Positions 1 through 64,000 of a stretch of 64,000 nucleotides of DNA are shown here, one piece after another. Positions within the stretch are counted from its first letter, which is position 1. Each line of letters begins with the position of its first letter. This DNA is from Acidobacteriaceae bacterium (GTDB lineage: Bacteria; Acidobacteriota; Terriglobia; Terriglobales; Acidobacteriaceae), in the NCBI GenBank assembly GCA_030041305.1, contig JASHOC010000276.1:1-64000 (forward strand), given 5' to 3'. The position numbers and the translations under genes were made by a program. Below the pieces are notes generated by a model. That model made no database searches. It had not been told where the DNA came from and was given only the letters and a program-made list of their open reading frames with translations.

Positions 1-2
1 TG

Positions 3-269
3 CAACAACAGCGTGCGCAGCAAGGCTTCAACGGAAGCAAAACCCCGCAAACGCCTTATGGCCCCGCTGCTGCGTCCTTCCTGTTCCCAGCCGGCCGGAA
101 AAAGGCCCAGCAGCACCTGCCAATCTTCCATCTCAGGCATGCACCGACCCTACGCCTACTCCGAGTCAGTGTCAATCGTTATCTTAGCGCCTATGCCTCT
201 ACCCCCCTCCCCCCTTTCTGTAAGCAAATATGCTGTTTTCAGCGGGTTACGGGAGGGAAATCGAGGTAA
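3..269 (+). CDS. Possible 3' end of an upstream gene (very uncertain)
   Basis: Forward frame 3 is open from the window edge to a TAA at 267-269. Its first ~30 codons (Gln-rich, then 'NGSKTPQTPYGPAAASF') look protein-like, while the remaining ~55 codons look like translated non-coding DNA. It may be the tail of a gene starting outside the window, possibly with a frameshift near codon 35, or chance. The ORF listed at 13-444 in another frame has an implausible composition and was not accepted. No function can be given. Confidence 0.2.
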   Translation, partial: QQQRAQQGFNGSKTPQTPYGPAAASFLFPAGRKKAQQHLPIFHLRHAPTLRLLRVSVNRYLSAYASTPLPPFCKQICCFQRVTGGKSR

Positions 270-672
270 ATATAGGAAAATAGAGCACTTATCTGCAGAT
301 ATAGGCAAACAAAGGGCTTACCGACGATCAATCGGGTTGGCGTGGCTTCTGCCAGGGTTTCAAAGCGCTCCATTGATTCTTCTTCCGCCCAGAGAGAGTT
401 CGCGACGGCTCGGTGTTGAGCTCTGGGCCCTAAGAAAAGCATAGCGGATTGTAGAAAATATCCGGCAACGGTACCGGTTGGCGTAAGTGTATTAAATTGA
501 TGTAGTTATCGGAGCTTGGCGAAAGCCAGGGCTTGACAACTGCTGGAATGAACCCTGGAGTGAGACAGTTTGTGTTTTTGACAATTCGCCGCGGGTGATA
601 TCCCACCCTGACGACCAAACAAAAGCGTCCTGAGGATGGGGCTCCCAGCACGGCGTTTTTCCAGCAGAGAAA
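270..672. other. Intergenic region, no gene recognised
   Basis: About 400 bases between the left-edge frame and the terminator of the TonB receptor gene. It is more AT-rich than its surroundings in the first part. Two TTGACA strings occur on the plus strand near 533 and 578, but neither has a well-spaced -10 box. I see no gene or structured RNA. Confidence 0.5.
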
Positions 673-696
673 AGCGGGGGCTCGAAGGCCCCCGCT
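673..696 (-). terminator. Hairpin terminator of the TonB receptor gene
   Basis: Perfect 9-bp stem AGCGGGGGC/GCCCCCGCT with a 6-nt loop, about 30 bases beyond the stop codon of the minus-strand receptor gene. On that strand it is followed by only TTTCTC, so the U-tract is short, but position and stem strength fit an intrinsic terminator. Confidence 0.65.
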
Positions 697-723
697 CCTG
701 AGGTTGGCAATTCGTCCCGCGGT

Positions 724-3700
724 CTAGAAGGTGTACCGGGCGCCGAGTTGCAGTTCCCGTTGGGATGTGGCCCCGTTCGTACCGGTGATTTGGCCGAAGG
801 TCCCTGTGCCTACATATTGGGTGCTCAACCCGAAATCGGTGTGGTTGAAGGCGTTGAAGGCGTCAAAGCGGAGTTGCAGCTGATGGTGTTCGTTGTAGGG
901 CATGGTGAAATTCTTGTCGAGGGACATATCGAAGTTTTCGATGCCCGGGCCGTAGACCATGTTGCGGCTCCCGTCTCCGAGGAAACCTGGAGCCGGTTGC
1001 GTGAAGGCCGCGGAATTCAGCCATGCGTGTCCCGGCTCAGTTCCGGCCATCTTGTTGGAGACGAAAAAGCCGACGCCGGGGACGGTATTGGCCCGGGTCG
1101 CGTCTGTGCCGCCAGAAATGGTATTGGTGTCGGCATTGTTGTTCGGGACCCCGACGCTAAAGGGTGAGCCGGTCTGGAGTTGGGCGAGGGTGGCGTATTC
1201 CCAGCCGCCGATCACCGCATTCAGGGCCTTCGATGAAGGATTCCACATCCTGCCTGGACCGATGGGCAGGTCGTAAATGAGCGAAGCCACCACGCGATGG
1301 CGGACATCGAAGTCCGAAGCCCCGTATTCGCAGGGGATGCAGGTGTCGTTCTGCGGGAAGAGCTCCGATTGCTGGGTGCGGATGCCGCTGGTGTCGTCGA
1401 GCGATTTCGCGTAGGTGTAGGAGCTGATGAGGTTGAAGCCGTTGTTGAAGCGCTTATTCACCTGGAAGGTGAAGGCGTTGTAACGGCCCATGCCGACGTC
1501 ATGCACCAACTGAATCACGCCATTGTTGGGGTAGGGCGTACGAGCCTGAATGGAAGTCGCTGCACCGGTGCCCAGGTAACCGTAGGGAATGGAGTAATTG
1601 GCGTTGCGGAAGCCGTAGAGGTTGTGGGTGAGGCTGCCCAGATATCCCATCTGGAACTGCCAGTTGGTGCCGAGCTGCTTCTGTACGTCGACCATCCAGT
1701 TCTGGTTGTTTTCGGTGCGGTGAGCGTACTGATCGGCATAGGAGTAAGGCGGCGTAATGGGGGCGATGACGCCGGGGCCGGCGGTGGGGCCGACGGCGTT
1801 GGCAAAGGTGATGGTGGCCACGCCCGGCAACCCGGCGCCCGAAGTAGTGGTGATGCGCCCGGCCAAGTTGCGCGCCTGGTCGAAGCGGGCGTTGGCGATG
1901 TCCTGGTCGTAAAAAATGCCGTAGCCGGCGCGGACGACCCAGGTGCTGGTGGGCGCGAAGGAAAAGCCCAGGCGCGGGGCCCAGGTGAGGTAATCGGTGG
2001 CCATGAGTTGATTGGGGAAAGTGCCGTTGGCGCAAGTCGGGGCTGGAGAGACGGGGGTGAGGGGAGCGGCAGAGTCATTGGTGCTGCCCTCGACCCAGAG
2101 GACGTTCAGCCCCTGATAGGCATCGTTGCAGTTGCCCTCGCGCGTAAAGACGGGCCAGTTGTTCTCAGGCTGCGTCGAGGCGCCCGGGGTCGTCTCGCCC
2201 GGCGCGAACGCCGTCGGATTCCAGTAGCTGGGGGATATGGGCGAGTTGTTGGATTGCAAATTGACGACGAACTCCTGGCCCAGGGTGCTGTACCAGGGGG
2301 GGGTGAGCTCATAGCGCAGGCCGGCGGAAATGGTGAGCTTGGGGGTGAGCTTGATGTTGTCGTCGAAGTAGGCGGCTTCGACATTGCGCTCGTAATTGGC
2401 CTGCGCCACCGACACCGCGTAGACCGAGGTGTAAATTTCGCCGAGCAGGAAATCGGCAAAGCCGGAGCCGGTGTCGGCAACCGGGGTCCCATTGGAGGCG
2501 ATCTCCTCAGTGGCGTTGGCTTGGAAGCCAAAGTTGCCGCGCTCTTCCTGGTTGCCGTACTCGGCAAAGGTCTGCTGGAGGAACTGGAAACCGAGGTCGA
2601 CGGAGTGCTTGCCATGCACCCAGGTAATGTTATCGTTGACGTTCTTGTAGAGGCTGCTGGTATCAAACGGACCATCGGAGCTGTCGCCAATTCCCGTATA
2701 GGGGTCCGGGCTGAAGGAGAAATTGGGGATGCCCCAGGTTACGCTGGCTCCGGGTTGGAGGTTGGGGATGCCGGAATTGATCTCGGCCACCTCGTCAATC
2801 TTGCCTGCCGAGATGGTGCCGAGGTTGTTGGAGAAATGGGTGTAGCCAACCGTGAACACGTTGACGACCGTGGGCGAGATGGTCCAGGTATTGGAGCCCA
2901 TGTACTGGTAGTAGTTGGTGGTGATGCCGGCGCCGGCTTGGCCACCCGCCGCCGGGAAGTCGGAGCCGCCGTTCGTGCTGTCGTTGGTTTCAGCGCCATC
3001 GCTGAAGCGGAAGCTCCACTGCACCTTGGGCGACTGGTAGTAATCGGAGCGCAGGGAAAAGCCGTCGTGGCTGTCGTTGGCGTATCCGGGGAATGCGTAA
3101 TTGTCGGAGAACGCCGACGAGGTAGCCGCGTGGTAGAACTGGCTGAGGATCAGGGACGCTTCCGGATTGATGCGGTCGGGGGGAATCACATTGCCCGGGA
3201 ACTGCGTTCTGCCCTGGCCGGTTGCGGGGTTGCCGGTGGCGGGATCGTAGATGGGGATGACGGAACCGCCGGCGGTATAGGTGAAATTGCTGAAATTGCC
3301 GCCCAAGACGGCCGCGGTGGGCAAGGTCGCGAATTCCGCGAGGTCCTCAACCTGGGAATACCATTCGTCTTCGGCCATGAAGAAGAGGTGGTTTTTGCCG
3401 TTGAAGAGGTGGGGAATCGACATGGGCCCGTCGATGACGAATCCGTAATCGTTATATTTGAAGGGGAGCACAGAAGGGAGAGGGGTGGAACTGTAGTCGT
3501 ACCCTAGTGCGTCGGCGTAGTTGTTGCGCAGGAACTCGAACGCCGTTCCATGATAGCTGTTGCCACCGCTCTTGGTGACCACGTTGACCTGAGTTCCGTT
3601 GTAGCCGTATTCGGCTGGGTAGACGCCGGTTTGCACCTTCATTTCCTGAATGGCGTCGATGGAGGGCTGGACTACAAAGCTGTTGAAGTCCACGTCGGTG

Positions 3701-4389
3701 TTTTCGATGCCGTCGAGCGTGTAGTGGTCGAACATGATGCGCGAGCCGCCCACGGAGATCGACTCCTCCGAGCGATAGCCGCCCTCCCGCGATTCGGCCT
3801 GGCCCTCAGACGGTGAGAGGGTGTTCGTGTTCGCCGAGACCGCGACCAGGTTCAGGTAGTTTCTCGTGTTCACCGGCATCTCGGCGAGGGTCTGAGTTGG
3901 AACCACGGTGCCGAGGGAGGGGTTTTCCGTCTGCAACAGGGCGCCCATGGCTTCGACGGTCACCGTTTGTGTGGCCTGGCCCACCTGGAGCGTGAAATTC
4001 TGGGTCAACGATTGTTGCACTTGGAGTTCCACGTGACGAGCCACGGCGGCGTTGAAGCCGGAATGCGTGGCTTCGATGCTATAGACAGCCGGCGGGACGT
4101 CAGGAAAGGTGAAGTCGCCGGAGCCGGTGGTGACGGTGGAGCGCTCTGCGCCGGTGGCCTCGTTGGTGAGCAGGACGCCCGCCTGTGGGATCACGGCGCC
4201 GGTCGCGTCACTGACGTGGCCGGAGATGGCGCCGGTGGCGAGTTGCGCGGGGAGGCTGGGAGTGGATGCAAGAAGGAGAAAGAGCGCAATCACGCAGCAA
4301 GCGAGGGGGGCGCAGCGCCGTGCGAGCGGGGCGAGGGTTCCGAGGCGACGCAGTTGGGATGGGCTAAGTGGGATGCGATCGTTTGACAT
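724..4389 (-). CDS. TonB-dependent receptor, Oar-like, with carboxypeptidase-regulatory N-terminal domain
   Basis: Predicted outer-membrane beta-barrel of 1221 aa. I start it at MSNDRIPLSPS rather than at the ORF-track start because GGAGGT lies 4 bases before this ATG and a hydrophobic export segment (about residues 28-48, ending LPAQ) follows. Residues ~52-135 form an Ig-like carboxypeptidase-regulatory fold ('GAISGHVSDATGAVIPQA'), then a plug region (~140-330, 'YTLDGIENTDVDFNSF') and a long barrel ending in the terminal Phe typical of outer-membrane proteins ('GARYTF'). The length fits the Oar-like receptors expanded in Acidobacteriota, often thought to take up plant or other polymer-derived oligomers. 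The substrate cannot be told from sequence. It is a single gene with its own promoter-like site and terminator. Confidence 0.92.
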   Translation of the reverse strand: MSNDRIPLSPSQLRRLGTLAPLARRCAPLACCVIALFLLLASTPSLPAQLATGAISGHVSDATGAVIPQAGVLLTNEATGAERSTVTTGSGDFTFPDVPPAVYSIEATHSGFNAAVARHVELQVQQSLTQNFTLQVGQATQTVTVEAMGALLQTENPSLGTVVPTQTLAEMPVNTRNYLNLVAVSANTNTLSPSEGQAESREGGYRSEESISVGGSRIMFDHYTLDGIENTDVDFNSFVVQPSIDAIQEMKVQTGVYPAEYGYNGTQVNVVTKSGGNSYHGTAFEFLRNNYADALGYDYSSTPLPSVLPFKYNDYGFVIDGPMSIPHLFNGKNHLFFMAEDEWYSQVEDLAEFATLPTAAVLGGNFSNFTYTAGGSVIPIYDPATGNPATGQGRTQFPGNVIPPDRINPEASLILSQFYHAATSSAFSDNYAFPGYANDSHDGFSLRSDYYQSPKVQWSFRFSDGAETNDSTNGGSDFPAAGGQAGAGITTNYYQYMGSNTWTISPTVVNVFTVGYTHFSNNLGTISAGKIDEVAEINSGIPNLQPGASVTWGIPNFSFSPDPYTGIGDSSDGPFDTSSLYKNVNDNITWVHGKHSVDLGFQFLQQTFAEYGNQEERGNFGFQANATEEIASNGTPVADTGSGFADFLLGEIYTSVYAVSVAQANYERNVEAAYFDDNIKLTPKLTISAGLRYELTPPWYSTLGQEFVVNLQSNNSPISPSYWNPTAFAPGETTPGASTQPENNWPVFTREGNCNDAYQGLNVLWVEGSTNDSAAPLTPVSPAPTCANGTFPNQLMATDYLTWAPRLGFSFAPTSTWVVRAGYGIFYDQDIANARFDQARNLAGRITTTSGAGLPGVATITFANAVGPTAGPGVIAPITPPYSYADQYAHRTENNQNWMVDVQKQLGTNWQFQMGYLGSLTHNLYGFRNANYSIPYGYLGTGAATSIQARTPYPNNGVIQLVHDVGMGRYNAFTFQVNKRFNNGFNLISSYTYAKSLDDTSGIRTQQSELFPQNDTCIPCEYGASDFDVRHRVVASLIYDLPIGPGRMWNPSSKALNAVIGGWEYATLAQLQTGSPFSVGVPNNNADTNTISGGTDATRANTVPGVGFFVSNKMAGTEPGHAWLNSAAFTQPAPGFLGDGSRNMVYGPGIENFDMSLDKNFTMPYNEHHQLQLRFDAFNAFNHTDFGLSTQYVGTGTFGQITGTNGATSQRELQLGARYTF

Positions 4390-4706
4390 AGTGACCTCCG
4401 CTGCCAAGGGCAGCATTTTCGAATCGATTGCGGCCGACGCCCGCAGTTCTGCGCTGAGGAACGGGGCCAGTGGTTTCACCGACAACGTCATTCCGGGGGA
4501 ACCATGCGGATTTTGGGGTGCGCCGCCGGGAAATGCGCCCGGGCAGGCGGCGTTCACAAGGATTTCCCCAACCGCTTCATGCGATACTTAATTTTCCTGC
4601 AGAATCTCATTCATCAAGGACTTGCAACGCGGGCAACCGCCCATAAATGGTCTAAGCGAATCAGGATAGTCATGTTTCAGTAAATGAAATTCCAGAACGG
4701 AGTCAA

Positions 4707-4736
4707 ACTTTAGAGAATTGAGATATGCAATGTCAA
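4707..4736 (-). promoter_or_regulatory. Candidate sigma70-type promoter for the TonB receptor
   Basis: On the minus strand a perfect TTGACA (4731-4736) is followed after 18 bases by TAAAGT (4707-4712, 4 of 6 matches to TATAAT). It lies in a locally AT-rich patch and would give a leader of about 310 nt before the receptor start codon. This is pattern matching only. Confidence 0.45.
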
Positions 4737-5458
4737 GGGGAAAGTACATTTGGGTACAACAAAGGGTAAATCGATTTCCCGCGTTTGTGGAAAAGAGCCG
4801 TGGCCGGGCGGCGCGAAAAGCAGGTCTGCGCGTGCGCGGTGGAGCGGGGCTGAGGGTTAAGGAGGCTGCCGGGTGGAGGATGGGAATGGAACCGGAAAGA
4901 TTTGCGGATCGGGCGGGCTGCGGCCTCGCTCGGCGCACGGGAGGGGCGGGCGCGCAGCGGGACGATATTGAGTGGTGTTTCAATTTGAATTTCTCTGCTC
5001 CCTAGGCTGGTATCGCCGTAGCATCCAAGGATCGCAGCGGTGATCGTTTTCAGCTGCTGCCAGATCAACTTCGCGGTTTTCGTTGGCTACAGTGACGAAG
5101 CACTCCCGGCAGACGGAATCGAAGGTTCCATCCCGATTCGCACGGTGTAGAAATTGGCCTGTTGGCCGGGAATCCAGCGTAGACCTCCGAAATTGTCGAG
5201 ATGCGTCCGACAGTGAGACCGAAAAACGAGAAGAGAAGTTTACGCCGGCGCAGCAATTTCCTCATAAATCCAAACGTGGTCGCTGAGTCCAATGTCCTTG
5301 GCGGGAGTGGTCTTCAGCGTCATGTGGGCTTTGGCGAGGTTGTAGTGGACGAAGTGCAGGGCAGCCGAATACGGCGCTACCGGCCCGAGATTCAATCCGA
5401 GACACTACCGGATATTGATTAAGCTGGCGTGCGACGAGTTCTCCCTGGTAGCATCTGA
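4737..5458. other. Intergenic region, no gene recognised
   Basis: About 720 bases between the receptor promoter and msrA. The ORFs in the track here (4733-5068, 5065-5292 and others) have Arg/Ser/Pro-rich compositions typical of shadow frames and no ribosome-binding sites. I see no RNA gene or repeat. Confidence 0.5.
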
Positions 5459-5944
5459 ATGGCCATGAGCAGAGAAAAGGCGACTTTTGGGGCGGGATGC
5501 TTTTGGGGCGTCGAGGCGGCGTTAGCGGCGATTCCGGGGGTGACGGCGACGGCGGTGGGCTACGAAGGCGGCACGCTGGATAGCCCCAGCTACCGGGATG
5601 TGTGCACCGACCAGACCGGCCACGCCGAGGTGGTGGAACTAGAGTTCGATCCGGAGAAGGTTTCGTATGGGCGGCTGCTCGACGCATTCTTTGAGCTGCA
5701 TGACCCGACGACGCTGAATCGGCAGGGGCCGGATTGGGGCTCCCAATATCGGTCGGTGATCTTCTTCCACTCGCCGGAGCAGGAGCGTGCGGCGCAGGCG
5801 AAGATCGAGGCGCTGACGGCGGAAGGCCGGTATAGGCGGAAGCGGATTGTGACCAAGGTCGAGCCGGCGCAGACGTTTTGGCGCGCCGAGGAGCACCATC
5901 AGCGCTACCTGGAAAAGCGCGGACAGGCGAGCTGCCATATTTGA
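5459..5944 (+). CDS. msrA: Peptide-methionine (S)-S-oxide reductase MsrA
   Basis: Repairs oxidised proteins by reducing methionine-S-sulfoxide. The 161-aa length is normal for a single-domain MsrA. The signature GCFWG with its catalytic Cys is at residues ~13-17. The substrate-pocket sequences ('GYEGG', 'YRDVCTDQTGHAEVV', 'GSQYRS') and 'EEHHQRYLEK' are all present. A C-terminal Cys ('ASCHI') can act as the resolving residue. No signal peptide, so cytoplasmic. The start could be either of two in-frame ATGs, at 5459 and 5465, and neither has a strong ribosome-binding site. It stands alone. Confidence 0.96.
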   Translation: MAMSREKATFGAGCFWGVEAALAAIPGVTATAVGYEGGTLDSPSYRDVCTDQTGHAEVVELEFDPEKVSYGRLLDAFFELHDPTTLNRQGPDWGSQYRSVIFFHSPEQERAAQAKIEALTAEGRYRRKRIVTKVEPAQTFWRAEEHHQRYLEKRGQASCHI

Positions 5945-5953
5945 CCGGTGGCC

Positions 5954-5976
5954 AGGGATCGGGGATCAGGGGTCGG
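5954..5976. repeat. Short 'GGGATCAGGGGTC' phrase repeat
   Basis: A run of GGGATC/GGGGATCAGGGGTC units in the gap after msrA. The 11-mer GATCAGGGGTC recurs inside the broken dus gene (32832-32851), and related reverse-complement units lie before the sulfite reductase gene's downstream neighbour (52291-52337). Confidence 0.5.
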
Positions 5977-6081
5977 TGGTGAGGGCGCGGCTAACCATGC
6001 TTCGCCAAGGCGCGCTGCCGCATGTGGTCGTGGCGGCGGGCCCGCCGGGGAGAGAACTTGGTTCGGCCGAAAGGAGGAAAA

Positions 6082-7218
6082 ATGCCAAGGGCGTTTTTCT
6101 ATCTCCTGGCTTTGCTGTGTGCGCTTTCCTGTTGCGGGGCGTCTGGTCAGTCGGCGGCTTCAGCCGCCGCGCCACAGCAAGATTTTTACACCTCCTACTA
6201 TGTGTCCACCGGAAACTCATTGCAGTTGGTGAACGGGAACCCGGATGGCGCGAACTACGCCGAATGGCAGGTCTGGCTTTACCCCTGGAGTGTGCGCATC
6301 TCACGATCCGGCTCGGGACTCAAATACACGCGCTGGGGAGCGCTCCAGGGACCAACAGCCCGAGCCGTGATGAGCCAGCTTGTCGATTACCAGCAATTCG
6401 AGCGGGCGTATGTGAGTTTTTTCGGAGCGGACACGTGGGGAAGATTCACCTTCGCCTATCCGATAGGGCCCATTGCGGTGGCGGAACAAGGACCAATGGA
6501 CGATCCGCATGGGCTGCTTTGGAAAATCGGCCTCCTGAATCAGCGGCTGGAATCGGCGGTTGTTGAGCTGCATCTCTCCCTCGTAAACGGAGAAGGCGCC
6601 GAACCGCCTCCCCGGGTTCAACAGCCGTTCGAACAGTTGCGCAACTCGATGCAGGGCGCAGCTCGTTTTTATGACGAGTTATCGCGGTTTCCCGGGAAGT
6701 ATAACTATCTCGATGAAGTGTTGGCGCGTCTGGCCCCCGGCGTCAACCAGCTAGATAGCGCGATTCCAGAAGTGACAGCTATGCTGCCCACCGTGAAATT
6801 GCCCGCCGGCAGAGACTGGATGAAACACTCGGAGAACGGAGGCAGCGACGGAACGATCGACGTGACGGTTCAGGAGATTGGTTCGAGCGCCTGGGTGGAG
6901 CAGGAATGGACGGGCGGCGACGGCAGCATGGCGGGCACGAAAATCATCACCATCGTGCCATACCAGGACATTGGCGCCCTGGATGTGTGGACGCCGCGTT
7001 TCGGTGACGATCGGAAATGGAGCGTACGAATTCAGGCGGCGGATGCGAACGGTTTTCCGCAAAGTGTCACCAGCCCTCAACGCGCATCTGTCAAGCGCAC
7101 CTATAAGGCGGTCGACTTGAAGACGAGCGTAGCGTCCATCTTTCTGGACTTCTCCAATGCCCGCGATGCTCAGGACGCCTATGCATTTTTCCTTTACCAT
7201 AAAGAACGCGGGCTATAG
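6082..7218 (+). CDS. Exported protein of unknown function
   Basis: 378 aa. I start it at MPRAFFYLLALL because AAGGAGG sits 4-5 bases upstream of this ATG; the longer ORF-track start lacks this. The N-terminus is a signal peptide (hydrophobic residues ~5-18, 'LSCCGASGQS'), with Cys residues that could allow lipidation, although the lipobox is not canonical. The mature part is rich in Trp and Tyr and begins 'DFYTSYYVSTGNSLQLVNG'. I recognise no domain or catalytic motif. Likely periplasmic or membrane-anchored. It appears monocistronic, 135 bases after msrA and 260 before the hydrolase gene. Confidence 0.8.
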   Translation: MPRAFFYLLALLCALSCCGASGQSAASAAAPQQDFYTSYYVSTGNSLQLVNGNPDGANYAEWQVWLYPWSVRISRSGSGLKYTRWGALQGPTARAVMSQLVDYQQFERAYVSFFGADTWGRFTFAYPIGPIAVAEQGPMDDPHGLLWKIGLLNQRLESAVVELHLSLVNGEGAEPPPRVQQPFEQLRNSMQGAARFYDELSRFPGKYNYLDEVLARLAPGVNQLDSAIPEVTAMLPTVKLPAGRDWMKHSENGGSDGTIDVTVQEIGSSAWVEQEWTGGDGSMAGTKIITIVPYQDIGALDVWTPRFGDDRKWSVRIQAADANGFPQSVTSPQRASVKRTYKAVDLKTSVASIFLDFSNARDAQDAYAFFLYHKERGL

Positions 7219-7479
7219 CGGTCCGGAATTCCTTGAAGCGCACGGTCGTTTTTTCACATTGTCGCGAACTGTGAGCGTCACCATCGAGCAGCAGAGCCTC
7301 CTCATGGTTGGCAGTCCAGCCCGGTGATATGGCGGAATCGTTCTCGCCGCAGCCGGATCAAGGCCGCATAGCGCTGGCCGGTCTCAGGACCTACTTCGTT
7401 CCGACGACGTGGAATAAGCTTCACCTACATAGGAGCCTGTAATATTGTGGGGCTTCTCCCGCCGGGAAAAGGATGACTC

Positions 7480-8493
7480 ATGACGATCGGTCGGTCACGC
7501 GGACTCTTGGTAATCCTGACTCTGCTCTACAACGTGCATTCGCCAGCATCCGCGCAACAGGTCCGGCCGGCGGGAACGGCCGTCGAAGAGAACGCTCCTC
7601 GACCCGCGGTGACGCCTGGTCCACCGCCCCAGCAGTTTGCGCCGGATCCGGCGGAGCATCCGACGGTTATGCTCTGGCCCGAGGGCGCGGCAGGATCAGA
7701 AGGGAACATGGGCAGGGAAGAGGCTTACCGGTTGACAAAAGGGTCGAGCTCCTATGCCGAGGATCTCCTGATCATTTCCGAGGTCCATTCGCCTTCGCTG
7801 ACGGTCTTTCTGCCGGCGAAAAAGAATGCGACCGGAGCGGCGGTGATTGTGGCGCCCGGAGGAGGATTCAGAGAGTTGTGGATCACCGACGAAGGCTATC
7901 GCGTGGCGGATTGGTTGAGCCATCAAGGGATAGCGGCCTTTGTGTTGAAATACCGCTTGCCCGAGGATACGGGTTCGACGTACACCATGGACGATGCGCT
8001 GGCGGACATGTTGCGCGCCATTCGCACCGTGAAGAGCCGGGCTGCGGAGTGGGGAGTTGACCCGAACCGCGTGGGCATCATGGGGTTTTCGGCGGGCTCG
8101 ATTCTTTCTGGAATTGCCGGACAGCGATTCGATGACCGGATGACGAAGCCCGTGGACGGCATCGATCAACTGTCGGCCAAACCGGCCTTTGAAGCGCTGA
8201 TCTACGGAACGCCGTTTACGGGTCTGGGAGGACGGAAGCCGCTGGTTGAGGGGGTGCGCAAAGACACGCCGCCGACGTTTCTTCTATGCGGAGGCAATGA
8301 TCCGATTTCGGCGAAGTATCCGGAGGTGTATCAGATGCTGAAGGATGCGGGCGTGCCTGTAGAGCTGCATATTTATGGTGGGATTGGGCACGGCTTCGGA
8401 ATCCAACCGGGAAATTCAAGGTCGGTTTCTCAATGGCCCGAGAGGCTCTACGATTGGCTTTTCGATGCGGGCTTGCTGACCAAAACGGAGTGA
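7480..8493 (+). CDS. Secreted alpha/beta hydrolase (esterase, BD-FAE / acetyl-xylan-esterase-like)
   Basis: 337 aa with an N-terminal signal peptide ('LLVILTLLYNVHSPASAQQ'). The fold features are clear: an HGG-like oxyanion segment ('VIVAPGGGFREL', ~residues 125-136), the nucleophile elbow 'GIMGFSAGS' (GxSxG, ~residue 205), an acid in the 'LLCGGNDPIS' loop, and the catalytic His in 'IYGGIGHGFG' (~residue 305). This order fits small carboxylesterases that deacetylate plant polysaccharides, but the substrate is an inference. The start codon is preceded by GGAAAAGGA. It converges on the ADH-type gene with only 22 bases between stops. Confidence 0.88.
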   Translation: MTIGRSRGLLVILTLLYNVHSPASAQQVRPAGTAVEENAPRPAVTPGPPPQQFAPDPAEHPTVMLWPEGAAGSEGNMGREEAYRLTKGSSSYAEDLLIISEVHSPSLTVFLPAKKNATGAAVIVAPGGGFRELWITDEGYRVADWLSHQGIAAFVLKYRLPEDTGSTYTMDDALADMLRAIRTVKSRAAEWGVDPNRVGIMGFSAGSILSGIAGQRFDDRMTKPVDGIDQLSAKPAFEALIYGTPFTGLGGRKPLVEGVRKDTPPTFLLCGGNDPISAKYPEVYQMLKDAGVPVELHIYGGIGHGFGIQPGNSRSVSQWPERLYDWLFDAGLLTKTE

Positions 8494-8515
8494 GCGGTTG
8501 TTTCCGTGAGGATCG

Positions 8516-9823
8516 TCAAAACGCCACAAGAGCGTCTTCGAACAGACGAGCAAGTTGCTCAGCTCCGGCCGGGCGAGGCGAGAGCTTGGTGACACGGTGT
8601 TGCGGCAGAGTGCCTTCGACCAAGGCGGGGATATCGGACGAGGTATAGCCGAGCGCACGCAGTCCATTCGGCAGTTTCAATCGCTCGATGAACCAGGTAA
8701 TGCGGTCGGCGAGCACCTTTCCCGCGTCAGCAGGCGCCACGCCGGATACGTCGGCGCCGAGCGCTTCTGCGGCCTCCATGTGCCGATGCGGATGGGCGCT
8801 GGCCGTGAAACGAAACACGGCTGGAGCGTTCAGCACGACGGAGTATCCGTGCGGGACCAAGGAGTGATCGCTGGGATATCCGGGGGCAAAATAGCTTTTC
8901 ACCATGCCCGACACGGGGTAGGACATTCCGTGCGGCAAATGCACGCCGGAGTTGCCAAACCCGATTCCGGCGTACGCCGAGGCCAGGATCATCTGGGCGC
9001 GGGCCTCGTCATCGGAAGGATCTTCGACCGCGCGCACAAGGTATCGCGCGACCATGCGCAAGGCTTCGAGCGACCAGACATCACTGATGGGATTCGAACC
9101 TTGATACGCGGGTCGCGCCGAAGGGCGATCGGGTAAGGGGCGATCAGAGTAAGGCATTGCCGTGTAGGACTCGATGGCGTGACTCAAAACGTCAAGACCT
9201 GTCGCGGCGGCTACTTGCGCCGGCATGGTGCGGGTGTTCTCGGGATCGAGCAATCCGAGGGTGGGCCTGAGCCGGCGGCTGGCGATGCCGGTCTTGGCGT
9301 GCATTCGGGTCAAGTCGAAGATGGCTACGCCGGTGGTCTCGCTGCCTGTGCCCGCCGTGGTGGGAATGGCGATCAATGGCTTGAGAGGACCGGGGACCGG
9401 CAGGCCTTTGCCGATGGGCGGATTGACGTAATCGAGAAAATCATCGGGCGGATAAGTGGTGTAAAGATTCACCGCCTTGGCGGTGTCAATGGTGGAACCG
9501 CCGCCGACGGCGACAATGGCGTCGAAGTCGCACTGCCGGGCGAATTCGATCGCGTTCTCAAAGGATTCGTCGTTCGGCTCGACCCGCACGCGGTCATACA
9601 GCGCATATGCGACGCCATTCGCTTCCAGCGATCCGAGCGCCGTTTGGACGGGACGCAAGCGCGTCAGGAGCGGATCAGCGATCACCAGCGCGTGATGCGT
9701 TCCAAGGTCCGCGAGATCCATTCCGACCTCGCGGGTAACTCCAGCCCCGAACCGCACGCTGGCCCCGGACATTTCAAAGGCGATTTCGTGAGTCATTGCA
9801 GAATCGCGCGCCTCCATAGTCAC
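8516..9823 (-). CDS. Hydroxyacid-oxoacid transhydrogenase-like iron-containing alcohol dehydrogenase (ADHFE1-like)
   Basis: 435-aa group III (iron-dependent) alcohol dehydrogenase. Long stretches read like animal ADHFE1: 'FGAGVTREVGMDLADLG', 'VGGGSTIDTAKAVNLY', 'KPLIAIPTTAGTGSETTGV', 'RPAYQGSNPISDVW' and 'SAYAGIGFGNSGVHLPHG'. Metal ligands fit the family: Asp/His in 'LDVLSHAIESY' and His residues in 'HLPHGMSYP' and 'HSLVPHGYSV'. ADHFE1-type enzymes couple oxidation of a hydroxyacid such as 4-hydroxybutyrate to reduction of 2-oxoglutarate; this specific reaction is inferred from resemblance. No signal peptide. It lies 7 bases after the PagL-like gene on the same strand, so they may be co-transcribed. 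Confidence 0.88.
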   Translation of the reverse strand: MTMEARDSAMTHEIAFEMSGASVRFGAGVTREVGMDLADLGTHHALVIADPLLTRLRPVQTALGSLEANGVAYALYDRVRVEPNDESFENAIEFARQCDFDAIVAVGGGSTIDTAKAVNLYTTYPPDDFLDYVNPPIGKGLPVPGPLKPLIAIPTTAGTGSETTGVAIFDLTRMHAKTGIASRRLRPTLGLLDPENTRTMPAQVAAATGLDVLSHAIESYTAMPYSDRPLPDRPSARPAYQGSNPISDVWSLEALRMVARYLVRAVEDPSDDEARAQMILASAYAGIGFGNSGVHLPHGMSYPVSGMVKSYFAPGYPSDHSLVPHGYSVVLNAPAVFRFTASAHPHRHMEAAEALGADVSGVAPADAGKVLADRITWFIERLKLPNGLRALGYTSSDIPALVEGTLPQHRVTKLSPRPAGAEQLARLFEDALVAF

Positions 9824-9830
9824 TTCTCAC

Positions 9831-10553
9831 CTACTCAACCAGGGGCTTGGCTTTGCCCAGGCGAATGTTGAAGCCGACGATCGAGCCCCAGACGTTGATG
9901 CCGTAATCGTAATATTTGGGCTGGGACAGGTAGAGGTTGGAGACGTGCTGGTAGCTCGCGCCGGCCTCGACGCTGAAGCGAGGGTTGAGGTCATAGCGTA
10001 TCCCGCCGCCATTCATCAGCGTAAAGGTCAGATCCTGCCCCTGGGCGTAGCGCACTCCGTCTGGCCCCCTGGCGTTGATGTTGCCTACACCACCGTGGGC
10101 GTCAAAGTAAGGGATCAGCCTCCAGTTGGGGCGAATGAAGTTACGGCGTATTCCAAACAGAAACGCAAAATAGCGCGTCTCCGGGCCGCGCGCCACGTCC
10201 ACATAGGACCCGCTGAAGGTGTAGTCGGTGCTGCCGCGCAGAATGCTCGGCCAGCCGATGTTATCGATGGTCCAGCGGGCGGAAGCAATGTTGGGTTCCA
10301 GTGTGTAATGGAGCGGCCAGGTGGTATACGTGCTGCCGGTCGCGAAGTTATAGACGAAGGGGATATTGATGGGCTCCCAGCCAGATTCGAGGGAGAACTC
10401 CATTTTGTTCCTATAGAAGATGTTGCGGTTAAAGTCTCCTGGGCTCGGGAAGAAGAAGAAGTTGTGAATAGGGTGACTCGTGGGCTCCTGGGCTTCTGCG
10501 AAGCCGGCGAAAAGGGCGAATAAAAGCGCGAAAGACAGGTGCTTTGAAAGCAT
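9831..10553 (-). CDS. PagL-like lipid A 3-O-deacylase (acyloxyacyl hydrolase)
   Basis: 240 aa. I start it at MLSKHLSFALLFALFAG, which has a GGGAG box 10 bases upstream and gives a clean signal peptide (cleavage near 'AEA-QEP'). The longer ORF-track start is rejected. The mature protein is built of amphipathic strands and ends 'GFNIRLGKAKPLVE'. The segment 'YQHVSNLYLSQP' matches the PagL active site, where neighbouring His and Ser with a downstream acidic residue remove the 3-O acyl chain of lipid A in the outer membrane. The gene therefore implies a lipid-A-bearing outer membrane. It may share a transcript with the downstream dehydrogenase gene. Confidence 0.8.
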   Translation of the reverse strand: MLSKHLSFALLFALFAGFAEAQEPTSHPIHNFFFFPSPGDFNRNIFYRNKMEFSLESGWEPINIPFVYNFATGSTYTTWPLHYTLEPNIASARWTIDNIGWPSILRGSTDYTFSGSYVDVARGPETRYFAFLFGIRRNFIRPNWRLIPYFDAHGGVGNINARGPDGVRYAQGQDLTFTLMNGGGIRYDLNPRFSVEAGASYQHVSNLYLSQPKYYDYGINVWGSIVGFNIRLGKAKPLVE

Positions 10554-10880
10554 CGCGATGGAACTCCCGTTCCGAAACCAGATTCTGGAGAATGGCGTGA
10601 TGAAATATCGGCGCGCCTCCCGGCCAGCCCAGGGAAGGCGAAAGCTCGTCCGTTGCCGTAAGGCCGGCAACCCGGAACTTAACCAATAGTAAACATGCGA
10701 GCGTTCTGTGGGCATATTCGTAATTTCCCTGCAGGCGACGACACACTCGCGATCTCTCGCGGTCGACTTGGAGCTTAGCTGCTTCTGTGGGTGAGCCGTA
10801 CAAAGCAACGTTTCCAGTGGGGTCGAAGGTCCGGGTCGCTGATGCTGCCACTCTGGATCCTGGTTCCGCTTCGTCTCTGC
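10554..10880. other. Intergenic region upstream of the PagL-like gene
   Basis: About 330 bases with no convincing gene. The ORF at 10429-11151 in another frame has a shadow-like composition and overlaps the PagL signal peptide. No structured RNA recognised. Confidence 0.45.
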
Positions 10881-11009
10881 TCATACTAGAAAGCCAGCCC
10901 ACAAAGCTAAGATGATGGGAGCGATCGTCACGGCAGCTTTTACGAATCCATTGGGCCTGTTCGTGGCGGCGACGTAATATGCGAGTCCAATGCACGCTGC
11001 GCAGATCAT
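10881..11009 (-). CDS. Possible 42-aa small membrane protein
   Basis: An ORF too short for the track, beginning 'MICAACIGLAYYVAATN' and ending 'PIILALWAGFLV'. Two hydrophobic segments separated by a short polar turn suggest a two-pass microprotein. Its ATG overlaps the stop of the short upstream ORF in an ATGA arrangement, which may mean translational coupling or that both are halves of one frameshifted gene. No homologue recognised. Confidence 0.35.
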   Translation of the reverse strand: MICAACIGLAYYVAATNRPNGFVKAAVTIAPIILALWAGFLV

Positions 11010-11065
11010 GAGCGTCCACGATTTTTGAACAGGCGCCCGGCGTAGGTAAGAATGAGCTCCAGCAT
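11006..11065 (-). CDS. Possible 19-aa leader or N-terminal fragment coupled to the small membrane ORF
   Basis: Short ORF 'MLELILTYAGRLFKNRGRS' with GGGGAAA a few bases before its ATG, ending in an ATGA overlap with the 42-aa ORF. If the two were fused by a one-base shift they would give a ~60-aa small membrane protein. Evidence is thin. Confidence 0.25.
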   Translation of the reverse strand: MLELILTYAGRLFKNRGRS

Positions 11066-11265
11066 GGCTTTCCCCATGCTGACACCAGGAGCCGCAAAGA
11101 GTCTATGAGCCTTTGTAATGCGGTAGGCGCGGCATGGGGATAACGCCGCACTCCGAATTAGGATACTGCCCGGCGCCGCACCCCGTTGACAAGCAGCCGA
11201 CAGATTGCGAAAATCGGTCCCTGCAACCGGCATTTCGCCAAAATCCGGAATGAGGCGTCGGCAAG

Positions 11266-13077
11266 ATGACCAACCCGCCTGCACCATCGACTGCCGATTT
11301 ACCGCGCAAACCCTCCAGTTTTTGGACCGGCAAGGTCACCGCGGATGTTTCGGTGGGCGCCTTGGGAGGGTCGTCGACGCTTCAAGGCGACCTCGACATA
11401 TCGATACTTCCGGAGGGCCTCCCGCTGCCCGCGGCGTTGACCCAGGCGTCCGCCGAGTCTTCTTCGGGCGGAACAAGCGCTGGCCCGCCTCCCCCGCCGC
11501 CCCCTACGTTGCCTACAGTATTTGGAACCCTGACCGCAACATTCAGCGCCCGGTGGAGCAACGACGGCGCTTCAGCCCAAGGCAGCGGAACCATGTACTA
11601 TGGGGTCGGCGGGACCTACGACCCCAATGCTCACGCCGTCAGTCTTACGCTGGCGACCACCGGGATTCAGTTGACCGGCACGCTGACGCGGCAGGACGGC
11701 ACTACCCAGTCTCTCGCGCTCAGCACGGGCGGATCCCTCGGACCTCTGGGCACACCGGACATCCCCGGCTCAAGTCCTGCACCTTTACCCCAGGTTGGTG
11801 GGGACGATGGGCAACTCTCGTTTTGTCTACCTGCCGCCACCAGCAACCAGCAGCCGATCACTTTAAACCTGCAGGTTTCTGGCGGTCAGGCCATCACCCA
11901 GAATTCGCAGGGGGACGATTCCTACCACGCCTCGCGAACGGTGCATTGGAGCTACACACTTGACCCTCACCAGATCACGGTGGATATAAGCCCAAATCAA
12001 CTTGACCCAACCCAAGATCCCAGCGCAACCCTCACCGTCACGGTCACTTCAAACGGGCAGCCTTCGAAGATGGAGACTGTCAATTTGGAAATTTGCACAT
12101 ATATTGGGGGAACGAGCGATGACGACATCCACGCACCGGACGGTCATACGCACGACAGCCGCGGGGATATGTGTGACCGAACCAGCCGACCAACGGGTCA
12201 ATTGCAGGACACGGAAGGTCTCGCAGGGCCTCCCGGCCAGACCTATGGAGCTAAAGATTACCCATTGAAAGCCACAACTGGAATGGACGGCAAGGTAACG
12301 ATGACCTACACCCCTCCTTGCGACCCTACGAATAGCGCCTTGTACTTCGCGGCCAAGGAGCAGATCAAGGCCTGTTTGCTTACTGCGCCGAACACCAAGA
12401 ACAGCACGGACATTACGACAAAGGTGGACCTCCTTCAACCTGCTTCTGGCTCGCAGGATGGCTCGGGCGGCGGGACCTTCTACTTCTCCGGCCAATCCAA
12501 TCACGGGGAATTCGATGACGACACGGGTCTCTACTATGGGACCGACTCCACCAACCAGACCCTGGTGCAGATTGCCAACGACTTTTACAACGCGCAGATA
12601 GCGTGCAGAAACGGCGCATCGGCGCAGGATGTCCTGCCTGCGAACTATCCCCACAACGGTTACACCACCGATCCGGCTACAAATACTCCAAGAACCTTCA
12701 CGACGCCCGGCGAGCCCATGCGGCTCAGGATTACCGCTATGAGCCTGCCTTGGGGCGGTCTGCTCGACATAACAGGCAACTGGAAGCATCCGCACAGCTC
12801 GCACAGCACAGGGAGGGTAGCCGATCTTGGATGGCAGGATTTTGCTCTCGCCGGGGTGACCAACACTGCTCCCGGCGGTTCCACGCGGGCCTGGAACATG
12901 GATCTGGTGTACCTGTTGGGCGCAATCGTCACCAGCACGCCGGGCGCGACGCTAAGCGTCTCATACGAAGGCGGAGACCTCAGCACCACCCTGGAATGGT
13001 TCTCGGGCAATCTCACCATAGGCGGCCAGAAGGGGAGTCCTGAAAACGCGCATTTTCACGTCCAGTTTGCAAGTTAG
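11266..13077 (+). CDS. Unknown 603-aa protein with a C-terminal LAS-metallopeptidase-like motif set
   Basis: A TGA lies five codons before this ATG, so no N-terminal extension or signal peptide exists upstream. Residues 1-55 are Pro/Ser/Gly-rich with 'DVSVGALGGSSTLQGD'. A Pro-rich linker (PPPPPPPT, ~77-84) precedes Ig-like beta-rich sequence with a 'DPSATLTVTVTSNGQ' strand pair (~235-255). The last ~120 residues carry 'SSHSTGRVADLGW' and finally 'AHFHVQF'. The HxxxxxxD plus HxH spacing is the zinc-ligand pattern of LAS peptidases (VanX, MepA, D-Ala-D-Ala carboxypeptidases). Peptidase activity is inferred only. It is flanked by unrelated genes and has no clear ribosome-binding site. Confidence 0.65.
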   Translation: MTNPPAPSTADLPRKPSSFWTGKVTADVSVGALGGSSTLQGDLDISILPEGLPLPAALTQASAESSSGGTSAGPPPPPPPTLPTVFGTLTATFSARWSNDGASAQGSGTMYYGVGGTYDPNAHAVSLTLATTGIQLTGTLTRQDGTTQSLALSTGGSLGPLGTPDIPGSSPAPLPQVGGDDGQLSFCLPAATSNQQPITLNLQVSGGQAITQNSQGDDSYHASRTVHWSYTLDPHQITVDISPNQLDPTQDPSATLTVTVTSNGQPSKMETVNLEICTYIGGTSDDDIHAPDGHTHDSRGDMCDRTSRPTGQLQDTEGLAGPPGQTYGAKDYPLKATTGMDGKVTMTYTPPCDPTNSALYFAAKEQIKACLLTAPNTKNSTDITTKVDLLQPASGSQDGSGGGTFYFSGQSNHGEFDDDTGLYYGTDSTNQTLVQIANDFYNAQIACRNGASAQDVLPANYPHNGYTTDPATNTPRTFTTPGEPMRLRITAMSLPWGGLLDITGNWKHPHSSHSTGRVADLGWQDFALAGVTNTAPGGSTRAWNMDLVYLLGAIVTSTPGATLSVSYEGGDLSTTLEWFSGNLTIGGQKGSPENAHFHVQFAS

Positions 13078-13147
13078 CTCGAAGACTGGAAGCAGGCGGG
13101 CTTGACCGACGCTGCGCCGAGGGGCCGGAACTTCAGTTTTTGGTTGG

Positions 13148-13954
13148 TCAGGTTGCAGCTCGAGCGGCCGGTTTGGCGATGCGTGGAGCGGACGATTCCG
13201 CGCCGTCTGCCCTCGCGCCCGGCTCGTCGCACCACAGACAAACGATCCACCAGATGAGAACGCATAAATAGACGATGTCGTTGGCCGAATACATGCGGTC
13301 GCGCACCGTCATGAGGCTGTCGTACTGGGCGCGGCTGTGCACGACGGCTTTGAGCGTGATGGCCTGCCAGGCGCCACGCACGGCGAGTTGCGCCGCGGCC
13401 ACTGCGGCGAGGCCCAGAACGATGCGGTGCACGTGGCTGCGCCAGCCGGCGTGAAAGCGGCGGCCGAAGAACACGACCAGGAAGGCCAGCTCAATGGCGA
13501 GCATGCCGGCGAGCAGGTCGCCCTTCTCGGCGGCCATCTGCATGCGGCGCAGCGTGGCCAAGGTGGAGGAGGCCCTGAGCGTGGCCCAGGAAGGCCACGG
13601 ACCCCAGACGGCCAGCGCTGTTCCGCTTACGGCGAGCGCCGCGAGGGTGACGCCGATCGCGGCCCACCGTGAGGCTTGGGCAAAGGCGGTTCGCGCCATT
13701 TCCACAATGACGAGCAGGGCGGCCAGGACGCCCAAGTCAGCGAGAGTGAGGAGAATCTCGCTCAGAACCAGAGGCTTGATGCGGTTGAAAAGGAGGCGGG
13801 TGACGAGCAGGCGGAGGGTCACGACGGCGATGCTGGCCATGAAAAGGGGAAAACGCCGCGCCCGGTCACGCCCGAGCAGCACCACGAGCAACACGAGCAA
13901 GGCGGCAAAGGTCAGCGTCCAAAGAACCTGATCGGTCGAAAGGTGAAAGTGCAT
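13148..13954 (-). CDS. Multi-pass membrane protein of unknown function
   Basis: 268 aa. I start it at MHFHLSTDQVLWTLTFAAL, which has AAGGA about 6 bases upstream. The ORF-track start adds 49 residues of low-complexity sequence. About seven hydrophobic segments are visible (for example 'LWTLTFAALLVLLVVLLG', 'LTLADLGVLAALLVIVEMA', 'GMLAIELAFLVVFFGRRF', 'VYLCVLIWWIVCLW'). A short Ala/Arg-rich tail follows. No transporter or enzyme motif is recognisable. It converges with the LAS-like gene with 70 bases between. Confidence 0.75.
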   Translation of the reverse strand: MHFHLSTDQVLWTLTFAALLVLLVVLLGRDRARRFPLFMASIAVVTLRLLVTRLLFNRIKPLVLSEILLTLADLGVLAALLVIVEMARTAFAQASRWAAIGVTLAALAVSGTALAVWGPWPSWATLRASSTLATLRRMQMAAEKGDLLAGMLAIELAFLVVFFGRRFHAGWRSHVHRIVLGLAAVAAAQLAVRGAWQAITLKAVVHSRAQYDSLMTVRDRMYSANDIVYLCVLIWWIVCLWCDEPGARADGAESSAPRIAKPAARAAT

Positions 13955-14078
13955 CGCATCCTTGCCGGGCCTTCCCAACTGCTGTGCGGGCCCCGCTCTC
14001 AGTTTATAGGGACGATGGCCCGCGAGCGAAGACGAACTGGCGGGATAAGGCCGGCTGACGGCTTCAATCCTGGCGGTT

Positions 14079-14160
14079 GTAAACAACCTTTCTTTGACCA
14101 TTCATCGTTTGTTCATTTTTGACTGCTATGGTCGTTGGGGTTGTTTACCGTCTGGTCAAA
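14079..14160. promoter_or_regulatory. Paired dyad sites upstream of the secreted propeller-like gene
   Basis: GTAAACAACC (14079-14088) is exactly inverted as GGTTGTTTAC at 14139-14148, and TTTGACCA (14093-14100) is exactly inverted as TGGTCAAA at 14153-14160. Each half therefore holds the same two words with the same 4-nt gap but opposite word orientation. The first half also contains GGTTGT-AA-ACAACC. The array ends about 30 bases before the start codon, where a regulator could bind. Confidence 0.4.
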
Positions 14161-14191
14161 TTCTCATGGAAAGCCTCAGGAGGAGACTCGT

Positions 14192-15895
14192 ATGAAATTC
14201 CATGCGTTGAGCGGCTATTTCCTGCGCCGTTTGCCGTCGCGCGTCGTGGTCGCCGCGAGTTTGGCGGCAGCCGCCTTCCCCATGACCGTTTCCGCACAGC
14301 AGTTCGGCCGCCAGCCAGAATTCCAGTTCTATCCCGGGAATCTGGTGGTGAGCCGCAGCGTGTATGACAATGTTGCCGGCAACGTGACCGTCGGCGAACA
14401 ACTGCCGCCCAATTGTACGAGCGGCAATTGCGTCTCAGCCATCAACAACGGGCTTTTCCCGTACGTCTTTAATAACGCCACCGTCGACGGCAGCTTCGGC
14501 ATCACCTCGCGCCTGTATCTCGACCAGATGACGCCCTGGGGTTTGCCGATCGATTCGCTGGAAGTTCCCAATAACCTGATGCGTGGCGTCACCGGCTCAA
14601 GCGATCATTTGGTCACCAGCTTCAGCTCCAAATCGGAGGGGGCGCTGAATCTGTCGACCGACGACAGATATTTGACCTTCATCGATTACGTGGCGGATGT
14701 GAACACCATCGACGTTTCCAACGCCAACACGCCCGGAGACATCGATCCCACCAATCCTGTTCCCGGGGCGTACTACCGGGCCGCCGCCACCGTCGACCGC
14801 TTTGGACGCTTCAGCTTTACCGAGACCAACGCCTACAGCGGGAACAATGGCCGCGCAGTCATTCTCAACAATACGTATGGCAACCCAGTGTTTTACAGCG
14901 CCGGAAACGCGGGCAACGGCAGCAGCCCCCAGCCCAACGGCATCATTCTCGGCGCGGGCGCCCAGATCTTCGACCGGTTGCATGAACCCGAGGCGAACCA
15001 GGCTCCCAGCCAGCCAACGCCGGTGGGCAGCTTTTCCGTGACCCTTTTAGGAGACAAGGCCGATAAGATCGGCAAAGATGACAACTTCCGCGGCCTGAGA
15101 CTCTTCAACAATGTGTTGTACTTTACGAAAGGCAGCGGCGGCAACGGCGTGAACACGGTGTACTTTGTCGACACCACGGGCGCGGCCTGTCCGAACGGCG
15201 TGGGTTTGCCCTCGCCTTCCGCCAAGTTGCCGACAGCGCCTCTCAGCTATGATCCATCGACGCTCGAGACCACCGGCCTGCCCAGCAACATGTGCATCCT
15301 GAAGGGCTTCTCCACCACGCTCGCCAAATCGTCGACCGGCGTCCTCTATCCCTTTGGCCTGTGGTTCGCGAACGCGACCACTCTTTACGTGGCCGATGAG
15401 GGCGACGGCTATAGCGGTCCCGACGATATTTACACGCACGCAGCGGGGCAAACCACGGCCGGCCTGCAAAAATGGGTTTTCAACTCTTCCACCGGAGAGT
15501 GGACGATGGCCTATGTTTTGACCAACGGGCTCGACCTCGGCGCGCCGTACACGGTTCCCGGCTATCCGACAGGGACGAACTCAGTGACCGGACAGCCCTG
15601 GTCACCGACGACGGATGGGCTTCGGAACATTGTGGGCAGGGTGAATGACGACGGGACGGTGACGATCTGGGCAATCACCTCGACCACGAGCGGCGGCGGC
15701 GATACGGGCGCGGACCCGGATAAACTGGTGGTGATCACCGATAACCTGGCCAACACCAGCGGGACGGCTGCCGCCGGCGAGACGTTCATCACCTTGCGCA
15801 CCGCGGGATTTGGCGAAGTGCTGCGCGGCGTCTCCTTCACGCCGGGCGCCGGCCTCGATCACGATGGCGACGACGAATCCGGTTTTGGGCGATGA
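14192..15895 (+). CDS. Secreted protein of unknown function, probably beta-propeller-like
   Basis: 567 aa. The start at MKFHALSGYFLRRLP is set by AGGAGGA seven bases upstream. A signal peptide follows ('VVVAASLAAAAFPMTVSAQQ'). The mature sequence is rich in Asn, Gly, Ser and Thr with many short aromatic strands such as 'NVLYFTKGSG', 'TTLYVADEGDGYSGPDDIY' and 'LQKWVFNSSTGEWTMAYVL'. These resemble propeller blades of secreted choice-of-sequence or phytase/SMP-30-like proteins. Two pairs of Cys could form disulfides ('CTSGNC'). No catalytic motif is evident. The dyad array upstream suggests specific regulation. It is followed by a hairpin that may end its transcript. Confidence 0.75.
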   Translation: MKFHALSGYFLRRLPSRVVVAASLAAAAFPMTVSAQQFGRQPEFQFYPGNLVVSRSVYDNVAGNVTVGEQLPPNCTSGNCVSAINNGLFPYVFNNATVDGSFGITSRLYLDQMTPWGLPIDSLEVPNNLMRGVTGSSDHLVTSFSSKSEGALNLSTDDRYLTFIDYVADVNTIDVSNANTPGDIDPTNPVPGAYYRAAATVDRFGRFSFTETNAYSGNNGRAVILNNTYGNPVFYSAGNAGNGSSPQPNGIILGAGAQIFDRLHEPEANQAPSQPTPVGSFSVTLLGDKADKIGKDDNFRGLRLFNNVLYFTKGSGGNGVNTVYFVDTTGAACPNGVGLPSPSAKLPTAPLSYDPSTLETTGLPSNMCILKGFSTTLAKSSTGVLYPFGLWFANATTLYVADEGDGYSGPDDIYTHAAGQTTAGLQKWVFNSSTGEWTMAYVLTNGLDLGAPYTVPGYPTGTNSVTGQPWSPTTDGLRNIVGRVNDDGTVTIWAITSTTSGGGDTGADPDKLVVITDNLANTSGTAAAGETFITLRTAGFGEVLRGVSFTPGAGLDHDGDDESGFGR

Positions 15896-15924
15896 GTGCG
15901 GAGAACTGAAACCTGGTTACAAAC

Positions 15925-15987
15925 TTGCCCATATCTTCTTCCCAGCCTGACCCACAGCAGGAACTCGGAGAAGACGTGGGCAATATT
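15925..15987 (+). terminator. Long imperfect hairpin between the propeller-like gene and maf
   Basis: Arms at 15925-15942 (TTGCCCATATCTTCTTCC) and 15967-15983 (GGAGAAGACGTGGGCAA) pair over about 17 positions with one mismatch, one bulge and one G-U pair. It is followed by TATTCTG, a weak U-tract. It could terminate the upstream gene or sit in the maf leader. Confidence 0.45.
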
Positions 15988-15995
15988 CTGTGTAT

Positions 15996-16598
15996 ATGCT
16001 GGTTCTTGCCTCCGCCTCGCCGCGCCGCCGCGAACTGCTTTCCCAGGCCGGTTATGAATTCAAAGTGCATCCTGCGCGGATCCCGGAGGAGCCGCTGATG
16101 GGCGAAGACCCGATTGCCTACGTGGTGCGGCTGGCGCGCGAAAAGACGGAGGCGGTGTTTCGCGAGCTGACAGCGGGAACGAATCGGCGCGCGATGGAAG
16201 GCGGGGAGGGCCGGCTCGCGGTGCTGGGCGCGGACACCACGGTGACGGTGGACAAGCAAATTCTGGGTAAGCCGGAGGACGCGGCCGACGCGGCGCGGAT
16301 GCTGCGCCTGCTCTCAGGGCGTACGCACCGGGTGATGACCGGGGTCGCGCTTAAAACAGCGGAACGGGTAGAAGTGGCCGCGGAGGTGACGGGGGTGCGG
16401 TTTCTCACTCTGCGAGATGAAGAGATCGCCGCCTACGTGGCCGGTGGAGAGCCCATCGACAAGGCCGGCGCCTACGCTATCCAGGGGCGGGCGGCGCGTT
16501 GGATTCCGCGCATAGAGGGCTGTTATTTCAATGTGGTAGGGTTACCGCTGGCGCTGGTGTGCTCGCTGCTCGAAGGCGCGGGCATCATGGTCGCGTAG
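15996..16598 (+). CDS. maf: Maf family nucleoside triphosphate pyrophosphatase
   Basis: 200 aa. Maf proteins hydrolyse non-canonical or modified nucleoside triphosphates (dTTP/UTP type or m7GTP type) to monophosphates. Signature features: 'LVLASASPRRRELL' at the N-terminus, 'VLGADTTVTVDKQILGKP' (~residues 76-93, holding the catalytic Asp), 'LLSGRTHRVMTGVAL', and 'EPIDKAGAYAIQGRAARWI' (~155-173). The last block with IQG resembles the dTTP/UTP-specific group. The ORF track starts at a GTG two codons earlier; I prefer the ATG because the family usually begins just before the LASASP motif. No good ribosome-binding site for either. Confidence 0.93.
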   Translation: MLVLASASPRRRELLSQAGYEFKVHPARIPEEPLMGEDPIAYVVRLAREKTEAVFRELTAGTNRRAMEGGEGRLAVLGADTTVTVDKQILGKPEDAADAARMLRLLSGRTHRVMTGVALKTAERVEVAAEVTGVRFLTLRDEEIAAYVAGGEPIDKAGAYAIQGRAARWIPRIEGCYFNVVGLPLALVCSLLEGAGIMVA

Positions 16599-16748
16599 AG
16601 GCGCGGCAGGCGATGCTGAAGGCCCTCGATGGAACAATTTCCAAACGGAACTCCATCAACAGCAGATTCGAAACGTTGCGCCCCCGCATCTCTTTTTGCG
16701 GCTGGGCATCCATTGATAGAGCCGTATCGAAATACAGGATGTTATACG

Positions 16749-16857
16749 GCGGTTCTCCAATTCCCGTGGAGTTTTGAGGGGCGTGCCAGGTGGCGTTTTC
16801 TTGGGAAAAACGCCACTCAACGTTCGAGGTTCTGCTCTACACCAATTGGAGAACCGC
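16749..16857. repeat. Nested inverted-repeat element (MITE-like or REP-like)
   Basis: Perfect 14-bp terminal inverted repeats GCGGTTCTCCAATT (16749-16762) and AATTGGAGAACCGC (16844-16857) enclose a second perfect hairpin GTGGCGTTTT/AAAACGCCAC (16790-16799/16807-16816). No ORF is carried. The 109-base unit ends 17 bases before the next start codon. Confidence 0.6.
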
Positions 16858-16874
16858 TTTAGACCTTCTTCACG

Positions 16875-17990
16875 ATGAGACCTCCGCTTTTTTCTTCTTT
16901 TGCGCTTCGTTCTGTCCAGTTCGCCAACCGCATTGGCGTTTCGCCGATGTGCCAGTACTCCTCTGAGGACGGATTCGCCAACGACTGGCATTTTGTCCAC
17001 TTGGGCTGTCGTGCGCAGGGCGGCGCGGGACTGGTGATGACAGAGGCTGCGGCGGTTTTACCCGAAGGCCGCATTTCGCCGGACGATTTGGGGATTTGGA
17101 AGGACGCGCATATTCCGGCGCTGGAGCGGATCGCGCGGTTTGTCCATACGCAGGGCGCGCGCGCGGGTGTGCAATTGGCGCATGCGGGGCGCAAGGCGAG
17201 CATGCATTCGCCGTTCGCAGGGGAGGGCCTTGTGCCGCCGGCGGAGGGCGGTTGGCAGCCGGTGGGACCGAGCGCCGTGGCTTTTGGGCCTGGTTACGCG
17301 GCGCCCCAGGAACTGGACCAGGAGGGAATTGACGCCGTTGTGGAGGGGTTCCGGCAGGCGGCGCGGCGGGCGCTTCGGTGCGGCTTCGACGTGGTGGAGA
17401 TTCATGCGGCGCATGGGTATTTGCTGCACGAATTCCTGTCGCCGCTGGCGAACCGGCGCACGGATGGCTATGGCGGGAGCTTGAGGAACCGCGCGCGGTT
17501 GCCGATGGAGGTTGCGGACGCGGTGCGCTCGGAGTGGCCGAAGCATCTGCCGTTGTTTGTCCGGATTTCGGCCACCGATTGGGTGGAGGGCGGATGGAAC
17601 GCGGACGAATCCGTGGAGTTGGCGCGGATGTTGCGCGGGGTCGGCGTGGACCTGGTGGATGTTTCGTCGGGCGGGCAGACGCCGGACGCGAAAATTCCCG
17701 CGGCGCCGGGATTTCAGGTGGAGTTTGCGGCGCGCATCCGGCGCGAGGCGAGCATAGCGACGGCGGCGGTGGGCTTGATTACCGACCCAGCACAGGCGAA
17801 CGGAATCATTGCGCGGGGCGAGGCCGACCTGGTGCTGCTGGCGCGCGAGATGTTGCGCGAGCCGTATTGGCCGCTGCACGCGGCGGCGGCGCTGGGCGAA
17901 GAGATGAGCTGGCCGAAGCAGTATCTGCGCGCGGCTCCGCACCACTCGCCGGCGCGAGCGCGACTGGAACGGCCTGGTGAGGCCGAATAA
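16875..17990 (+). CDS. NADH:flavin oxidoreductase, old yellow enzyme family (YqjM-like)
   Basis: 371-aa FMN-dependent TIM barrel that reduces activated C=C bonds with NAD(P)H. Motifs typical of the thermophilic-like/YqjM branch: 'NRIGVSPMCQYSS' with the Cys that tunes FMN (~residue 26), 'QLAHAGRKAS' (~100-109), the substrate-binding His pair in 'EIHAAHGYLLHEFLSP', 'RRTDGYGGSLRNRARL', and the C-terminal phosphate-binding 'GEADLVLLAREMLREPYWP'. Cytoplasmic. The physiological substrate is unknown. It converges with the DUF1761-like gene. Confidence 0.93.
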   Translation: MRPPLFSSFALRSVQFANRIGVSPMCQYSSEDGFANDWHFVHLGCRAQGGAGLVMTEAAAVLPEGRISPDDLGIWKDAHIPALERIARFVHTQGARAGVQLAHAGRKASMHSPFAGEGLVPPAEGGWQPVGPSAVAFGPGYAAPQELDQEGIDAVVEGFRQAARRALRCGFDVVEIHAAHGYLLHEFLSPLANRRTDGYGGSLRNRARLPMEVADAVRSEWPKHLPLFVRISATDWVEGGWNADESVELARMLRGVGVDLVDVSSGGQTPDAKIPAAPGFQVEFAARIRREASIATAAVGLITDPAQANGIIARGEADLVLLAREMLREPYWPLHAAAALGEEMSWPKQYLRAAPHHSPARARLERPGEAE

Positions 17991-18026
17991 TGGCCGCGAC
18001 ATTCCCTCAACCGCTACAGGCTCCCA

Positions 18027-18758
18027 TCATTGCGACGGCAGCACGAGCTTATCGTACAATCCGCCAACAATAGCCCCCACGGTCAACGTGGCCAGAAGGG
18101 CGTAACCCGCTTCAATCGCAAGCAAGTCATGAGGCAGTGTTGCGATGTTATAGCAAGCCGTTGCGACAACGGTCCCGCATAGCAACGCGGACATCAGGAT
18201 TCCCTGAAGCACGCCTTTGCGATGACACACGGCGAGGAGCCACGCGACCCCGTAGGCAAAGAGAAGGCAGGCAGCCGCACTAACCAGGTGCGGCGATAGA
18301 AACCAGACCATCTGCTTGACTTGCGCACGAGTGAGTCCGATGGCATCCATCCACCGGGTGCGGAACATATAGTGCGAATGCCAAATGGCTCCCAGGCACC
18401 AGGCGGCAAACGCAGCCAGAATAATCGGGAGGTGGTAGATCTGTTTGGTTCGCGTCTTCACATCGCCGGTTTTGTAAGGTACTGCCTCAAGGGCCTGGGA
18501 CAGGCATGCCTGGTTGCACTTCGAGCGTTCAGGCCAACGCGTACAGTCGGACAAGCGGAGATTCGGGCATCCATCCATTCCTGTCTCCGCTGCATGGCGG
18601 ACATCAATGTTGACGGCGGCTGCCTGCTGGTTTTCGGGGCACGCCACCGGCCGGGCGCCGGAATATCGCTGGAAAATCTCACGCCGCCAGAGGGCGAGGG
18701 GAAGCAGAATCAAGGAAACGGCGACAACGGAGAGCACGAGCCAAATCAAGAAGAGCAT
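18027..18758 (-). CDS. Membrane protein with cytoplasmic Cys cluster and DUF1761-like domain
   Basis: 243 aa. An N-terminal membrane anchor (residues ~2-24) is followed by a soluble segment with four or five Cys ('CPNLRLSDCTRWPERSKCNQACL', preceded by 'ACPEN'), which could bind a metal or Fe-S cluster. The rest has about four membrane helices, beginning 'LPIILAAFAAWCLGAIWHSHYMF', which resembles DUF1761 family proteins. I have seen this combination as a recurrent acidobacterial type, but its role is unknown. It diverges from the MerR gene. Confidence 0.7.
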   Translation of the reverse strand: MLFLIWLVLSVVAVSLILLPLALWRREIFQRYSGARPVACPENQQAAAVNIDVRHAAETGMDGCPNLRLSDCTRWPERSKCNQACLSQALEAVPYKTGDVKTRTKQIYHLPIILAAFAAWCLGAIWHSHYMFRTRWMDAIGLTRAQVKQMVWFLSPHLVSAAACLLFAYGVAWLLAVCHRKGVLQGILMSALLCGTVVATACYNIATLPHDLLAIEAGYALLATLTVGAIVGGLYDKLVLPSQ

Positions 18759-19024
18759 GGCCCACCTTCTTCTTGCCTGGAGTCTGGCCCCTTGTCGAAG
18801 TTCCTTCAGTGATCTCCGTCACGGGCGCCGAAACGGAAATTGCAGCGGAATGGCAGGGTACGGAGTGGGAGCAATCCGCTGAGACCCGGGGGGATTGTGC
18901 CTCTTTATCCACAGGGTGGGCGCGAGGGCGAGAGATTGCTTCACAGTTTGTGCAGAGTGTGGCCTATACTGCTCTTAACGTGAGGATCGCTCCCCTGAAA
19001 GCAACGATCTCACCCCGTGCAGTT

Positions 19025-19516
19025 ATGGCAACGCAACTTTCCCGGAAGCGCGCCGTTGATTCGCCTACGATTCCCGATCGCCTCTATTTCAAGATCGGCG
19101 ACGTGGCCCGCATCTGCGGGCTGGAGACCTACGTGCTGCGATTTTGGGAGACGCAGTTTCCGCAACTGAAGCCGAACAAGAGTGGAACCGGTCAGCGGCT
19201 GTATCGCCGGCGGGATGTCGAAACCGTGCTGGAGATCAAGCGGCTGGTGTACGCGAAGGGCTATACGCTCTCGGGCGCACGCCAGGTGATGGAAGCCACG
19301 CATCGCCACAGCAAATCGGAGTCTGAACCGCAATCGAATCTACCGCTCGGCCAGCCCGGCCGGGACCGGGAAGCGGTGGCCCGAGCCATCGGTCATGCGC
19401 GCTCGGAGCTGCGTGAAATTGCCGGATTGCTGGCGTCGCCGGCGCCACGGCCTTCGCGCCGCCGCAACCGGCTGGCGGCGTTCGTGGAGTCTTCTGGGAC
19501 GCTCTTCCCCTCCTGA
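19025..19516 (+). CDS. MerR family transcriptional regulator
   Basis: 163 aa. I start it at MATQLSRKRAV; the 84 residues added by the ORF track are low-quality upstream translation. The N-terminal winged helix-turn-helix is clear: 'YFKIGDVARICGLETYVLRFWETQFPQL' (~residues 28-56), then 'RLYRRRDVETVLEIKRLVYAKGYTLSGARQVM'. The C-terminus is short, basic and without effector-binding Cys residues, so it is not a metal sensor of the MerR/CueR kind. This form often accompanies ihfA/pheT in related bacteria but neither is nearby here. The target is unknown. Confidence 0.88.
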   Translation: MATQLSRKRAVDSPTIPDRLYFKIGDVARICGLETYVLRFWETQFPQLKPNKSGTGQRLYRRRDVETVLEIKRLVYAKGYTLSGARQVMEATHRHSKSESEPQSNLPLGQPGRDREAVARAIGHARSELREIAGLLASPAPRPSRRRNRLAAFVESSGTLFPS

Positions 19517-19604
19517 AAATGATTTCTTGAAGATGCCTGGTTAACGCGAAAACAATTTTTTAGGTGAAGCCGGATTCACTTCCCCAGGTAGGAGCCGAAG
19601 AGTT

Positions 19605-19823
19605 ATGAGATGCAATCTCTGCGGGTCAACGACCTTTCGCCTCTCGAGGCTCCGCGTTTCGGACCTGCCGCGGATGGTCTTTCTTCAATATCCTGTGCGC
19701 TGCCGCATCTGCTACAAAAGGGGGTTTACGAGCCTTCTGTTGGCTTGGCGAATGCGCCGCGAGGATAAACTGCGCCACCAGAAGAATCACGGCAAAGGCA
19801 GCACGGCGCCGGGGCGGGCATGA
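19605..19823 (+). CDS. Zinc-ribbon microprotein
   Basis: 72 aa, preceded by TAGGAG about 10 bases before the ATG. Two CxxC knuckles ('MRCNLCGST' and 'VRCRICYKR') separated by ~30 residues form a probable zinc ribbon. The segment between them ('LRVSDLPRMVFLQYPVRC') and the basic tail look like real coding sequence. Function unknown. It lies 88 bases after the MerR gene on the same strand and may be co-transcribed with it. Confidence 0.65.
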   Translation: MRCNLCGSTTFRLSRLRVSDLPRMVFLQYPVRCRICYKRGFTSLLLAWRMRREDKLRHQKNHGKGSTAPGRA

Positions 19824-19852
19824 GTGATGCTAGGTCTCTGAACCCGTAAATC

Positions 19853-19950
19853 CTTACCTGTGCATTCCGGTTTCCCAGGTCTCAAAATCGAGATCTCCAC
19901 CCCAGCAAGCACAAATCGCTCGCTGGGGCCCCGGACCGAGGGGCGCCCAA
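19853..19950. repeat. Dispersed repeat family 1, copy A
   Basis: 98-base unit nearly identical to 33956-34053. The shared core includes TTTCCCAGGTCTCAAAATCG and the palindrome-like CTCAAAATCGAGATCTCC. It contains the stem-capable AGCAAGC/GCTCGCTGGGG part and ends GGGCGCCCAA. Conceptual translation yields a spurious peptide in both copies. Confidence 0.85.
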
Positions 19951-19993
19951 ATCTGGTGCTTTTGGGGCGGTCAGAGGCCTGGGCGGGCCGATT

Positions 19994-20539
19994 TTATCGG
20001 TGGGCGACGTGCTCGGCTGATTCCGCAGCCGCTTCGTTCAGGTAAATTTCCACGTAATCGAGATAGTTCTGGGCGTATTCGCGGATGAGCGCCAAGTCTT
20101 TTTCGCTGATTTCGCGGCGCAGCTTGGCGGGAACGCCGGCCCAAAGCGTGCGCGGAGGAACGCGCGTGTGCTCGGCCACGACCGAGCCAGCGGCGATGAT
20201 CGAGCCCTCGCCGATGTGGCTGTCGTTGAGCACCCGCGCGCCCATCCCAATGACGACCATATCTTCAACCACGCAGCCATGGACGGTGGCGTTGTGGCCG
20301 ATGGTCACCCAGTCGCCCACGACGACGGGATAGACACGGCGCTGACCATGGAGGACGGAGCAGTCCTGCACGTTGGAGCAGGTGCCGATGCGGATGGAAT
20401 TGACGTCGCCGCGCAGAACGGCGTTCATCCATACCGAGGAGCGCTCGCCGAGAACCACGTCGCCAAGAACTTGCGCTGAATCGTCAATATAACAACTGGG
20501 GGGGAATTGGGGCCGTTTTCCCTGATTAGGGCGGATCAT
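19994..20539 (-). CDS. Gamma-carbonic-anhydrase-like hexapeptide-repeat protein
   Basis: 181 aa. I start it at MIRPNQGKRPQFPP, which follows GAGG by about 6 bases. The left-handed beta-helix repeats run from ~20 to 145. The three zinc-ligand His positions of the family are present: one in 'DCSVLHGQ' and two in 'TIGHNATVHGC'. 'RGDVNSIRIGTCSNVQD' is typical of the YrdA/PaaY/CaiE-like group. Many such proteins have weak or no carbonic anhydrase activity, so the reaction is open. Cytoplasmic homotrimer expected. It diverges from the tolC gene. Confidence 0.9.
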   Translation of the reverse strand: MIRPNQGKRPQFPPSCYIDDSAQVLGDVVLGERSSVWMNAVLRGDVNSIRIGTCSNVQDCSVLHGQRRVYPVVVGDWVTIGHNATVHGCVVEDMVVIGMGARVLNDSHIGEGSIIAAGSVVAEHTRVPPRTLWAGVPAKLRREISEKDLALIREYAQNYLDYVEIYLNEAAAESAEHVAHR

Positions 20540-20594
20540 GGAAGCCTCACTGGATGAGTGTAAATGCGGGGAGGACGCCAACGGAATCGGGGGC

Positions 20595-20624
20595 TTGTTA
20601 GGGTCGCGGGAAGCGGTCTAAGCT
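20595..20624 (+). promoter_or_regulatory. Weak candidate promoter for the efflux operon
   Basis: TTGTTA (20595-20600), an 18-base spacer and TAAGCT (20619-20624) lie in the divergent gap before the tolC-like gene. Both boxes match the sigma70 consensus only partly. Confidence 0.25.
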
Positions 20625-20720
20625 GTGCGGGAACATGGGCAGAATCCAATAGATAGAGAACAGGGCGATCTCCGAGGCCGGAGAAGTTTAAAGATCGAAA
20701 TCCCATACAGGCTCCCATGT

Positions 20721-22151
20721 ATGCTTCTGAGTGTGGAAACGCGGGAAAATTGCAGGTGGTGGAAGGCAGGGCGGAGAGCGGTATGGTTCGCCTGCGCGAT
20801 GGGGTGTTGCGCAACGATGAGTCGGGTGGGCGCGGCCGCGCAGGCGCCGGGAGGCGGCGCGGCTGCGAGTGCGCCGGCGGCGCCGGTGACGATCACGCTG
20901 GAGGAGGCGATTCGGCGGGCGGAGGCGAGCGATCCGGCGTACGCGTCGGCGTCAGAAGCGAGCCGGTCCGCGGCCCTCGACCGCTCCATCGCGCGCGCAG
21001 GGATGCTGCCCAATGCGCGTCCTTACAGCCAGGACATCTATACGGAGCCTAATGGGGCATACTCCGAGGGCGATGCAGGCCAGACCAGGGCGCCTTTGCC
21101 CAGATTCGTCGCCAACGACTCGAGACCGCGGGAGTACATAGCCCAAGGCATTGTGGACGAAACGCTCAGCCTGTCGGGGCTGGCGGCGTCGCGCCGGGCC
21201 GATGCGGCGGCGGCGCAAGCGGCGGCGGAACAGGAGATTGCGCGGCGGGGACTGGTGGCGGGCGTGACCGTGCTGTTCTATGGTTCGATGGCGGCAGACA
21301 GCAAGCTGGCGGCTGCGCAACAGGCGCTCCAGGAGGCCAGCAACTTTACCAAGGCCACACAGGATCGCGAGCAGGCGCGCGAGGCGGCCCACGCCGACGT
21401 GGTGAAGGCGCAGCTCGATGAACAACAACGGCAGCGGGAGCTCGCAGACGCACAGGTGGCGGCGGAAAAAGCGCGGCTTGAATTAGGGGTGTTGCTGTTT
21501 CCGGATCCGCGAACGCCGTACACGCTGAGCGCGACGGAAGCGCCGCCGATGCTTGCCTCGCGGGCGGATGTGGAGGCAGCGGCGGCCAAGAACAATCCGG
21601 AGTTGAAGAGCGCGCTGGAGGCGGTGAAGGTGAGTGACGCCGACGTGCTTGCGGCGCGGGCGGCGTACACGCCCAATGTGCTGCTGAACGTGACCTACGG
21701 CATCGACGCCAACCAATTTGCCGTTAATGGTCCCCTCACCGCCGATGGTTTCAAGGCGCGTAACCTCGGCTACTCCACCAGTGTCTCGGTCAGCCTTCCG
21801 GTCTGGGATTGGCTGGCCACTGAGCACAAGGTGAAACAGAGCGAGATTCGCCGCCAGGCCGCCAAGGTAGCGCTGACAGCCACGCAGCGGCAACTGATTG
21901 CGAAGCTGGACGAAGACTACGATGAAGCGCAAACGGCGCGGGACCAACTGGCGTCGCTCGATCAGAGCGTAGCTACGGCCGCCGAGAGCCTGCGGCTGAC
22001 GCGGGAGGCCTACACGGGCGGGGAGGCTACGGTGCTGGCGGTGGTGGACGCCGAAAACTCCTACCTGCTGGCCGAGAACGCGCGCGCTGAGGGGCGGGTG
22101 CGCTACGAGGCGGCCTTGGCCCAATTGCAGACTTTGACGGGAACGATGTGA
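20721..22151 (+). CDS. TolC-family outer-membrane efflux channel
   Basis: 476 aa from the ATG of MLLSVETRENCRWW; the track's longer start adds 32 non-coding-like residues. A signal peptide ends near 'RVGAAAQAPGG'. The mature protein is mainly long Ala/Gln/Glu-rich helices with the two OEP repeats: first 'ITLEEAIRRAEASDPAYASASEA', with coiled-coil helices ('AAQQALQEASNFTKATQDREQAREAAHADV' in part), second 'VEAAAAKNNPELKSALEAVKVSDADVLAARA'. It ends 'EAALAQLQTLTGTM'. It forms the outer duct of the pump whose adaptor and permease follow downstream, separated by a tandem octamer repeat. Confidence 0.92.
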   Translation: MLLSVETRENCRWWKAGRRAVWFACAMGCCATMSRVGAAAQAPGGGAAASAPAAPVTITLEEAIRRAEASDPAYASASEASRSAALDRSIARAGMLPNARPYSQDIYTEPNGAYSEGDAGQTRAPLPRFVANDSRPREYIAQGIVDETLSLSGLAASRRADAAAAQAAAEQEIARRGLVAGVTVLFYGSMAADSKLAAAQQALQEASNFTKATQDREQAREAAHADVVKAQLDEQQRQRELADAQVAAEKARLELGVLLFPDPRTPYTLSATEAPPMLASRADVEAAAAKNNPELKSALEAVKVSDADVLAARAAYTPNVLLNVTYGIDANQFAVNGPLTADGFKARNLGYSTSVSVSLPVWDWLATEHKVKQSEIRRQAAKVALTATQRQLIAKLDEDYDEAQTARDQLASLDQSVATAAESLRLTREAYTGGEATVLAVVDAENSYLLAENARAEGRVRYEAALAQLQTLTGTM

Positions 22152-22157
22152 AAGATA

Positions 22158-22253
22158 GGGAACAAGGGAACAAGGGAACAAGGGAACAAGGGACTAAGGG
22201 ACTAAGGGACTAAGGGACTAAGGGACTAAGGGACTGAGGGACTACGGGAATAG
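22158..22253. repeat. Tandem octamer repeat (GGGAACAA / GGGACTAA)
   Basis: Twelve contiguous 8-base units: four GGGAACAA, five GGGACTAA, then GGGACTGA, GGGACTAC and GGGAATAG. It fills the gap between the tolC-like and hlyD-like genes. Similar units reappear at 45905-45940. Confidence 0.9.
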
Positions 22254-22276
22254 GGACTGGGGAACAGGGAACACGT

Positions 22277-23584
22277 ATGAGGGGCGTGGAGAACAGGAAC
22301 CGGATCGGAAGGGCGCTGGTGCGCGCGGTTTCGGCCGGAGTCATTGCTTTGGCGATCGCATTCCTGGCGGGTTGCGGGAAGGAAGAAGCGCCGCAGACGC
22401 AGGTGACCGTGCAGGCCGAGCATCCGGAAACGGGGCCCATCGCTGAACATGTAACGGCCGACGCCATTCTGCAGCCGATGGTGCAAGCGGCGCTGGTTCC
22501 GCGCATCTCGGCCCCGGTGAAGCAGTTTTACGTGCAGCGGGGATCGCATGTGAAAGCCGGAGAACTGCTGGCGGTGCTGGATAACAGCGACTTGAAGGCC
22601 GCGGCGCTGGACACGCAGGGATCGTATGAGGCGGCGCAGGCCGCTTACGCGACGGCGACCAAGGCGCAAGTTCCCATGGACGTGCTGACGGCGCAGTCGG
22701 ACCTGGCGCAGGCCAAGGCGAATCTTTCGCTGGACCAGAGCATTGTGAAAAGCCGCGCCCAGCTTTTTGCCGAGGGAGCGATTCCGGGCCGCGACCTGGA
22801 CACGGCCAAAGCGCAACTGGTGCAGGCGCAGGCCACGTATGACGCGGCGGACAAGCACTTGCAGGCGGTCGAGAGCGTGACCCGCCAGGCCTCGCTCGAC
22901 GCTGCGCAGGGCCAGTTGAAATCGGCCGAAGGCAAGTACGAGGGCGCGGAAGCACAGGTGAACTTTTCCGAAATCCGCAGCCCCATCAACGGGGTGGTGA
23001 CCGACCGGCCGTTGTTTGCGGGGGAAACGGCGGCCGCGGGTGCGCCGCTGATCACGGTGATGGACACTTCGTCGCTGATCGCCAAGACGCACGTTGCGCA
23101 GAGCATGGCGCAGCAGTTGAAGCTGGGTGGGCAAGCGCAGGTGACGGTCCCGGGAATCGACAATCCGGTTCCGGCTGCGGTGTCGATGATCAGTCCGGCG
23201 CTGGATCCGGGCAGCACCACCGTGGAAATCTGGCTCAAAGTGAACAACAAGAGCGGGGCGCTGAAAGTGGGAACGCCGGTGAAGCTGAGCATTAACGGGC
23301 GCACCGTGCCCAAGGCCTTGACCATTCCCCTTTCGGCCGTGCTCACGGCCAATAATGGCGCCAAGTCAGTGATGGTGGTGGGGAGCAACGGCACGGCGCA
23401 GCCGAAGCCGGTGAGGCTGGGCATCACGAATGGCGAAGACGTGCAAGTGCTTTCCGGATTGACGCCCCAGGACCTGGTGATTACCGTCGGCTCCTACGGA
23501 ATGGATCCCGGCACGAAGGTGAAAGTTGGTCCCGCCGAAGCGGACGAGGACGATGCCGGCGCGAAGGGCGGGGGAAGCGACTGA
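22277..23584 (+). CDS. RND efflux periplasmic adaptor (HlyD/MFP family lipoprotein)
   Basis: 435 aa. The N-terminus is a lipoprotein signal ('IALAIAFLAGCGKEE', lipobox LAGC, Cys ~33). After it come the barrel-sandwich lipoyl half-motif ('QPMVQAALVPRISAPVKQFYVQRGSHVKAGELLAVLD'), a long alpha-hairpin rich in Ala/Gln (~110-230), the second lipoyl half ('FSEIRSPINGVVTDRPLFAGETAAAG') and beta-barrel and membrane-proximal domains. It bridges the RND permease to the TolC channel. Its stop overlaps the permease start (TGATG), showing translational coupling. Confidence 0.95.
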   Translation: MRGVENRNRIGRALVRAVSAGVIALAIAFLAGCGKEEAPQTQVTVQAEHPETGPIAEHVTADAILQPMVQAALVPRISAPVKQFYVQRGSHVKAGELLAVLDNSDLKAAALDTQGSYEAAQAAYATATKAQVPMDVLTAQSDLAQAKANLSLDQSIVKSRAQLFAEGAIPGRDLDTAKAQLVQAQATYDAADKHLQAVESVTRQASLDAAQGQLKSAEGKYEGAEAQVNFSEIRSPINGVVTDRPLFAGETAAAGAPLITVMDTSSLIAKTHVAQSMAQQLKLGGQAQVTVPGIDNPVPAAVSMISPALDPGSTTVEIWLKVNNKSGALKVGTPVKLSINGRTVPKALTIPLSAVLTANNGAKSVMVVGSNGTAQPKPVRLGITNGEDVQVLSGLTPQDLVITVGSYGMDPGTKVKVGPAEADEDDAGAKGGGSD

Positions 23585-26500
23585 TGGCCAGCGAAACCCA
23601 ACTGATGGCTGGCGAAGCGGCGGGCGTCGAAGACGGGCAGAAGCCGTTCTGGCTGGCGCGATCGACGCGCACCATCTTCTTTTTCGCCTTGGTGCTGACG
23701 GCGGTCGGCATTTTCCTGGCGTTTCAGGTGCCTATCTCGGTGTTCCCGGAGACCAATTTTCCCCGCGTGGTGATCGGCGTCGATAACGGCGTGATGCCGG
23801 TGGAGCAGATGGAGGTGACGATCACGCGGCTGATCGAGAACGCGGTGAATTCCGTGCCGGGTCTCGAAAGCGTGCAATCGACCACCAGCCGTGGCTCGGC
23901 CGAAGTGGATTTGTTCTTCGACTGGAACGTGAACATGGTGCAGTCGCTCGAACTGGTGGATTCGGCGCTGGCCGAGGTGCAGCAGGAGTTGCCGTCGACG
24001 GCGCGCATCACCACCAATCGGCTCACGTTTGCCTCATTTCCGGTTCTGGGCTACAGCCTGACGTCAGACACCGTGCCGCAGACCGAGTTATGGGAGACGG
24101 CCACCTACAACCTGAAACCGCCCCTGAACCGCGTGGAGGGCGTCAGCACGGTGACGGTGCAGGGTGGGCAGGTTCCGGAGTACCACGTTGTTCCCAACAT
24201 GGCGCAACTCGAGAACTCGGGCGTGACGATCACCGACCTGGAGAACGCGGTTCAAAGCTCGAATACCGTGATGTCGCCGGGGCTCTACGAGGCGAATCAC
24301 GAGCTGATCCTGGGACTGGTGGGCGCGCAGGTGCATGACGCCGCCGAAATACGGCAGTTGGTGGTGAAGACGACCTCCGGCGGGGCGCCGGTGCACGTGG
24401 GCGACGTGGCGACCGTGGAAGCATCGACGGAGCCGGTGTACACGATCGTGACCGCGAACGGGAAAAACGCGGTGCTGCTGAGCATCACGCGGCAGCCTTC
24501 GAGCAACACGGTGGCGGTGGCCAACGCGGTGGCGAAAGAAGTGGCGCAATTGCAAAGCAAATTGCCGCCCGGGGTCAAGCTCGAACTTTTCTACGACCAG
24601 TCGCAACTGGTGCGCGACGCAATCGGAAGCGTACGCGACGCGATTTTCATCGGCCTCATCCTGGCCTGCGTGATTCTTTTCCTCTTCCTGCGCGATTGGA
24701 CCTCGTCGATCATCGCCGGGCTGGTAATTCCCGTGACGCTGGCGTTGACGATCGTCGTGCTGTGGCTGATCGGCGAGAGTTTCAACCTGATGACGCTGGG
24801 CGGGCTGGCCGCGGCGATCGGGCTTTTGATTGACGACGCCATCGTGGTGGTGGAAAACATTGTGATGCACCGCGACCACGGGGAACGGCGCGGCGAGGCG
24901 GTGCGCAAGGCTCTGAAGGAGCTGACGGTTCCGCTGCTGGGATCGACGATTACGCCGGTGGTGGTGTTTCTGCCGCTGATTTCGGTGAGCGGGGTGACGG
25001 GCGCCTTTTTCCGCGCCCTGGCGATTACGATGGCGGCGGCGCTGGTGACCTCGCTGGCGCTGGCGCTTACCTGGACGCCGGGGCTGAGCTACGTGCTGCT
25101 GAGCGAAAACCGCGACCACCACCGGCGCGAAGGCCCGGGCCCGGCGATGGAGCGGACGCTCGGCATCCACCGGCGAGTGCTGGAGTGGGCGCTGGCCAAG
25201 CCGCTGTGGACGGGGGGAATCTGCCTGCTGCTGGTGATCGGGACCTGGGCCGGATACCAGGCGCTGGGCACGAATCTGCTGCCGGATATGGATGAGGGCG
25301 GCTTCATCCTGGATTACGTCATGCCTGCGGGCAGCTCGCTTGCCGAGACCAACCGGGTCCTCGAACATGTGACCCGCATCCTGCATTCGGTTCCCGAGGT
25401 GGAGAGCACGTCGCGGCGCACCGGGCTGCAACTGGGCCTGGCCGCGGTGACGGAAGCGAACACCGGCGACTTTACCGTGAAACTGAAGTCTAAGCGCAGC
25501 CGCTCGGTGTGGGAGGTGATGGACGAGGTGCGCGGCCGCGTGAAAGCCACCGAGCCGGAGCTCGACGTCGAGCTGACGCAGGTCTTGCAGGACAATATCA
25601 ACGACCTGTCGAACGCGCCCGAACCGATCCAGGTGAAGATTTTCTCCGACGACCCCAAGCTGCTGAACGAACTAGGGCCGCGCGTGGCCGACGCCATCGG
25701 CAAGATTGCGGGCGTGGTGGACGTCGAGAACGGAGTCGACAACACGGTGAGCGGACCGGCGACAAACTTCCAGGTGGACCCGGTAGCGGCATCCCGGTTC
25801 GGGTTTACTCCCACGGAAGTTTCCGACGACGCCACGTCGATTCTGGATGGATTGACGACCACACCGCTGATTGCGAATGGGCGCGCGTATCCCATCCGCA
25901 TCCGGCTATCGGACGATCATCGCAGCTCGCTGGCGGCAATTGAGAACACAGTTTTCAATAGCTCCACGGGCCACACGGCGACGCTGGGCACGCTGGCCGA
26001 CATTACGCAACTGCCGCCGCAAAATGAAATCTTGCGCCAGAACCTGGAGCAACTGGTGGTGGTGACCGGCGATCTCGAGGGATCGAACCTGGGCGGGGTG
26101 ATGACCAAAGTCCGGCAGGCGGTGGAGGGCCTGCATCTGCCGCCCTCGGTGCGGGTTGAGTACGGCGGCACCTACCAGGTGCAGCAAAAATCCTTCCACG
26201 ACCTGCTGCAAGTGCTGCTGCTGGCGCTGGTGCTGGTGTTCGGGGTGCTGCTGGCGGAGTTTCGCAATTTTCCGGCGCCGATTGCGATTCTCAGCTCGTC
26301 AGTGCTTTCGATTTCGGGAGTGATCGTGGCGCTGCTGATCACCGGCGTCACCTTCAATGTGGCCTCGTTTATGGGATTGATCATGGTGATCGGCATCGTG
26401 GCCAAGAACGGCATCCTGCTGCTCGACGCGGATGAGCGCTACCGGGCTGAAGGCGCGTCGGCCCACGACGCCATGCTGAACGCGGCGCAGCGCAGGTTAC

Positions 26501-26709
26501 GGCCCATCGTGATGACGGCCATCGCCGCGGTCTGCGGCATGTTGCCGCTGGCTTTCGCCATTGGCTCGGGTTCGCAAATGCTGCAGCCGCTGGCCATTGC
26601 GGTCATCGGCGGGTTGACCATTTCGATGGTGCTCAGCCTGGTGATTACGCCGCTGGTTTACTACCTACTCACACGGCATCGTGCGCCCGCGGCCGAGGAG
26701 CTTGCGTAA
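23584..26709 (+). CDS. RND-type efflux transporter permease subunit
   Basis: 1041 aa, the usual length for an AcrB/MexB/CzcA superfamily pump. TM1 is at ~30-50 followed by 'FQVPISVFPETNFPRVVI'. Porter subdomains occupy ~60-335 and ~565-860. TM2-6 lie at ~345-500 and contain the proton-relay Asp pair in 'AIGLLIDDAIVVVENIV'. TM8-12 occupy ~870-1025 ('MGLIMVIGIVAKNGILLLDADE'). I do not see the three-Met site of CusA, so drug or organic-solute export is as likely as metal. Proton-motive-force driven, inner membrane. It forms an operon with the adaptor and TolC-like genes, and a yceH-like gene follows 2 bases later. Confidence 0.95.
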   Translation: MASETQLMAGEAAGVEDGQKPFWLARSTRTIFFFALVLTAVGIFLAFQVPISVFPETNFPRVVIGVDNGVMPVEQMEVTITRLIENAVNSVPGLESVQSTTSRGSAEVDLFFDWNVNMVQSLELVDSALAEVQQELPSTARITTNRLTFASFPVLGYSLTSDTVPQTELWETATYNLKPPLNRVEGVSTVTVQGGQVPEYHVVPNMAQLENSGVTITDLENAVQSSNTVMSPGLYEANHELILGLVGAQVHDAAEIRQLVVKTTSGGAPVHVGDVATVEASTEPVYTIVTANGKNAVLLSITRQPSSNTVAVANAVAKEVAQLQSKLPPGVKLELFYDQSQLVRDAIGSVRDAIFIGLILACVILFLFLRDWTSSIIAGLVIPVTLALTIVVLWLIGESFNLMTLGGLAAAIGLLIDDAIVVVENIVMHRDHGERRGEAVRKALKELTVPLLGSTITPVVVFLPLISVSGVTGAFFRALAITMAAALVTSLALALTWTPGLSYVLLSENRDHHRREGPGPAMERTLGIHRRVLEWALAKPLWTGGICLLLVIGTWAGYQALGTNLLPDMDEGGFILDYVMPAGSSLAETNRVLEHVTRILHSVPEVESTSRRTGLQLGLAAVTEANTGDFTVKLKSKRSRSVWEVMDEVRGRVKATEPELDVELTQVLQDNINDLSNAPEPIQVKIFSDDPKLLNELGPRVADAIGKIAGVVDVENGVDNTVSGPATNFQVDPVAASRFGFTPTEVSDDATSILDGLTTTPLIANGRAYPIRIRLSDDHRSSLAAIENTVFNSSTGHTATLGTLADITQLPPQNEILRQNLEQLVVVTGDLEGSNLGGVMTKVRQAVEGLHLPPSVRVEYGGTYQVQQKSFHDLLQVLLLALVLVFGVLLAEFRNFPAPIAILSSSVLSISGVIVALLITGVTFNVASFMGLIMVIGIVAKNGILLLDADERYRAEGASAHDAMLNAAQRRLRPIVMTAIAAVCGMLPLAFAIGSGSQMLQPLAIAVIGGLTISMVLSLVITPLVYYLLTRHRAPAAEELA

Positions 26710-26711
26710 AG

Positions 26712-27374
26712 ATGACGATCCCGGGCCCCATCGTTCTTACCCCAGGGCAAGCGCGCGTGCTGGGCGCGCTGATGGAAAAGGCAACGACGACACCGGAATA
26801 TTATCCCTTGTCTTTGAACGCGTTGGTGAATGCGTGCAACCAGCGATCGAACCGCGAGCCGGTGATGAACCTGGATGAAGACGAGGTGCGGCTGGCGTTG
26901 CGCGGGCTCGAAGACAAGCAACTCGCCGGACGGGCGCGCTCGGCCGATGGGCGGGTGACCAAGTACGAGCACTGGCTGGGCGAGGCGTTCAACTTCACGC
27001 GCGCGGAGGCGGCGCTGATCTGCGTGCTGCTGTTGCGCGGCCCGCAGACGCCGGGCGAATTGCGCGGGCGCACGGAGCGGATGCACCGCTTCGACGAGAT
27101 TGCCGATGTGCTGGCCGGTTTGCAGAAGCTGCTGGAGCGCGAACCGCCGCTGGCGGCGATGCTGCCGCGCCAGCCGGGGACGAAGGAGTCGCGTTACGCG
27201 CATTTGCTCTCGGAGCCGGTGGAAGCGGCGGCATTCGCTGCGGCAGGCGACACCGCGCCGACGGCGAGCGAGGGCGCGGGCGATGAGCGCGTGGCCCGGC
27301 TGGAGGCTTCGGTGGCTCAACTGCGGCAGGAAGTGGACGCATTGCGGCAAAAAATCGACGATCTCTTCGCGTGA
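26712..27374 (+). CDS. YceH-like DUF480/UPF0502 winged-helix protein
   Basis: 220 aa. The two DUF480 winged-helix units are readable: 'LTPGQARVLGALMEKATTTPEYYPLSLNALVNACNQ' (~9-44), 'NREPVMNLDEDEV', and 'FTRAEAALICVLLLRGPQTPGELRGRTERMH' (~95-125). The C-terminus is a heptad-patterned coiled coil ('RLEASVAQLRQEVDALRQKI'), suggesting dimerisation. The family's role is not settled; the DNA-binding-like fold hints at regulation. The gene starts 2 bases after the permease stop, so it is translated from the efflux transcript. Confidence 0.88.
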   Translation: MTIPGPIVLTPGQARVLGALMEKATTTPEYYPLSLNALVNACNQRSNREPVMNLDEDEVRLALRGLEDKQLAGRARSADGRVTKYEHWLGEAFNFTRAEAALICVLLLRGPQTPGELRGRTERMHRFDEIADVLAGLQKLLEREPPLAAMLPRQPGTKESRYAHLLSEPVEAAAFAAAGDTAPTASEGAGDERVARLEASVAQLRQEVDALRQKIDDLFA

Positions 27375-27396
27375 GAAAACCCGGCGCGTCGGCTTC

Positions 27397-30300
27397 TCAA
27401 AAGACGGCGATGGTTTGCGCCGTCAGGTTCCAGCCGCGGAGGGCGATTTGGGGTGTGGCTTCGCCCGCCGGGAAGGCGATAGTGACGGTGCGCTGGTCGC
27501 CGGGCAGAAGCGAAATGTAGTTGTCGCTCGAGTACGCGGGCAGGATGCGGTTGCCCGTGGCGGCGTCTTCCAGGGTGAGCTTGACCAGGACGGCCGCGGT
27601 TGCGCCGGAGTTGGTTATGCGGACGGTGACCTGGCGCTCGCCGCCGGCTGTGGACGCTGCCGCCGAGGTGGTGAGCGTGGCCGGCGGCAGGGCGTTCAGC
27701 TCGCGCAGGCTGGCTTCGTCCTTGGCCCACCAATAAAAATTGTTACTGATGGGCGCGCCGGCGGGATCGGAGACATCGAGCTCGACGAAGACGGTGTGGC
27801 CTGCAGCCAGCGCGTCGAGATCGAGTTTGGCGACAGGGGTGCGGTTATCCGCGGCGGCGAGGATTTGATTCGCGTGGTCGCTGAGGATTTTGCCGTCGAG
27901 GCCGACCACGCGTACGCGCACCAGAAGCGAGCGGGCGGCGCCGAGATTGATGAGATCGACAGAGTTGTCGGCGAGATTGAGCTGGGCGTGGATGGGCTCG
28001 CAAGCCTTCATGGTTCCGTAAAAGCTGGACTGGGTGTCGTAATCCCAACTGAGGAAGTTCCACTCGGTGCTGGGCCAGGCAGGCTGCGTCATCCAGATGA
28101 GGCGGCCGGAGTTGGGCTGCCAGAGATGCGCGGCGAAGCCCTCGAAAATGGCGCGATGGCCGGCATAGTCGAGCATCTGCGCTTTGCGGACGAAATCCTC
28201 AAAACCGGTGGCTGCGCCGAATTCGATGTCCATGTGTGCGAGGTAAGGCGCGACCTCGCCGTTGCCGGTCTGGTGAAAATCGTGATAGGCCCAGGTGTCG
28301 CTGAGCGGCCAGCGATCGGGAGCGGGGATGAAGGACTCAAGGCTCTCCAGCGTGGGCACGCTGGGTATGCCTAACTCGACCGAGAAGCCGCGGTTGATGC
28401 GGTAGTAGGTGGCGAGCGGCTGGAACATGTATGGACCCGAGTTGCGCAGGTTCACGCGATTGGAGCTGCCGGTGTAGTAGCGGGTGTGATCGAGCGTGCG
28501 GACGAGATTTTCGAGGCCGCGATTGATGATGGGCTGGGGCACGCCTTCGTTGCGGCCGCACCAGACGACGATCGACGGATGATGGCGGAAGCGGAGAATC
28601 GCATTGCGCGCGTTATCGAGGAACAGCGCTGGATCTTCGGCTTCAAGGTTGTAATTCTGTGTGGAATCCCAGAAGTCGTTCCAGACCATGAGGCCGTACT
28701 TGTCGGCAAGGGCGTAGAAGTTCTCTTCGGTGCTTTGGCCCATCCAGTTGCGAATGATATTGACGTGAGCGTCGCGATGAAGGCGGAAGTAGGGCTCGAG
28801 GCGGGCCAGGCTGACGCGCTTGAGAGCGTCGTCCATGCCCCAGTTGCCGCCGCGGGCGGCGATGCGCACTCCGTTCACCTTAATGACGAGGTCCGTGCCG
28901 GGCCAGCCGCCGGGAACGGGACGAATGGAGGGCGAGTCCACGGCGCCGGGCGCGAGAGTTTGCACCCACGCCTGACGCATGTATTCAGGGAGAGATTCGC
29001 CCGGCGGAACAACGTTGGGCGTTTTGTCGTCGATTGCGCGAATGCCTTCATGTGTGCCGTCGATGAGCGCAAGTGCTTGGTCGTGCGTGCGGCTGGGCAG
29101 AACTTCGACACGGCGCAAATGACCGGTGGAGTCGAAGAGGGAGAGCTCGTAGCTCACCTCGCGCATGCCGAGCTCGATGCGCTGCACAGAACTGATCCTT
29201 GAGCCGGTGCGAAAGATGACGGTGAGCGTGTGCAGGTTGGGATCGCCGTAGCCGTTGGGCCACCACAGGCGTGGATTTTGGACCTTGAGCTGCGGGAAAT
29301 CGGCGGGCTCGAGGCGAACGACAGTCTCTCCGGGAGCGAGGTGGAGGTGTTGGGTCACGGTCACCTCGTCGAACGCGGCGGTGAGGTCGCCCTCGACAGG
29401 CGCGGCGGAGGCGTTGACGAGCGGAGCTTCAATTTCGATATCGGCTTCGCTCAAATCGGGCTTGGGCAGGGTGGTGATGACGTTAAGGTCGCCGACCTCG
29501 ACGGCGCCCGAAGCGGTCAGGGTGACATCCTGCCAGATGCCGGTGTCGCGGTCGCGGATGCCGGGAATCCAGTCCCAACCTTCGGTGGCGGCGAAGGTGG
29601 GGCCGTCGAGCACTTCCATGCCGCCATTTTCGCCGGGGCCGGCTTTGATGGATTCCTCGTACGAAATGCCGGGATGAGGCGGTGGCAAGACGCGCACGGC
29701 CAGGGCGTTTTCGCCGCTGGATGCCAGCAGGCTGGTGACGTCAAATGTGCCGCGCAGGAAGGCGCCGGTGAATCCGCCCAGTTTTTTGCCGTTGAGCCAG
29801 ACTTCAGCGGCGTAGTTGACGCCGAGAAAGGTGAGGGTGAGGCGTTGGCCGCGCGCCGCCGAGGGAATCCGAAACTCGACGCGATACCAGTAATCCTGGT
29901 GGGCGAGGCTTTCGGGGATGGCGAGATCGTCGAGGCCATAATAGGGATCGGGATAGACGTCGCGGTCAACCATGGTGGTGAGCACGGTGCCCGGGACGGT
30001 GGCGACGAGCCAGTCCTTATCGGGAAAGCCGGGCTTGGAGATTTCTTCGCCGGACGCAGTCACTTTGGGCGCGGCGGCCAGCCGCCATCCACCTTCGAGC
30101 GTCCAGGGGTTGCTTCCCCTCAATGTGCAACGCCGGTCGGCGGGGCGCAGCGGCCGGGCGACGGGCTTCTCCATGGCTCCTTTGCCGCGCGGGAAAGTGG
30201 ACGGGTCTTGCGGTTCGCTGTAGCCGGCTTGGCCGCGGATCTGGACAGGCCAGTGCGCGGAGGCTTCTTCATAAGTGGGCAGAGTAAAATCCGGCGGCGC

Positions 30301-31020
30301 GGAGGCGAAATCCTTCACCTGCGCGGCGGTTAGGGCCTCGCGGTAGATTTTGAGATCGGCGATATTGCCGCCGAAGTGCGTGGTCGCCAAGGAAGGGAAC
30401 GGATCGGGCGCCATGACGAGTTGCGGAGCCACTTCGCCCTGCGCGAGCGGGGTTACGGTCACTTGAGCTCCGTCAGCGTACAGGGTGACGTGCTCGCCGT
30501 CGCTAACGGCGACGGCCAAGTGCCAATCGGCCGCGCTGAGCGGGGCTTCGCCGGCGACGAGCGAAGGCGAAGTTTGCGCGCTGCCGAGCCACAGCCCGAG
30601 GTGATTGTTCTCGACGCCGATAAAACGCGCGTCCGCCGCGGCCGGGTCGCCGATGCCGGCCAGCAGCACGGCGCCCGCAAGCGGCTCGGAGGGATGGAAC
30701 CAGAAGGCCATCGTCCAGGGGGCGCGGCCGGCGAGCAAAGCATCGGGAGCTTCGGGCGGATTCTGATGCAGGCGGTTCAGCAACAGGGCTTCCGGCGTGT
30801 CGAGGGAGACGGCCGCGGAGAGCGGCTTAGTGAGCGCGGGGCCGTCAGGAAGAAACTCAGCGTTGTAAGGACCGTAGGCTTCGGCAGGCGCCGCTTGCGC
30901 GGGAGCGGACGCGGATGTGGCCAGGACAATGGCTGCGCCGGCGAGCCATGCACGGAGGCGTAAGCTGATCCACGAAGACCCGGATGCGCGGTTGAAGAAG
31001 AGTGCAGGATGAGTTTTCAT
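27397..31020 (-). CDS. Secreted glycoside hydrolase family 2 enzyme (exo-beta-glucosaminidase/beta-mannosidase-like) with LamG-like domain
   Basis: 1207 aa. I start it at MKTHPALFFNRA, which gives a signal peptide ('LAGAAIVLATSASAPAQAAPA'). The ORF-track start adds 128 implausible residues. Residues ~60-235 resemble a LamG/concanavalin sheet ('APWTMAFWFHPSEPLAG', 'GGNIADLKIYREALTAAQV'). A GH2 jelly-roll follows (~300-450, 'DYWYRVEFRIP', 'GVNYAAEVWLNGKKLG'), then Ig-like and TIM-barrel domains. The barrel has 'ARGGNWGMDDALKR', 'MVWNDFWDSTQNYN' and the acid/base region 'VVWCGRNEGVPQP'. The likely nucleophile region is 'AHMDIEFGAATGF'. Ig-like domains close the protein. The best fits are exo-beta-D-glucosaminidase or mannosidase; the exact substrate is open. 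Extracytoplasmic. It converges with the yceH gene. Confidence 0.88.
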   Translation of the reverse strand: MKTHPALFFNRASGSSWISLRLRAWLAGAAIVLATSASAPAQAAPAEAYGPYNAEFLPDGPALTKPLSAAVSLDTPEALLLNRLHQNPPEAPDALLAGRAPWTMAFWFHPSEPLAGAVLLAGIGDPAAADARFIGVENNHLGLWLGSAQTSPSLVAGEAPLSAADWHLAVAVSDGEHVTLYADGAQVTVTPLAQGEVAPQLVMAPDPFPSLATTHFGGNIADLKIYREALTAAQVKDFASAPPDFTLPTYEEASAHWPVQIRGQAGYSEPQDPSTFPRGKGAMEKPVARPLRPADRRCTLRGSNPWTLEGGWRLAAAPKVTASGEEISKPGFPDKDWLVATVPGTVLTTMVDRDVYPDPYYGLDDLAIPESLAHQDYWYRVEFRIPSAARGQRLTLTFLGVNYAAEVWLNGKKLGGFTGAFLRGTFDVTSLLASSGENALAVRVLPPPHPGISYEESIKAGPGENGGMEVLDGPTFAATEGWDWIPGIRDRDTGIWQDVTLTASGAVEVGDLNVITTLPKPDLSEADIEIEAPLVNASAAPVEGDLTAAFDEVTVTQHLHLAPGETVVRLEPADFPQLKVQNPRLWWPNGYGDPNLHTLTVIFRTGSRISSVQRIELGMREVSYELSLFDSTGHLRRVEVLPSRTHDQALALIDGTHEGIRAIDDKTPNVVPPGESLPEYMRQAWVQTLAPGAVDSPSIRPVPGGWPGTDLVIKVNGVRIAARGGNWGMDDALKRVSLARLEPYFRLHRDAHVNIIRNWMGQSTEENFYALADKYGLMVWNDFWDSTQNYNLEAEDPALFLDNARNAILRFRHHPSIVVWCGRNEGVPQPIINRGLENLVRTLDHTRYYTGSSNRVNLRNSGPYMFQPLATYYRINRGFSVELGIPSVPTLESLESFIPAPDRWPLSDTWAYHDFHQTGNGEVAPYLAHMDIEFGAATGFEDFVRKAQMLDYAGHRAIFEGFAAHLWQPNSGRLIWMTQPAWPSTEWNFLSWDYDTQSSFYGTMKACEPIHAQLNLADNSVDLINLGAARSLLVRVRVVGLDGKILSDHANQILAAADNRTPVAKLDLDALAAGHTVFVELDVSDPAGAPISNNFYWWAKDEASLRELNALPPATLTTSAAASTAGGERQVTVRITNSGATAAVLVKLTLEDAATGNRILPAYSSDNYISLLPGDQRTVTIAFPAGEATPQIALRGWNLTAQTIAVF

Positions 31021-31200
31021 GGCGTGAACCATCTTATGCGAATGCAGTCTCGCTGGAACCGCAATGCCGCCCAAAGCTGCTTCGAGCTGATCCGGGGCTG
31101 GCGCCGCGCGCGATGCAAATCGGGACCGGGACGGGCGGCGGGTCCTATGCAAGGATGAACAAGACACGGGACCGGCGATGGCCAATGAGGGCTCACGTGA

Positions 31201-31229
31201 TTGCGTTTCGGCGCCAATCCCCCTAAACT
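31201..31229 (+). promoter_or_regulatory. Candidate promoter for rpmE
   Basis: TTGCGT (31201-31206), a 17-base spacer and TAAACT (31224-31229) lie 45 bases before the rpmE start codon. The spacing is ideal but the -35 box matches only half of the consensus. Confidence 0.35.
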
Positions 31230-31274
31230 GGAAGAGAAGGATTCTGAGGAGAGGTTCGGGTTCGTCTTTTAGCC

Positions 31275-31502
31275 ATGCCAAAGGAAAAGATTCATCCCCA
31301 ATACGCGGCGGTGCGCGTCGTGTGCGCCTGCGGAAACAATTTTGAAACCCGCTCGACGCACAAGGGCGACATTCACGTGGAAATCTGCTCGGTGTGCCAC
31401 CCATTCTTTACGGGCAAACAGCGGCTGGTGGATACGGCCGGGCGCGTGGAGCGATTCCGGCGGAAATACGCCAAGGCCGGCGAGGCGAAGGCGGCAAAAT
31501 AG
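31275..31502 (+). CDS. rpmE: 50S ribosomal protein L31
   Basis: 75-aa ribosomal protein of the large subunit, located at the central protuberance bridge. It is the zinc-binding (C+) type: '[15 protein letters not shown]' gives CxC and '[14 protein letters not shown]' gives CxxC. The order '[10 protein letters not shown]' to '[11 protein letters not shown]' is standard. It is monocistronic with an excellent terminator 28 bases after the stop. Confidence 0.98.
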
Positions 31503-31530
31503 CCAGGCAGAAGCCGGATGGGACGAAAAG

Positions 31531-31556
31531 GCCTCCGCCTCTGCGGAGGCTTTTTT
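31531..31556 (+). terminator. Intrinsic terminator of rpmE
   Basis: Perfect 8-bp stem GCCTCCGC/GCGGAGGC with a CTCT loop followed directly by TTTTTT. An A-rich stretch precedes the stem, so weak function in the opposite direction is possible. Confidence 0.92.
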
Positions 31557-31584
31557 CACGGTGGTTCCGTGCGAAAATGCGCTC

Positions 31585-31995
31585 ATGGGAGTTGCGCAAG
31601 TTCAGCACTACAGAAACCGTGCAAGAGATTTCCTCGGCGGGATGGATTTATTGCAAGACGATCTGGATGCATACGGTTACTCTTCGGCGCTGTTGAGCAT
31701 TCATGGGGCGATCTCCTATGCGGATGCACTGCGAGTTGGCACGGGCAGCTATACGCTTTCGTCGGACAATCACAGCCGGGCGGCAAGAGAATTAGAGTCG
31801 CTCCTTGACTCTCGTAGATTCGAACATCGGCAAGGCATCAAGCACTATAAAGTACTTCTCTCCCGCAAGAGCAGGATTTCCTACGCGGCCGAGACGGTGA
31901 GAAAAAACGAAGTCGAGGATATTGTCAAGCGCGCCAGGCGTTTCGCGAATTGGGCCGAGGCTGCGGGCAAAGCATTGAAGATTGCGGGGTGGTGA
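31585..31995 (+). CDS. HEPN-domain-like small protein (possible RNase or toxin)
   Basis: 136 aa. I start it at MGVAQVQHYRNRARDF; the ORF track runs backwards through the rpmE terminator. The sequence is all-helical. The first half 'ALLSIHGAISYADALRV' resembles the first HEPN helix pair, where residues feed small-molecule-like or RNA-binding grooves. 'RQGIKH' gives the R-x4-H pattern of HEPN ribonucleases, and the end 'VKRARRFANWAEAAGKAL' matches the last helix of that group. HEPN proteins often act as RNA-cleaving toxins in defence or toxin-antitoxin pairs. The stop is one base from the start of the next gene (TGAGATGA). The function is inferred from fold resemblance. Confidence 0.6.
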   Translation: MGVAQVQHYRNRARDFLGGMDLLQDDLDAYGYSSALLSIHGAISYADALRVGTGSYTLSSDNHSRAARELESLLDSRRFEHRQGIKHYKVLLSRKSRISYAAETVRKNEVEDIVKRARRFANWAEAAGKALKIAGW

Positions 31996-31996
31996 G

Positions 31997-32533
31997 ATGA
32001 CTGAAGTCCAGGAACAACAACTCGGTAGAGCCATGAATGCCGTGCAGGAGTTCCTGGTTCACAAGCTGCTCTTCCCAAAGGTCTATCTCGATGCTGAATG
32101 GAATGGCAATAAGGTGGCTGTACTTGCCATCGATCGTGCGGGCGTGGGCGATGTCCATGCCGTTCGGCTCGTACCGGTTGAAACGAACGGTGAGCCTGAC
32201 TGGCAATACCTGGTAATAAGAGCAGCCGCACTTGTAAACGACCAGATCGAGTTGCTGTCCACCTTGTCGACACAATTCAAGTACGTCGCTCTGATCAGTT
32301 TTTCGTCTGGAGTGGAACGATTCTATCCAAACGCTGAGTTAACCCGCAAGATGCTCGCAAAGGATGGCGTGGGCCGAATCGGGATTCTGCATGTGGATTT
32401 GACCGAAGATGATCCTTCGGTCCGGGTCATCCTCAAGGCCGAGCGCTTCCGCTCCTCGAAAGAGATTGTCGAGCTGGCTGACCGCTTCGTCGCCGAGCAC
32501 ACGGCCAACTGGGAGTTCCGCGAGGAGCTTTGA
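31997..32533 (+). CDS. Unknown partner gene of the HEPN-like protein
   Basis: 178 aa from the ATG of MTEVQEQQLGRAMN; the ORF-track TTG start five codons earlier would overlap the HEPN gene. GGGGTGGTGAG precedes the ATG. Predicted alpha/beta fold: one N-terminal helix, then strands 'KVYLDAEWNGNKVAVLAID', 'GDVHAVRLVPVE', 'WQYLVIRAAAL', 'FKYVALISFS' and 'IGILHVDLTEDD', closing with helix 'KEIVELADRFVAEHT'. The early Asp-rich hairpin is reminiscent of PD-(D/E)xK nucleases but I do not see the ExK lysine. It is not the nucleotidyltransferase that usually pairs with HEPN toxins. Translationally coupled to the HEPN gene; role unknown, possibly antitoxin. Confidence 0.7.
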   Translation: MTEVQEQQLGRAMNAVQEFLVHKLLFPKVYLDAEWNGNKVAVLAIDRAGVGDVHAVRLVPVETNGEPDWQYLVIRAAALVNDQIELLSTLSTQFKYVALISFSSGVERFYPNAELTRKMLAKDGVGRIGILHVDLTEDDPSVRVILKAERFRSSKEIVELADRFVAEHTANWEFREEL

Positions 32534-32612
32534 CATTTGAAAGCGAGCAGCTGAACTCATTGCCGGAGAATTGTTTGCTGCGAGATGTCTGTCGCTTTCT
32601 CGGAGGGTGATG

Positions 32613-33877
32613 ATGGCGCGCTGGGGCTTTACCGTGAAAAAGCACTGGGACAATCCCGTGGAGCACGCGATGCCCGCCGAGGGGCGGGTTGCGGCGGAGG
32701 TGCGCGTCGGCGCGGTTGCAGTGCGGCCGGCTACGGTGCTGGCGCCCATGGCGGGCGTCACCGATACCGTGTTCCGGCGTTTCATCCGGCACGCGAGCCT
32801 GTTCAGCAGAGAGCGGAGAACAGAGAACATAGATCAGGGGTCAGGGATCAGAGAGCCGCGACCGCGGAAGGTATTGAGGCGACCATCAGCAATGCGCAAT
32901 CGGGATGCGGGCTGCTGATGACGGAGTTCACCTCGGCGGATGGGCTGGCGCGGATGCGGGAGTCGAAGCGGCGGCGCTATCTAACGTTCTATGACGACGA
33001 GCACCCCATCGGAGCGCAACTGTTCGGGTCGAACCCGGCGACTTTGGCCGACGCGGCGCGGATCGTCGAGGAGACGGGCTTCGACCTGGTGGATTTGAAT
33101 CTGGGCTGCCCGGCCAAACGAGTAGTGGGATGCAACGGGGGGTCGGGCCTCTTGCGCGATCTGCCCGGGATCAGGGAAATTTTTCGCGCGGTGCGGCGGA
33201 CGGTGACGATTCCCTTCACCGTCAAGTTCCGGATCGGATGGAGCGATGGGCAGATTGTGTGCGTGGAGCTGGCGCGGATGGCCGAGGGCGAAGGACTGAA
33301 CGCGGTGGCGCTGCACGCCCGCACACGGGAGCAGGGCTACAGCGGCCAGGCGCGGTGGGAGTGGATTGCGGCGGTCAAGCAGGCGGTGAGCATTCCGGTG
33401 ATCGGCAATGGGGATATCCGCACGCCGGAGGACGCGGCCGCGATGGTGGCCGAGACGGGCTGCGATGGGGTGATGATCGGGCGGGCCGCGCCGGCGAATC
33501 CGTGGATCTTCCGGCAGATTGCGCAGTACACGGCGACGGGAACTTACGAGAATCCGACCATCGAGGACCGGCATGGGATGATCCGCACGTATTTCGAAAT
33601 GCTGGTGGCGGAGGAGCAGGCGACGCAGGAATTGCCCCGGGATGCGCGGCTCGGCGACCCGGTGGGAAAGATGAAGCAGTTTGCGACGTTGTTCACGCAT
33701 GGCGTGCCGGGCGGCGCCAGGCTTCGCGCGGCCATCTATCAGGCGCGCAGCGGAGCGCAGGTGCTCGACGAAGTCAATCGGTTCTTTGCCGCGCGCGCCA
33801 ACGAGAGCGCAGACGCCGAACCGCAGGTTGAAGGGGCGATCCAGTCCTGGCCGGATGCGGCGCTGGTGTGCGATTAG
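32613..33877 (+). pseudogene. tRNA-dihydrouridine synthase, reading frame broken at an inserted repeat
   Basis: Dus enzymes reduce uridine in tRNA D-loops with FMN and NADPH. The N-terminus, including the FMN-binding 'APMAGVTDTVFRRFIRH', is in the frame opened at 32613 (GGAGGGT just upstream). That frame stops at 32915-32917. The remainder ('SGCGLLMTEFTSADGLAR', 'DLNLGCPAKRVVGCNGGSG' with the catalytic Cys region, 'ALHARTREQGYSG', 'IPVIGNGDI', 'GVMIGRAAPANPWIF') is in another frame running to 33877. The switch lies between ~32810 and 32870, exactly where a GATCAGGGGTCAGGGATCAG phrase sits. So either the gene is inactivated, the frame is corrected by slippage, or the assembly has an error. The rest of the enzyme looks intact. 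Confidence 0.85.
32832..32851. repeat. 'GATCAGGGGTCAGGGATCAG' phrase inside dus
   Basis: Same low-complexity phrase as found in intergenic gaps at 5954-5976 and (inverted) 52321-52337, here inside a coding region at the point where the reading frame changes. Confidence 0.6.
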
Positions 33878-33955
33878 CAGTTCGGCGCGCACACAGGAAT
33901 TCTCTTCTTCTCATTTCCATCAAGAAGCGCTCTGGGTCTCTTACCAAATGAACTT

Positions 33956-34053
33956 CTTACTTGTGCATTGCGGTTTCCCAGGTCTCAAAATCGAGATCTC
34001 CACCCCAGCGAGCACAAATCGCTCGCTGGGGGCCCCGGACCTGGGGCACCCAA
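33956..34053. repeat. Dispersed repeat family 1, copy B
   Basis: Second copy of the 98-base unit at 19853-19950, with only scattered substitutions and two compensating single-base indels. It lies in the convergent gap between dus and the ADOP permease gene. Confidence 0.85.
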
Positions 34054-34147
34054 CGTTGGCAAATGTTCAGACGGTTATGGACCGGGTCGGCGACCGGTTT
34101 TCTGCGCATTGCCGGCAGGTGGTTCGGTTCGCTACGAGCGGCCCTGC

Positions 34148-36562
34148 TCATTCTTCGCGCAGCAGGATGAGAGGATCGACGGCAAGCGCGCGCCGGGCAG
34201 GGATCGTGGCCGCGAGCATGCCGAGGAGCAGCATGGTGAGGAGCACGCCCCCGAGCACCAGCGGGTCTTTGGGCGTGGCCTGGTAGACGATAAAAGAGAG
34301 AACGCGCGTGGCCATGATGCCCAGGACGAGACCGGCGAGGGAGCCGATGGCGAACAAGCGGAGCGCGCCTCCGAGGGCAGAGCCAAGAATCTGTTGTTGG
34401 CTGGCGCCGAGCGCTACGCGGATGCCCAGCTCGCGCGTGCGCTTGCTGACCACGTAGGAGGCCATGCCGAAGATGCCGGTGATGGCCAGCATGGCGCCGA
34501 GCAGGCCAAGAACGCCGAGGGCCACGGTGGCCACGCGCGCCGCGAACAGAGCCGTGTCCATCTCCTCGGTCCAGGGCGTGATCCTGACCGGCAGGCTGGA
34601 GTCGAGGCCGTGCAGAGAGCTGTCCAGACCGCGGCTAATCTCCTCGGGATCGCGATTGGAGCGCACCACGAGAAAGGTGTCGCTCGCCTCGTGCTGCAGG
34701 AAGGAGAAGAACATGGCCGGCTGCTGGTCTTCAGTCAGCGTGCGGTACCTGCCGTCCTCCACCACGCCGACGACCGCAGCGCGATTGCCGCTCCAGAATT
34801 TGAAATGTCCGCCGATGGCCTTCTGCACCGAGCCGAAGACCTTGATGGCGAAGGTCCGGTTGACAAGGGCGACGGTCGGAGCTTTTTTGTCGTCGCTGTA
34901 CGCAAGGTCGCGACCCGCAATCAGCCGTGTGCCCGCTGCCTCCAGATAGCCGGGCGTGATGTTGTAGTTCATGGCGTCGGCAATGGAGTTGGGCGGGCGG
35001 TAATCGGTCGTTGTGTCGACAAACACGGAGGAGTCGCCGCCGCCGAGGCCGAGGGGAATCTCGCTGATCATTCCGGCTGCGCTCACTCCCGGAATCGCCG
35101 ACGCCGCATCGAGCATGCGCCGCTGGAATTGCGGAGTTTTCTCATCCGTGTATCCCGCCATGCGCAGGTCGGTTTCGGCGAGGATCGCATGCTGCGGATT
35201 GAAGCCATACGCGCTGTGCAGCGAACCAACCAGGCCGCGCACCGCAACCAGCGACGAAGTGACGAGCACCGCGCAGATGGCGATCTGCGCAACGAGCAGG
35301 ACGTCGCGGAGCGTGACCCGCCGCAGGCGATTGCCGAAGGCGCCGGTCCGCATCACCTGCCAGGGATCGGCGCGCAGCACCTGCCCGACAGGCACGAGGC
35401 TGAACAGCAGTCCGCTGACGAGCGCGAGCAGGAGGGCCGCCACGTAGGTGCGCAAGTCAGGATTGACCGGCACATTGATAGGAACATCGGGAAGGGGCTG
35501 CCAGGCGCTGAGGCCGTGGAGGATGACCACCCCACCGGCGAGGCCGATGACTCCTCCGACGAGCGAAACGAGAATGGCTTCTGTGAGAAGCTGGCGCAGA
35601 ATGAGGATGCGCGGCGAACCGAGAGCCATGCGCAGGGCGACTTCCTTGGCGCGGTCGGCTGCGCGGGCGGCAAACAGGCTGCCCAGGTTGGCGCAGGCGG
35701 CCAGCAAGATGAGCCCGGCCAGCAGCATGAGGCCAGCCATGAAGGCGCGCGCCGGCCCGCCCAGCGTGTCGCCCGCCAACCCCGGCCGCGCCAGGCTGAA
35801 CTTGACGCCGTCGTCGGAGGAGGGATAGGTCTTCGCCAGCCACGCCCCGATCGTGTTCAGGTCGCCCGTGGCTTGCGCCGGCGTGACGCCCGGTTTCAGA
35901 CGCCCGATGACCCAGGGAGAGTGATTGTCGCGATATTGCAGGTCATTTTCGCCGACGACAGTGGGCTCATCGACCAGGGGAATCCACATGGCCGGGGCGA
36001 AGAACAGCTCTGTGCCGCGAAAATCGGGTGGGGCCACGCCCAGAATGGTGAACGGATGCTTATTGATCTCAACGGCGCGGCCCGCGACATTGCGATCGTC
36101 GTGAAAGTAGCTGTGCCAGAAGGCGTAGCTGAGCACCACGTAGGGCGCGCTATTGAGTCCTTTCTCGTCCGCGGCGTGGAAGAAGCGGCCGAGGTAGGGC
36201 TGAATGCCCAGCGCGTCAAAGTAGTTGCCACTGGCGAGAAAAGGCCAGGCTGTGGAGGGATGGCCTCCGGTATCGACGCCGACCGCGCCGATGATCTGAA
36301 AGCAAATCAAGCTTTCGAAGGCGCGATTGCGGTCGCGCAGGTCTTTGTAGTCAAGGTACGATTGCGAGGGCCACTGGAAGCGCTGCACCATGTAGAGATT
36401 CTGCCCGCTGGGCACGTTGACCGGCCGCAGCACCAGCGCGTTGAGAACGCTGAACACGATGGCGTTGGCCCCGATGCCGAGCGCCAGGGTGGCGATGGCG
36501 GTGAGGGCAAAGCCGGGTGACTTGCCCAACTGCCGGAGCGCGAACTTGACGTCGCTGATCAT
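34148..36562 (-). CDS. MacB-like ABC permease, ADOP family
   Basis: 804 aa. I start it at MISDVKFALRQLGKSPGFAL, the canonical opening of this family; the ORF track adds 62 residues. It has the duplicated FtsX/MacB-PCD architecture: TM1 (~20-42, 'ALTAIATLALGIGANAIVFSVLNALVL'), a periplasmic domain (~45-235), three TMs with 'LLAACANLGSLFAARAADRAKEVALRMALGS' (~280-310), then TM, a second periplasmic domain (~430-660) and a final three TMs ('FGMASYVVSKRTRELGIRVALGAS'). It ends 'RRALAVDPLILLREE'. These orphan permeases have no adjacent ATPase, as here. Role unknown; likely mechanotransmission or export in the inner membrane. Confidence 0.93.
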   Translation of the reverse strand: MISDVKFALRQLGKSPGFALTAIATLALGIGANAIVFSVLNALVLRPVNVPSGQNLYMVQRFQWPSQSYLDYKDLRDRNRAFESLICFQIIGAVGVDTGGHPSTAWPFLASGNYFDALGIQPYLGRFFHAADEKGLNSAPYVVLSYAFWHSYFHDDRNVAGRAVEINKHPFTILGVAPPDFRGTELFFAPAMWIPLVDEPTVVGENDLQYRDNHSPWVIGRLKPGVTPAQATGDLNTIGAWLAKTYPSSDDGVKFSLARPGLAGDTLGGPARAFMAGLMLLAGLILLAACANLGSLFAARAADRAKEVALRMALGSPRILILRQLLTEAILVSLVGGVIGLAGGVVILHGLSAWQPLPDVPINVPVNPDLRTYVAALLLALVSGLLFSLVPVGQVLRADPWQVMRTGAFGNRLRRVTLRDVLLVAQIAICAVLVTSSLVAVRGLVGSLHSAYGFNPQHAILAETDLRMAGYTDEKTPQFQRRMLDAASAIPGVSAAGMISEIPLGLGGGDSSVFVDTTTDYRPPNSIADAMNYNITPGYLEAAGTRLIAGRDLAYSDDKKAPTVALVNRTFAIKVFGSVQKAIGGHFKFWSGNRAAVVGVVEDGRYRTLTEDQQPAMFFSFLQHEASDTFLVVRSNRDPEEISRGLDSSLHGLDSSLPVRITPWTEEMDTALFAARVATVALGVLGLLGAMLAITGIFGMASYVVSKRTRELGIRVALGASQQQILGSALGGALRLFAIGSLAGLVLGIMATRVLSFIVYQATPKDPLVLGGVLLTMLLLGMLAATIPARRALAVDPLILLREE

Positions 36563-36778
36563 GGTTGTGAGTGGATACGCGCGCTGCCGGCGCAGAGTTC
36601 CCGGTTTTGGGTGGAAACGTAACGGCGTTGCGAACATATGGGCCGGATAGTCTGTCAATATGGGTGGTTGGAGGCAAGAACCCGGCGATGGTATCTCGCT
36701 TTTTCGTTGACGGTCTCTGGAATGGAGGGTATGATCGGGCTTCCTCAAGGCTGCGAATCCCGTTCAAAATAGGACTCG

Positions 36779-38179
36779 ATGCAGGCGCCCATTTCTGCAA
36801 TTGGTTCAGAAGATAAAAGATTCGAAGTCCGGCGGAAGGGGCGCCTTCTGCGCATCCTGGGGGTGGGCTTCGGAATCGCCGTGGTGGTGGGCAACACCAT
36901 TGGCTCGGGCATCCTGCTCACGCCCGGGGAAATTGCCGCTGACTTGAGAAATCCCTGGCTGGTGTTCGCGGCCTGGTGCATGGGCGGCGCATTCGCGTTT
37001 TGTTGCACGCAGGCAGTGTGCGAACTGGGAACTATGCTGCCCAGGGCGGGGGGATGGTTCGTCTTTTCGCGGCGGGCGTTTGGCGAGTATGGAGGGTTCC
37101 TGGTCGGATGCTGCGACTGGATGATGCTCTCCGCGGGGACGGCCTATCTGTCGGCTGCCTTTGGCGAGTTCGCCGCCGGCCTGGAACCGGGGTGGCGCGG
37201 GCGCGAAAAGCTGGCGTCGGCCGTGTGCCTGCTGGCCCTGACCCTGGTGAACTTGTTGGGCGTGCGTTGGGGCAGCCGGACGCAGAAGGTTACCAGCATT
37301 GCGAAAGCCGCGGCGCTGGTGGCGTTTGTGGCGGCATGTTTCGTGGTGGCGCCGAAAGTCGCGCCCGGGGCCGCGGCTGCGCCCCCCAGCCTGCTTACCT
37401 TGCCGCTGGCGGCGGCAATGGTGGCGATTTTCGCGGCCTTGCAGCCGATAGTCATCACCTACGACGGATGGTACGCCGACATCTATTTCACCGAAGAAGA
37501 CAAGAACCCGGTGAAGAATCTGCCGCGCGCATCGATCACCGCTGTATTGGCGTGCGGCGCCATTTACCTGCTGGTGAACGCGGCGCTGCTCCATGTGCTG
37601 CCCATGGGCAAGCTGGCGGCGTCCCAGATCCCGGCCGCGGATGCGGCGGCGGCGATCTTCGGGAGCCACGGCAGGCAAGTGATTCTCGTGATTTCGATGG
37701 TGACCGTGGTCAGCACCATCAATGCGACGCTGATGATGGCGCCGCGGATTCTGTTCGCGATGGCGCGCCAGCGGCTGATGCCGGGCTGGATTACGGCGGT
37801 GAATGCCGGCGGCACGCCGAGCGCGGCTCTGCTGCTCTGCGCCGCGGTGGCGTTGGGGCTGGTTCTGAGCGGCAGCTATGACACGCTCATCGCCATGGCT
37901 TCGATTTTGTACGTGGCCGTTTACTTGTCGGGGTTCATTTCGCTGTTCGTGTTGAGGGTTCGGCAACCCGATCTTCCCCGGCCCTTCAAAATGTGGGGTT
38001 ATCCGTGGACCAATCTGGGGATCAGTTTGGGCGCGGGAGTATTCCTGGTCGCGGCGATCATCGCCGACTTGAAGCACGCGGCTTTTACGTTGGCGGTGGT
38101 GGCGCTCACTTATCCTCTGTACCTGTTGGCGAAAAGGATGCGGCCCGCGCCCGAGGCGGACGAGACGCGGCGGGCTTAG
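36779..38179 (+). CDS. Amino acid permease, APC superfamily
   Basis: 466 aa with about 12 membrane helices. The N-terminal APC signature is clear in 'GIAVVVGNTIGSGILLTPGEIAADL' (~32-57, unwound TM1 GSGI). 'GGAFAFCCTQAVCELGTMLPRAGGWFVFSRRAFGEYGGF' marks TM2-3, and 'YDGWYADIYFTEEDKNPVKNLPRASI' the TM6-7 loop, as in LAT/YfnA-like exchangers. No ligand specificity can be told. Inner membrane. It diverges from the ADOP gene; no shared operon. Confidence 0.92.
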   Translation: MQAPISAIGSEDKRFEVRRKGRLLRILGVGFGIAVVVGNTIGSGILLTPGEIAADLRNPWLVFAAWCMGGAFAFCCTQAVCELGTMLPRAGGWFVFSRRAFGEYGGFLVGCCDWMMLSAGTAYLSAAFGEFAAGLEPGWRGREKLASAVCLLALTLVNLLGVRWGSRTQKVTSIAKAAALVAFVAACFVVAPKVAPGAAAAPPSLLTLPLAAAMVAIFAALQPIVITYDGWYADIYFTEEDKNPVKNLPRASITAVLACGAIYLLVNAALLHVLPMGKLAASQIPAADAAAAIFGSHGRQVILVISMVTVVSTINATLMMAPRILFAMARQRLMPGWITAVNAGGTPSAALLLCAAVALGLVLSGSYDTLIAMASILYVAVYLSGFISLFVLRVRQPDLPRPFKMWGYPWTNLGISLGAGVFLVAAIIADLKHAAFTLAVVALTYPLYLLAKRMRPAPEADETRRA

Positions 38180-38219
38180 AGCGTTCTCGATTCAAATCTT
38201 GCCCCTCTCTGGTCCCGCT

Positions 38220-38852
38220 TTAGACGCCGGTTGGGACAGGCGGACGGACAAGCGACAGGAACTCGGAGCGGGTCTCTTTTTCGCGGAAGCAACCGACCAT
38301 GGCGCTGGTGACAGTGGAGGAGTGCTGCTTCTCGATGCCGCGCATCATCATGCACAGATGACGCGCCTCAATGACCACGCCAACGCCCTGAGGAGTGATG
38401 GCGTCCTGAATCGCGTCGGCGATCTGGCGGGTGAGCCGTTCCTGGACTTGAAGGCGGCGGGCGAAGACCTCGACCAGGCGGGGAATTTTGCTGAGGCCGA
38501 TGACCTTGCCCTTCGGAATATAGGCCACATGGACTTTGCCGAAGAAGGGCAGGAGGTGGTGCTCGCAGAGCGAGAACATTTCGATGTCTTTGACGATGAC
38601 CATCTCGTCGTAGTCGACGTTGAACAGAGCGCCGCGAAGAATTTGAGCGGGGTCCTGGTCGTAACCCTTGGTGAGGAAGGCCATGGATTTCTCGACGCGC
38701 TCGGGCGTGGCGACAAGGCCGTCGCGGCTGGGATCTTCGCCGAGGCGGGTTAGGATTTCGCGGTACATCTCCTGGGTGCTGAATGCACTCAATCCCTCCG
38801 GGGCTTCCGCCGCTCTGTGCTGGGACCTGCTGACAACGATGGGGTGCGCCAT
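38220..38852 (-). CDS. folE: GTP cyclohydrolase I (FolE)
   Basis: 210 aa. Converts GTP to 7,8-dihydroneopterin triphosphate, the entry step to folate and tetrahydrobiopterin. The active-site zinc ligands are in '[13 protein letters not shown]' (Cys and His) and '[13 protein letters not shown]' (Cys). '[23 protein letters not shown]' and '[10 protein letters not shown]' complete the tunnel fold. The GTG at 38858 is an alternative start that would overlap the upstream stop; I prefer the ATG, which has AGGA nine bases upstream. Last gene of a three-gene operon with two PTPS paralogues. Confidence 0.96.
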
Positions 38853-38854
38853 GG

Positions 38855-39319
38855 TCACTTATCCTCTCGATGATTTTCTGGGGCCGGACGGCTCCAAGGA
38901 ACGCCGCAGCACTCAAAGGAATTATTCTCGGTTTCTTCGATGCGGACCGATTCGAGCTTGCCTGCGGGGAGCCCATCCTTGAGCAGAGCGAAGATCGTAC
39001 AGCAAAGATTCTCGGTGGTGGGAACCCGTTCGACAAAAGCCGGATCGGCGTTCAGGTTCGTGCGATCGAAGCGGGCCAGGATTTGGGCGCCGACGAGGGC
39101 GTCCAGACCCGCCAGATCGACCACCATGCCGGTTTCGGGGTTGACGCGCCCGCCGACCAGAATCTCCACGACATAATTGTGACCGTGCCCGTAGGGGTTG
39201 TTGCACTTACCATACGCGGCGCGGTTTTGGGCCGCAGTCAGGGTCTCGGTGTGCAAGCGGTGGCTGGCGCTGAGCGTATAGCGCCGGCCAAAATAGGCTT
39301 GGGCGTGCGACTGGCTCAA
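38855..39319 (-). CDS. 6-pyruvoyl-tetrahydropterin synthase-like protein (PTPS/QueD family), paralogue 1
   Basis: 154 aa. Family fold with the zinc His residues in 'SASHRLHTE' and '[11 protein letters not shown]'. The catalytic Cys is in '[13 protein letters not shown]', the spacing seen in animal PTPS as well as QueD. '[14 protein letters not shown]', '[14 protein letters not shown]' and '[14 protein letters not shown]' are also typical. The product may be 6-pyruvoyl-tetrahydropterin or the queuosine precursor 6-carboxy-tetrahydropterin. The gene's ATG overlaps the stop of the second paralogue upstream by 4 bases. Confidence 0.9.
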
Positions 39320-39750
39320 GGTTCACCTCGCTCGCCGCGGTATTCGGCGAAAATCTCCGGGGTTTCATAGACGCGAATCCGGCTCAGGCGCGCGCCCCCC
39401 GCGGCGGTCACGGCGGGCTGCAATCGGTTCCAGGCGGCGATGGCGATATTCTCCGTGGTAGGCACGAGCTTGCCGGCGGCGAATTCCGGCGCCTCCAGGT
39501 TGAGATGGCGATGATCGTAGGCCGAGAGCACCTCCCGCTCCATAACCTCCTTGAGCCACTTGAGATCGACGACAAAGCCCGTGACCGGATCTGGTTCGCC
39601 CGCGACGGTGACCTCGAGGGTGTAATTGTGGCCGTGGCCGTTGCGATTGGCGCAGTGGCCGAAGACCTGCGTGTTCTTTTCGTCGGACCAGGCGTCGTTC
39701 CAGTAAAAATGCGAAGCCGAGAAGGTGGCCCGCCGGGTCAAAAAAATCAT
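39316..39750 (-). CDS. 6-pyruvoyl-tetrahydropterin synthase-like protein (PTPS/QueD family), paralogue 2
   Basis: 144 aa, first gene of the operon, with AGAGG upstream of its ATG. Zinc ligands lie in 'SASHFYWND' and 'NGHGHNYTLEVTV'; the catalytic Cys is in 'GHCANRNGHGHNY'. 'TGFVVDLKWLKEVM' and 'VPTTENIAIAAWNRL' match the family, and 'RIRVYETPEIFAEYRGE' holds the substrate-anchoring Glu. It is clearly diverged from paralogue 1, so the two may form different products or a hetero-oligomer. Confidence 0.9.
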   Translation of the reverse strand: MIFLTRRATFSASHFYWNDAWSDEKNTQVFGHCANRNGHGHNYTLEVTVAGEPDPVTGFVVDLKWLKEVMEREVLSAYDHRHLNLEAPEFAAGKLVPTTENIAIAAWNRLQPAVTAAGGARLSRIRVYETPEIFAEYRGERGEP

Positions 39751-39783
39751 GCCAAGCCTCTTTTGAAAGATGTCCGTGAGCGG

Positions 39784-39813
39784 GCCTGGGCTTCATTATC
39801 CATAGGCCCAGGC
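39784..39813. other. Hairpin between the GT2 gene and the pterin operon
   Basis: Perfect 8-bp stem GCCTGGGC/GCCCAGGC with a 14-base loop in the leader of the pterin operon and about 115 bases beyond the GT2 stop. No U-tract follows on either strand, so its role is unclear. Confidence 0.4.
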
Positions 39814-39927
39814 GACTTTCCCTGCTGCACTTGCCATTCCAGTCAGCCGCGCAAGGGGGCTGAAGCCTCACAACGGAGGGAACTCCCTCTTTGAGCGGCG
39901 CCTGAGCCCCTGGTTCCCTCTGAAGCG

Positions 39928-41124
39928 TTAAGCAGCGTAGCTTCGCCCTTTCCAGCTTACGCGCTTGAGGACGCGGTGCTGAAACCAGCTTCGGTAGAGC
40001 AGGGCGACGAAGAGCGGCAAACCGAGCGGCGAAAGAGCGCAGTTGAGGGGGCCGAAGTTGGATTTGGCGACGCGGTGATAGAAGCGGAAAAGGGTGCGCA
40101 GCCAGAGCAGGGCCAGAATCCACCCGGCGCCCAGCCATTCGAGCGAATGGACGCCGAGGCGGGCATTCCAGAGGAAATACGTCAGGACTGGCAGGCTGAA
40201 GAGGAGCAGGAGATCGACGGCGCGCCAGATCGCCGTGGACAGGGCGTTGTTGAACAGGAGGGCGAGGTTTTTGGTCCAGCCTTCGATCATGGCGCCGGTG
40301 CTGCGGTACATGCGTGAAGCGACGGCGTCGTCGGCGTAGCGGAAGCGCAGGCCGATGCGGCGGCGCTTGGCCATGAAGGCGAGTTCAACGTCTTCGAGGA
40401 CCTTGCTGGCGACGCTGGGATGGCCGCCGAGCTTGCGATACGCCTCGCGCTCGACCAGCAGAAACTGGCCGTTGGCGGCGGCGATGCGTTGCGCGGGGTC
40501 AGAGACCTTGGCGGGCGGATAGGCTAAGGCCAGTTCGCTGAAGACGAGCGGCATGAGGGTGCGTTGAGCGAAGCCGTGAACGATTTGGCGGGGCGAGTAG
40601 CTGAGCATCCCAACTTTGTGCCGCTCCGCCTCGTGCAGGGCGCGGCGCAGGTCGCCGGGCTCGTGAATGGTGTCCGCGTCGGTAAAGAGCAGCCACCGGC
40701 CACGGGCGCGGCGGGCCGCCGTCCAGAGGGCGTTGCTTTTGCCGGTCCAGCCGGGCTCGAGCTTGGCGGCCTCGAGAACGGTGACGCCGGCGAAGCCGCG
40801 GGCGATCTCCGCGGTGCGGTCGGTGGAGTGGTCGTCGACGACGATCAGATCCCAGTCCTTGCCCAACGCAAAAATGTTTTCAGACTGGCTGACCATGGAT
40901 TCGAGGCACGCGACGAGGCAATCGGCCTCGTTGCGGGCCGGGACGATGACGGTCAGTTCGATCAGTTCCTCGGGCTCCGGCTGATCGAAAACGGTTCCCG
41001 GCGTGGCGCGCGACCACTCGCGCCAATCCGTGTGAGCTATGGGTTGGCCGGTCTCGTCGACCAATCCCAGCACCGTTTTTCGTTGTTCACCGGAGCCGCT
41101 CTCGCCGGGTTCGTCCTTCGCCAT
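39928..41124 (-). CDS. Membrane-anchored family 2 glycosyltransferase (HpnB/CrtQ-like)
   Basis: 398 aa. GT-A domain with 'LTVIVPARNEADCLVACLESM' (~56-76), 'DLIVVDDHSTDRT', 'GWTGKSNALWTAARRARGRWLLFTDADT' (DxD, ~120-155), and the acceptor-site loop 'SKVLEDVELAFMAKRR' (ED, ~240). The C-terminus has three or four membrane helices ('AVDLLLLFSLPVLTYFLW'). This layout fits hopanoid-biosynthesis-associated HpnB or carotenoid CrtQ-like enzymes, but no hopanoid or carotenoid gene is nearby, so the acceptor is not known. It diverges from the TlpA gene with ~50 bases between. Confidence 0.88.
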   Translation of the reverse strand: MAKDEPGESGSGEQRKTVLGLVDETGQPIAHTDWREWSRATPGTVFDQPEPEELIELTVIVPARNEADCLVACLESMVSQSENIFALGKDWDLIVVDDHSTDRTAEIARGFAGVTVLEAAKLEPGWTGKSNALWTAARRARGRWLLFTDADTIHEPGDLRRALHEAERHKVGMLSYSPRQIVHGFAQRTLMPLVFSELALAYPPAKVSDPAQRIAAANGQFLLVEREAYRKLGGHPSVASKVLEDVELAFMAKRRRIGLRFRYADDAVASRMYRSTGAMIEGWTKNLALLFNNALSTAIWRAVDLLLLFSLPVLTYFLWNARLGVHSLEWLGAGWILALLWLRTLFRFYHRVAKSNFGPLNCALSPLGLPLFVALLYRSWFQHRVLKRVSWKGRSYAA

Positions 41125-41173
41125 CGTGGTCCACCGCTTCCTTCCCGAGCCCTTCGCTCCGTATTATAAGGAT

Positions 41174-41683
41174 GTGCGGTTTCCTCGTTGCCTGGCTCTC
41201 CTGTTGCTCGTTTCACTCGCCCTGGCGTTGGGGTGCAACCGCGGCGCACATCCCTCCCAACCGGGCACAAGGGCTCCCGATTTCACGGTTTCGGACGGCG
41301 CAACGACCGTACATCTGGCCAGCTATCGCGGCAATGTGGTGCTGCTCAACTTTTGGGGTACCTGGTGCCCGCCCTGCATCACGGAGATTCCGTCACTCAT
41401 CCGGCTTCACCATGACATGCCTTCGCTGGCGATCGTGGCCGTCGCGGTGCCACAGGATGAAGGCGTCAGCGAAGACCCCGCCGCGTACAAGGCATTCATC
41501 GCCCGGTGGCATATCGACTTCACCACCGTCCGCGATACCGACGAGTCAGCTCCCAAGCTTTTCCATACAGAAATGTGGCCGGAAACCTACCTGATCGATC
41601 GCAAGGGCGTGATTCGCAGCAAGTTTATCGGCGCCCAGGATTGGTCGGACCCGGAAATTCGGGCGCTGATCAAAAGCCTGTAG
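41174..41683 (+). CDS. TlpA-like thiol-disulfide oxidoreductase, lipoprotein
   Basis: 169 aa from a GTG that opens directly into a lipoprotein signal ('CLALLLLVSLALALGCNRG', Cys ~21). The ORF-track start would add 45 residues overlapping the divergent GT2 gene. Thioredoxin fold with 'LLNFWGTWCPPCITEIPSL' (active-site WCPPC, ~66-70) and the cis-Pro region 'MWPETYLIDRKGVIRSKFIG'. It is AhpC/TSA-like at the N-terminus ('GTRAPDFTVSDG'). Expected to reduce disulfides at the periplasmic face, for example in cytochrome c maturation. No partner gene is adjacent. Confidence 0.9.
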   Translation: MRFPRCLALLLLVSLALALGCNRGAHPSQPGTRAPDFTVSDGATTVHLASYRGNVVLLNFWGTWCPPCITEIPSLIRLHHDMPSLAIVAVAVPQDEGVSEDPAAYKAFIARWHIDFTTVRDTDESAPKLFHTEMWPETYLIDRKGVIRSKFIGAQDWSDPEIRALIKSL

Positions 41684-41758
41684 CGGTTAGCTTTCAGCTC
41701 TCAGCTTCCGGCGCAATCGTGCACCGGTCAGGAACGCGGTCGTTGGTATCATGAAGGC

Positions 41759-42022
41759 ATGACCACGGTGGAGATTGCTTTTCGCTACGCCGTTGCGCCA
41801 ACGGAGCAGATAGCCGTGGCGCTGGCTCGTGTCCGGGATGTGTACGGGATCCGCAGCCTGCGCCTGGATCGTGAGACGCGGGCGGTGCGCGTCGAGTTCG
41901 ATGCGACCCGGCTGAACGCCGCCATTGTGGCCAAGCTGGTCAGGGAAGCCGGGCTCGAGATCGTCGAGGAACTGCCTCTCATTCCACTGCCTGCGCCGGC
42001 TCCGGCGACGGCGACAAACTAA
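41759..42022 (+). CDS. Small ferredoxin-like (HMA-like) protein of unknown function
   Basis: 87 aa with a beta-alpha-beta-beta-alpha-beta pattern ('TVEIAFRYAV', 'ALARVRDVYGIRSLRLDRETRAVRVEFDATRL', 'VAKLVREAGLEIVEEL') like heavy-metal-associated domains. The CxxC metal site is absent, so metal binding is unlikely. A Pro/Ala tail closes it. The ending overlaps the 3' end of the convergent vapC gene by 4 bases. Confidence 0.65.
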   Translation: MTTVEIAFRYAVAPTEQIAVALARVRDVYGIRSLRLDRETRAVRVEFDATRLNAAIVAKLVREAGLEIVEELPLIPLPAPAPATATN

Positions 42023-42456
42023 CCGGGACCGGATGGATTTTCGGTCGCGGGCGCGGGCTGCGGATGGATGGCCGGGCGCACGTCGGTGAGGCCGAAATCC
42101 GCGCCTTGGAAAAGAAGCGGCCCCCGTTTGGCGCGCGCCAGGGCGTAGCTGAAGCAGTCGCCGAAGTTGAGGTTGGCGGCGTGACCGCTGCCGCGGCCGT
42201 AATCCCGATAAGCTTGGCGGGCGATTTTGGCCTGCTCCACGGTGACCGGCTCAATGACCATCTTCAGATCTTCGAGGAGCGTGTCGAACTCTGCGCTCCG
42301 CGAAGGATTGCCCAGCCGGTCCACCACAATTGCCGTCTCGAAGTAAGAGGCTGCGGAGATGCTGAGCGAATCAGCTGAGTTCATCTTCTCTGCAATCGAG
42401 AACCAATCAGGCTCGCGTCTGATCACAGCGACCATTGCCGATGAGTCCACAATCAT
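42019..42456 (-). CDS. vapC: VapC-type PIN-domain toxin
   Basis: 145 aa, started at MIVDSSAMVAVI. PIN ribonuclease fold with the acidic metal-binding residues in place: Asp in 'MIVDSSA' (residue 4), Glu in 'ASYFETAIVV' (~43), Asp in 'NFGDCFSYALA' (~99), and 'LLFQGADFGLTDV' near the C-terminus. VapC toxins cleave tRNA or rRNA to stop growth. Its ATG overlaps the vapB stop (ATGA), the usual coupling of antitoxin and toxin. Confidence 0.92.
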   Translation of the reverse strand: MIVDSSAMVAVIRREPDWFSIAEKMNSADSLSISAASYFETAIVVDRLGNPSRSAEFDTLLEDLKMVIEPVTVEQAKIARQAYRDYGRGSGHAANLNFGDCFSYALARAKRGPLLFQGADFGLTDVRPAIHPQPAPATENPSGPG

Positions 42457-42713
42457 TTCGGGAGCCCGGTCTCCTTGTCGTAGAGGTCCTCGATTAACTC
42501 CCGGGCGCTGCGCCTGTCCTGGAAGAGCGGCGCGCATTTTTCAGAGAACTCCGCCAGGGCCTCGATACGATTCTTCTGCCTCGGGCGTTCCTGTTGCCTC
42601 TCCAACCTCTCTCTCAACGCGACGGTGATCGCCGTTGTGAGGGATTCCCCCGTCTTGCGGGCCAGTTCCCGGGCCAGGCGCTGTGTTTCAGGGTTTTTGA
42701 TGTTCATGCCCAT
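42453..42713 (-). CDS. vapB: VapB-type antitoxin (Rv0623-like)
   Basis: 86 aa from MGMNIKNPETQRLA; a start at the next ATG is also possible. The N-terminus 'NIKNPETQRLARELARKTGESLTTAITVALRERLERQ' is the ribbon-helix-helix-like DNA-binding region of the PSK/Rv0623 antitoxin family. The C-terminal 'ELIEDLYDKETGLPK' is the toxin-neutralising tail. It precedes vapC and is expected to autoregulate the operon. Confidence 0.88.
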   Translation of the reverse strand: MGMNIKNPETQRLARELARKTGESLTTAITVALRERLERQQERPRQKNRIEALAEFSEKCAPLFQDRRSARELIEDLYDKETGLPK

Positions 42714-42819
42714 GGAGTGGCGTCTTTCTACCCTATGCGTCCACATTCTACCGTATCCGCAGATTGCTGGCCGCCCGAAGAGACGCCGCGGGAAGCGGTC
42801 ATGCCCTAATATCGGAAAT

Positions 42820-43899
42820 ATGGAAGTTGCCTTGGAGAACCATCAAGACGCGATTTTCGATCTTCTTGTGATCGGCGCGGGACCAACCGGCCTGGCGTGT
42901 GCGATTGAGGCCCGGAAAGCCGGACTGAGCGTGGTTTCAGTCGATAAGGGCTGCCTCTGCAACTCGCTTTTCCACTACCCGTCGCACATGACGTTCTTTA
43001 CCACGTCGGAACTGCTGGAGATTGGCGATATTCCCTTTCCCAGCCCCAACGCCAAGCCCACGCGCAACGAGGCGCTGGAGTATTACCGCCAGGTAGCGGC
43101 GTACTACGCGCTCGACGTACGCCAGTACTGCCGCGTGGAGCGGGTGACGGGCGGCGATGACGATTTTACGGTGCACACGGTAGACCGGTTTGGCCGCGCG
43201 GGCGCGATGCGGGCGCGCAAACTGGCCGTGGCCATTGGCTACTACGACCTGCCCAACGTGATGGGCATTCCCGGCGAAGAGCTGAGCAAGGTGCACCATT
43301 ACTATGACGATCCGCACCCCTATTTCGGCCTGGATGTCGCCGTGATCGGCGGTAAGAACTCGGCCGCGATCGCGGCGCTGGAGTTGTGGAGGCACGGCGC
43401 CCGGGTGACGCTCATCCATCGCGGACCGGAAATGCACCGGCACGTGAAGTACTGGATCAAGCCGGACATCGAAAACCGCATCAAGCACGGCGAGATCAGG
43501 GCCTATTTCAATTCCCAGGTGGTGGAGATCGAGCCGGACGCAATCGTTGTGGACGCGCCGGAGGGCCGGTTGACGCTGGCCAACGATTTTGTGTTCGCTC
43601 TCACCGGCTATCATCCCGACTTCGATTTCCTCGACCGTCTGGGCGTGACCTGCGAGGGTCCGGACAGGCTTCCCCTGTGCCACAAAGAGACCCTCGAAAG
43701 CAACGTGCCGGGGATCTATCTTGCCGGGGTGATAGTGGCCGGTTCGCGCACCCATGAAATCTTTATTGAGAACGGCCGCTTCCACGGAATGCTGATTGCG
43801 GCGGCGCTCGCGGCCAAGCTCAAGCCCAAGCAAGCCGCGCCCGAGAGCGGTCCCGGAGATCGTTCCGCCGCCTCAGCGGTTACGCATCCTGTAAACTAA
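42820..43899 (+). CDS. YpdA-like FAD/NAD(P)-dependent oxidoreductase (putative bacillithiol disulfide reductase)
   Basis: 359 aa, started at MEVALENHQDAIFD; the upstream ORF-track extension runs over the vapB gene. FAD-binding 'DLLVIGAGPTGLACAIEARKAG' (~13-34) and NAD(P)-binding 'DVAVIGGKNSAAIAALELWRHGARVTLIHRG' (~180-210) frame the protein. 'ALTGYHPDFDFLDRLGV' and 'GIYLAGVI' close the second FAD contacts. It lacks the CxxC of thioredoxin reductase, as YpdA does. Some Acidobacteriota make bacillithiol, so the proposed bacillithiol-disulfide role is plausible but unproven; no bsh gene is here. Confidence 0.9.
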   Translation: MEVALENHQDAIFDLLVIGAGPTGLACAIEARKAGLSVVSVDKGCLCNSLFHYPSHMTFFTTSELLEIGDIPFPSPNAKPTRNEALEYYRQVAAYYALDVRQYCRVERVTGGDDDFTVHTVDRFGRAGAMRARKLAVAIGYYDLPNVMGIPGEELSKVHHYYDDPHPYFGLDVAVIGGKNSAAIAALELWRHGARVTLIHRGPEMHRHVKYWIKPDIENRIKHGEIRAYFNSQVVEIEPDAIVVDAPEGRLTLANDFVFALTGYHPDFDFLDRLGVTCEGPDRLPLCHKETLESNVPGIYLAGVIVAGSRTHEIFIENGRFHGMLIAAALAAKLKPKQAAPESGPGDRSAASAVTHPVN

Positions 43900-43952
43900 G
43901 GTCTCACCCAATATTCGGGGTTTCACCCCATTCGGTAAAGTGGAGGCCGTAG

Positions 43953-45881
43953 TTGACGGTGCGCTGGTGGCCGCGCTCGATTCGTTGGCAGATGTTGGCT
44001 GGCCTGTTGCTGCTGGAGGCGCTCTCCACCGGTCTTTTCGGGGCGCTGCTGGTCCGGCAGCAGACGCTCAGGACTACCCGGCGGGCGCAGCAGATGCTCG
44101 AGTATGAATGCAGCGCCTTGGCCGAACAATCGGCGGAAGCCCTCGAGCAGCAGAAGCCGAGCTGGGTGGATCTGGCGGTGCGGACCATTGTCGATTCGCC
44201 GGTGATCGAGAGCGCCAAGATTTCCAATCCATTCGGCGATATTCTCTTCGCTCACGGCCAGATCGAGGGAGGCGAGCTGACTTCAGCCGAGCGCGCACAG
44301 ATTTTCCGGGTGAAAGGCGAGAGGCCGACAGTTTTCACCACCGCCCAGGGCGGCTGGGAGGCGGTTCGGGCGATCTTCACCGGAAACCAACTGCGGGGCT
44401 ACGCCTGGGTGACCTACGACCGCAGCTTTATTCGCCAGCAGCTTGATTCTCTCCTGAGGGACACCAGCATCTTCGGAATCATCTGGATTGCCGCGTCGGC
44501 AGTGCTGGTGCTGCTCATGGCTCGATCCATCGCGCAGCCTCTGGCGGTGCTGCATCGCGGCGCGACTGACGTGATGAACTCGCGTGGAGAATCCAGCGGT
44601 TTCCCCCTGCCGGTTGCGGTGCATAACGAGATTGGCGACCTGATTGAGACGTTCAACCGCATGGTCGCCTCGCTCAGCGAGCAGCGGGCGGGGCTGAACG
44701 ATACGCTGTCGCTGCTGGACTCTATGCTGGCCAATGCACCCATCGGGCTTGCCTTTTTTGACCGCCATGGCCGTTTTGTGCGCGTCAACCAGGTGTTTGC
44801 GAGCTTTACCGGAACGCCCCTCAGCCGGCATCTGGGGCGCACCCTGCCCGAACTTCTTCCTCAGCCGATTGCCGGGGAATTGGAAGGCGCGGTACAGCGC
44901 GTCTTTGCGCGCGAGGAGCCGGTGCGCAATTTGGAATTGAGCGGCGAGGGCGGCAGAAGCGACGCCGAGGGTCGGATGGCGCGGCCGTGGACATGGTTGA
45001 TCAGCGCCTATCCGGTGCGCACCATGCCCAACCAGGTGCGGTGGGCAGGTGTGATTGTGCTCGACGCCAGCGACCGCAAGCGCAGCGAAGACGCGTTACG
45101 CCGCACCGAAAAGCTGGCCGTGACGGGCCGCCTGGCCGCATCCATCGCCCATGAGATCAACAATCCCCTTGAAGCGATCACCAATCTGCTTTTCCTGCTG
45201 CGCAATTACGGCCCTCTGGACGAGGGGGCGATGAAATACGTCAAGATGGCCGAGCACGAGGTGCGGCGCGTCTCGGAAATCACCCAACAAGCGCTGCGCT
45301 TTTACCGGCAATCGACTTTACCGGGACGCGCCACACTGGGGGAGTTGCTCGAATCGGTCCTCAGCCTTTATCAGGGGCGCGCGAATGTGCTCGGCATTCG
45401 CGTCGAGCGGCGCTACGACCCGGAGGTCGACGTGTTTTGCTTTGCCGGTGAAATCCGGCAAGTGATCGCCAACCTGGTGGGCAACTCCATCGACGCAACA
45501 ATTGGGGGTGGGCGGCTGCTGGTGCGCGCGCATCGCTCGCGTAACTGGAAAAACTGCCTACAGCGCGGAATCAGGTTCGCCGTGGCCGATACTGGGATCG
45601 GCATGGCCCCGCTCGTGCGGGAGCGAATTTTCGAGCCGTTTTTCACCACCAAATCAGCGACGGGGACCGGTCTCGGGTTATGGGTGAGCCACGAAATCAT
45701 CGCCAAGCACCACGGCCTTGTTCACGTGCGCACGCGCGCCGCCGCGCCCGGCCAATCTTCAGGAACTGTTTTCCAGTTTTTTATTCCCGACGATCCTGAG
45801 CTGGCGAAAGCTGACCCGGCTTTAGCGCAAAGTCGCACGGTGGAGGAAGAACTGCTCCCAGAGCAGGAAGCGGAGGCGTAA
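43953..45881 (+). CDS. Membrane-bound sensor histidine kinase (HAMP-PAS-HisKA-HATPase)
   Basis: 642 aa from a TTG start, chosen because GGAGG lies 6 bases upstream; a GTG two codons later is the alternative. TM1 (~10-32), extracytoplasmic sensor (~35-170), TM2 ('IFGIIWIAASAVLVLLMA'), HAMP (~190-245), PAS ('MLANAPIGLAFFDRHGRFVRVNQVFASFTG', ~265-295). The HisKA H-box is 'AASIAHEINNPLEAITN' (~395). The ATPase shows the N box 'NLVGNSIDA', G1 'VADTGIGMA', F 'IFEPFFTTK' and G2 'GTGLGLWVS'. No response regulator is adjacent, so it is an orphan. Its TAA stop is the first codon of a repeat-family-2 copy. Confidence 0.95.
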   Translation: MTVRWWPRSIRWQMLAGLLLLEALSTGLFGALLVRQQTLRTTRRAQQMLEYECSALAEQSAEALEQQKPSWVDLAVRTIVDSPVIESAKISNPFGDILFAHGQIEGGELTSAERAQIFRVKGERPTVFTTAQGGWEAVRAIFTGNQLRGYAWVTYDRSFIRQQLDSLLRDTSIFGIIWIAASAVLVLLMARSIAQPLAVLHRGATDVMNSRGESSGFPLPVAVHNEIGDLIETFNRMVASLSEQRAGLNDTLSLLDSMLANAPIGLAFFDRHGRFVRVNQVFASFTGTPLSRHLGRTLPELLPQPIAGELEGAVQRVFAREEPVRNLELSGEGGRSDAEGRMARPWTWLISAYPVRTMPNQVRWAGVIVLDASDRKRSEDALRRTEKLAVTGRLAASIAHEINNPLEAITNLLFLLRNYGPLDEGAMKYVKMAEHEVRRVSEITQQALRFYRQSTLPGRATLGELLESVLSLYQGRANVLGIRVERRYDPEVDVFCFAGEIRQVIANLVGNSIDATIGGGRLLVRAHRSRNWKNCLQRGIRFAVADTGIGMAPLVRERIFEPFFTTKSATGTGLGLWVSHEIIAKHHGLVHVRTRAAAPGQSSGTVFQFFIPDDPELAKADPALAQSRTVEEELLPEQEAEA

Positions 45882-46066
45882 CCCGGCGTAGCCGGAATCC
45901 AAACAAGGGGAACAAGGGACCGGGGGAACAAGGGAACAGGTATGCAGCGGATTGAGCAAAATTCCGAGCTTCTCAAAAAAGTCAAGAAGACCGCATGAAC
46001 ACTGGCTATGGCGCCCCGCGTGAAGAGTAATTTGCCCAAAATGTGCGAGGCCATTAAATGGATAGG
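45879..46066. repeat. Dispersed repeat family 2, copy A
   Basis: Begins with TAACCCGGCGTAGCCGGAA (hairpin CCGGC-GTA-GCCGG), identical to 49618-49636. Further blocks with partial matches to the other copy: CATGAAC (45994-46000) and TTTGCCCAAAATGTGCGAGG...ATTAAATGGATAGG (46031-46066). Between them lie octamer units like those at 22158-22253 (GGGAACAA, 45905-45940). Confidence 0.65.
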
Positions 46067-46091
46067 GGTTTGGATAGGCGCTAAAAGAGGT

Positions 46092-48551
46092 TCAGTTTCC
46101 CCGGTCCGCCGGATGGAGCAAATCGACGCCCATGGCAGGGAGGGACGCGGGGTGGGCCATGCAGCGGCTCCTCCGTTGCACTCCTCGGGCGTAGGCGCGG
46201 GTGACGTGCAGCCGCTCCATGATGACGTAGCGCGTGCGCAGTCCGTTGATGGTTTCCGGCAGTGTGGCGGGAACCTGGTTGCGGTCCACGTAGATGACCA
46301 ACGCGGCTTCCTTGGGATTATCGAGGCTCTGACCCACGCCGACCCCGAAGAAAGCCGGGTTCTGCCGCATCAGGTCTTGCGCCACCTGCTGCTTGGCGGC
46401 GATGGCCTGGTTGAGGACTGCGGCCGGGGGAGCGGGCAGCGCGCCCAAGCCAAGCACGGAAGTAGGCGCCGTGCCCGCGGCGACCGCCTGGGGGCTGGCC
46501 GGGATCACGACTGTGCGTACGCCATTCACGGTGTCCGGGACGGCGACATTGCTATTCGGATCGACATACACAAGAACCGCGGCCTCGCCGGCGTGGTCAC
46601 TGCTTTTGCCGGTGGCCACACCGAGAACGCCGGTGGAGGGACTGACCAGCGCGCGGGCCTGCATCAGCGCCTGCTGGGCGCGATCCATTTCTGCGTCGCT
46701 AAGCGTCCGCTCCTGCGCCGCCACCGCGGTGCGGTCGCCATAGTTCAGGCAGCTTACGGGGTGGTCGGTGGCGCCGACGAATGTGTACGACGCCCCGTTT
46801 CCCGCCTGCTTAGCCAGTTCGCTTAGGACCTCAGGGGCCGGGTTGGCGACTCCCTCGCTCTGGCCGGACTGATCCACACCGCCGGCGAAGAACAGGCCCA
46901 CCGGTTCGGCGTCGCTGCTATCGACCACCAGCGATCCCGAATCGCCCGCGTCACTGAACTGGTTGCCGGTGATGGCGATCTGGTTCCTGTAGTTCTTGGT
47001 GTAGTAGGGCTTGGTTTCGGCGCAGTCAGTATAGTAGGAGACCTGCACGTCCAGGCTCAGAGCCGAGATGCTGGCGCACGTCAGCCCGGTAGTGCGCCCG
47101 CTTTTGGCCACAGTCATGTTGAGTGAGGCGGTTTCGCCTTTACCGCCGGTGGAGGAGACCCCCGGCGGCGCGGCAGCAAGCGCTCCGTTGGATTGGCGTG
47201 CGCCCAGTTCCAGGATGGCGCCGCTGGGATTGACCGCGCCCGACTCAACCTGAGCGATGGCGGCGTCCACGTCCGTCGCGGAGGAGTCGATGGGCGCCCA
47301 CGCGGTGAGCGTGCCCACCGGAATTTCTGTGCCGCCGTTGCCGTACGGACTGCAATTGTTATCAATAAGGCCGGGCTGAATGATCTCCTCGCCCGCCTTG
47401 GCCTGATCGCTGCGCGCCAGCACGTGATTGTTGCTGAGCAGATATTGCGTGCCGCTGGCATTCTGAATCAGCGAACCGAGGGTGCCGCTGCAACAGTCAC
47501 TAATCTGCGAGCCTTGTGTATCGTAGTCGTTGTTGTTGCCGCCGGAACTGCCCAGGGCCATGGGCGTGGACAACTGCTGCTGGTGGCTGGCGGGATTGCT
47601 GTCGACGCCCGCGGCGTTGAGCAGGATCACGGTGGATTGCTTGGAAGACGACGCGCCCACTGTGGCCACCACGTACGTGTCGGTCGTGGTGGAGATGCCG
47701 GCCGGCGCGCTGTAGGTCACGGTGCAATACGTAAATGCCTGGCCCCCGCGCACGCAATTCGGAGCGCCCAGCGCGCCTTGGCCGCCACTTGATCCTGTGG
47801 AAGTGTTCGATACCGCATAGTGAATGCCGGTAGTTCCACCAGCCTCTGCAATGTAGCCGGTGATGGTGACCGCACCGCCGCTGCCCACGGCCACATTTTC
47901 CGGGGCGAGCGGCTGCAGGAAGCCGGGGGTTACGGTGATGATGGCCGAAGCCGTAATGTCGGGATTCGAGACCAGCGTGGCTGTCACCGTGACTTCGAGG
48001 GTGTCGGCGGTGAGATAGCTGGGCGGCGTGTACTGTCCAATCGCGGTGATGCTGCCGTAGGTCCCGCCGCTGGGCAACGACCAGGTGACATCGGCAGGCT
48101 TCCCGCTGTTGAGGGTTGCCGTGAACATTTCGACGGTCGAACCTGACGAACTGGCGGCATTACAACCGGTGCAGTTCGTGTCGATCGCCGTGGCCCCGGG
48201 AGAGATGGAAAAAACTCCATTCGAGCTGCCCCGTCGCGCCGCGTCACCGTTTGGGGAATTGGCCAGAACGCCGCCGCAGCCGGCCAGAGCCAGCAGGCAG
48301 GGAAGTGCGGCAAGAGCGAAGGCGCCGAGGAAGATACGGCGACCTTTCCGTTGCGGGCGGCGGCGCCAAGCCGGCGGCAGGATGCGCGCAGAGGAGCAGC
48401 GGCGGCCATCCCGGCGCAGGCGCACCCCTTCGCCGGGAGAGTCGGGAGCTTCTCTCGCAATTTCAACAGCCTGCTGCAATGCTTTCCGCGCCTTCCTGGC
48501 CCTACGGGCGGTTTTCGTTGTGACCACGCGCACCCACGCGCACTCACGCAT
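46092..48551 (-). CDS. Lipoprotein with trypsin-like (S1) protease domain and Ig-like N-terminal domains
   Basis: About 819 aa. A lipobox is present ('LPCLLALAGCGG'), but the predicted start is uncertain: an ATG ~68 residues upstream (used here) or a TTG further up both give an over-long basic N-region, so a GTG near 48425 may be right. After the Cys come Ser/Thr/Gly-rich and Ig-like segments ('GTYGSITAIGQYTPPSYLTADTLEVTVTATL'). A chymotrypsin-like domain then shows His in 'YLLSNNHVLARS', Asp in 'SSATDVDAAIAQV' and Ser in 'SDAGDSGSLVVDS'. The C-terminal ~200 residues repeat a motif ('GVATGKSSDHAGEAAVLVYVD', 'GVGVGQSLDNPKEAALVIYVD'). Envelope-anchored protease is the inference; cleavage target unknown. 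Confidence 0.8.
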   Translation of the reverse strand: MRECAWVRVVTTKTARRARKARKALQQAVEIAREAPDSPGEGVRLRRDGRRCSSARILPPAWRRRPQRKGRRIFLGAFALAALPCLLALAGCGGVLANSPNGDAARRGSSNGVFSISPGATAIDTNCTGCNAASSSGSTVEMFTATLNSGKPADVTWSLPSGGTYGSITAIGQYTPPSYLTADTLEVTVTATLVSNPDITASAIITVTPGFLQPLAPENVAVGSGGAVTITGYIAEAGGTTGIHYAVSNTSTGSSGGQGALGAPNCVRGGQAFTYCTVTYSAPAGISTTTDTYVVATVGASSSKQSTVILLNAAGVDSNPASHQQQLSTPMALGSSGGNNNDYDTQGSQISDCCSGTLGSLIQNASGTQYLLSNNHVLARSDQAKAGEEIIQPGLIDNNCSPYGNGGTEIPVGTLTAWAPIDSSATDVDAAIAQVESGAVNPSGAILELGARQSNGALAAAPPGVSSTGGKGETASLNMTVAKSGRTTGLTCASISALSLDVQVSYYTDCAETKPYYTKNYRNQIAITGNQFSDAGDSGSLVVDSSDAEPVGLFFAGGVDQSGQSEGVANPAPEVLSELAKQAGNGASYTFVGATDHPVSCLNYGDRTAVAAQERTLSDAEMDRAQQALMQARALVSPSTGVLGVATGKSSDHAGEAAVLVYVDPNSNVAVPDTVNGVRTVVIPASPQAVAAGTAPTSVLGLGALPAPPAAVLNQAIAAKQQVAQDLMRQNPAFFGVGVGQSLDNPKEAALVIYVDRNQVPATLPETINGLRTRYVIMERLHVTRAYARGVQRRSRCMAHPASLPAMGVDLLHPADRGN

Positions 48552-48599
48552 CTTCCACGCTGCGGAGGATTCTCGTACCGGCACACGAACCGCTTGCAA

Positions 48600-48955
48600 C
48601 GTTCACTTAGACCACGGCAGCCCCGCAAAGGTTGCTCTGGAGGGCTTACCCGCGCCGGTCAAAACCCGCCTGCTCAAGACTTTCTGTTTCCTCGCGTTTG
48701 CAGACGATGCTGCCCACATTGTTTCACGAACGGAGCCCGGAAAGCCACGTTCTTTGCTTTGCTTGCCCTCTAAAGTAATGAGCGACAACAGGCGCGCGTT
48801 TCTTTCATCAAGGCGTATTCAACAAGGCCTAATCAGTGGGCTTGGGAGCAGGATGCATTGCAGGTAAGAGGGTTGGCGGCCCAGCCGTGCGAAAATGGCT
48901 CGACGCGGGGTATGATCGGGGCTAGACCGGGACAATCATCGGTAGTGGGCGGCTG
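48600..48955. other. Intergenic region between the S1 lipoprotein and macro-domain genes
   Basis: About 350 bases between divergent genes. A 61-codon ORF (48603-48788, minus) is present but has no ribosome-binding site or recognisable motif. I compared the A/G-rich part with c-di-GMP and cobalamin riboswitch patterns and found no match. Confidence 0.4.
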
Positions 48956-49480
48956 ATGGCTAAACTGAAGGCGGTTTCCGGCGACATTACGCGGCTGGCG
49001 GTGGACGCGATTGTGAACGCGGCCAACACTTCGCTGCTGGGCGGCGGCGGCGTGGACGGCGCGATCCACCGCGCGGCCGGCCCGGAGCTGCTGGCGGCGT
49101 GCAGCAAACTGAATGGCTGCGCAACCGGAGACGCGAAGGCGACGCCGGGGTTCCGGCTGCCCGCCAAGTGGGTGTTTCACGCCGTGGGCCCGGTGTGGCG
49201 CGGCGGGGAACGCAACGAAGATGAGCTGCTGGCGTCGTGTTACCGGCGCTGCCTGGAATTGGCGCGGGAACACCAGGCGCGGTCGATTGCGTTTCCCGCC
49301 ATCAGCACCGGGGTTTACGGCTTTCCCGCGCGCCGCGCGGCGGCGATTGCCGTGGGCGCAGTGAGAGCCAATGCGGAGTCGAGCGGCGTGGAAGAAGTGA
49401 ATTTTGTTTGCTTCGATTCGGACACGCTGCTGATTTACGATGAATTGCTCGTGGGCGCGGGCAAGTCCGGCCGGCCGTGA
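48956..49480 (+). CDS. Macro-domain ADP-ribose-binding protein (YmdB-like)
   Basis: 174 aa, single macro domain. The adenosine-binding '[36 protein letters not shown]' (~8-43) includes the N-A-A-N and GGGGVD motifs of O-acetyl-ADP-ribose deacetylases. '[12 protein letters not shown]' (~118-129) binds the distal ribose and phosphate. It would remove O-acetyl or ADP-ribosyl groups. Cytoplasmic; no ADP-ribosyltransferase or sirtuin is nearby. Confidence 0.94.
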
Positions 49481-49617
49481 AATGGCCGTCGATCGAAAGG
49501 CTGTCTCTGATGATGAGAACCGCTATCCGCTGCGGGCGTTAGACTCAGGAACATCGTCATCGCGGGCCGCATAGGCCTCAGGAATAAATCCATTCCCAGC
49601 CATCGATATATTCCCCC

Positions 49618-49763
49618 TAACCCGGCGTAGCCGGAACCCAAAAGGGCATAACATCAAAAGTTTGAACCCTGCCGACAATGCCATCAAAGGCCCATGAACA
49701 TTGACGATCATGCATAGGTCGAAACATTTTCTGCGCAAAGTGTGCAGAATTCAAATGGATAGG
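49618..49763. repeat. Dispersed repeat family 2, copy B
   Basis: Shares TAACCCGGCGTAGCCGGAA with 45879-45897. Also CATGAAC (49693-49699) and TTCTGCGCAAAGTGTGCAG... AAATGGATAGG (about 49729-49763). It is shorter than copy A and ends just before the ribosome-binding site of the aldo/keto reductase. Confidence 0.65.
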
Positions 49764-49779
49764 TTCTAAAGGAGACAAC

Positions 49780-50778
49780 ATGGACTATGTGAATCTCGGC
49801 AGAACCGGGCTGAAGGTCTCGCGCATTTGCCTGGGCTGCATGACGTATGGCGAGCCGGCGACCGGTCCGCGCCAAGTGGGCCGCCACGCCTGGACGCTGA
49901 ACGAAGCCGAAAGCCAGCCGTTTCTGCGCCAGGCTCTCGATCTGGGCATTAATTTTTTCGATACGGCCAACGTGTACTCGAGCGGCGACAGCGAGCGCGT
50001 TGTGGGGCGATTTTTGAAGGCCAATACGCGGCGTGAAGCCGTGGTGATCGGCACCAAGCTTCACGGCGTGATGCGCGAGGAGCCCAACGGCCGCGGGCTC
50101 TCGCGCAAAGAAATTGTGTACGAACTGGAACAGAGTTTGAAACGCCTGGAGACCGATTACGTCGACCTTTACCAGATTCACCGCTGGGACTACGAAACGC
50201 CGATCGAGGAGACGCTGGAAGCGCTCGACGACATGATCAAGGCGGGCAAAGTGCGCTACATCGGCGCATCGTCCATGTGGGCCTGGCAGTTCGCCCAGGC
50301 GCTGTATCTCGCCGACCGGTATGGCTGGACGCGGTTCGCGACCATGCAGAACCATTACAACCTGATCTATCGCGAAGAAGAGCGGGAAATGATGGCGCTG
50401 TGCCGCGCGGAGGGAATTGGCGTGATTCCCTGGAGCCCATTGGCGCGGGGCCGGCTGGCGCGGCCCTCGGGCGGCGAAGACACCAAACGCCACGAGATGG
50501 ATTTGGTGGCTACGAATCTGTATGCGCGCAGCGACGAAGCGGATCGCAAAGTGATTGACCGGCTGGGCGAAGTGGCTGAGAAGCGTGGCCTGCCGCGCGC
50601 ACAGCTCGCCTTGGCGTGGTTGCTCGCAAAACCGGGTGTGACCGCCCCCATTGTGGGCGCGACCAAGCCGCATCATCTCGAAGACGCGGTGGCCGCGCTT
50701 TCGGTGAACCTGAGTGCGGAGGAAATTACGGCGCTCGAAGAGCTTTACGTTCCCCATGCTGTAGTGGGGTTCAGCTAA
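49780..50778 (+). CDS. Aldo/keto reductase
   Basis: 332 aa with AAAGGAG upstream of the ATG. (beta/alpha)8 NADPH-dependent oxidoreductase. Catalytic tetrad: Asp in 'FFDTANVYSSGDSE' and Tyr in the same segment, Lys in 'VVIGTKLHG', His in 'YQIHRWDYETP'. 'NHYNLIYREEEREMMALCRAEGIGVIPWSPLARG' and 'PIVGATKPHHLEDAVAAL' (phosphate-binding) complete the AKR signature. Similar to the Tas/YajO group; substrate unknown. It converges with the siroheme synthase gene, 10 bases between stops. Confidence 0.95.
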   Translation: MDYVNLGRTGLKVSRICLGCMTYGEPATGPRQVGRHAWTLNEAESQPFLRQALDLGINFFDTANVYSSGDSERVVGRFLKANTRREAVVIGTKLHGVMREEPNGRGLSRKEIVYELEQSLKRLETDYVDLYQIHRWDYETPIEETLEALDDMIKAGKVRYIGASSMWAWQFAQALYLADRYGWTRFATMQNHYNLIYREEEREMMALCRAEGIGVIPWSPLARGRLARPSGGEDTKRHEMDLVATNLYARSDEADRKVIDRLGEVAEKRGLPRAQLALAWLLAKPGVTAPIVGATKPHHLEDAVAALSVNLSAEEITALEELYVPHAVVGFS

Positions 50779-50788
50779 ACCATGGGGC

Positions 50789-52177
50789 TCAGCGAACCTC
50801 GCTGCTGAAGGCTTGCATGGCTGCGTCGACGGCCGTCCGCGCCTCCGAAGCATCGATCGTGCGCACCGCCCATCCGGCGAGGAGCAGGCTCGGCGCCGGG
50901 GCGGGCGTCATTGCGCCGAGAGCGCCGAGGGTGGTGTGCCGAATCAGTTCGCCGGGCTGCGCCGCGTGCGACACGAGAGCGCAGGGCAGGTCGGGCGGCA
51001 GGCCTTCGGCGAGCCACTCCGCGGCGAGCAAGGCCAGATCGCGGCCGGGCATATACACAACGCGCGTTGCGTCCTCAAGCGCGGGAAGAGAACTGCGGTT
51101 GTGCGACTGCGCGTGATGGCCGGTGGAGAAGATGACCTTCGAGGCCCACTCACGGTCGGTGAGCGAACACCCGATGGAGGCGGCGGCGGCGAAGGCCGCG
51201 GAAACTCCGGGGACAATCTCGAAAGGAATGCCGGCCTCGCCGAGCGCAGCAATCTCTTCAGCGGCGCGGCCGAAGAGGAGCGGATCGCCACTCTTGAGGC
51301 GCACCACGCTGCGCCCGGCGCGCGCATGGTCGATCAGGAGGGCGTTGATTTCTTCCTGGGTGATGGTCTTGGGGCCGCAGCGCTTGCCGACGTTGATCAC
51401 CACGGCGTGGGCCGGCGCCAAATCGAGGATCGCGTCCGCAACCAGGTCGTCGTGCAGGATCACGCCGGCGGATTCAATGAGACGCAGCGCTCTGACGGTC
51501 AGCAGCTCGGGATCGCCGGGTCCGGCGCCGACCAGGTAAACCGATCCCGCAGCAGCGCGCGATGCCTCTCTTCCTGTACGGGCCAATTGTTTTGTGGAGC
51601 ACAAGGCTGAATCGCAGATCTGTCGCTGAGCCAATTCATGCAGCAGCAGGCGGCGCTCCTCGCCGCGTGGATGGCTGGCGAGAACCTCGCGGCGCAATTC
51701 GCCTAAATCCTTGAGCCATGGGCCGAGATCCTGCGGCAATTGCTCATCGATTTCGCGGCGCAACCGCTGCGCGACCGCGGGGCTCTCACCAGAAGTCGAG
51801 ATGGCGATTTCGAGATCGCCGCGGCTGACGACTGAGCCGAAAAAGAAATCGCAATTGGGAATGTCGTCCACGCTATTGCAGGCGACGCCGCGGGCTTGCG
51901 CTTCGCGATACACCGCCGCATTCACATCGGGCGAATTCGTGGCGGCGATAACGAGAAAGCTGCCGTCCAGATCGGAGGGTTGAAAGACGCGCGGCATCCA
52001 TTCCAATTTGCCTTCGCGAGCGAGTTGCCGCATCTCCGGGCGCGCCTCGGGCGCGACCACGCGCAGGCGCGCGCCGGTCTTGAGCAGCGAACCGATCTTA
52101 TCGAGCGCCACGGCGCCCGCGCCGACCACCAGGCACCGGCGGCCGTCGAGATTCAGAAAAATGGGCAAAAGGCTCAT
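50789..52177 (-). CDS. cysG: Siroheme synthase CysG (precorrin-2 dehydrogenase/ferrochelatase fused to uroporphyrinogen-III methyltransferase)
   Basis: 462 aa, trifunctional. The N-terminal part (~1-205) is the CysG-N NAD-dependent dehydrogenase/ferrochelatase: 'FLNLDGRRCLVVGAGAVALDKI', 'NCDFFFGSVVSRGDLEIAISTSGESP'. The C-terminal part (~212-455) is the SUMT methyltransferase: 'VYLVGAGPGDPELLTVRALRLI', 'VVRLKSGDPLLFGRAAEEI', 'VPGVSAAFAAAASIG' and 'VVYMPGRDLALLA'. The protein makes siroheme from uroporphyrinogen III. It lies downstream of, and on the same strand as, the siroheme-dependent reductase gene, so cofactor and enzyme are likely co-expressed. Confidence 0.96.
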   Translation of the reverse strand: MSLLPIFLNLDGRRCLVVGAGAVALDKIGSLLKTGARLRVVAPEARPEMRQLAREGKLEWMPRVFQPSDLDGSFLVIAATNSPDVNAAVYREAQARGVACNSVDDIPNCDFFFGSVVSRGDLEIAISTSGESPAVAQRLRREIDEQLPQDLGPWLKDLGELRREVLASHPRGEERRLLLHELAQRQICDSALCSTKQLARTGREASRAAAGSVYLVGAGPGDPELLTVRALRLIESAGVILHDDLVADAILDLAPAHAVVINVGKRCGPKTITQEEINALLIDHARAGRSVVRLKSGDPLLFGRAAEEIAALGEAGIPFEIVPGVSAAFAAAASIGCSLTDREWASKVIFSTGHHAQSHNRSSLPALEDATRVVYMPGRDLALLAAEWLAEGLPPDLPCALVSHAAQPGELIRHTTLGALGAMTPAPAPSLLLAGWAVRTIDASEARTAVDAAMQAFSSEVR

Positions 52178-52199
52178 GGGTCGGTTGTCGCTCTAGTTT

Positions 52200-52337
52200 T
52201 CAGTTGTCAGTGATCAATGGTCAGTGATCGACGTTCAGTTTTCAACGAACTATCTTTCACCTTACAGTTTCCGGCTCTCCGTTTCGAGATCCGATCCCTG
52301 ACCCTATTTTCTGTTTTCTGTCCCCTGATCCCTGATC
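52200..52337. repeat. Low-complexity phrase repeats between sulfite/nitrite reductase and cysG
   Basis: Plus strand shows CAGTTGTCAGTGATCAATGG and TCAGTGATCGACGTTCAG, then GATCCCTGACCC (52294-52305) and TCCCCTGATCCCTGATC (52321-52337). Read in reverse, the latter matches the GATCAGGG phrase at 5954 and 32832. The array separates two genes that would otherwise form a tight operon. Confidence 0.55.
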
Positions 52338-54030
52338 ACTCGCCCACCATTTGCGGAACAGGACCCGGCGAAGGATCGCGCTCGACCGCGGCCAACTCTT
52401 CGTCCGCGAGTTGCGCGCGCAGCTCGTCGTTGGAGTGGCGTGCGAACCAGGAGCGCAGGTTCTCGCCGGGCCCGCGGCCGCCCAGGAAATGACGCAGCAG
52501 GCGCTCAATGGCGTCAGGGACCAACGGAGCGGCGCATCGATAGCCCACGGTTCGCGCAATCCCGGCATGCTGGCCCACTGCTCCGCCGAGCGAGAAGTAA
52601 TAGGCGTCGGTGAGCTTGCCCTCGAACTTGATCTTCTTTCCCTCGAGGCCGATGTCGGCGATCCAGTGCTGTCCGCAGCCGTTGGGGCAGCCGGTTACAT
52701 GCAGCTTGAGCTGCTGATCGAATGTGGGCAGCCGGTCTTCAAGCTCTTCGACGAGCCAGCGCGTGAAGCCCTTGGTTTCACTGATGGCCAGCTTGCAGAA
52801 CTCCGTGCCCGTGCAGGCGATGGCTCCGCGCCAGAAGGTCGAGCCCTCCACCCGCACGCCGATCTGGCCCAGCTCGCGCGCCAATTCGGCGGTCTTGGCG
52901 TAGGGAACGTCGACGATGATGAAGTTCTGCGCCACCGTGGTGCGCAGCCGGCCGTTGCCGAAGCGTTCGGCGAGTTCCGCTACGGCCTCCAACTGCTCGC
53001 CCGTCATGCGTCCGCGCAAAACCGAAGCGCCCACGTACGCCAGGCCCGGCTGGCGCTGGGGATGAATGCCAACATGGTCGCGCAGCACGTCATCGGGCGG
53101 CGTATCGGGAACCCCGGGATCGAGCGGGAAGGGAGCTCGGGCCTGCACTTCGGCCAAAAACCTTTCTGCAGTCCAGCCTTCCCTCATGAAGAGGTACTTG
53201 AGGCGGGCGCGGTCGCGGCTTTCGCGCAGAACCATCTGATCGCGGAAGATCTCGGTAACGGCGCGGGCGGCCAGCGGAGCTTGCGCGGGAGTGAGAAACG
53301 CGTCGAGACGAACGGCAAGGTGCGGCTCGTTGGAAAGACCTCCGCCGACGTGCAGCGAAAAGCCCACTTCGCCGTCGCGCTCCACCGCCGTGAGCGCAAC
53401 ATCGTTGATTTCGGGGTAATTGCACCAGGACCGGCAGCCGGTGGCGGAGATTTTGAATTTGCGCGGCAGGTTGTAAAAATCGGCGTTGCCTTTGAGCAGC
53501 CGCGCGATCTCCAGGGCGACGGGCGAAGCGTCGATGAGCTCATCGGCGGCGACGCCGGCCAGCGGGCAGCCGGTTACGTTGCGCACCACGTCGCCGCAGG
53601 CCCCCTTGGGCGAAAGGCCGGCCGCGCCGAGCGCATCCACGATCTCAGGCAGCGTATCGATGGTCAGCCAATGGAGCTGGATGCTTTGCCGCGTGGTGAT
53701 GTCGGCGAGATTCCGCGCCTGCTTGCGGGCAATGCCTCCGATGAGGCGAAGCTGCGCGGCGGAAACGATGCCGTTAGGCAGGCCGATGCGCATCATGAAA
53801 TGCTCGGTGGCCAAGCCCTCGCCGCCTTTGCCGCCCACGGCGCCGACGCCGTCGCCCTGCGTATAGATGCCCCACCACTTGAAGTAGAGAGAAGCCCATT
53901 CAGGCAGAACGCTCGAGCGGCCTTCGCGAGCGAAAGCGCGCACTTCATCGAACGCCTGCCAGGGGTTCTTTTCGTGCTTGAGACGCTCGGTGCGTTGCGC
54001 CTTGGTCTCTTTTTGGGGAACTTCCGGCAT
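52336..54030 (-). CDS. Siroheme-dependent nitrite/sulfite reductase (ferredoxin type)
   Basis: 564 aa. Two ferrite-reductase half-repeats and the siroheme-[4Fe-4S] site: 'IACTGTEFCKLAISETKG' (CxxxxxC, ~385-400) and 'LKLHVTGCPNGCGQHWIADIG' (CxxxC, ~430-450). 'ATEHFMMRIGLPNGIVSAAQLRLI' and 'TTRQSIQLHWLTIDTLPEIVDAL' are the N-terminal substrate-side elements, with Arg/Lys in 'GDVVRNVTGCPLAGV' and 'SATGCRSWCNYPEINDVAL'. This NirA/Sir-type enzyme reduces nitrite to ammonia or sulfite to sulfide with ferredoxin; the two substrates cannot be told apart by eye. The siroheme synthase gene follows. Confidence 0.93.
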   Translation of the reverse strand: MPEVPQKETKAQRTERLKHEKNPWQAFDEVRAFAREGRSSVLPEWASLYFKWWGIYTQGDGVGAVGGKGGEGLATEHFMMRIGLPNGIVSAAQLRLIGGIARKQARNLADITTRQSIQLHWLTIDTLPEIVDALGAAGLSPKGACGDVVRNVTGCPLAGVAADELIDASPVALEIARLLKGNADFYNLPRKFKISATGCRSWCNYPEINDVALTAVERDGEVGFSLHVGGGLSNEPHLAVRLDAFLTPAQAPLAARAVTEIFRDQMVLRESRDRARLKYLFMREGWTAERFLAEVQARAPFPLDPGVPDTPPDDVLRDHVGIHPQRQPGLAYVGASVLRGRMTGEQLEAVAELAERFGNGRLRTTVAQNFIIVDVPYAKTAELARELGQIGVRVEGSTFWRGAIACTGTEFCKLAISETKGFTRWLVEELEDRLPTFDQQLKLHVTGCPNGCGQHWIADIGLEGKKIKFEGKLTDAYYFSLGGAVGQHAGIARTVGYRCAAPLVPDAIERLLRHFLGGRGPGENLRSWFARHSNDELRAQLADEELAAVERDPSPGPVPQMVGE

Positions 54031-54070
54031 TTCTGATCCTCTCTGCTATGCAATTCTTGCCAAATGGAAA

Positions 54071-54102
54071 CGCCCGCGAGGGCGTAAGCTCAATCGCGGG
54101 CG
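54071..54102 (-). promoter_or_regulatory. Hairpin in the leader of the siroheme reductase gene
   Basis: Perfect 8-bp stem CGCCCGCG/CGCGGGCG with a 16-nt loop, about 40 bases before the start codon on the minus strand, followed there by TTTCC. This is the position of an attenuator or riboswitch expression platform. I could not match a known aptamer upstream. Confidence 0.4.
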
Positions 54103-54425
54103 CTGGGGAAACCGTGGATTTAATCAGGAGCAATCAGACCCAGGTCACCTGTCCGCGAAACGCGGCATACAACAGCGACAGCGGGTCACGGAGTGCATGA
54201 AGAGAGGATAAACGAGGGCGGGGGAGAATGCAACCCAAATTGGTCCGAATTTGGAGAGGATGGTCGATTTGCGACACGAAGTTGCTCATTTCATTGGCTT
54301 GCGCCAGGAACTTCAAGAGAGCCTAGCCGGCGTGCAATTCGGCCAGGATTCGCCGTTCGGCTTCGGCGGCGGCCTTGGCGATCTCTTCCGATAGGCTCAC
54401 GCGGATGGGCGGTTTTGCATCTGTC
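54103..54425. other. Intergenic region upstream of the siroheme reductase gene
   Basis: About 320 bases between pyrD and the reductase leader hairpin. The minus-strand frame ending at 54323 has a protein-like tail ('SEEIAKAAAEAERRILAEL'), but I see no start codon with support outside pyrD. No SAM-type riboswitch core was recognised. Confidence 0.4.
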
Positions 54426-55352
54426 TCATCGGGCGCCAGTAGGCTGGGGAATCTCAAGCGCGCCGGTAAGGCTGGCGACCCGCTCCACGGAGTGACCGCG
54501 GCACCAGGATTCCAGCCCCCGGGCCAGCCGCTCGGTGGCGCGCGGATCGGCGTAGCTGGCGGTGCCCACCTGCACCGCCGTGGCGCCCGCGAGGAGGAAC
54601 TCGACGGCGTCCTCGGGGGCGACAATGCCGCCCAGGCCAAGAATGGGAATTCTCACGGCGCGTGCGGCTTCGTAGACCATGCGCACCGCGATGGGCTTGA
54701 TGGCGGGACCGGAAAGGCCGCCGGTAATGTTGCTCAGGCGCGGTTGTCGGGTTTCCACATCGATCGCCATGGCCCGAAAAGTATTGGCGACGCTGACCGC
54801 ATCGGCGCCCGCGCCGGCGGAGATGCGGGCCATCTGGCCGATGGACGTTACGTTGGGTGACAGTTTCACGATCAACGGGCGCGCGGCTGCCCGTTTGGCG
54901 CGGGCGACCAGGGATTCGAGTGCGTCGCAATCGGCGCCGAAGGCCATGCCGCCGGCGGCTACGTTGGGGCAGGAAACATTGAGCTCGTAAGCGGCGATGC
55001 CCTCGGCCTGGTTGAGAAGCTCGATGACCCGAAGATAGTCGTCCTGCGTGTATCCGAACACGTTCACAATCACGTGGCAGCGCGGATAGCGCTTCATGGG
55101 CGGCAGCTTCTTTTCGATGTACTCCCGAACGCCGACGTTCTGCAGCCCGATGGCGTTCAACATGCCGCCCGCGGTCTGGACGAGGCGGGGTGGGACGTGC
55201 CCAGCCATCGGTTCCAGCGAAATTCCCTTGGTTACAATTCCGCCCAGGCGCTCCAGTGAGACGATTTCCTCGAACTCGATTCCGTAGCCGAAGGTTCCGC
55301 TGGCGGCGATGACCGGATTCACCAGTTCCAAGCCGGCGAACGTCACTCTCAT
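54426..55352 (-). CDS. pyrD: Dihydroorotate dehydrogenase, class 1 (PyrD type 1B-like)
   Basis: 308 aa from MRVTFAGLELVNPVIA; a GTG four codons earlier is possible. FMN TIM barrel of pyrimidine synthesis oxidising dihydroorotate to orotate. The catalytic base Cys is in 'YELNVSCPNVAAGG' (~126-139) as in class 1 enzymes. FMN contacts: 'AASGTFGYG', 'IVKLSPNVT', 'SNITGGLSGPAIKPIAVRMVYE' and 'ILGLGGIVAPEDAVEFLLAGATAVQVGT'. Class 1B enzymes use PyrK; no pyrK is in the window. It diverges from purQ. Confidence 0.95.
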   Translation of the reverse strand: MRVTFAGLELVNPVIAASGTFGYGIEFEEIVSLERLGGIVTKGISLEPMAGHVPPRLVQTAGGMLNAIGLQNVGVREYIEKKLPPMKRYPRCHVIVNVFGYTQDDYLRVIELLNQAEGIAAYELNVSCPNVAAGGMAFGADCDALESLVARAKRAAARPLIVKLSPNVTSIGQMARISAGAGADAVSVANTFRAMAIDVETRQPRLSNITGGLSGPAIKPIAVRMVYEAARAVRIPILGLGGIVAPEDAVEFLLAGATAVQVGTASYADPRATERLARGLESWCRGHSVERVASLTGALEIPQPTGAR

Positions 55353-55488
55353 GTCAGGTCTCACGCGCGGCGATTTCCTCCGTGACCTGAGCCCATCATA
55401 ATTGCTGGCCTACTCTGCCGGGAGGCCGAAAAGGATGCGTAGGGCACGCAAGAGAGCAGCTTAGCCGCGAAACTGTTAACCTGAAAAT

Positions 55489-56184
55489 ATGAAGTTCGGA
55501 GTTCTGGTCTTTCCCGGCTCGAATTGCGACCAGGATACTTACCACGTGATCGCCGAAGTGACGCGTCAAGCCGTCACCTACCTCTGGCACGACTCGGAAG
55601 ATCTGGCCGGAGTGGATGCGGTTCTGATTCCCGGCGGGTTTGCCTATGGCGATTACCTGCGTACGGGGGCGATTGCCCGCTTTTCTCCCGTCATGCAATC
55701 CGTAAAGCGGTTTGCCGCCGGGGGTGGGCTGGTGCTGGGCATTTGCAATGGATTCCAGATTTTAACCGAGTCGGGTTTGCTACCCGGTGCGCTGATGCGC
55801 AATGCCGGGCTGCGGTATGTCTGCAAGCCGGTTCATCTGCGCGTCGAGACCACGAACACCCCATTCACAAACCAACTTCAAAAGGGCCAGGTGCTCGAGA
55901 TCCCGGTCGGACACATGGAAGGAAATTACTTTTGCACCACCGAAGAGTTGGCGCAGTTGGAAGCGGAGGACCGTATCGCCTTCCGGTACGTGACACCGGA
56001 GGGGGAGACCACGGCTGCGGCCAATCCCAATGGGTCTTTAGGCAATATTGCGGGCATCATCAATGAAAAGAGAAATGTTCTGGGCATGATGCCGCATCCC
56101 GACCGGGCGAGCGAAGAGCTGCTGGGATCGGCCGACGGCCGGACGATTTTCGACGCGATGGTGGCGGCGCTGGCCAGTCATTGA
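55489..56184 (+). CDS. purQ: Phosphoribosylformylglycinamidine synthase, glutaminase subunit PurQ
   Basis: 231 aa. Supplies ammonia from glutamine to PurL in purine synthesis. Class I glutaminase: '[25 protein letters not shown]' (oxyanion region), nucleophile Cys in '[20 protein letters not shown]' (~86), and His-Glu region '[17 protein letters not shown]' near the end. Full length. No purL or purS adjacent. The gene is followed 30 bases later by the PHP phosphatase gene on the same strand. Confidence 0.96.
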
Positions 56185-56214
56185 GAGGGTTGGTTTTTTA
56201 CGGGGCCTGAAACT

Positions 56215-57093
56215 TTGATCGATATTCATCACCACTTGATCTACGGCGTCGACGACGGATCGCCCGATCTGGAGTCCTCGCTGGCCATGGCGGGGGAAGC
56301 GGCGCAGGAGGGAGTGACGCATATTGTCTGCACGCCTCACGCCAACGACGTCTATCCATACCACGAAGAGTTGATCCAGGCGCGGCTGACGGAGCTGCGC
56401 GAACGCCTCGACGGTGTGATGGAGTTGAGCCTGGGGTGCGATTTCCACCTTTCGGCCGAAAATATCGAGGATGCCCTCACCCATCCGTTGCGCTATTCGA
56501 TCAACGGCAAAGGCTATCTGCTCATCGAATTTCCCAACCTGATCATTCCGCCGGGAATGGCCGAAGCCATGTTTAAGCTGCGCCTGGCGGGCTACACGTT
56601 GGTCGTGACGCACCCGGAGCGTTATCCCGTGGTGTTGCGGCAGCCGGAGCGGCTGAGCGAGTGGATGCGCAAAGGATGCCTGGTCCAGGTCACCGCGGGC
56701 TCTTTATACGGGCGCTTCGGCAAAGCCGCAGAGGCTTTCGCCAACGATCTTCTGGACCGCAATTGGATTCATTTTGTGGCCAGCGATGCCCACAATCCGC
56801 TGCGGCGCCCGCCGCACCTCAAAAAGAGCTACGAATATGTGGCCAGGCGCGCTGGAGAAGAGACAGCGCAACGGTTGTTTCTCTCCAATCCGCAGGCGGC
56901 CCTCGCCGGAGCGCCCCCGCCGCCGCAGCCCGACCCCGCCGGATTGTGGGACAATGAGCGGCTGAAGTTCGACGCCCGGCGCTATTCCGCCGAGCGGCCG
57001 CCAGCGCCTTCCGACCGGGCTTCGGCCACTGGCGACAAAGACGCTTTCAAGAGCATCCCCAGAGGCTTCTGGAGCCGCATTTTTTCGCGCTAG
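56215..57093 (+). CDS. PHP-fold tyrosine-protein phosphatase, CpsB/YwqE-like
   Basis: 292 aa from a TTG start directly before the motif. Metal-binding PHP signature '[15 protein letters not shown]' (~2-16), '[13 protein letters not shown]' (~43-55), 'GCDFHL' (~79-84), 'VVTHPERYP' (~140-148) and 'VASDAHN' (~200-206). The family dephosphorylates bacterial tyrosine kinases controlling capsule export. The C-terminus has a Pro-rich extension of ~50 residues ('[12 protein letters not shown]'), unusual for YwqE. No BY-kinase or export gene is in the window. Confidence 0.9.
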
Positions 57094-57354
57094 CGTGGCC
57101 CCAAATTCAAACTCTACCGCAGCCTCAAAAAACCGATCCCGGTATGCCCCGCCGGGTAGCCGAGGAGATATGAGTTCTAGCCGAAGTCTTGGCGTTTGGC
57201 GAATTTACCGCCATTTATGATGCGGGCGCGCCTGAACCACCAGTTTCGCCAAGTGAGAGACTTTCTTCAACCTTTTGGCGCACTGACTCGTCTACCGAAT
57301 AGAGACGGCAAACTCACGCTTGGCAGCAAGAACTTTGGCCCAATGGAGAAGGGT

Positions 57355-58506
57355 ATGAAGGGCGAAATCAGGATGCGTCTTGCCCAATGGCGCGCGGCGT
57401 CAGCCGTGCTCGCCGGCCTGCTGCTTGCCGCGGTCATGGTCTATGCGCAGGCGGCGCCGCATTTTCTGGGCACGGTCACCGCCATCAGCGGCAACACCAT
57501 CACCGTGAAGACTGCGCAAGGCGAGGAAAAAGTGGACGTGCCGTCCTCGGCCCAGTTGAAGCGCATCGAGCCGGGACAAACCAATCTGAACGCCGCCGCA
57601 GCCATGCAGTTCAGTGAGTTGGCGGTGGGCGACCGCGTGCTGGTGAATCTCGATCCCAACGCTTCGTCCCCGCAAGCGGTGCGGGTGGTCGCCATTAAGC
57701 AGTCGGACGTGGAGAAGCAGCGCGCCCAGGAGCAACAAGAGTGGGCGCAGGGCGTGGGCGGCCTGGTGAAGAGCGTCGATCCTGCAGCGGGCACGATCGT
57801 CCTGTCGGCCGGCGCAGGTCCAACGCCCAAGATGGTCACCATTCACACCACGCAAGCAACTGTCCTCAAGCGCTATGCGCCGGCTTCAGTAAGCTACGCC
57901 ATGGCGCAGCCCGCGCCCTTCAATACGATCCAAGTTGGCGACCAGTTGATGGCGCGCGGCGAGAGGAACGCCGACGGCTCGGAGATGAACGCGGCCGAGG
58001 TGGTTTCAGGCAGCTTCCGCAATATCTCGGGGACCATCAGCTCGGTCGATGCGGCCAATTCGAGCCTGGTGGTGAAGGACCTGGCGACTAAAAAGCAGGT
58101 AACCATCCACGTCACCCCGGAGACGCAGATGCGGCGGTTGCCGGAGCGTATGGCGCAGTTTCTGGCTGCGCGGCTCAAAGGGACTGCGCCCGCCGGACGC
58201 GGCGGAGATGCCAATGGCGGCGGGCGTCCCAGGGGGGAAACGGGCCAGGGCGCCGAGGGCGGAGGCGGAATGGATCCGCAACAGCTTTTGAGCCGCGCGC
58301 CCATGATTCATATTGCCGATCTGCAAAAGGGTGAAGCAGTGATGCTGGTGGCTACGCAGGGCGCTGCAGATGTCACTGCCATTACTTTCGTTGCGGGCGT
58401 CGAGCCGCTGCTCGAAGCTCCTGCCAGCCAGAATTTGCTGGCCAACTGGAGCATGGGCTCAAGCGCGCCCTCCGGCGATACGGGGGAGCCGGGAACGCAG
58501 CCATAA
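57355..58506 (+). CDS. Exported DUF5666-type repeat protein
   Basis: 383 aa. I start it at MKGEIRMRLAQWRA, after GGAGAAGGG; the ORF-track start adds 53 residues with no signal. A signal peptide ends near 'VMVYAQA'. Small beta-barrel (OB-like) repeats recur: 'FLGTVTAISGNTITVKTAQGEEKVDVP', 'VGGLVKSVDPAAGTIVLSAG', 'ISGTISSVDAANSSLVVKDLATKKQVTIHV'. Each is followed by a 'VGDRVLV'-type strand, as in DUF5666 proteins. A Gly/Arg-rich linker (~285-305) precedes the last repeat. Function unknown; it is encoded 38 bases ahead of the TonB receptor and likely co-transcribed. Confidence 0.8.
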   Translation: MKGEIRMRLAQWRAASAVLAGLLLAAVMVYAQAAPHFLGTVTAISGNTITVKTAQGEEKVDVPSSAQLKRIEPGQTNLNAAAAMQFSELAVGDRVLVNLDPNASSPQAVRVVAIKQSDVEKQRAQEQQEWAQGVGGLVKSVDPAAGTIVLSAGAGPTPKMVTIHTTQATVLKRYAPASVSYAMAQPAPFNTIQVGDQLMARGERNADGSEMNAAEVVSGSFRNISGTISSVDAANSSLVVKDLATKKQVTIHVTPETQMRRLPERMAQFLAARLKGTAPAGRGGDANGGGRPRGETGQGAEGGGGMDPQQLLSRAPMIHIADLQKGEAVMLVATQGAADVTAITFVAGVEPLLEAPASQNLLANWSMGSSAPSGDTGEPGTQP

Positions 58507-58544
58507 GGGACTCAATGATCAAAAAGGGAAGCAGGTAAGGGAAA

Positions 58545-61500
58545 GTGTACTCAAGGTTGTGTTGCCTTGTTCATTATGTTATTGCCTTGGCGTTTTGTCT
58601 GGCGGCCATCGCGGCGCACGCGCAATCGACTGCGCCCGCAGGTGTATTGCGCGGGCACGTTACTGATCCCACCGGAGCGTTGATTCCCGGCGCGCAGATT
58701 ATGGTGAGGACCACGCAGGGCGCCGTTGTGGGAACCGCAACAGCCGACGCGGCTGGCGGCTTTGTGGTGCGCGGACTAGCGGCGGGAAACTTCGTCGTAG
58801 AGGCCAATTCTCAGGGCTTCGCCCATTATGTGTCGGCTCCGATTTCGCTCGTGGCCGGGCAGACCAAAACCTTCGACATCAAGATGGTGATCGAGAGCGA
58901 GCAACAGCAGGTGGAAGTGACGGCGGAAGGCGGTCCCCAGGTGAGCACCGAAGCCGGCGCCAACGCCAGCGCGGTCGTGCTCAAAGGCAAGGACCTCGAC
59001 GCACTCTCCGATGACCCCGACGAGCTTTCCAACGAATTGACGGCGCTGGCCGGGCCCTCCGCGGGTCCAAACGGCGGCCAAATTTATATCGATGGATTCA
59101 CGGGCGGGCAGTTGCCGCCAAAGTCGGCGATTCGCGAAATTCGCATCAACCAGAATCCGTTCTCCGCGGAATTCGACCGGCTGGGCTACGGACGCATTGA
59201 GATTCTCACCAAGCCCGGCGCCGACAGTCTGCACGGGCGCTTCTTCGGCATGGGCAACGACAGCGCCTTCAACACCGGCAATCCCTTCACCAAGGTCATC
59301 CCGCCTTATTACAGCATTATGGGCAACGGGACGGTGAGTGGGCCGCTGTCGAAGTGGGCTTCATTCTTTGTTAGTGTGGAAGAGCGCAACAATCAGGACG
59401 CCAGCATATACACGGCCGACACGGCGGTTCTGAGCGGAGGAACCTACGTCCCGAGCGTCGTCTCCGGCGGCCTTTTCAGTCCAGAGACCCACACCGCGGT
59501 GTCGCCCCGCATCGACCTCCAACTGGGACAGAAAAATACCCTCACGCTGCGCTACCAGTTCTGGCGCCAGGACGAAAGCGGGCAAATCGGAAATACCGCG
59601 CTGCCCACCCAGAACGCGACCTCCGACACGATTGAGCACACCTTCCAGTTGGACGATACGCAGGTGATCAACGACCGGATGGTTAATGAAACGCGTTTCG
59701 AGTACCGCCGCGAGATTACCTCGGAGACACCGGTAAGCACTGCGCCGACGGTGAGCCTTCCCAACTATTTTTCCAGCGGCGGCAATGCGGCGCAATCGTC
59801 GAGCGGCCACACCGACCATTATGAATTGCAAAACTTCACCACCATGACGGCCGGCGCGCACGCCATCAAATTCGGCGTGTGGATGCGCGACAATCGCCAG
59901 GCGACTTCGACCGACTCGAATTTCAACGGCACGTTCAATTTCCCGTCACTCAACGCCTATATCGACACTTTGAATGGATTGGCGGCGGGCCAAACCGTGG
60001 CGCAGATTGCGGCTGCCTGCCCGGCGGGCCAGGTCTGCACGCCCAATAAACTCACCTACACCACGGGCCCGATTGCGTTTCAAGGCAATTTGTACGACTC
60101 GGCGCTCTTTTTCCAGGATGATTGGAAATACAGCCCGTTCCTCACCCTGTCAGCCGGCCTGCGTTGGGAGACGCAGAACCATGTCGCGGACCACAGCGAT
60201 TTCGCGCCGCGGCTCGCCTTTGCCTACGCGCTGGACGGGCACAAGAATAGCCGTCAGGCCAAGACAGTGCTGCGCGGCGGCCTCGGTTTCTTTTACGACC
60301 GTTTTCAGATCCAGGACCTGATGAATCTGGAGCAATACAACGGCACGGCTAAGAGCCAAACGCAGACGGTGATCAGCAATCCGAGCTGCTTCGACGCGAA
60401 CAGCTTGCAGAACGCCCTTAACCAAGGCTGCGTTTCGGCCGGAGCGGCGGCATCGTCGGCGCCGCAGATCTATGCGGTCTCTCCGAGCTACCGCTCACCT
60501 TACGCCGAGCAGCTCGGGGTAGGCGTGGAGCGGCAACTGACGCGGACTTCGACGCTCACCTTCACCTATCTGCATTCGTTCGGCGTACACCAGACGGTGG
60601 TGCGCGACTCGAACGCTTTCCTGCCTTTGGCGGGAAGCTACCCGCCGTTTTACAACGCCACGACAGGACCGCGGCCCGATCCCAATCTGGGCATCGTGGA
60701 TCAGTATTTTCCCGAGGCGGTTTACAAGCAGAACCAGCTGATCGTGAACCTCAACGCGCAGTTTACGCGCACGTTCGGCGTCTCCGGTTTTTACAACTGG
60801 AACAATGCGGACTCGGACGGCGGCAATGGTTCGAATCCTTCCAACTCCTGGGACCTGAGCCAGGACTACGGCCGCGCGTATTTTGTGCATCCGCAGATGG
60901 TCTTCCTCATGGCGAATTACAGCGGCCCATGGGGCGTGACATTCAATCCATTCCTCGTCGCGCAAGCCGGAAAGCCATTCAGCGTCACCACCGCGACCGA
61001 TCTTACCGGAGACAACTTCTTCAACAACCGGCCTGCATACGCGACCGCGTCCTCCGATCCGGCTGACGTGGTGCAAACCAACTTTGGCGCGCTCGACACC
61101 AACCCGCAACCGGGTGAAACCCTGATGCCGAGCGACGTGATCTATGCACCCGCGGCCTGGGCGATGAATCTCCGCCTGAGCCGCTCCTTTGGCATCGGCC
61201 CCACGACCGAGTCGGCCGGCGGTCCAGGGCCTGGCGGTGGCGGCCCTGGCGGCGGTGGCCCTGGCGGCGGTGGACCACGGGGACGCGGGTTCGGCGGCTT
61301 CGGCGGACCGATGGGCGGCGGCGGCTTCCGCGGTGGCATGTCGAACACCGGACACAAATACTCGCTTACCTTCAGCGCCCAGGCTCTGAATCTTTTCAAT
61401 GCGATCAACTACGGCACGCCATCGGGAACCATCGTTCCCACGCTCGATTCCACGACCGGCCTGTACGGGCCCGGCGCGCGGTTTGACGTCGCTACGCACC

Positions 61501-61577
61501 TCGCCAGCGGCATGTTTGCTTCTCCGTCCGGCTCGGCGGCGCGCCGCATCTTCTTCCAGGCGTTTTTCTCGTTCTGA
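58545..61577 (+). CDS. TonB-dependent receptor, Oar-like, with Gly-rich insertion near C-terminus
   Basis: 1010 aa from a GTG with AAGGGA upstream. Signal peptide ('VIALAFCLAAIAAHAQS'), carboxypeptidase-regulatory domain (~33-115, 'GVLRGHVTDPTGALIPGAQIMV'), plug (~130-225, 'QIYIDGFTGGQLPPKSAIREIRINQNPFSAEFDRLGYGRIEI') and barrel ending in Phe ('FFQAFFSF'). Shorter than the first receptor. Near residues 885-925 is a run of Gly/Pro/Arg ('GGGGPGGGGPGGGGPRGRG') lying between late barrel strands, in DNA a tandem GGTGGC-type repeat. Ligand unknown; pairs with the DUF5666 gene. Confidence 0.92.
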   Translation: MYSRLCCLVHYVIALAFCLAAIAAHAQSTAPAGVLRGHVTDPTGALIPGAQIMVRTTQGAVVGTATADAAGGFVVRGLAAGNFVVEANSQGFAHYVSAPISLVAGQTKTFDIKMVIESEQQQVEVTAEGGPQVSTEAGANASAVVLKGKDLDALSDDPDELSNELTALAGPSAGPNGGQIYIDGFTGGQLPPKSAIREIRINQNPFSAEFDRLGYGRIEILTKPGADSLHGRFFGMGNDSAFNTGNPFTKVIPPYYSIMGNGTVSGPLSKWASFFVSVEERNNQDASIYTADTAVLSGGTYVPSVVSGGLFSPETHTAVSPRIDLQLGQKNTLTLRYQFWRQDESGQIGNTALPTQNATSDTIEHTFQLDDTQVINDRMVNETRFEYRREITSETPVSTAPTVSLPNYFSSGGNAAQSSSGHTDHYELQNFTTMTAGAHAIKFGVWMRDNRQATSTDSNFNGTFNFPSLNAYIDTLNGLAAGQTVAQIAAACPAGQVCTPNKLTYTTGPIAFQGNLYDSALFFQDDWKYSPFLTLSAGLRWETQNHVADHSDFAPRLAFAYALDGHKNSRQAKTVLRGGLGFFYDRFQIQDLMNLEQYNGTAKSQTQTVISNPSCFDANSLQNALNQGCVSAGAAASSAPQIYAVSPSYRSPYAEQLGVGVERQLTRTSTLTFTYLHSFGVHQTVVRDSNAFLPLAGSYPPFYNATTGPRPDPNLGIVDQYFPEAVYKQNQLIVNLNAQFTRTFGVSGFYNWNNADSDGGNGSNPSNSWDLSQDYGRAYFVHPQMVFLMANYSGPWGVTFNPFLVAQAGKPFSVTTATDLTGDNFFNNRPAYATASSDPADVVQTNFGALDTNPQPGETLMPSDVIYAPAAWAMNLRLSRSFGIGPTTESAGGPGPGGGGPGGGGPGGGGPRGRGFGGFGGPMGGGGFRGGMSNTGHKYSLTFSAQALNLFNAINYGTPSGTIVPTLDSTTGLYGPGARFDVATHLASGMFASPSGSAARRIFFQAFFSF

Positions 61578-61606
61578 TTTTTTCGGGTTTGCTCAAGCGA
61601 TACACC

Positions 61607-62758
61607 CTAAGGCCGGAGCTTCCGCTCCGGCCTTTTTGTGGTGCGCGCGCGCAGCTCCGAGCGGTAAAGCTTCTCCCAGTCGTCGGCGCGTCGATCGATG
61701 CTGAACTGCGCTCGAATGCGCTCGCGGGCGGCGCTGCCCAGCGCCTGGCGAGTCGATGCGGGCTGGCCCATCAAATCGAGCATTGCGGCGGCAAGCATGC
61801 GAGAATCGCGCGGTGGAACCAGCACGCCTCGATCACCGGCGAGTTCGCGCACCCCTCCAACATCGGTGGCGACCACCGGTTTTTCCATGGCCATGGCTTC
61901 GCCCACCGCCAGAGGCATGCCCTCCCACGCCGACGACATCACAAATGCGTCGGCCGCGTCCAGCAGAGCGGGAACATCGCGGCGGCGGCCCAGCCAACGC
62001 ACGCGATCCTGGGCGGCGCTCTGCGGCAAAGCAGCATTGCGGTCCGCGACGCCAGATCCAGCGCCGCCTCCATCCTTGGCCGCGCCGGCGATCCAAAGTT
62101 GGGTTTGCGGTAAGGCCACACGCACTTCAGCGAAAGCGCGAAGAAGATTGGGAAAGTCCTTGGCGGGAACCAGACGGCCGGCCGCAAGCCAGATGAAATC
62201 CGAGTGCGCGTGCATTTGGGCGCGGATGTTCGCGCGGCGGATGGGATCGGGCGAAAACTCCGCGGCGTCGATGCCGTTGGTGAGAACGAGGCATTTACGG
62301 CGTGGAATCGCTCCCAGCCGGATGAAACGCTGTGCGACGGCCTGGCTCACCGCCGTGGTGCAGCGGCTCAACGGGTCAGTCATCCGGTAGGCGAGCATGC
62401 GAGGCCAGCCGCCTTCATACACGTTGTGAACTGTGCAGAGAACTGTGGGCGCGGAAACCAACAGCTTCAGTAGCCGGGCGACCATGTTGGCGTGAAAGCT
62501 GTGGCTATGGACGAGATCGGGGCGGAAGTCGCGGAGAAAGCGGCGGGCGCGCGCGAGACCGGCGAAGGCGCTTTCCGGCGATCGAATCATACCGAGCCGC
62601 ACGACGGGAAGTTCCGTGGACCACTCCTCGGCGAAGCGTGGCTGCAGAACCATCAGCGCCACGGAATGGCCACGTTGCGCCATGCGCGCAGCTAAGGCAA
62701 GGGTCTGGCGTTCTGCTCCGCCGACTCCGAGCGAAGTAAGCACGTAAACGATGCGCAT
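61607..62758 (-). CDS. Family 4 glycosyltransferase
   Basis: 383 aa from MRIVYVLTSLGVGGAERQ. GT-B fold: N-domain 'LTSLGVGGAERQTLALAARMAQRGHSV' (~6-32) and 'DLVHSHSFHANMVARLL'; C-domain with 'AAGRLVPAKDFPNLLRAF' and the nucleotide-sugar loop 'ADAFVMSSAWEGMPLAVGEAMAMEKPVVATDVGGVREL' (E-x7-E). Transfers a sugar from an activated donor onto an envelope glycan or lipid. Its 3' end runs through the convergent terminator hairpin. Acceptor not predictable. Confidence 0.93.
   Translation of the reverse strand: MRIVYVLTSLGVGGAERQTLALAARMAQRGHSVALMVLQPRFAEEWSTELPVVRLGMIRSPESAFAGLARARRFLRDFRPDLVHSHSFHANMVARLLKLLVSAPTVLCTVHNVYEGGWPRMLAYRMTDPLSRCTTAVSQAVAQRFIRLGAIPRRKCLVLTNGIDAAEFSPDPIRRANIRAQMHAHSDFIWLAAGRLVPAKDFPNLLRAFAEVRVALPQTQLWIAGAAKDGGGAGSGVADRNAALPQSAAQDRVRWLGRRRDVPALLDAADAFVMSSAWEGMPLAVGEAMAMEKPVVATDVGGVRELAGDRGVLVPPRDSRMLAAAMLDLMGQPASTRQALGSAARERIRAQFSIDRRADDWEKLYRSELRARTTKRPERKLRP
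61611..61637 (+). terminator. Intrinsic terminator of the second TonB receptor
   Basis: Perfect 9-bp stem GGCCGGAGC/GCTCCGGCC with a TTCC loop, followed by TTTTT. It overlaps the 3' coding end of the convergent GT4 gene, whose last residues (RPERKLRP) are encoded by the hairpin. Confidence 0.93.
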
Positions 62759-62845
62759 GGAGCGCGCGCTTGCGAAGAGATTCAAGTGCAATGATCATAA
62801 CCCAGCGGGCCGTCGCCGGGTCAGCGAGTCAAAGGAGATGTCTTC

Positions 62846-64000
62846 TCAGTGCCCCGGCATCATGCCCCAGAGCATGGCCAGGGTCATGCCGATCACGATG
62901 ACGCTGGTGGCCCACGCGATCCAGTTCCAGAGCCGCGAGTTCTTGTGGTCGCCCATCAGGTCGCTGCGGTTGATGAGAAGCAGCATGAGGATGATGACCA
63001 CGGGAAGAAGAACGCCGTTCAACACCTGGGAAAGGATGGCCACGTTGATCAGTTGGGAATCGGGAAGGACGAGGACGGTCAACCCTCCGCCGACGATCAG
63101 CAGGGTGTAAAGCCAGTAGAAAAACGGCGCTTCTTTGAAGCCCTTGTCCACGCCCGATTCGAAACCCAAGCCTTCGCAAACCGTGTAGGCCGTGGAAAGC
63201 GGGAGAATGGACGCAGCAAACAGCGAAGCGTTGAAGAGCCCGAAGGCGAAGAGAATGAAAGCGTAGTCGCCGGCCAGCGGGCGCATGGCTTCGGCGGCGT
63301 CGGCGGCCACTTGAATCGCCCCCATGCCATGAACGTAGAGCGTGGCCGCACAGGCCACCACGATAAACCAGGCGATAAGATCGGTGAAAAAACAGCCCAC
63401 CACCACGTCAAGCCGCGAAGCGGGATAATCCTTGACCGGAATGCCTTTTTCCACCACCGAGGATTGCAGGTAGAACTGCATCCAGGGCGCAATGGTGGTG
63501 CCCACCACGCCGATGGCCATGTAGATGTACGCCTTGTCGCTCCATACCGATTTGCCGGGAAGCTTGACGGTGGCCAGCAGCGCCTCGTGCCAGTTGGGCT
63601 GGGCGAGCACGCCCGCGAAAATGTAAGCGATATAGACCAGCGAGGCCGTAAGGAAGATCTTCTCCGTGCTCTTGTAATCGCCGCGCAGCACCAGCAGCCA
63701 CACCAAAAATGCGCAAATCGGCACGGAGATGAACTTGGCCACGTGAAACAGCCGCATCGAGCCGGCGATGCCGATGAACTCTGTCACCACGTTGGTGTAA
63801 TTCACCGCCACCAGGAGGAGCATCATCACAAAGGTGAGGCGCAGGCCGAATTCTTCCCGGATAAGGTCGCTCAACCCTTTGCCGGTGACCACCCCCATGC
63901 GTGCGCACATCTCCTGCACCACGATCAGCGCGATGGTGATCGGGATCATGGACCAGAGAAGCGTGTACCCATATTGCGCGCCGGCCTGCGAATAGGTGAA
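62846..64000 (-). CDS. Nramp-family divalent metal transporter (5' end outside window)
   Basis: 384 codons visible, open to the right edge. The ORF-track start at 63949 is internal: codons further up read 'FTYSQAGAQYGYTLLWSM', the TM2-type sequence of the family. Ten or so TMs are visible. The TM6 metal-binding motif, MPHN in MntH, is replaced here by 'GTTIAPWMQFYLQSS', so the coordinating Met is Ala. Such changes are described for Nramp-related magnesium transporters, so the substrate may not be Mn or Fe. The TM1 DPGN motif is beyond the edge. Confidence 0.88.
   Translation of the reverse strand, partial: FTYSQAGAQYGYTLLWSMIPITIALIVVQEMCARMGVVTGKGLSDLIREEFGLRLTFVMMLLLVAVNYTNVVTEFIGIAGSMRLFHVAKFISVPICAFLVWLLVLRGDYKSTEKIFLTASLVYIAYIFAGVLAQPNWHEALLATVKLPGKSVWSDKAYIYMAIGVVGTTIAPWMQFYLQSSVVEKGIPVKDYPASRLDVVVGCFFTDLIAWFIVVACAATLYVHGMGAIQVAADAAEAMRPLAGDYAFILFAFGLFNASLFAASILPLSTAYTVCEGLGFESGVDKGFKEAPFFYWLYTLLIVGGGLTVLVLPDSQLINVAILSQVLNGVLLPVVIILMLLLINRSDLMGDHKNSRLWNWIAWATSVIVIGMTLAMLWGMMPGH

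Follow-up and report, generated by a model that had tools for sequence, protein, structure and literature searches.

The open reading frame (ORF) at positions 11266–13077 (plus strand) of a 64,000-nucleotide stretch of acidobacterial DNA, called the window here, begins with an ATG and encodes a 603-amino-acid protein that, judged from its sequence, is a divergent member of a family absent from both Pfam and NCBIfam. This uncatalogued family, named Ig-LAS, is the new part of the finding. In its architecture, a variable N-terminus would be followed by an Ig-like module with a GGHxH...RPxG motif and by a C-terminal zinc peptidase domain of the LAS type that resembles MepA, a member of peptidase family M74. 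Relatives of the protein almost always begin with an ordinary signal peptide, and the window copy, which has none, is probably a divergent member of this Sec-exported family whose 5′ end was lost or replaced.

Members and architecture of the Ig-LAS family

A search of genomes from the phylum with the last 160 residues of the protein returned two relatives, and the resulting three-sequence alignment recovered wider relatives in Bacteroidota, Elusimicrobiota, Nitrospirota, Gallionella, Lindowbacteria, Spirochaetes, a Woesearchaeota archaeon and other Acidobacteriota. The family as recovered thus spans Acidobacteriota and at least seven other phyla. Its members have in common the motif ND(M/L)SLxxGGxFDI...W..PHxxHRxGxxxDI and, at the C-terminus, HxH or xxH. 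The window protein carries DGHTH and RPTG for the GGHxH...RPxG motif of the Ig-like module, and MSLPWGG and HSSHSTGRVAD in the LAS domain. Membership was assessed with a profile built from 18 relatives, from which the window sequence was left out to avoid circularity. The ORF scores E = 9.8e-17 against this profile, whereas none of 2,000 shuffled sequences and none of the 284 other ORFs of the window reaches E = 10. The divergence of the window copy is visible in the MSLPWGG signature (residues 492–498, positions 12739–12759, plus strand), which is preceded by TA in place of the ND pair found before MSL in 28 of 30 alignment rows, and in the phylogenetic tree, where the copy stands alone on a long branch with no supported sister.

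The ORF, with a GC content by codon position of 0.56/0.55/0.68, can be divided into several parts, all on the plus strand. The N-terminal region (residues 1–230, positions 11266–11955) looks β-rich by eye, belongs to no known family and has no confident structural model. When 396 genomes of the phylum were searched with it, the only matches were weak and of low-complexity character (best E = 1.2e-4), so the region has no convincing counterpart among the genomes searched. Within this region, the translation contains a proline-rich linker (residues 73–83 with a proline run at 74–80, positions 11482–11514). An Ig-like β-sandwich follows at residues ~232–385 (positions 11959–12420), which AlphaFold2 models confidently (pLDDT mostly 80–90, with a weaker stretch at residues ~281–306) and which Foldseek matches to Ig-like domains of intimin/InvE, BgaA and other proteins; the relatives match Big_1 at sub-threshold scores. 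The order read earlier from the letters alone, in which a proline-rich linker and Ig-like segments precede the C-terminal domain, is therefore confirmed.

Inside the Ig-like module, the relatives' alignment places the GGHxH...RPxG motif at GHTH (residues 293–296) and RPTG (residues 308–311; positions 12142–12198 for the two together). The motif is near-invariant in the Ig-like module of the family, and most relatives carry this module upstream of the LAS domain. The two histidines of GGHxH are invariant across the aligned relatives even though they lie outside the LAS domain, and their role is perhaps in metal binding or latency.

One signal-bearing Ig-LAS protein (L043:3576-5483) is fused to a NosD-type β-helix and lies on a Woesearchaeota contig, where its neighbours, read by eye, resemble archaeal ribosomal protein and RpoD genes. 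Archaea lack peptidoglycan, and this protein may therefore be aimed at bacteria.

A LAS-type domain resembling MepA

The LAS-type domain occupies residues ~399–603 (positions 12460–13074, plus strand). Direct scans of the window protein against Pfam and NCBIfam models gave no match. The HxxxxxxD and final HxH described in the earlier note are present as H510-SS-H513-STG-RVA-D520 (positions 12793–12825), in which H513-x6-D520 supplies two predicted zinc ligands, and as H596-F-H598 (positions 13051–13059), a predicted catalytic histidine and third zinc ligand; both motifs are conserved in position across the family. The protein thus carries the H-x(3-6)-D and C-terminal H-x-H motifs of the LAS superfamily in the right order. 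Among 20,000 composition-preserving shuffles, the combination of Hx6D with a terminal HxH arises by chance in 0.4%, and that of HxxHxxGxxxD with a terminal HxH in 0.005%.

When the family profile was compared with PDB sequences, the best matches were MepA (1tzp, E = 0.093) followed by the N-domains of Sonic hedgehog, with E values of 0.09–0.8. The HASHQTGLDVD segment of MepA aligns column by column with the family HxxHxxGxxxD. In the numbering of the 1tzp chain, the aligned residues are His 94 and Asp 101, which correspond to H113 and D120 once the 19-residue signal is added, zinc ligands of MepA. An exoribonuclease chain reached a score equal to that of MepA, but its match covers the HxxH motif region alone and was taken as chance. 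A PDB search with the single window sequence matched UVR8 and IL-17RC, by chance only.

Pfam M74 is matched by 6 of 19 Ig-LAS members (best E = 8.4e-6). At the cut-off of the M74 model (PF03411), the window protein gives no match and the relatives that were scored are sub-threshold; no M74 gene was found in the source genome. Structural modelling points in the same direction as the profile. Because the full-length model is good in the Ig part only, residues 399–603 were modelled separately, which gave a model of moderate confidence (mean pLDDT 66, pTM 0.71). In a Foldseek comparison of this model with 350,542 chains, MepA came out on top (prob 0.75, E = 0.015, TM-score ~0.3), a match that weakly supports a LAS-type fold. 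On the basis of the relatives-only profile, the profile matches to solved structures and the Foldseek result, the C-terminal domain is of the LAS type, and the assignment made from the motifs in the earlier note is borne out.

MepA (PF03411, MEROPS M74) is the closest solved structure by both profile and fold, and the two have in common DM.(L/M)P.GG...HxxHxxGxxxDI, an HxH end and a LAS-type set of ligands. However, the window protein and most Ig-LAS members miss the M74 model or fall under its cut-off, and the family has an additional Ig-like GGHxH module. The window copy itself contains long inserts and has alanine in place of the conserved aspartate of DM; it also lacks the Sec signal peptide of periplasmic M74 enzymes, although this trait is present in most of its relatives. 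The N-domain of Sonic hedgehog, which has the LAS fold, gave the second-best profile matches and offers the same arrangement of H...D and C-terminal H ligands, but it belongs to a eukaryotic signal protein without such an Ig module, and the similarity is weak (E = 0.6). The D-Ala-D-Ala metallopeptidases of M15 and lysostaphin-type M23 enzymes follow the same motif logic of HxxxxxxD and HxH (ExxH in VanX; PMC3927764), whereas the window protein matches no M15 or M23 model in Pfam or NCBIfam.

MepA contains the H-x(3-6)-D motif as well as H-x-H (PMC3927764); it is zinc dependent and cleaves the D-Ala-mDAP bond (PMC6403190). In the scheme that we propose for the Ig-LAS family, H513, D520 and H598 of the LAS domain (window numbering) would coordinate a single zinc, and H596, which is Glu or another residue in some relatives, would lie near the catalytic water. 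The domain would then cut peptide bonds outside the cytoplasmic membrane, most likely in peptidoglycan.

The missing signal peptide

Both features of the 5′ end described in the earlier note hold. An in-frame TGA (positions 11251–11253, plus strand) closes the frame at the fifth codon before the ATG, and no signal-peptide-like or hydrophobic stretch is present in any of the three frames of positions 10500 to 11266, the 766 bases upstream of the ORF. A promoter-like sequence, TTGACA-17-GAAAAT (positions 11186–11214, plus strand), would place a short leader ahead of the ATG, although the two such sites found, against 0.9 expected, are within chance expectation, and we attach little weight to it as a possible promoter of the ORF. 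The surroundings of the ORF gave no match to an RNA family.

The relatives show what this 5′ end would normally encode. Signal peptides were called by charge and hydrophobicity, using a simple hydropathy scan rather than SignalP, for the 26 relatives whose start could be read. Of these, 22 have a clear signal peptide in frame at the N-terminus, and three more have a signal-bearing start just upstream, in another frame (L061/L080 and L067) or, in L041, behind an in-frame stop; the one remaining relative (L042) begins right after a transposase. Ordinary Sec export is thus the rule in the family. In L041, L067 and L080, the signal-bearing start is cut from the rest of the Ig-LAS gene by a frameshift or stop, which suggests recurrent decay or sequence errors. 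The relatives that lack a signal peptide in frame are thus apparently damaged genes or sequence errors. These observations argue against the unconventional export route that had been proposed for the window protein.

The composition of the window protein (K+R+E 6%, S+T+G+N 38%, six cysteines) is near that of the signal-bearing TonB-like protein and the protein encoded at ~14135–15892, and far from that of the cytoplasmic enzymes of the window; by this measure the protein appears to be of the extracellular type. Three neighbouring long ORFs without a Pfam match encode a membrane protein (13151–14101, minus strand), a signal-bearing Ser/Thr/Gly-rich protein (14135–15892, plus strand) and a further signal-bearing protein (6022–7215, plus strand).

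The gene is absent from 58 genomes of the same genus, and a whole-protein search of 99 relatives' genomes returned only itself; a single relative from the same taxonomic family (G556) is known. No relative of the protein was present in the viral contigs, phages and plasmids scanned, and a phage or plasmid origin is not indicated. This distribution and the long branch fit horizontal acquisition or repeated loss.

In four acidobacterial loci, the LAS gene is directly followed by a gene for a secreted protein (L033:2005-4017, L039:5285-6259, L067:1930-2961 and L080:4939-5928), and the N-terminal region 'YxYxYTxxxxxx' is common to the four products. Three of the four products were scanned against Pfam, and no family was matched except CARDB in L033. 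This secreted protein is a possible functional partner of the Ig-LAS protein. It was not found in the source genome, in a search that had no positive control.

The signal peptides of the relatives, the extracellular-type composition, the TA in place of ND and the lack of a partner gene together speak for a lost 5′ end rather than a new export route. These points, and the absence of the gene from the 58 same-genus genomes, count in favour of a 5′ end lost or replaced through truncation, decay or, less likely, assembly error, in which case the window copy may be non-functional or kept in the cytoplasm. Against such a loss, the 603-amino-acid frame is open and all predicted zinc ligands are kept, so the gene is more intact than would be expected of an old pseudogene, and the 766 bases upstream hold no remnant of a signal peptide.

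The same intact frame without a signal peptide could instead belong to a functional cytoplasmic protein, whose LAS domain acts on an internal substrate or binds without catalysis as in Sonic hedgehog. The replacement of the conserved ND by TA and the missing partner gene are compatible with this reading, but the extracellular-type composition with its six cysteines, the retained zinc ligands and the secreted ancestry make it unlikely.

More doubtful is that the protein is functional and leaves the cell by a Sec-independent route, for example as a peptidoglycan-cutting effector delivered by an extracellular contractile injection system (eCIS) or a type VI secretion system (T6SS). The source genome does encode the T6SS sheath protein VipB on another contig, and an eCIS locus on contig C144 (L078:634-12699, read by region) that comprises a tail sheath with four inserted Big_2 Ig-like domains, a gp19-like tube, an AAA ATPase and a 1115-aa eCIS_core protein with a long C-terminal extension. 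The composition of the window protein is extracellular-like and its N-terminus is polar, as in eCIS toxins, which bear polar N-terminal signals (PMC11297309). However, 88% of known eCIS toxins are encoded within ten genes of the eCIS operon (PMC11297309) and often carry DUF4157/eCIS_core, whereas the 64-kb window showed neither CIS nor T6SS genes, nor genes of any other secretion system, the protein has no Pfam match to eCIS_core, PAAR or VgrG, and its relatives use ordinary signal peptides. With the eCIS and T6SS genes on other contigs rather than near the window gene, injection is unsupported, though it keeps a low probability, and the suggestion of an injected or released effector in the earlier note finds no secretion gene nearby to sustain it.

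We give similarly low odds to an assembly or sequence error at the 5′ end of a gene that in reality has a signal peptide. The genome is a draft of 361 contigs, and several relatives have frameshifts or stops just past the signal peptide, but no signal-like stretch is present in any frame of the 766 upstream bases, so a single-base error would be insufficient. It is more improbable still that the GGHxH module provides the zinc site with extra ligands or latency and that the window copy, having shed its Sec signal, leaves the cell by a different route.

Implications of the family

The Ig-LAS proteins are candidate secreted cell-wall peptidases with an unusual histidine-bearing Ig module, found in many bacterial phyla and an archaeon, and some acidobacterial members adjoin a gene for a putative secreted partner. 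The signal-less copy in the window matters less than the family itself. It serves as a caution that relatives should be checked before a missing signal peptide is read as a new export route, because here the missing signal most likely reflects a lost gene front rather than a new way out of the cell.

Follow-up and report, generated by a model that had tools for sequence, protein, structure and literature searches.

Two small adjacent genes, lying between rpmE and dus in a contig of an Acidobacteriaceae bacterium, may form a toxin-antitoxin (TA)-like module in which a HEPN-fold effector encoded by the first gene (g1) is restrained by a nuclease-dead PD-(D/E)XK-fold protein encoded by the second (g2). 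The probability of this reading is put at about one half. The pair was studied in a stretch of 64,000 nucleotides (i.e. the window, positions 1 to 64,000 of JASHOC010000276.1), in which the following features were located.

31537–31550, + strand: terminator-like stem-loop of rpmE, followed by a T-run; parts the pair from rpmE
31570–31578, + strand: extended -10-like element (TGC-GAAAAT), 6 nt 5' of the g1 start codon
31585–31995, + strand: g1, predicted HEPN-fold protein of 136 aa (AlphaFold, pLDDT 94; Foldseek match to 2hsb, TM-scores 0.75/0.81)
31702–31704, + strand: H40 of g1, invariant (50/50 homologues)
31771–31773, + strand: H63 of g1, invariant (50/50); retained in MNT-partnered relatives
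31828–31845, + strand: RQGIKH (R82–H87) of g1, singled out in an earlier sequence-only reading; not conserved (R82 in 6/50, H87 in 37/50)
31867–31884, + strand: K95-x4-Y100 of g1, invariant (50/50 each); retained in the MNT-partnered relatives L196, L204 and L205
31997–32533, + strand: g2, predicted PD-(D/E)XK-fold protein of 178 aa with the triad lost (AlphaFold, pLDDT 92.9; Foldseek; residue census)
32117–32119, + strand: A41 of g2, at the position of the motif Asp (D in 45/53 homologues)
32165–32173, + strand: R57-L-V59 of g2, replacing E-x-K (DEK triad in 13/53 homologues and 0/21 of the window's clade)

Both genes are co-directed and are separated by one base (TGA-G-ATG), with rpmE (31275–31502) and its terminator-like stem on the 5' side and dus on the 3' side, an arrangement that the sequence-only reading had described correctly. 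A single copy of g1 is present in the genome from which the window derives. Comparisons of close homologues gave dN/dS values of 0.09–0.27 for both genes, i.e. purifying selection; this and the conservation of the adjacent genes across genera indicate that both encode functional proteins and are not chance ORFs. The dus gene of the window (32613–33877) is itself frameshifted: relative to an intact relative used as reference, residues 1–100 are encoded in frame 3 (32613–32915) and residues 67–421 in frame 2 (from 32804), which may reflect a genuine disruption or an assembly error.

Most of the relatives whose upstream regions were inspected contain a GC-rich hairpin 5' of g1 that is similar in kind to the stem-loop of rpmE. 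No consensus sigma-70 site was returned by a general promoter scan. Elements of the form TGnNAnAAT, ending 5–8 nt before the g1 start, were found in 15 of 51 distinct upstream regions as compared to 0.2% in shuffles, the 51 regions including kin and hence not being independent observations. The spacing of this -10-like element would place the transcription start on or close to the g1 start codon and so produce a leaderless g1 mRNA; given such a start, translation of g2 would occur by coupling to g1.

The AlphaFold model of g1 is a five-helix bundle and is matched best in the PDB by HEPN proteins, namely 2hsb (AF0298), 4nqf, 1wol, HepT and the HEPN domain of human sacsin. Foldseek E-values for these matches were weak (best 0.012) and the probability was 1.0 for the top four; in a sequence search, the HEPN family PF05168 matched weakly to three of 40 g1 members (best E 0.065). 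The predicted model thus has the four-to-five-helix fold of the HEPN superfamily and, on this structural basis, g1 is assigned as a HEPN-fold protein, bearing out the earlier suspicion of a HEPN-like first gene; no placement outside HEPN was obtained. The Rx4-6H RNase motif is absent from g1. The sequence-only reading had taken RQGIKH as this motif (R-x4-H), which is literally there but varies among homologues, and the conserved residues lie elsewhere: H40, H63, G84, K95 and Y100 are each invariant in 50 of 50 distinct homologues. K95-x4-Y100 is proposed, from this residue pattern, as the counterpart of the canonical motif. HEPN families without Rx4-6H are listed in the literature (PMC3710099), and its absence from g1 weakens the claim of a canonical RNase while leaving fold membership unaffected. 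As K-x4-Y differs from the canonical motif, RNase activity of g1 is not assured.

For g2, which the sequence-only reading had described as an alpha/beta protein that could not be placed, a placement was obtained by structural matching. The AlphaFold model presents the order helix, three strands, helix, strand, i.e. the alpha-beta3-alpha-beta core of the PD-(D/E)XK fold, and the top Foldseek matches in the PDB were SPO1766 (3dnx; 2.4e-4), which we take to be a member of the MmcB-like group, and SfsA (4dap; 7.5e-4), with modest TM-scores of 0.32–0.51 for these two. Further matches were PaqCI, EndoMS, Cdn1, Cas4, YaeQ and XisH, and acetyl-CoA carboxylase entries also occurred among the weaker ones. 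No match to an MNT nucleotidyltransferase was observed, in agreement with the earlier claim that the second gene is not the usual partner of HEPN. The catalytic D...(D/E)-x-K is missing from g2 of the window, where positions 41, 57 and 59 are A, R and V. Complete triads were present in Humisphaera (L150), one Sorangium (L159) and 11 acidobacterial members, making up the 13 of 53 homologues, and were absent from all 21 members of the well-supported clade that includes the window. Mapping of triad states onto the tree required at least six changes, four of which are forced by starred branches. The tree by itself gives no direction for these changes; as DEK occurs in Humisphaera and in one Sorangium, it is simpler to assume that the triad is ancestral and was lost repeatedly. 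On the predicted structure, g2 is thus regarded as a PD-(D/E)XK-fold protein whose nuclease triad has been lost in the lineage of the window.

The distribution of the pair was examined using profiles built from nine homologues to search 398 genomes of the window's family. The g1 gene was detected in 43 genomes (~11%). All of these also contained g2, which was present as a remnant in one further genome (44 in total). In each family locus fetched, unless a contig end intervened, g2 followed g1 directly, the two genes overlapping or standing apart by a few bases. A scan of GTDB genomes, for which a single g1 sequence gave no matches and profiles were required, yielded 34 loci, some on the same contigs as the family search, all in the order g1 then g2 and including Sorangium, other Deltaproteobacteria and the planctomycete Humisphaera. 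The loci L161 and L162 are on records titled Rhodanobacteraceae and Verrucomicrobia, yet their contigs (G588 and G521) fall in the window's family by the genome search, probably because of differences in naming or binning. Damaged copies were also observed (one with a stop, several split and one with only the end of g2), some of which may be explained by assembly errors. Homologues of the two genes are thus always neighbours, as expected from the earlier proposal of a coupled pair, and combine the obligate adjacency with the patchy, mobile distribution by which TA modules are recognised. That proposal had also held the pair to be undescribed, in line with which no Pfam or NCBIfam family was found for either gene at curated cut-offs and PADLOC gave no match at all. 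Matches to undecaprenyl synthase and heavy-metal chelation were far below cut-off, were contradicted by the folds and were rejected. Single-sequence searches of PHROGs and the PDB with g1 and g2 gave no useful matches; no carriers of g2 were found in phages, viral contigs or plasmids, and none of g1 in viral contigs.

The rpmE|dus junction is the site of the pair in most acidobacterial carriers, and rpmE was followed by dus without the pair in 24 of 26 sampled non-carrier genomes of the family. In one pair-less genome of the same genus (G103; L116, ~1860–2190), rpmE and dus are separated by a different small ORF of ~110 aa, and this junction may host other cargo too. Two genomes of one genus (L017 and L090) contain an extra copy of the pair between trpC and trpF, a few bases from each, and in Bryocella elongata the pair is inside a gcv cluster. 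Of 28 splits, 16 are common to the trees of g1 and g2, as compared to three to four shared with the dus tree, and a concatenated tree of the pair contradicted nine of 13 well-supported splits relative to dus; because of this conflict, simple vertical descent alongside dus was rejected. Within single genera (genus labels g1, g6, g20 and g128), two deep lineages of the pair are found at this same site. These trees are read most naturally as transfer with replacement at a fixed junction, the alternative being long coexistence of two ancient lineages with differential loss.

The g1 profile also reached relatives in two other Acidobacteriota families (L196 and L197), whose upstream neighbour encodes a wHTH-nucleotidyltransferase protein (PF01909, PF18765), and a tblastn search with L196 detected relatives on Rhizobium and Rhodococcus plasmids, again behind a wHTH-MNT gene. 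H63 and K-x4-Y are kept in three of these four distant relatives (L196, L204 and L205a); L197 keeps H63 and lacks K-x4-Y in the frame read. As the distant relatives directly follow wHTH-MNT genes, g1 is tied to the HEPN-MNT layout, and its partner appears to have been exchanged between lineages in a direction that we infer. The Rhodococcus plasmid (L205, 2297–5877) contains a tandem of two nucleotidyltransferase/HEPN-like pairs, which are separated by an IS5 transposase; in the second pair, the HEPN-like ORF is longer and has a diverged C-terminus.

In Sorangium So ceGT47 brxC and pglX of a BREX locus flank the pair (brxC-g1-g2-pglX); this is the one recognised defence system among the loci examined, such that a defence island is not the general setting. 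This locus and the swapping of two deep lineages at one site within genera would suit a stand-alone abortive-infection pair, in which g2, whose fold is of a DNA-binding type, recognises a nucleic acid or protein of the phage and switches on the HEPN protein g1, providing immunity without an addiction module; precedents are the HEPN RNases beside catalysis-lost PD-(D/E)XK domains in CoCoNuT (PMC11090510) and the HEPN and PD-(D/E)XK auxiliaries of BREX (PMC12839542). However, the acidobacterial copies (at rpmE|dus, trpC|trpF and gcv) are outside defence islands, the remaining distant loci have guaA, leuC and further genes unrelated to defence in their vicinity and PADLOC returned no match, and this explanation is considered unlikely. 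Less probable again is a domesticated RNA-binding or RNA-processing pair devoid of toxicity, such as a translation regulator. HEPN domains lacking the canonical motif may bind RNA without being catalytic, as in MtlR (PMC3710099), and the usual neighbours, rpmE and dus, are translation and tRNA modification genes, but carriage by about a tenth of the family, empty sites in close relatives, the trp and gcv copies (which indicate no fixed tie to translation genes) and a pair phylogeny at odds with dus all speak against such a role. That g2 is an ancestral nuclease effector regulated by g1, of which the window's lineage retains a degenerate version, agrees with the full D-E-K of some homologues and with the position of g1 as first gene, as in an antitoxin-first layout, but is the least probable explanation, given that 40 of 53 homologues have lost the triad and the pair has nonetheless persisted under purifying selection with invariant g1 residues.

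In the TA-like reading, g1 would be the HEPN effector, probably an RNase that acts on cellular RNA and is presumably toxic, with His40/His63 and Lys95/Tyr100 as a putative alternative site. Having lost its nuclease chemistry in the window's lineage, g2 would be a binding protein that presumably keeps g1 inactive and may free it upon sensing nucleic acid or another cue. The conserved polar residues of g1 and the dispensable catalytic residues of g2 make g1 the better candidate for effector and g2 for restrainer or sensor. This reading is favoured by the obligate adjacency, the HEPN fold and the MNT-linked distant relatives, by a putative g1 site retained in all 50 homologues compared while the g2 triad was repeatedly lost, and by the conflict between the pair and dus trees, the patchy presence with broken copies and the one BREX-embedded pair. 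It is disfavoured by the non-canonical K-x4-Y, by L197 without this motif, by the weak g1 Foldseek E-values, by the single defence-system locus and by the lack of plasmid or phage carriers of g2. The HEPN-first order and a mechanism that we infer hold confidence near one half.

More tentatively, the pair may represent a new class of HEPN TA or immunity system in which a PD-(D/E)XK protein replaced the MNT antitoxin, loss of the nuclease site marks conversion to a pure inhibitor or sensor, and spread occurs as alleles are replaced at a single junction of core genes. If true, this class would provide a second route for restraining HEPN toxins besides AMPylation by MNT, an instance of a toxin switching antitoxin between related lineages, and a natural series of partners, from DEK-bearing to triad-less, for tracing how a nuclease fold evolved into an antitoxin. 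The module is missed by current defence and TA scans because it has no curated Pfam/NCBIfam or PADLOC match.

Among known systems, the pair resembles HEPN-MNT (HepT-MntA, type VII), in which HEPN is the toxin (PMC7641770, PMC11586414), in having two small genes, one of HEPN fold, and distant g1 relatives with wHTH-MNT neighbours. It differs in that the partner has a PD-(D/E)XK fold and is not a nucleotidyltransferase, in that no AMPylating partner is present at the pair of the window, and in that the HEPN gene lacks Rx4-6H and comes first, whereas the antitoxin gene is first in MNT-HEPN pairs (PMC3710099). HEPN proteins of the AF0298 and AbiV type lack the His of Rx4-6H, retain its basic residue and possess a further conserved His upstream (PMC3710099), a description that fits the residue pattern of g1, whose top structural match is AF0298; g1 differs in having no sequence match to them and another partner gene. 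The g2 protein shares the alpha-beta-beta-beta-alpha-beta topology of the PD-(D/E)XK superfamily (MmcB-like SPO1766, SfsA, NucS/EndoMS, XisH), and some homologues retain D...E-x-K, whereas g2 of the window has A/R/V for D/E/K and no Pfam match above cut-off. CoCoNuT types II and III combine HEPN RNases with PD-(D/E)XK domains that have lost catalysis (PMC11090510) but are large McrBC-type GTPase systems as compared to the stand-alone two-gene unit described here, and BREX loci carry HEPN and PD-(D/E)XK proteins as auxiliary genes (PMC12839542). A literature search, with most subscription papers outside its scope, found no description of the g1-g2 unit; both folds, and conflict systems built on HEPN as a general concept, are already known.
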